13,845 nt of DNA from Accumulibacter sp. (GTDB lineage Bacteria; Pseudomonadota; Gammaproteobacteria; Burkholderiales; Rhodocyclaceae): assembly GCA_031274075.1 (NCBI GenBank), contig JAISQQ010000469.1, forward strand, positions 1 through 13,845, read 5' to 3'. A program made the position numbers and the translations under genes. The notes below the pieces were generated by a model. The model saw nothing but the letters and a program-made list of their open reading frames with translations, did not search any database and was not told the origin of the DNA. How positions within the stretch are numbered: position 1 is the first letter of the stretch; the number at the start of each line of letters is the position of its first letter. Of the stretch, positions 1-13,845 are shown in pieces.

Positions 1-194
1 AGGCCGAGCGCCATGGCGCCGAGAACGCCGGCCAGCGCGCCGAACGCGGCGTAGTGCGGGGCAATCGCGGCATACACGGTGACCCCGAAGGCCACCGAGG
101 CCGGCAGCGCCACCAGCATGGCGGCAAAGCCGCCCCAAAGGTCTCCCGAATGGCGCATCCAGGCGCCGGACAACTCGCGCATGTTCTCTTTCAT
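1..194 (-). CDS. SulP-family anion transporter, N-terminal fragment
   Basis: The frame starts at the ATG complementary to 192-194 and runs off the left edge after 64 codons, so only the N-terminus is visible. A GAGG about 8 bases upstream on the minus strand serves as ribosome binding site. After a short polar N-terminus comes a hydrophobic stretch (DLWGGFAAMLVALPASVAFG, about residues 18-37), then further small-residue-rich membrane sequence. The D-L-x-x-G...LP-x-S-x-A-x-G pattern resembles the first transmembrane helix of SulP/SLC26 inorganic-anion transporters (sulfate, bicarbonate and similar). The substrate cannot be told from this piece. It is on the same strand as the Na/Pi gene but separated from it by a 115-base gap filled by an inverted-repeat element, so it may be a separate unit. 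Another polytopic permease family remains possible. Confidence 0.6.
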   Translation of the reverse strand, partial: MKENMRELSGAWMRHSGDLWGGFAAMLVALPASVAFGVTVYAAIAPHYAAFGALAGVLGAMALG

Positions 195-212
195 CTCAAG
201 AGCCTCGTTGTT

Positions 213-303
213 CAGGTGGCAGGTGGCAGGTTACAGGGAACAGGAGTTACCGGCGCTTCGCGCCACAAATTACTGCCACCTGACACCTGTTACCTGTCGC
301 CTG
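213..303. repeat. Inverted heptamer-array element, copy 1
   Basis: About five tandem heptamers starting with CAGG (consensus CAGGTRR) occupy 213-247. They are followed by a mini-hairpin GGCGCTTCGCGCC at 252-264, then about 4.5 heptamers of the same type in the opposite orientation (xxxCCTG units, 270-303). The two arms can pair imperfectly to make a long cruciform or RNA hairpin. It fills the gap between the Na/Pi gene and the SulP gene, ending 18 bases upstream of the SulP start codon. Two more copies with the same layout lie at 7645-7750 and 10848-10946. No U-run follows, so it is not a canonical terminator. Confidence 0.85.
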
Positions 304-308
304 AAAAA

Positions 309-1997
309 TCATTCCGGATGGCTGATCAGTTGTTCGGCGGCCCGGTCGCCGGAATCCTCGCTTGCGGGCAGGGCGTCGTAGCCGATGCTCGCCACCTGGG
401 TATTGATCCAGCGCATGTCGGCGATCAGGTCGAGATGCGCCGAGCTGCTTTCCAGCGCGTTCGACACGCCCTGGCTGAGCCGGTCGATGTGCTGGCGCGA
501 ACTATCCTGGCACATCGACTTGAAATCCCTCTTGCGCTGCACCAGCACGCCGGCGGTTGCCGGCTGCCAGGCCATGACGACTTCCGCCGCCAGATGGGTG
601 TTGCCGATCAGGAAGCGGAACAGCCGGTCGAGCTCCTCCTTGCCCGCCGCCGAGAATTGCTTGCCGTTCTTTTTCATTTCGTCGGCAATGCCGATCATCG
701 TCTTGCAGACGACGTCGCCGGCGTTTTCCAGGCTGGCGGTATAGCGCAGCAGCGCGGTGATCCGCCGCAGTTCCAGGTCATCGACCTTTTGCCGCGTGAG
801 GTCGACCGCGTAGGCGCGCACGGCCTTGAACAGGACGTTGACCTTCTCTTCCAGGCGCACGATTTCCGGGGCCTTGTCGCCGTTGCCCGAGAGCAGCATG
901 TCCAGGGTCATCTCGAGCATGGTCTGCACCGTCCCGAGAATGCGCAGCACCTCGCGCGAGAGCGCGGTGACCGGCAGCAGGCCGATTTTTCCGCCGCCGT
1001 CCGCCTTGCCGGGGATGTACTTCGGGCCGATGTCGTCGGCCGCCCGGGCGGGTTCGACGAACAGGCGTTCGAGGAAGCGCGCCGCCGGCCCGGCCAGTCC
1101 GGTGAACACCGCGATCAGCGCGCAGTTGAACAGGATGTGCAGGATCACCACGCGGAAGCTCGGCGCGCCGGGCAGAAGCTCGTACAGATTCTCGATCAGG
1201 CGGAGTCCGGCGAAGCAGGCGAACACGCCGGCCAGCTTGAACAGGCCGTTGCCGACGACGATGCGCCGGGCCGCGGCGGCCTGGTTCCAGGTCATGACGA
1301 TCGGCGGCGCGGCGTTGCCGAGATTGATGCCGAGGACGGCGGCCAGGATCAGCCCGGAATCGGCGGTGATCCCGGCCTGCACCAGCGAGGCCCAGAACAG
1401 CAGGATGGCGATCGACGAGTGCGCCAGCCAGGTCAGGATGGCGAACAGCAGCGCGGCGATCAGCAGTTCGTCGCCGAGCGAGGAAATGAGGGTGCGGATC
1501 AGGTTGCTGGCGGCCAGCGCGGCGGAGACCTGGCCCATGAAGGTGAGCGCGATGAGGATCATGGCGATCCCCAGGCAGACGCGGCCGAACTGCTTGAACG
1601 GGGAATCGCTGTCGCTGTAGATCGAATGCATCAGGTAGCCGGCGAACATCAGGATCGGCCACAGCGCCTTGAGGTTCAGCGTGAGCAGGGCGGCGACCAC
1701 CGCGCTGCCGGCGTCGGCGCCGAGCAGCAGGATCAGCCCGTCGACCACCGGAATGGCGCCGGCGGCGGCCAGGCCGGAGGTGAATATGGCCACCGCGATC
1801 GAGCTTTGCAGGACGGTGGCGGCGCCCGCGCCGGTGAGCAGCGCGACCAGGCGCTTGTTCAGGACGCGCGGCAGGGTGCGGCGGATTTGCGCGCCGTAGG
1901 TGCGCATCACCCCGGTGCGCGCCATGCGCACGCCCCACAGCAGCAGGGCCGCCGCGCCGAGGATCATGGACAGTTCGTAGGCGCCGGAGCCTTGCAT
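309..1997 (-). CDS. Na/Pi cotransporter family protein with PhoU-like C-terminal domain
   Basis: The product is a predicted 562-residue inner-membrane protein. The N-terminal half (about 10-310) consists of hydrophobic helices arranged as two Na/Pi-cotransporter repeats, each with a signature Q/H-S-S motif: QSSIAV near 64-69 and HSSIAI near 193-198. The C-terminal part (about 345-540) is soluble, helical and PhoU-like. This matches NptA/YjbB-type proteins, and E. coli YjbB (543 aa) has been implicated in phosphate export. The start at 1997 (MQGSGAYELSMIL) is chosen because it lies just after the HAD gene and directly before the first helix. An open frame extends upstream into the HAD gene but is only a shadow. 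No clear Shine-Dalgarno is seen and the gap to the HAD stop is 8 bases, so translational coupling is likely. An internal ATG at the second Met is the alternative start. Confidence 0.87.
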   Translation of the reverse strand: MQGSGAYELSMILGAAALLLWGVRMARTGVMRTYGAQIRRTLPRVLNKRLVALLTGAGAATVLQSSIAVAIFTSGLAAAGAIPVVDGLILLLGADAGSAVVAALLTLNLKALWPILMFAGYLMHSIYSDSDSPFKQFGRVCLGIAMILIALTFMGQVSAALAASNLIRTLISSLGDELLIAALLFAILTWLAHSSIAILLFWASLVQAGITADSGLILAAVLGINLGNAAPPIVMTWNQAAAARRIVVGNGLFKLAGVFACFAGLRLIENLYELLPGAPSFRVVILHILFNCALIAVFTGLAGPAARFLERLFVEPARAADDIGPKYIPGKADGGGKIGLLPVTALSREVLRILGTVQTMLEMTLDMLLSGNGDKAPEIVRLEEKVNVLFKAVRAYAVDLTRQKVDDLELRRITALLRYTASLENAGDVVCKTMIGIADEMKKNGKQFSAAGKEELDRLFRFLIGNTHLAAEVVMAWQPATAGVLVQRKRDFKSMCQDSSRQHIDRLSQGVSNALESSSAHLDLIADMRWINTQVASIGYDALPASEDSGDRAAEQLISHPE

Positions 1998-2005
1998 GAT
2001 GGGGA

Positions 2006-2773
2006 CTACAGCGCGCCGAGGTCGTCGAGCACGAGCGCCGGCTGGCGCGCCAGCCCCGGCAGGTCCTCGCGCTTCGCTTCGCCGCTCAATACCAGGATGA
2101 AGTCGATGCCGGCGTTTTCGGCCAGCGTCTTGTCGGTCGTCAGGCGGTCGCCGACGATGACCATTTCCTCCCGCCGGAAGCGTTCGAGCAGCGGCGAAAG
2201 GATCAGCGTGTCGGGTTTGCCGAAGATCCGCTCGGGCAGCCGGCCGGTGGCGGCCTCGTACAGTTTCACGAAGCTGCCAACGTCCGGCAGCGGGCCTTGC
2301 GCCGACGGGCAGACCAGATCCGGATGGGTGGACAGGAAGCGCACCTGCGGACGCTGCAGCAGCAGGCAGGATTCGGCCAGTTTTTGGTAGGTGAGTTCGG
2401 TGTCGTAGGCGAGGATCACCGCCTGGCAGGCGTCGCCGCAAGTGAACTCGATCTCCGGGAGGCGTTCCTTCAGGTAGGCCTGGAAACTGGCGTTGCCGAC
2501 CGGGTAGACGCGGCGAAGCCGGTGTTCGCGCAGATAATCCGCCAGCGGCAGGAGCGGCGAGAGAATCCTCTCGATGCCCACGACGATGCCGAACCGGGCC
2601 AGCTTGCGGAGGTAGTCGTCCAGGTTTTTCGAGGTGTTGTTGGTCAGGAAAAACAACTCGCGCCGCGCCAGATTGCGCAGGATGAAATCGATCGTGCCCT
2701 GGATGGGACGGTCACCGAGGTAGACCGTCCCATCGAGATCGAAGACGAAGCATGTCTTGGCGCCGATGTCCAT
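2006..2773 (-). CDS. HAD-IIA family phosphatase (NagD/phosphoglycolate phosphatase-like)
   Basis: The product is a 255-residue cytosolic hydrolase with all HAD motifs: DLDGT (nucleophile D12 and D14), LTNNTSK (T44), GKP (K186) and GDRLTTD (D209, D214) followed by the NagD-like ILVLSG. The spacing between motifs II and III fits a C2-type cap, which places it in subfamily IIA with NagD, AraL, 4-nitrophenyl phosphatase and glycerol-3-phosphate/phosphoglycolate phosphatases. The exact substrate cannot be read from the motifs. Its start is 3 bases after the dctM stop, and the Na/Pi gene follows 8 bases after its own stop, so it appears to be part of the TRAP operon. I infer that it dephosphorylates something linked to the TRAP substrate or to glycerol-3-phosphate. 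Confidence 0.9.
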   Translation of the reverse strand: MDIGAKTCFVFDLDGTVYLGDRPIQGTIDFILRNLARRELFFLTNNTSKNLDDYLRKLARFGIVVGIERILSPLLPLADYLREHRLRRVYPVGNASFQAYLKERLPEIEFTCGDACQAVILAYDTELTYQKLAESCLLLQRPQVRFLSTHPDLVCPSAQGPLPDVGSFVKLYEAATGRLPERIFGKPDTLILSPLLERFRREEMVIVGDRLTTDKTLAENAGIDFILVLSGEAKREDLPGLARQPALVLDDLGAL

Positions 2774-2776
2774 CGT

Positions 2777-4054
2777 TCAGGTCAGCCACTTCATCGGGGT
2801 GATGGACAACTGCGGGAAGAGCAGCAGCAGGAACAGCACGCATATTTCCACGATCAGGAACGGCGCCAGCTTGCGCACCAGCGGCCCCATCGAGATGCCC
2901 GCCGAACCGCAGATGACGAAGAGCACCGTGCCCACCGGCGGCGTGATGACGCCGATGCCGACGTTCAGCACGAACAGCAGTCCGAAGAAGTACGGGTCGA
3001 TCCCGGCCTGGTAGATCAGCGGATAGAACACCGGCGCGAACAGCAGGATGTTCGGCGTCAGATCCATGACCATGCCCGCCGCGAACAGGAAGACCATGAT
3101 CGACAGCAGCAGCAGCGTCGGCGTCGGCACCAGCGGCGCGAAGAAGGCGGCCATCTGCATCGGAATCTGCGCCGAGGTGATGAAATAGCCGACGGCGGAA
3201 GCGGCGCCGACGATCAGCATCACCACCGCGGTGCTGCGCGCGGCGGCGGCGGAGACGCGCAACAGGTTGCGGAACGACAGTTCGCGGTAGTAGCAGGTGG
3301 TCACCACGATGGCGTAAACCGCCGCGAAGGCGCCGCCCTCGGTCGGCGTGAAGATGCCGAAGCGGATGCCGCCGAGCAGCAGCACCGGCAGCATGAAGGC
3401 CGGCGTCGATTCCTTCAGGATCTTGATCGCCTGCTCGCGGGTGAAGGTGATGGTTTCCGTGTAGCCGTCGATGCGCACGATGAAGAACCACATGATCAGC
3501 AGGAAAAGGCCGATGAGCAGGCCCGGCACCAGGCCGATCATGAACAGCTTGGTGATCGACAGCTCGACCGTCGCGCCGAGCAGGATGAAGTTGGCCGACG
3601 GCGGGATGATCGGGCCGAGGATGGCGCCCGAGGCGATGATCGCGCCGGCGCGGCCTTTGTTGTAGCCGGCATCCTTCATCATCGGATAGAGGATGCCCAT
3701 CAGCGCGGCGGCCTCGCCGACCGAACTGCCCATCAGGCCGGCGAAGATGATGCTGGCGATGATCGTCGCGTAGCCCAGGCCGCCCTTGACGCGCCCGATC
3801 ATCAACTGGGCGAGCAGGATGACGCGCTCGGACAGGCCGCCCTTGGCCATGATCTCACCGGCGAAGATGAAGAACGGGATGGCCATCAGCGGGTAGTTGT
3901 TGACGCCGTCGACCATCGCCTGCGGAATGGTCATGAAGTCGAAGAAACCCGAATAGAGCATCAGCACGATGGCCGAAAGCACCATCACCAGGGCGATCGG
4001 AATGTTCAGGAAGAGGAAGAAGCAGAGACTGCCCAGAAAGAGGATCAGTTCCAT
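2777..4054 (-). CDS. dctM: TRAP transporter large permease, DctM-type
   Basis: The product is a 425-residue, very hydrophobic protein, the usual length for the DctM subunit, which forms the ion-coupled transport channel of a tripartite TRAP importer in the inner membrane. Family signatures are visible: GAILGPIIPPSANFI, GIFTPTEGG, and a C-terminal TPPVGTVLFV. The start at 4054 (MELILFLGSL) has an AAGGAG ribosome binding site inside the end of dctQ and lies 2 bases after the dctQ stop. The longer upstream frame reads through dctQ in another phase and is rejected. In the second signature EGG replaces the more common EAA, a minor variation. The substrate is not predictable from this subunit. Confidence 0.95.
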   Translation of the reverse strand: MELILFLGSLCFFLFLNIPIALVMVLSAIVLMLYSGFFDFMTIPQAMVDGVNNYPLMAIPFFIFAGEIMAKGGLSERVILLAQLMIGRVKGGLGYATIIASIIFAGLMGSSVGEAAALMGILYPMMKDAGYNKGRAGAIIASGAILGPIIPPSANFILLGATVELSITKLFMIGLVPGLLIGLFLLIMWFFIVRIDGYTETITFTREQAIKILKESTPAFMLPVLLLGGIRFGIFTPTEGGAFAAVYAIVVTTCYYRELSFRNLLRVSAAAARSTAVVMLIVGAASAVGYFITSAQIPMQMAAFFAPLVPTPTLLLLSIMVFLFAAGMVMDLTPNILLFAPVFYPLIYQAGIDPYFFGLLFVLNVGIGVITPPVGTVLFVICGSAGISMGPLVRKLAPFLIVEICVLFLLLLFPQLSITPMKWLT

Positions 4055-4056
4055 GG

Positions 4057-4578
4057 TCAGAACTCCTTCGGCTTCTTCAGGAAGCTCGACGCCGGCTTCT
4101 TGAGGGTTTGCCAGAGTTCGCGCACGCGGATGACGACCACGGCGACGGCCATGATCGGCAGCGTGCCGTTGACGAAGGCCATGTTGACCCCGGTGGCCAC
4201 GGTATACGTGTCGTTCGTCTGCTGCACCAGGATGACGCCGCCGATGACCAGCAATACCAGCGCCGCCAGCGCCAGCAGTTGCGCGAAGATGTCCACGCTT
4301 TTCTTGGTGAGGCCGGAGAGCTTGCTGGTCACCATGTCGACCGCGATGTGGCGGCCGCGGTAGAAACCCTCGATCGACCCGAAAAAAGTGATGTACATGA
4401 AGAGGAAGCGCGACCATTCCTCGCTCGGCGCGAAGCTCGCCCTGAAAACGTAGCGCAGCACCGCGTTGTAGAAGACCATGCCGATCATCCCCAGGAAGAC
4501 GGCGGCGCAGAATACCTGGAAAGCCAGTTCGCCCTTGCTTTCGTTCTCCTGCGCCTTGTCCGGTAAAAGCTCGCTCAT
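4057..4578 (-). CDS. dctQ: TRAP transporter small permease, DctQ-type
   Basis: The product is a 173-residue membrane protein with four hydrophobic helices, typical of the DctQ subunit that partners DctM. Conserved-looking features are the RYVFRASFAPSEEWSRF segment after the first helix and the G-S-x-E-x-x-x-R-G-R-H-I-x-V-D-x-V block between helices 2 and 3. The start at 4578 (MSELLPDK) is chosen because GAGGAGGA lies 5 bases upstream. A further in-frame ATG at 4629 would add 17 residues but has no such site. It is separated from dctP by a 233-base gap holding two hairpins, and from dctM by 2 bases. Confidence 0.93.
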   Translation of the reverse strand: MSELLPDKAQENESKGELAFQVFCAAVFLGMIGMVFYNAVLRYVFRASFAPSEEWSRFLFMYITFFGSIEGFYRGRHIAVDMVTSKLSGLTKKSVDIFAQLLALAALVLLVIGGVILVQQTNDTYTVATGVNMAFVNGTLPIMAVAVVVIRVRELWQTLKKPASSFLKKPKEF

Positions 4579-4618
4579 TTCGTCCTCCTCGATTCGATAC
4601 CCATTTGAAAAATTTTCG

Positions 4619-4639
4619 CTGACTGCCAACTGACTACTG
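4619..4639 (-). repeat. Orphan run of three CAG-heptamers
   Basis: On the minus strand this reads as exactly three heptamers, CAGTAGT, CAGTTGG and CAGTCAG, matching the CAGnnnn unit of the larger inverted heptamer elements. There is no inverted partner or central mini-hairpin here. It lies in the dctP-dctQ gap and may be a decayed half-element. The match is short, so chance is possible. Confidence 0.45.
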
Positions 4640-4689
4640 ATACACGCCCATCTTCGTCTTACAGAAATCCAGGCTCAGACATCCCCCGG

Positions 4690-4743
4690 AAAAACTTCCG
4701 GAACGCCGGCGCACCGCGCGACACGGGCGTACAACGTTCCGGA
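4690..4743 (-). terminator. Terminator-like hairpin between dctP and dctQ
   Basis: On the minus strand TCCGGAACG (complement of 4735-4743) pairs perfectly with CGTTCCGGA (complement of 4697-4705), a 9-bp stem. The 29-base loop can itself fold into a nested CCGTG/CGCGG hairpin. Two bases after the stem comes a run of five T's (complement of 4690-4694). This is a plausible intrinsic terminator or partial terminator for transcripts leaving dctP, letting only some RNA polymerase continue into dctQM. Confidence 0.6.
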
Positions 4744-4747
4744 GAGG

Positions 4748-4774
4748 CCTTCCCCCGGCCTTGCCGGGGAAAGG
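4748..4774 (-). promoter_or_regulatory. Stable hairpin just after dctP
   Basis: On the minus-strand RNA, an 11-bp stem (complement of 4764-4774 with complement of 4748-4758, one G-U pair) closes a 5-base loop, CAAGG. It lies 37 bases after the dctP stop and has no U-run. In TRAP and other binding-protein operons, such hairpins commonly protect the upstream mRNA from 3' decay. That role is inferred. Confidence 0.6.
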
Positions 4775-4811
4775 TTTTCCTGTTTCAGTCAATGGCCGGG
4801 AAACTTGTCCA

Positions 4812-5801
4812 TTATCTGTACTGGTTGGTGCTTTCCAGGATTTCCTTGTAGTTGGGCACCGTCTTGGCGAACAGGTCCCATGTGCCTTCGCCGGCCTTGC
4901 GCAGCGCCGCCTTGAACGCGGCGTCCGGGGTCACGATCGTGCCGCCGCCCTTGGTGATTTCCTCGATCGCCTTTTTCTCGACGTCGGCCGCCATCTTCCA
5001 GACGTCCTCGGCGGAGCGGAAAGCGGCGTCGTCGAAGATCTTCCTGTCTTCCGGCGGCAGGCCGTTATAGAAATCGTTGTTGATGTACAAGCCGTGGATG
5101 ACCAGGATGTGGCCCGACAGCGTGATGTTCGGCGTGATCTCGTACATCTTGAGCGCGACGATGTCGGCGAAGGGGCTGTCGCCGCCGTCGATCGTGCCCT
5201 GGTCGAGCGCCGCCGGAACTTCCGCGAACGGCATCGGCTGGCCGCTCTGTCCGAGCTGCTTGGCGAACTCGAGGTAGAGCGGGATGTTCGGCACGCGCAT
5301 GCGCAGACCCTTGAGGTCGTTGATGCTGTTGACCGGTTTCTTGGTGTAGAAGTGGCGGAAACCGAGCGGGAAGGCGTTGATCAAGGTCAAGCCGGATTTC
5401 TCGGCGAAGCCCTTGTTGATCAGCTTGAAGGTCTCGCCGTTCATCGCCCGGTGGGCGTGATCGAGACTGTCATAGAGCATCGGCGTTTCGAGCATGGCCA
5501 TCGCCGGGAAGATCGCGGATGTCTGCGTCCCGGTGGCGCACATCTGGATGATGCCCCGGCGCGTCTGCGCGATGTAGGCGTCTTCCTTGCCGAGTTGGCT
5601 GTTCGGGAAGACCTGTACGTCGTATTTGCCATTGGTCGCTTCCATGACGTACTTGGCGAACAGTTTCATGCCGACCGTTTCCGGCTCGCCGTCGGGTTTC
5701 ATGCCGGCGATCTTGACCACGATCTTTTCGGCGGCGTAGGCCGGCAAGGTCGCGCCGCCAAGCACGGCCAGGGCGGAAAGAAGAAGAATTCTGCGTTTCA
5801 T
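4812..5801 (-). CDS. dctP: TRAP transporter substrate-binding protein, DctP-type
   Basis: The product is a 329-residue periplasmic solute-binding protein. It has a signal peptide, MKRRILLLSALAVLGG..AYA, with likely cleavage around residue 23. The body matches the DctP family: PNSQLGKEDAYIAQTRRG near 66-83, the conserved substrate-contacting arginine region DLKGLRMRVPN (R167/R169), and the AALDQGTIDGGDSP block near 197-210. The start at 5801 is chosen because it gives a proper signal peptide and has GAGGAGG upstream; the open frame extends 41 codons further but that part looks noncoding. It captures the substrate and delivers it to DctQM encoded downstream. The ligand is unknown: dicarboxylate or another carboxylate is the family default, but neighbouring glpD and phosphatase genes make a glycerol- or phosphate-containing ligand worth testing. 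Confidence 0.93.
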   Translation of the reverse strand: MKRRILLLSALAVLGGATLPAYAAEKIVVKIAGMKPDGEPETVGMKLFAKYVMEATNGKYDVQVFPNSQLGKEDAYIAQTRRGIIQMCATGTQTSAIFPAMAMLETPMLYDSLDHAHRAMNGETFKLINKGFAEKSGLTLINAFPLGFRHFYTKKPVNSINDLKGLRMRVPNIPLYLEFAKQLGQSGQPMPFAEVPAALDQGTIDGGDSPFADIVALKMYEITPNITLSGHILVIHGLYINNDFYNGLPPEDRKIFDDAAFRSAEDVWKMAADVEKKAIEEITKGGGTIVTPDAAFKAALRKAGEGTWDLFAKTVPNYKEILESTNQYR

Positions 5802-5849
5802 GGTACCTACCTCCTCGTTATGGGAAAAAACAACGGACTGCGACTGCTG

Positions 5850-5917
5850 CGGTAAAACTCGTTGAACCAGGTAAAACCTTACTCGCCACACCATACTCAC
5901 CATACTCTGTGCGGCGA
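5850..5917. promoter_or_regulatory. glpD-dctP intergenic region with hairpin and short direct repeats
   Basis: The 134-base gap between the glpD stop and the dctP start holds an 8-base direct repeat GGTAAAAC (5851-5858 and 5870-5877, 19 bases apart). It also has a 9-base tandem ACCATACTC (5890-5907) inside the loop of an 8-bp stem (5884-5891 with 5909-5916, a G-U pair on the minus strand). No U-run follows. These may be regulator sites or a processing hairpin for the TRAP operon. I could not assign a convincing -35/-10 pair. Confidence 0.35.
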
Positions 5918-5935
5918 TAATCAAGGAATATCAGA

Positions 5936-7549
5936 TCAGACCGAAATACGCAACCGTTCCAAGGCCAGTTCCGTCTCCTGCCGGCGTCGTTCGTCGTCCC
6001 ATCCACGCTCGCCGGCCAGCAGTTCGACGACCCGCGGCAGGGCGGCGCGCGCGGCGGCGTTGTCCAGGAGGGCCAGGGGAATCCGGCGCGCGAGGACGTC
6101 CGAAGCGCGTTCGGCGAGTTCGTGGCGCGCGGCATAGACCACTTCCGCTTCGATGTAGGGATGGTCGGCGTGCAGGCGGGCGCTTAAATCCTCCCCGGCG
6201 AGGCGCGCGACGTTCATCGCCTGGTCGCCGAAAGCGTGCTGGAGATGCTCGGCGACGTCCGCTTCGAGGCCGTAGTCCCGGGTCAATACCTGGAAGATCT
6301 CGGGAACGTAGCGCTCCGCGCCGAAGAGGCGCAGATGGAGCGTCCGGCAGGGACCGGGCGCTTGCAGCCCGGCGCTGTCGATGGCCCGGTCGACGGCTTC
6401 CTCGGCCATCTTGCGGTAGGACGTCCATTTGCCTCCGGCCATGGTCACCAGCCCCGACGGACTGACCTGCAAAAGGTGCTCGCGCACCAGTTGCGCGGTG
6501 CTGGCGCTGTCGTCGAACTGGACCAGCGGGCGCAGTCCCGACCACGCCGACAGGACGTCGCTACGCTGCACGGAGAGATTGAAGTAGCGGTTGATGTGGC
6601 GCAGCAGGTAGGCGATCTCTTCCTCGCGCGGGCGCGGGTGCTCGACGATCTCGTCCGGGGTGTCGGTGGTGCCGATCAGCGCGTGCTTTTGCCAGGGAAG
6701 CACGAAGAGCACCCGGCCGTCTTCCGTCTTCGGGATCAGCATGCCGGTGTCCGGCGGCACGAAGCGACGGGAGAGGACGATGTGGATGCCCGAAGCGGCG
6801 TTGAGCAGTTGCTTCGCGCCGGGGTCGTCCATCTGCCGGACGCGGTCGACGAAGGGCCCGGCGGCGTTGATGAGGCAGCGGGCGCGGATGTCGAATTCTT
6901 CGCCGCCGATGAGGTCGCGCACGCGCGCGCCGCACAGCCGGCCTTCCTTCTTCTCGAAGGAGATGGCTTCGACGTGGTTGGCGAGCACCGCGCCGTGTTC
7001 TTGGGCGGTGAGTACCAGGGTGATGGCCATGCGCGCGTCGTGGAACTGTCCGTCGTAGTAGATGACGCCGGCCTTCAGTTTTTCGCCGCGCAGCATCGGA
7101 AAGCGCCGCAGCGCTTCCTTGCGCCCGACCAGGCAGCTTCGCCCCAGTCCCAGCTTGCCCGCCAGCAGGTCGTAGAGCACCAGCCCGGCGAACACGTAGG
7201 GGACTTCCCACCAGGTGTAGAGCGGAGTGACCAGCGGCACCCGGCCAGAGAGGTGCGGGGCGTTCTGCAGGAAGATGCCGCGTTCGAACAGCGCTTCCTT
7301 GACCAGGTGGTATTGCGCCCGGTCGAATTTCTTGACCGCCATTTCCAGGTAGCGCACGCCGCCGTGCACCAGTTTGGTGCTCTTGCTGCTCGTGCCTTCG
7401 GCGAAGTCGTTCTTTTCCACCAAGGCGACCTTCAGCCCGCGGCTGGCCGCGTCGACGGCGATGCCGCAGCCGGTGGCTCCGCCGCCGACGATCAACAGGT
7501 CGAAGACGTCCTGCGTTTTCAGGCACTCGAGAATGGCTTGACGGTTCAT
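5936..7549 (-). CDS. glpD: FAD-dependent glycerol-3-phosphate dehydrogenase (aerobic type)
   Basis: The product is a 537-residue GlpD. It oxidises sn-glycerol-3-phosphate to dihydroxyacetone phosphate at the membrane and passes electrons to quinone. The N-terminal FAD-binding Rossmann motif is clear (DLLIVGGGATGCGIAVDAASRG, starting near 17), followed by EKNDFAEGTSSKSTKLVHGGVRYLE, a hallmark of the family. Later blocks include DGRVLFVLPW, LIGTTDTPD, and MAGGKWTSYRKMAEEAVD near 390. The C-terminal about 130 residues form the GlpD helical cap domain. Length is in the normal range. The start at 7549 (MNRQAILECL) has AAAAAGGG on the minus strand about 8-12 bases upstream. It is divergent from gph. 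dctP follows 134 bases downstream, so co-transcription is possible but not certain. A tandem TTCGTTT site upstream is a candidate GlpR operator. Confidence 0.95.
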   Translation of the reverse strand: MNRQAILECLKTQDVFDLLIVGGGATGCGIAVDAASRGLKVALVEKNDFAEGTSSKSTKLVHGGVRYLEMAVKKFDRAQYHLVKEALFERGIFLQNAPHLSGRVPLVTPLYTWWEVPYVFAGLVLYDLLAGKLGLGRSCLVGRKEALRRFPMLRGEKLKAGVIYYDGQFHDARMAITLVLTAQEHGAVLANHVEAISFEKKEGRLCGARVRDLIGGEEFDIRARCLINAAGPFVDRVRQMDDPGAKQLLNAASGIHIVLSRRFVPPDTGMLIPKTEDGRVLFVLPWQKHALIGTTDTPDEIVEHPRPREEEIAYLLRHINRYFNLSVQRSDVLSAWSGLRPLVQFDDSASTAQLVREHLLQVSPSGLVTMAGGKWTSYRKMAEEAVDRAIDSAGLQAPGPCRTLHLRLFGAERYVPEIFQVLTRDYGLEADVAEHLQHAFGDQAMNVARLAGEDLSARLHADHPYIEAEVVYAARHELAERASDVLARRIPLALLDNAAARAALPRVVELLAGERGWDDERRRQETELALERLRISV

Positions 7550-7577
7550 TTTCTCTACCCTTTTTCCTACCCTCTGA

Positions 7578-7612
7578 TTTTCTTAAACGAACTGAACTTT
7601 TCTTAAACGAAC
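7578..7612 (-). promoter_or_regulatory. Tandem 20-bp repeat upstream of glpD, candidate GlpR operator
   Basis: The plus-strand unit TTTTCTTAAACGAACTGAAC (7578-7597) is followed immediately by its first 15 bases again (7598-7612). On the glpD strand this gives GTTCGTTTAAGAAAA twice, 20 bases (two helical turns) apart, 28 bases and more upstream of the glpD ATG. GlpR and other DeoR-family repressors bind repeated sites containing TTCG half-sites, so this is a reasonable operator candidate. No glpR gene is visible here. Confidence 0.5.
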
Positions 7613-7644
7613 ACTACGGCGTTGGAAGCACGATGTCAAGTGGT

Positions 7645-7750
7645 CAGAGGACAGAAGACAGAAGATAGAAGACAGTAATGACTGAAAACAGTAATATCTG
7701 CGGGCGCTTAGCGCCCGGTAACTGAACTGTCCTCTGTCCTCTGTCCTCTG
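7645..7750. repeat. Inverted heptamer-array element, copy 2
   Basis: The left arm has about four tandem heptamers (CAGAGGA, then CAGAAGA-like units, from 7645) followed by spaced CAGTAAT motifs. The centre is a perfect 7-bp hairpin, CGGGCGC-TTA-GCGCCCG (7701-7717). The right arm has three TCCTCTG-type inverted heptamers ending at 7750. The layout is the same as copies 1 and 3, but the heptamer is CAGAGGA/CAGAAGA instead of CAGGTRR and the core is GGGCGCTTAGCGCCC. It lies between divergent glpD and gph and ends 13 bases before the gph start codon. Confidence 0.85.
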
Positions 7751-7763
7751 AACCCCGAAAAAC

Positions 7764-8447
7764 ATGAGCATTGACGTTCGCGCCGTCCTCTTCGATCTCG
7801 ACGGGACGCTTCTCGACACCCTTCCCGATCTGCATGCCGCGGTCTGCGCGATGCTGGCTGACTTCGGGCGGCCCGCGCTGGCGGAAGACGCGGTGCGCCG
7901 CTACGTCGGGCGCGGCGTCGCCAACCTGGTCAAGCGCGCGCTGGCCGATTCGCTGGCGGCGGCCGACGACGATTCGCCGGCGCCGGTCGACGCGCTGGAC
8001 AGTTTCCGGCGGCATTACGCGCGCGAAAACGGTCGGCGCGCGCAATTCTTCCCGGGCGTGAGGGAAGGGCTGGAAGCGATCCGCGCCAAGGGGCTGCCGA
8101 TGGCCGTGATCACCAACAAGCCCGAGGTGTTCACCCTGCCGCTGCTGGAGATGACCCGGCTGGCGGAATTTTTCCCGGTGGTGGTGAGCGGCGACGACTT
8201 GCCCCGGCGCAAGCCCGATCCGATGGCGCTGGCATGGGCCTGCGGACGTTTCGGCGTATCGCCCGCCGACGCCCTGTTCATCGGCGATTCGGTCAACGAT
8301 TTCCTCGCCGCGCGGGCGGCGTGTTGCCGCGTTTTCCTGCTGCCCTACGGCTACAACGAGGGGCGCGACGTGCGGGAACTCGATTGTGATGCTATAGTTC
8401 CGGACATTGCTTCGGCGGCCAGACTGATCGGTCGCCGCACACCGTAA
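7764..8447 (+). CDS. gph: Phosphoglycolate phosphatase
   Basis: The product is a 227-residue HAD-superfamily phosphatase that hydrolyses 2-phosphoglycolate to glycolate and phosphate in the cytosol, salvaging a by-product of DNA repair and oxygenation reactions. Motifs are complete: DLDGTLLDT (D11, D13), ITNKP (T117), RRKPDP (K150) and FIGDSVND (D175, D179). A helical C1 cap sits between motifs I and II. Its place directly before trpE is common in betaproteobacteria and supports the gph name over other subfamily members. No Shine-Dalgarno is evident: the hairpin repeat ends 13 bases before ATG and the intervening bases are AACCCCGAAAAAC. Initiation may be weak or depend on the repeat. The same frame reopens 9 bases after the stop as a Trp-containing small frame. 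Confidence 0.9.
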
Positions 8448-8456
8448 GCCGACCGC

Positions 8457-8549
8457 ATGGAATCGATTCTCAAGACTCTCGACGACCTGCATCCCGATCC
8501 CGCGTTCTGGGCGGAGGCGTGGCCCTGGCGATCCCGCCGGGAAGTCTAG
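8457..8549 (+). CDS. Putative Trp-rich leader peptide before trpE
   Basis: This is a 30-codon frame between gph and trpE with three Trp codons close to its end (FWAEAWPWR, residues 17-25), ending in TAG 71 bases before the trpE ATG. Such clustering in a short frame in front of a Trp biosynthesis gene is the pattern of a trpL-type leader. Two RNA pairings could compete: GGGCGG (8509-8514, inside the Trp codons) with CCCGCC (8533-8538), and GCCGGGAA (8536-8543) with TTCCGGC (8557-8563, one bulge). GGGCGGA (8509-8515) can also pair with TCCGCCC (8601-8607), next to the trpE ribosome binding site. No U-run is present, so translational or Rho-dependent control is more likely than an intrinsic attenuator. 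No Shine-Dalgarno is clear. A chance frame is possible. Confidence 0.5.
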   Translation: MESILKTLDDLHPDPAFWAEAWPWRSRREV

Positions 8550-8620
8550 CCTTTGGTTCCGGCCCGCCCAACCGCGCGCGCCGTATCTCGTCTTGCAGCA
8601 TCCGCCCGTGGAGTCGTTTC

Positions 8621-10096
8621 ATGAAAGAAGCCGAATTCGATCAGCTCGCCGCTGACGATTACAACCGCATCCCCGTCACCCTGGAAACCTTCGCGGATCT
8701 CGACACTCCGCTCTCGATTTATCTCAAGCTGGCCAACGGCCCGTACAGCTATCTGCTCGAATCCGTGCACGGCGGCGAGCGTTTCGGCCGCTACTCGATC
8801 ATCGGCCTCGCCTGCCCGACGCGAATCGTGGTCAACGGGCGCCAGGTGCTGGTGCTGACCGGCAACCGCATCGCCGAACGCGCCGAGGACGTCGATCCGC
8901 TCGATTTCATCGGCGAGTACATGGCGCGGTTTCGCGCCGCGCCGCTCGCCGGCCTGCCGCGTTTCTGCGGCGGCCTGGTCGGCTGCTTTGGCTACGATAC
9001 GGTGCGCTACATCGAGCCTCGCCTGGAAAAGGGGCGCAAGAAAAACGAGCTGGGCGTGCCCGACATCCTGCTGCTGCTGTCCGAGGAAATCGCGGTCGTC
9101 GACAATATCACCGGCAAGCTGAGCCTGGTCGTTTTCGCCGAACCCGGCGTGCCCGGCGCCTATCAGAAGGCGCGAGCACGGCTAAAAGCGCTGCTCGCCC
9201 GCCTGCGCGAGCAGGTCGCCGTGCCGCCGGAGAAACCGGCCGCTTCGCCGCCGGCCGTCTCGGTGTTCGGAGAAGCGCGTTTCAAGGACGCCGTGCTCAG
9301 GATCAAGCAATACATCACCGACGGCGACATCATGCAGGCCGTCCTCTCCCAGCGCATGAGCAAGGCGTTCGGCGCGAGTCCCCTGGCCCTCTACCGCTCG
9401 CTGCGCTCGCTCAATCCGTCGCCGTACATGTTCTATTTCGACTTCGAGGATTTCCACGTCGTCGGCGCGTCGCCGGAAATCCTGGTGCGTCTCGAAGGCG
9501 ACACGGTAACGGTGCGGCCGATTGCCGGCACGCGCAGGCGCGGCGCCAGCTTCGAGGAAGACCAGGCGCTGGCGGCCGAACTGCTCGCCGACGAGAAGGA
9601 ACGCGCCGAGCACCTGCAACTGCTCGACCTGGGACGCAACGACACCGGCCGCGTGGCGCGGCCCGGCACGGTCAGGCTGACCGAGAAAATGAGCATCGAG
9701 CGCTACTCGCACGTGATGCACCTCGTCTCCAACGTCGAAGGCAAGCTGCAGGCGGGCCTCAGCGCGCTCGACGTGCTCAGGGCCGCTTTTCCGGCGGGCA
9801 CCGTGTCCGGCGCGCCGAAGGTGCGGGCGATGGAGATCATCGACGAACTCGAGCCGACGCCTCGCGGCATCTACGCCGGCGCCGTCGGCTACCTGGGTTT
9901 TCATGGCGACATGGACCTGGCGATCGCCATCCGCACCGCGCTGCTCAAGGACGGCCAACTGCACGTGCAGGCCGGCGGCGGCATCGTCGCCGATTCGCTG
10001 CCCGAGGCGGAATGGCAAGAGACCCAGAACAAGGCGCGCGCGGTGCTGCGCGCCGCCGAACTGGCGGAGCAGGGGCTGGACACGCGGCAGGAATGA
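8621..10096 (+). CDS. trpE: Anthranilate synthase component I
   Basis: The product is a 491-residue TrpE, the chorismate-binding subunit that, with TrpG-supplied ammonia, makes anthranilate and pyruvate, the first committed step of tryptophan synthesis. The N-terminal feedback region has the LLES motif (45-48), and NPSPYMFYF is present, both part of the Trp inhibition site in known TrpE. Catalytic blocks are VGASPEILVR, IAGTRRRG, LGRNDTGRVA, AGTVSGAPKVRAMEII and YAGAVGYLGF. The start at 8621 is supported by GTGGAG 7 bases upstream and by alignment-like similarity of MKEAEFDQLAADDYNRIPV to other TrpE N-termini. The open frame extends upstream but that part is unlikely to be coding. Unusually, trpG does not follow directly: a toxin-antitoxin pair and about 0.5 kb of noncoding DNA intervene. 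Confidence 0.97.
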   Translation: MKEAEFDQLAADDYNRIPVTLETFADLDTPLSIYLKLANGPYSYLLESVHGGERFGRYSIIGLACPTRIVVNGRQVLVLTGNRIAERAEDVDPLDFIGEYMARFRAAPLAGLPRFCGGLVGCFGYDTVRYIEPRLEKGRKKNELGVPDILLLLSEEIAVVDNITGKLSLVVFAEPGVPGAYQKARARLKALLARLREQVAVPPEKPAASPPAVSVFGEARFKDAVLRIKQYITDGDIMQAVLSQRMSKAFGASPLALYRSLRSLNPSPYMFYFDFEDFHVVGASPEILVRLEGDTVTVRPIAGTRRRGASFEEDQALAAELLADEKERAEHLQLLDLGRNDTGRVARPGTVRLTEKMSIERYSHVMHLVSNVEGKLQAGLSALDVLRAAFPAGTVSGAPKVRAMEIIDELEPTPRGIYAGAVGYLGFHGDMDLAIAIRTALLKDGQLHVQAGGGIVADSLPEAEWQETQNKARAVLRAAELAEQGLDTRQE

Positions 10097-10124
10097 AAGG
10101 TGAAACGCGGAAGGTAAAACGCGG
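10097..10124 (+). repeat. 14-bp tandem repeat just after trpE
   Basis: AAGGTGAAACGCGG (10097-10110) is followed directly by AAGGTAAAACGCGG (10111-10124), one mismatch, beginning on the base after the trpE TGA. The unit is 2 x 7 bases, echoing the 7-base periodicity of the inverted elements elsewhere in the window. No hairpin or terminator is visible in the 31 bases between trpE and the convergent toxin gene. Confidence 0.7.
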
Positions 10125-10127
10125 AAA

Positions 10128-10532
10128 TCAGAGGAACCCGTAAGCCGCGACCGGGACGGCCAGACGCGGGAAAGCCTTGAGCAGCTTCTTGTCCATGGTG
10201 ACGAGGTTTGCGTCGAGCCGTTTGGCCACGGCGACGAATTCGCAGTCATAGGCCGAACAATCGCTGTCGCGCACCAAGGCCATCACTTCGCGTGACGATA
10301 CTTCGAATTCAAATCCATCAAGCAAGGCTTCCGCTTCACTCTGCAGCGAACAGGCTTGCTCGAAGCCCAGCGCGCCTCGCCGCATATAACCCGCCAGAAT
10401 GTTGCGGAACTCGCTGCGCCATAAAGGCGGAGCGGCCCATTCAGGCTCTCGCCGCATGAGCGCTTCGACCGCGGTGGTAAACTCACCGGGCAGGTACAGG
10501 TAGGCCAGGATATTGGTGTCGACAACGATCAC
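10128..10532 (-). CDS. vapC: PIN-domain toxin, VapC family
   Basis: The product is a 134-residue PIN-domain ribonuclease, the expected size for a type II VapC toxin. The acidic metal-binding residues are in place: D5 in MIVVDTN, E41 in WRSEFRN, D96 in SAYDCEFV and D114 in LVTMDKKLL. VapC toxins cleave tRNA or rRNA and block translation when not bound by antitoxin. Its ATG overlaps the stop codon of the antitoxin gene by four bases (ATGA), so the two are translationally coupled. It is convergent with trpE, ending 31 bases from the trpE stop. The protein looks intact, so the pair may be active. The exact RNA target cannot be deduced. Confidence 0.93.
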   Translation of the reverse strand: MIVVDTNILAYLYLPGEFTTAVEALMRREPEWAAPPLWRSEFRNILAGYMRRGALGFEQACSLQSEAEALLDGFEFEVSSREVMALVRDSDCSAYDCEFVAVAKRLDANLVTMDKKLLKAFPRLAVPVAAYGFL

Positions 10533-10774
10533 TTGCGGCCCGCCCGTTTGGCCAGGTCGATGTCTTCGGCCTTGAACGCTCCTTCCGGCAAGCCCGCGCG
10601 TAGTTCCCGGGCACGCGCCAGCCGTTCGCCGACCGCGGCGTGCTTGGGCAAGAGCACAGTCTCCAGGCAGACGATGGCTTCGCTGTTCAAGCTGCGGCGA
10701 TGCCGTTCAGCGGCGGCCTTCAAGTGTTCGTACACGGCATCGGGAATATTCTTCAAAGTCACTGAGCTTGGCAT
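10529..10774 (-). CDS. vapB: VapB/FitA-type ribbon-helix-helix antitoxin
   Basis: The product is an 81-residue antitoxin. The N-terminal about 40 residues (SVTLKNIPDAVYEHLKAAAERHRRSLNSEAI) fit a FitA-like ribbon-helix-helix DNA-binding fold. The C-terminal half (RARELRAGLPEGAFKAEDID) would wrap around and neutralise the toxin. The start at 10774 (MPSSVTL) is chosen for its GGAG 5 bases upstream; an in-frame ATG at 10804 would add 10 residues unlike the family. The gene overlaps vapC by 4 bases. A promoter with a palindrome over its -10 box lies immediately upstream, fitting autoregulation by the VapBC complex. Confidence 0.9.
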   Translation of the reverse strand: MPSSVTLKNIPDAVYEHLKAAAERHRRSLNSEAIVCLETVLLPKHAAVGERLARARELRAGLPEGAFKAEDIDLAKRAGRK

Positions 10775-10810
10775 GCCGACTCCAATTCCAATAGATGAAA
10801 CCAAAACGGT

Positions 10811-10842
10811 TCCATTATGGAGTTCCGGAGGGGCATAAGCAA
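10811..10842 (-). promoter_or_regulatory. vapBC promoter with overlapping palindromic operator
   Basis: On the minus strand TTGCTT (complement of 10837-10842) and CATAAT (complement of 10814-10819) are separated by exactly 17 bases, a good sigma-70 arrangement. The -10 box lies inside the 11-base palindrome TCCATTATGGA (10811-10821). This places transcription start about 30 bases before the vapB ATG and gives the antitoxin complex a site to occlude the promoter. Confidence 0.55.
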
Positions 10843-10847
10843 GCGGT

Positions 10848-10946
10848 CAGGGTGACAGGTGGCGGGTGACAGGAGGCAGGTAACAGTAAGCTGTGGCGCT
10901 TCGCGCCAGTAACCCTTGTCACCTGTCCCCTGTCACCCGCCACCTG
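10848..10946. repeat. Inverted heptamer-array element, copy 3
   Basis: Left-arm heptamers (CAGGTGG, CGGGTGA, CAGGAGG, CAGGTAA, from 10856) face inverted counterparts ending at 10946. The outer 18 bases of the arms (10856-10873 and 10929-10946, CCTGTCACCCGCCACCTG on the right) are perfectly complementary. The centre is TGGCGCTTCGCGCCA (10894-10908), with core bases GGCGCTTCGCGCC identical to copy 1. It lies between the vapB promoter and the putative leader upstream of trpG. No U-run follows on either strand. Confidence 0.88.
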
Positions 10947-10990
10947 AAATGTGATACGCTACGCAACTGGCTCGCGGACGATCCTGTCCG

Positions 10991-10996
10991 TATACT
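10991..10996 (+). promoter_or_regulatory. Possible -10 box for the trpGDC leader transcript
   Basis: TATACT (5/6 to TATAAT) lies 27 bases before the ATG of the Trp-containing small frame, giving a leader of about 20 bases if used. The -35 (CTGGCT or TGGCTC near 10967-10973) is poor. Upstream of the box is a CGGAC-gatcct-GTCCG inverted repeat (10975-10990), which could be an operator. Confidence 0.35.
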
Positions 10997-11023
10997 GCCA
11001 AATTTGGATTTCCAGAGCTTCAC

Positions 11024-11077
11024 ATGACCTTTATTCTTTCGATTGACGCAATTCAGTGGTGGCGCTTCCTCCAATAG
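11024..11077 (+). CDS. Putative trp leader peptide upstream of trpGDC
   Basis: This 17-codon frame reads MTFILSIDAIQWWRFLQ and ends in TAG. Tandem Trp codons at positions 12-13 followed by Arg resemble the WWR near the end of the E. coli trpL peptide. The Trp codons run straight into a 7-bp stem-loop (CGCTTCC at 11063-11069 with GGAAGCG at 11077-11083) whose loop carries the stop codon, so a ribosome stalled at Trp would prevent it from forming. More stem-loops and a T7-tailed GC hairpin follow before trpG. By the attenuation model, uncharged tRNA-Trp would stall the ribosome and favour read-through into trpGDC. The ribosome binding site is weak (AGAG). The 405-base distance to trpG is longer than usual for an attenuator. 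Confidence 0.62.
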   Translation: MTFILSIDAIQWWRFLQ

Positions 11078-11162
11078 GAAGCGGCATGTTGTTGCGGTCT
11101 CGAACCGCGCCTTGTCGCCGTACCGGTAGACAAGGCCAGGTCAGATGGCTCTCCGGCACGGC
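11063..11162 (+). ncRNA. Structured leader RNA with alternative pairings
   Basis: Three consecutive hairpins can form. They are 11063-11069 with 11077-11083 (7 bp), GCGGT (11094-11098) with ACCGC (11104-11108), and GCCTTGTC (11109-11116) with GACAAGGC (11129-11136, 8 bp perfect). The loop of the third, GCCGTACCGG (11117-11126), is complementary at 9 of 10 positions to CCGGCACGGC (11153-11162), so a pseudoknot or mutually exclusive fold is possible. This fits a switching leader RNA between the Trp-codon frame and trpG. Foldings were judged by eye only. Confidence 0.5.
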
Positions 11163-11163
11163 G

Positions 11164-11426
11164 GCTCCAAACGATGGAGGATGTCCGATGTCCCTGACCC
11201 GATTTCCCTTGACAAATTGTTTCCGCTTTGCCCGCCGGGGCGACGGCTGGCCGGCGAGTACCCTGGACGAGGGGGCTTGCGGGTGCCTGTCGCCTGCGGA
11301 GAATTCCTGGCGGCGCTTTTTTTCGTCTGGCCCGAGCGCCGCCGCGTTTCGCCTCTTTCTCTGCCGCCTTCAGCCGGTTTGGATCACGCGGGCGGCCTGT
11401 TTCAGCGCCGATGTGAGCAACGATGC
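11164..11426. other. Noncoding stretch without a recognisable gene
   Basis: Between the structured leader and the promoter-like site before trpG, several overlapping open frames of about 100-140 codons exist on both strands, but none resembles a known protein or has a clear ribosome binding site. One plus-strand frame ends at 11478, 4 bases before the trpG ATG, which could be chance. Besides the T7 hairpin I see no further signal. It could be leader RNA, a decayed gene, or DNA brought in with vapBC. Confidence 0.4.
11283..11323 (+). terminator. GC hairpin followed by seven T's in the trpG leader
   Basis: GTCGCC (11289-11294) can pair with GGCGGC (11309-11314), or GTGCC (11283-11287) with GGCGC (11312-11316), and TTTTTTT follows at 11317-11323. 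This is the best intrinsic-terminator candidate upstream of trpG. A competing perfect 8-bp pairing, GGCGGCGC (11309-11316) with GCGCCGCC (11336-11343), puts the T-run in the loop and would break the terminator stem. Confidence 0.45.
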
Positions 11427-11455
11427 CTGCCATGGAGCGTGGTTCTCAATATATA
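11427..11455 (+). promoter_or_regulatory. Possible trpG-proximal promoter
   Basis: CTGCCA (11427-11432), a 17-base spacer and TATATA (11450-11455) form a moderate sigma-70-like promoter 27 bases before the trpG ATG; overlapping TATAAG (11452-11457) is an alternative -10. The AT-rich patch stands out against the GC-rich surroundings. It would supply trpGDC transcription independent of trpE and bypass the leader. Confidence 0.4.
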
Positions 11456-11482
11456 AGTTTTTGAAATCAAAGGGTTGATGAA

Positions 11483-12046
11483 ATGCTGCTGATGATCGAC
11501 AACTACGATTCCTTCACCTATAACCTGGTCCAGTACTTCGGCGAGCTTGGCCAGGAGGTAGAGGTGTTCCGCAACGACGCCATCACCGTGGCGGAAATCG
11601 CCCGCCTTGCGCCGACTTTCCTGGTCGTCTCTCCCGGCCCTTGCACGCCGGCGCAGGCCGGCATTTCGCTGGCGGCGATCCGCGAGTTCGCCGGCCGGAT
11701 TCCCTTGCTTGGCGTGTGCCTGGGCCATCAGGCGATCGGCGAGGCGTTCGGCGGCCGCGTCGTGCATGCCCGGCGGCTGATGCACGGCAAGGTTTCGCCG
11801 GTGCGTCACCTCGGCGCCGGGGTTTTCCGCGGACTGCCGGATCCGGTGAGCTGCACGCGCTATCACTCGCTGGCGATCGAGCGCGAGACGCTGCCCGGCT
11901 GCCTGGAAGTCACCGCCTGGACCGACGACAGCGAGATCATGGGCGTGCGCCACAAGACGCTCGCCGTGGAAGGCGTGCAGTTCCATCCCGAATCGATCCT
12001 GACCGAGCACGGTCACGACATGTTGAAGAATTTTCTCACGAGGTAA
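11483..12046 (+). CDS. trpG: Anthranilate synthase component II (glutamine amidotransferase)
   Basis: The product is a 187-residue class I glutamine amidotransferase that releases ammonia from glutamine for TrpE. The catalytic triad is visible: C79 in GVCLGHQ, and H168 and E170 in [16 protein letters not shown] (48-56) is the oxyanion/glutamine-binding loop. The start [14 protein letters not shown] is typical; AAAGGG about 8 bases upstream is the ribosome binding site, and Met4 is an unlikely alternative. The same subunit can serve as PabA in some bacteria, but trpD follows after 6 bases, which supports the trp role. It is separated from its partner trpE by about 1.4 kb, so its expression probably depends on its own leader or promoter. 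Confidence 0.97.
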
Positions 12047-12052
12047 AAAACC

Positions 12053-13081
12053 ATGATTACTCCACAAGAAGCGCTGCAACGCACCATCGAACACCGCGAA
12101 ATCTTCTACGACGAAATGCTCGACCTGATGCGCCAGATCATGCGCGGCGAGATTTCGCCGCTGATGACCTCGGCCATCACCACCGGCCTGCGGGTCAAGA
12201 AGGAGACCATCGGCGAAATCACCGCCGCGGCGCAGGTGATGCGCGAGATGTCCACGCGCATCGAGGTGGCCGACAAGGCCAATTTCGTCGACATCGTGGG
12301 CACTGGCGGCGACGGATCGGGCACCTTCAACATCTCGACGACCTCGATGTTCGTCGTCGCGGCGGCGGGCGCCAAGGTCGCCAAGCACGGTGGACGCGGC
12401 GTGTCCTCCAAATCCGGCAGCGCCGACGTGCTGGAGGCGTTGGGCGTCAACATCAGCCTCGCGCCGCGGCAGATCGAAGCCTGCCTGGCGGCGACCGGCA
12501 TCGGCTTCATGTTCGCCCCGAACCACCACGCGGCGATGAAAAACGTAGCTCCCGTGCGGCGCGAGATGGGCGTGCGCACCCTGTTCAACATCCTCGGCCC
12601 GCTGACCAATCCGGCCGGCGCGCCGAATTCGCTGATCGGCGTCTTTCATCCCGATCTCGTCGGCATTCTCGTGCGCGTCATGGAACGGCTCGGCGGCGGT
12701 CACGTGATGGTGGTCTACGGCAAGGACGGCATGGACGAAGTGTCGCTCGGCGCGGCGACGATGGTCGGCGAACTGAAGAACGGCAAGGTCGGCGAATACG
12801 AAATCCACCCCGAGGATTTCGGTCTGCGCATGGCTTCCAACCGCTCCCTGCACGTCGACGACGCGGCGGAATCGAAGCAAATGGTGCTCTCGGTGCTCGA
12901 CAATACCGCCGGAACGCCGCTTGAAATCGTCGTCTTCAACGCGGGCACGGCGCTCTACGCCGCCAATCGGGTCGAATCCATCGGCGCCGGCATCGCGCTG
13001 GCGCGCGAAACCCTCGCCAGCGGCGCGGCGCGCGCCAAATTCGACGAGTTCCTGCGTTTCACGCAAGAGTGCGCGGCATGA
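12053..13081 (+). CDS. trpD: Anthranilate phosphoribosyltransferase
   Basis: The product is a 342-residue enzyme joining anthranilate and phosphoribosyl pyrophosphate to give N-(5-phosphoribosyl)anthranilate. The PRPP-binding glycine loop [14 protein letters not shown] spans 83-96, followed by [21 protein letters not shown] near 111-131, then [35 protein letters not shown], the conserved anthranilate-binding segment. Length is standard for a stand-alone TrpD not fused to TrpG. The ribosome binding site GAGG overlaps the end of trpG, whose stop is 6 bases away. Its own TGA overlaps the ATG of trpC (ATGA). This indicates tight translational coupling in a trpGDC unit. Confidence 0.97.
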
Positions 13082-13845
13082 GCGCGGCCAGCGGTCCGCC
13101 GGACATCCTGCGGCGGATTCTCGCCGTCAAGCGGGAAGAGATCGCCGAGGCGCGGGCGGAAACACCGCTGGCCACCGTGCGCGGGCAAGCCGAGGCGCAG
13201 CCCGCGCCGCGCGATTTCCTGGGCGCCATCCAAAGCCGGATCGCCGCCGGGAAAGCCGCGGTGATCGCCGAGATCAAGAAAGCCAGTCCGTCGAAAGGCG
13301 TGATCCGCGCCGATTTCCAGCCCGCCGGAATCGCCGCCGATTACGCGGCGCACGGCGCGGCCTGCCTGTCCGTACTCACCGACCGCCAGTTCTTCCAGGG
13401 CGCGCCCGCCTTCCTGCGCGACGCGCGCGCCGCCTGCGCACTGCCGGTGCTGCGCAAGGACTTCCTGGTCGACCCGTATCAGGTCTACGAAGCCCGCGCC
13501 CTGGGCGCCGACGCCATCCTGCTGATCGCCGCCGCGCTCGATCCGGCGCGCATGCGGGATCTCGAAGCCATCGCCCAGGGACTGGGCATGGCGGTGCTCG
13601 TCGAAGTCCATGACCGGAACGAACTCGACCAGGCCCTGCAACTGGCGACGCCGCTACTCGGCATCAACAACCGCGACCTGCGCAGCTTCAAGGTATCCCT
13701 GCAAACCACGCTCGGCCTGCTGCCGCAGGTTCCCTCCGGGCGGACCGTGGTCAGCGAAAGCGGCATCCTCACCGCCGCCGACGTCGCCCTGATGCGCCGC
13801 AACGGCGTCAACGCCTTCCTCGTCGGCGAAGCCTTCATGCGCCAG
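13078..13845 (+). CDS. trpC: Indole-3-glycerol phosphate synthase, 3' end cut off
   Basis: The product shows 256 residues and no stop before the right edge; family length is about 260-270, so only a few residues are missing. It is a TIM-barrel enzyme turning 1-(2-carboxyphenylamino)-deoxyribulose phosphate into indole-3-glycerol phosphate. Motifs are [12 protein letters not shown] near 63-74 (catalytic E65 and K67 region), [21 protein letters not shown] with catalytic K127, [18 protein letters not shown] and VVSESGI. It starts at 13078 with a 4-base overlap on trpD. It is a stand-alone TrpC, with no sign of fusion to TrpF in the visible part. Confidence 0.96.

Follow-up and report, generated by a model that had tools for sequence, protein, structure and literature searches.

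A predicted tryptophan leader upstream of trpG in an Accumulibacter genome and its family in other betaproteobacteria

The trpGDC half of the split trp cluster studied here is preceded by a putative Trp leader element of its own, which belongs to a family that stands before trpG in other betaproteobacteria. The element lies in what we call the window, the whole 13,845-nt stretch of Accumulibacter DNA that was analysed, and it has all the traits of the trpG-leader family: a match to the model R1, a WWR peptide, the helices P1 to P5, a Shine-Dalgarno sequence with its start codon, and trpG downstream. A first-pass annotation had proposed a Trp leader peptide that serves trpGDC as an element apart from trpE, and this looks right. 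Of the 56 elements of the trpG type, 54 precede a complete trpG. We consider it rather probable that the leader is a ribosome-sensing Trp attenuator of trpGDC, which works through a ribosome-binding site further along in place of an intrinsic terminator, or more than through one. We infer the Trp response, the translational coupling, and a role of Rho, and the direction of the switch (Trp shortage turns trpGDC on) is assumed.

Gene arrangement and the leader in the window

Among the genes of the window are those of a phosphoglycolate phosphatase, trpE, and a PIN toxin/FitA-like antitoxin pair, which lies on the opposite strand; after a gap come trpG, trpD, and trpC.

8457..8549, + strand: trpE's own Trp leader peptide, MESILKTLDDLHPDPAFWAEAWPWRSRREV, followed by a stop codon; the same type stands before trpE in congeners
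8621..10096, + strand: trpE, anthranilate synthase component I (TIGR00564 above the cut-off, with a query that began one codon upstream of the ATG)
10128..10804, - strand: genes of a PIN-domain toxin and a FitA-like antitoxin, between trpE and trpG (PF01850 and PF22513 above the cut-off)
10851..10946, no strand given: dispersed palindromic repeat, with dozens of partial copies in the same genome
11483..12046, + strand: trpG (TIGR00566 above the cut-off)
12053..13081, + strand: trpD (TIGR01245 above the cut-off)
13078..13845, + strand: trpC, which extends past the end of the window (PF00218)

The genome of the window is a 474-contig assembly that is 88.7% complete. TrpG of the window is 92% identical to that of G004, a genome of the same genus, and the contig therefore belongs in that genus, with the leader as the odd piece. 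The palindromic repeat (GGTGACAGGTGGC...) has weak matches in congeners too.

The element before trpG is made up of the following parts.

10991..10996, + strand: -10-like hexamer TATACT, 27 nt upstream of the leader ATG, a consensus match only
11024..11077, + strand: leader peptide MTFILSIDAIQWWRFLQ, with ATG at 11024, UGG-UGG at 11057-11062, and the stop codon TAG at 11075-11077
11063..11083, + strand: P1 hairpin across the leader stop codon (CGCTTCC-TCCAATA-GGAAGCG), with extended pairing up to the Trp codons
11093..11109, + strand: P2 hairpin
11109..11136, + strand: P3 hairpin, located where elements of the tRNA-synthetase type have their terminator, here without a U-run
11114..11126, + strand: 5' arm of P4, which overlaps P3, so that the two are mutually exclusive
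11153..11165, + strand: 3' arm of P4
11165..11179, + strand: P5, in which CUCC (11165-11168) is able to pair with the Shine-Dalgarno sequence GGAG (11176-11179)
11188..11478, + strand: ORF2, 96 codons, with its stop 4 nt upstream of trpG; the start is placed by the element

The 17-codon frame with tandem Trp codons and the hairpin over its stop codon, both noted in the first-pass annotation, were confirmed at 11024-11077 and 11063-11083. By itself, the sole short WW frame in the window is not strong evidence. ATG frames of 8 to 35 codons with WW, counted on both strands of the 13.8-kb window, numbered 1 against 0.33±0.60 in 60 whole-window shuffles. Terminator-like sites numbered 1 against 1.0±0.9 expected in 851 bases, the P1 hairpin alone was unremarkable, and the fold z-score of 11000-11340 was only -1.67. 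A chance WW frame beside a chance hairpin would agree with these figures, both in the 0.33 frames expected per window and in a hairpin frequency like that of the shuffles. However, independent relatives stand before the same gene, and this conservation has already refuted a coincidence, which we find hardly credible. The leader is above chance because the frame, the hairpin, and about 110 bases beyond them recur before trpG in other betaproteobacteria. ORF2 of the window matched no Pfam family. A GC stretch followed by T7 at approximately 11289-11320, weighed by eye as a possible terminator, was dropped, as it was absent from the terminator scan.

Distribution of the leader in other betaproteobacteria

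The stretches before trpG were scanned in the best 80 of 588 genome-contig loci and in 29 genome loci. Among the leaders that the scan gave, MTRTASTNIALWWRFQ (L069) and MTCAPTFTTQWWRFQ (L092, from Verticiella sediminum, Alcaligenaceae) resemble each other very closely; other Trp-rich frames also lie before trpG, e.g., those of L031 and L101. The exact P1 pattern is matched in 5 of 399 genomes of the order, the window included, and all five matches lie before trpG. The model R1, which uses sequence only and covers 11024-11195, was built from seven elements including the window; the window's score of 116 bits therefore follows by construction, which is not the case for the new matches. At E <= 1e-3, R1 found 13 of the 399 order genomes, and the six strong matches all stand before trpG. 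In the family of G241, it matched 51 of 268 genomes and 17 of 43 genera. We infer that this family includes Verticiella (Alcaligenaceae), because L171 is identical to L092; the two agree over 2200 of 2200 bases and are probably one organism.

The trpG-type set comprises 56 elements, namely, the family matches together with L069, L092, L145, and the window. A complete trpG lies downstream of all but two of these, and of 51 of the 53 whose detection did not depend on trpG (L069, L092, and the window came to light via that gene); the remaining two elements adjoin truncated trpG starts. The place before trpG, which the first-pass annotation called unusual, is thus not without precedent, and attenuation of trpGDC in Pseudomonas putida is already in print, to judge by the title of Olekhnovich and Gussin 2001 (reference list of PMC8297930). 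Duplicate rows (L069 = L163 and L092 = L171 within the element) were kept in the lists, merged in the covariation counts, and removed from the non-redundant ORF2 set. The weak R1 matches L156-L160, L229, and L230 were dropped, since the scanned stretch held no short WW frame. In L200 (G452), the leader is followed by a truncated trpG start, the next 1.5 kb hold no complete trpG, and a transposase-like frame was seen nearby by eye.

Trp-bearing leaders also occur in betaproteobacteria before genes that resemble those of Trp-tRNA synthetases, in L153, L154, L155, and L212 (...YYYWWRH, ...LYWWRFP, ...YYKWRP, and ...KRWWRSA, respectively). L153, L154, and L155 are among the weak R1 matches in the order. 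The synthetase-like gene of L154 was assigned by the Pfam class I W/Y family, that of L155 by its 70% identity to L154, and that of L153 by eye. A clear U-run follows the hairpin in L154 and L155.

Conserved anatomy and covariation

All 56 trpG-type elements have a peptide that closes with WWR plus two further residues (in the window, three), immediately at the first hairpin; the family ending is WWR(F/L/S/P)x before the stop codon. In 31 of 58 rows, the 80 nt upstream hold a -10-like hexamer with at least five of six matching bases, compared with 7.7±2.4 after shuffling. The share of cells that are paired in the 56 trpG rows is 99% for P1, 88% for P2, 88% for P3, 94% for P4, and 97% for P5. 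Competing helices, which the first-pass annotation named as a trait of trpL-type attenuators, do follow the leader: P3 and P4 overlap from 11114 on, and each has pairs changed on both sides. The window has a U-A-type pair in P3 where most elements have C-G, and one P5 pair has changed jointly on its two sides in L207 and L208.

Covariation was counted over 58 rows, 56 of them distinct and two of the synthetase type, and the shuffles used for comparison ignore kinship. For P1, P2, P4, and P5 together, 32 cells are changed on both sides against 8.0±2.5 in shuffles, and for P3 and P5, 28 against 9.9±2.4; in neither case did any of 500 shuffles reach as high. Two of the five measures were unremarkable for P3 and P5: 495 of 500 shuffles scored as high in further pair types, and 28 of 500 did so in the number of pairs that had changed on both sides. 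When the 3' partners of P1, P2, P4, and P5 were slid by -3 columns, the both-side cells were nearly as many (30 vs 32), but only 43% of cells were paired, compared with 94%, and the covariation score was 0.036, compared with 0.129. The covariation of P1 to P5 is thus support for the predicted helices and not proof of them.

Output of the leader

A start codon follows the Shine-Dalgarno sequence by 4 to 10 nt in 58 of 58 rows (45 ATG, 11 GTG, and 2 TTG), in a search that allowed 12 positions. In most loci this start opens ORF2. In six (L167, L175, L188, L206, L207, and L208) it is trpG's own start or lies at most two codons from it, and in L189 the frame from the element start is fused to trpG. 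The stop of ORF2 falls within -12 to +30 nt of trpG, a range chosen after the distances were seen, in 37 of 48 loci and 29 of 37 non-redundant ones. Among the 37, the other frames give 5 and 8 such loci, and 300 shuffles give 11.6±2.1 (maximum, 17).

The first-pass annotation had likened the element to trpL of E. coli, but the intrinsic-terminator scheme of E. coli does not apply here: no U-run follows the stop-codon hairpin, and none follows P3. Classical transcription attenuation would make P3 the terminator, with a weak U-run being sufficient, and stalling at the Trp codons would let the 3' arm of P1 pair with the 5' arm of P3 as an antiterminator. This pairing is possible in 98.2% of cells, although it hardly varies, and a -3 slide gives more both-side changes (21 vs 11). 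The tRNA-synthetase genes are preceded by the same layout, and there a U-run comes after P3 in L154 and L155 (5 and 6 T in 8 nt). However, the corresponding 8 nt hold only 0 to 4 T across the 56 trpG-type elements and 1 in the window, and a plain terminator would not need the conserved P4, P5, Shine-Dalgarno sequence, and start position. We therefore regard classical attenuation as unlikely. The lack of a U-run, the retention of the Shine-Dalgarno sequence and start, and the position of the ORF2 end together suggest that the output kept by selection looks like translation start, reached directly or through ORF2.

Such an output could also act through Rho, if the switch determines whether ORF2 is translated and, when it is not, Rho ends transcription within the C-rich stretch of ORF2 ahead of trpG. 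C exceeds G between the ORF2 start and trpG in 35 of the 37 non-redundant loci (means, 0.381 vs 0.246), and ORF2 extends up to trpG. Nevertheless, six loci lack ORF2, that of the window is not C-rich (C/G of 0.93), and composition cannot prove Rho sites; Rho-dependent attenuation is a possibility that we hold with some doubt.

In equilibrium folding, which is a weak test for a co-transcriptional switch, the opening energy of the start region (mean of 56 elements) was 9.7 kcal/mol with no ribosome, 9.1 kcal/mol with a ribosome at the Trp codons, and 8.8 kcal/mol with a ribosome at the stop codon, which is no consistent switch and counts against the preferred reading. The downstream pairing of the P3 5' arm in the same three states was 0.92, 0.87, and 0.94, with little change.

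Proposed mechanism

For the preferred reading, a ribosome-sensing attenuator acting on a ribosome-binding site, we propose the following course. Transcription would start shortly upstream of 11024, and the ribosome on the leader would either pause at the two Trp codons, when charged tRNA-Trp is low, or run to the stop codon. Its position would determine whether P1 forms and hence whether the 3' arm of P1 is free to pair with UGUCGC/UGCCGC, a pairing that would decide between the exclusive helices P3 and P4. P4 would take up the strand that, together with P5, covers the Shine-Dalgarno sequence of the start at 11188. In the window that start begins ORF2, and in some genomes it is trpG's own. With the ORF2 stop 4 nt upstream of trpG, translation would be handed to trpG by coupling, and an untranslated ORF2 may expose the RNA to Rho.

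Close relatives and the origin of the leader

The leader at trpG was at first placed there rather than at trpE. This part of the first-pass annotation has to be corrected, since trpE has a predicted Trp leader too, one of a different type (8457-8549 in the window). This type mostly reads ...HLEPAFWAEAWPWRxC... in congeners and was present in nine of nine usable loci (ten were fetched, one of which was too short).

Twenty-seven congeners, many of whose genomes are incomplete, were searched for trpG at E <= 1e-60; 18 gave a trpG locus and nine gave none. The gap between trpE and trpG in the 18 loci is 13-36 nt in six, 187 nt in one, and 490-504 nt in six, and in five the fetched stretch held no trpE. 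The insert of about 490 nt in L009, L010, L012, L015, L019, and L022 has a PF13366 frame (tested in L009 only, the others being alike by eye) and is flanked by short repeats; the trpE-trpG junction seems to be a favoured insertion place in congeners. L004 and L013 share a similar stretch in the last 150 nt before trpG (GCCGTCAGCACCG and AGCGGGTATC), with no trpE in the fetched flank and no WW frame.

DNA of 10780-11482 had no convincing counterpart in the 27 congeners, the matches listed being short or lying in the dispersed repeat. Model R1 gave one weak match in the other congeners (G010, E of 3.3e-4), without a WW frame, and no trpG leader of the window's kind. The leader was probably acquired from outside in the organism of the window, because none was found in the 27 congeners. 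The first-pass annotation had looked to close relatives for conservation; on that score the frame finds no support, but the element is kept in a distant family, so that the comparison misleads. An acquired element would place the detached trpGDC half under Trp control of its own, next to the unlike leader of trpE.

Transfer could also have left a relic, with an intact sequence that has no effect in this host and trpGDC driven from elsewhere. The lack of the leader in the congeners would fit a relic, as would the composition of ORF2, which is unlike most others, and the result of a scan of the window stretch, which found no full promoter consensus upstream of the leader. In contrast, the window has the conserved parts, among them the U-A-type pair in P3 and the ORF2 stop just before trpG, and a relic seems to us quite improbable.

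Mobile elements that carry the leader

Two elements were found in G507. L199 precedes a complete trpG and adjoins a ParA-like protein (below the cut-offs), a TIGR03764 ParB and a TIGR03761 protein (both above the cut-off), and the topoisomerase III of an integrative conjugative element (ICE), as in ICEs of the PFGI-1/PFL_4669 type; a look-alike gene row is present in G473. L174, whose peptide resembles those of L167 and L175 (same genus label, g170), is followed by the first trpG codons, a break, and a tyrosine integrase. Sixteen bases, TGATGCTAGACAACTA, are common at the trpG break in G507. As a side observation, a PFL_4669-type ICE appears to sit in the first trpG codons and to carry a Trp leader in G507 (L174/L228 and L199/L226) and in G473 (L227), and in G507 a native-like leader appears displaced to the integrase side. 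To our knowledge, no PFGI-1/PFL_4669-type ICE has been said to carry an amino-acid leader, and the titles and abstract starts of the literature surveyed name no ICE with trpG as its target.

L069 (record KLAP190) and L163 (G473) adjoin the same kind of gene row. Over a stretch that begins 1500 nt upstream of the leader and ends 15 nt into trpG, they are equal at 1964 of 1967 bases. Past this stretch only 231 of 300 bases are equal, and the TrpG proteins share 125 of 188 residues (66%); the identity to TrpG of the window is 146 of 187 for L069 and 118 of 187 for L163. Near-identical DNA that ends 15 bases into trpG, with divergent TrpG beyond, suggests that the element brought the leader. Judged by this DNA, the two hosts hold one and the same element, which includes the leader, ORF2, and the first trpG codons; both are draft genomes, which leaves some chance of misassembly.

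By eye, the element nearest to that of the window is L180 (G592): ORF2 begins with MSLTRFP in both, and the score is 39 against a shuffle maximum of 37. A search of the window's own genome, run without a positive control, found no match to an ICE-side protein. An ICE origin of the end of the window's ORF2 (VSNDACHGA vs VCNxVCNGA) was rejected, as scores of 33 and 36 against shuffle maxima of 39 and 37 are not significant.

We put at about even the chance of the following account as a whole. ICEs that insert in the first trpG codons would carry a complete Trp leader at their trpG-side end, swap the trpG leader of the host, and spread it between hosts, including an Alcaligenaceae-type leader into the organism of the window, and the leader would be a relay attenuator (Trp peptide, switch, ORF2, and trpG) without a terminator.

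Relation to known systems and significance

The trp leader of E. coli, trpL, encodes a short peptide with tandem Trp codons and has a first hairpin that reaches these codons and exclusive helices downstream. The trpG leader shares the short tandem-Trp peptide, the reach of the first hairpin to the Trp codons, and the exclusive helices. However, it has no U-run terminator, has an additional ribosome-binding-site helix and ORF2, and stands before trpG and not trpE. Rfam 15 gave no match at the gathering score, and at E <= 5 the window stretch matched only two sRNA families, neither of which is Trp_leader. From titles and abstract starts in the open-licence literature, which leaves most older journals outside its coverage, we recognised no prior description of the trpG leader.

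In Pseudomonas putida and P. aeruginosa, going by the title of the 2001 paper, a separate trpGDC attenuation exists beside trpE, as in the window, and premature 3' ends are reported in PMC8297930. The leaders found here before tRNA-synthetase genes are betaproteobacterial and have a layout like that of the trpG leader, whereas the one upstream of trpS2 in Streptomyces avermitilis is reported as a predicted classical attenuator (PMC1262725). The SAM-II riboswitch of metA in S. meliloti is similar to the trpG leader in that the regulatory RNA contains a Shine-Dalgarno sequence that controls translation from a start lying farther downstream (PMC9373788). It differs in being a ligand riboswitch, with no leader peptide in its abstract and a second start in frame, whereas ORF2 is a separate frame.

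Leader peptides and the attenuation of trpGDC are thus known kinds, and the Trp leader family before trpG is absent from Rfam 15. To the known Trp leaders, the family would add a conserved output that consists of a ribosome-binding site and a coupling frame and not of a terminator. The split trp cluster of the window carries two unlike predicted Trp leaders, one for each half. An element inserted in the start of trpG may be a vehicle that moves regulatory leaders between hosts, in which one leader would replace another.
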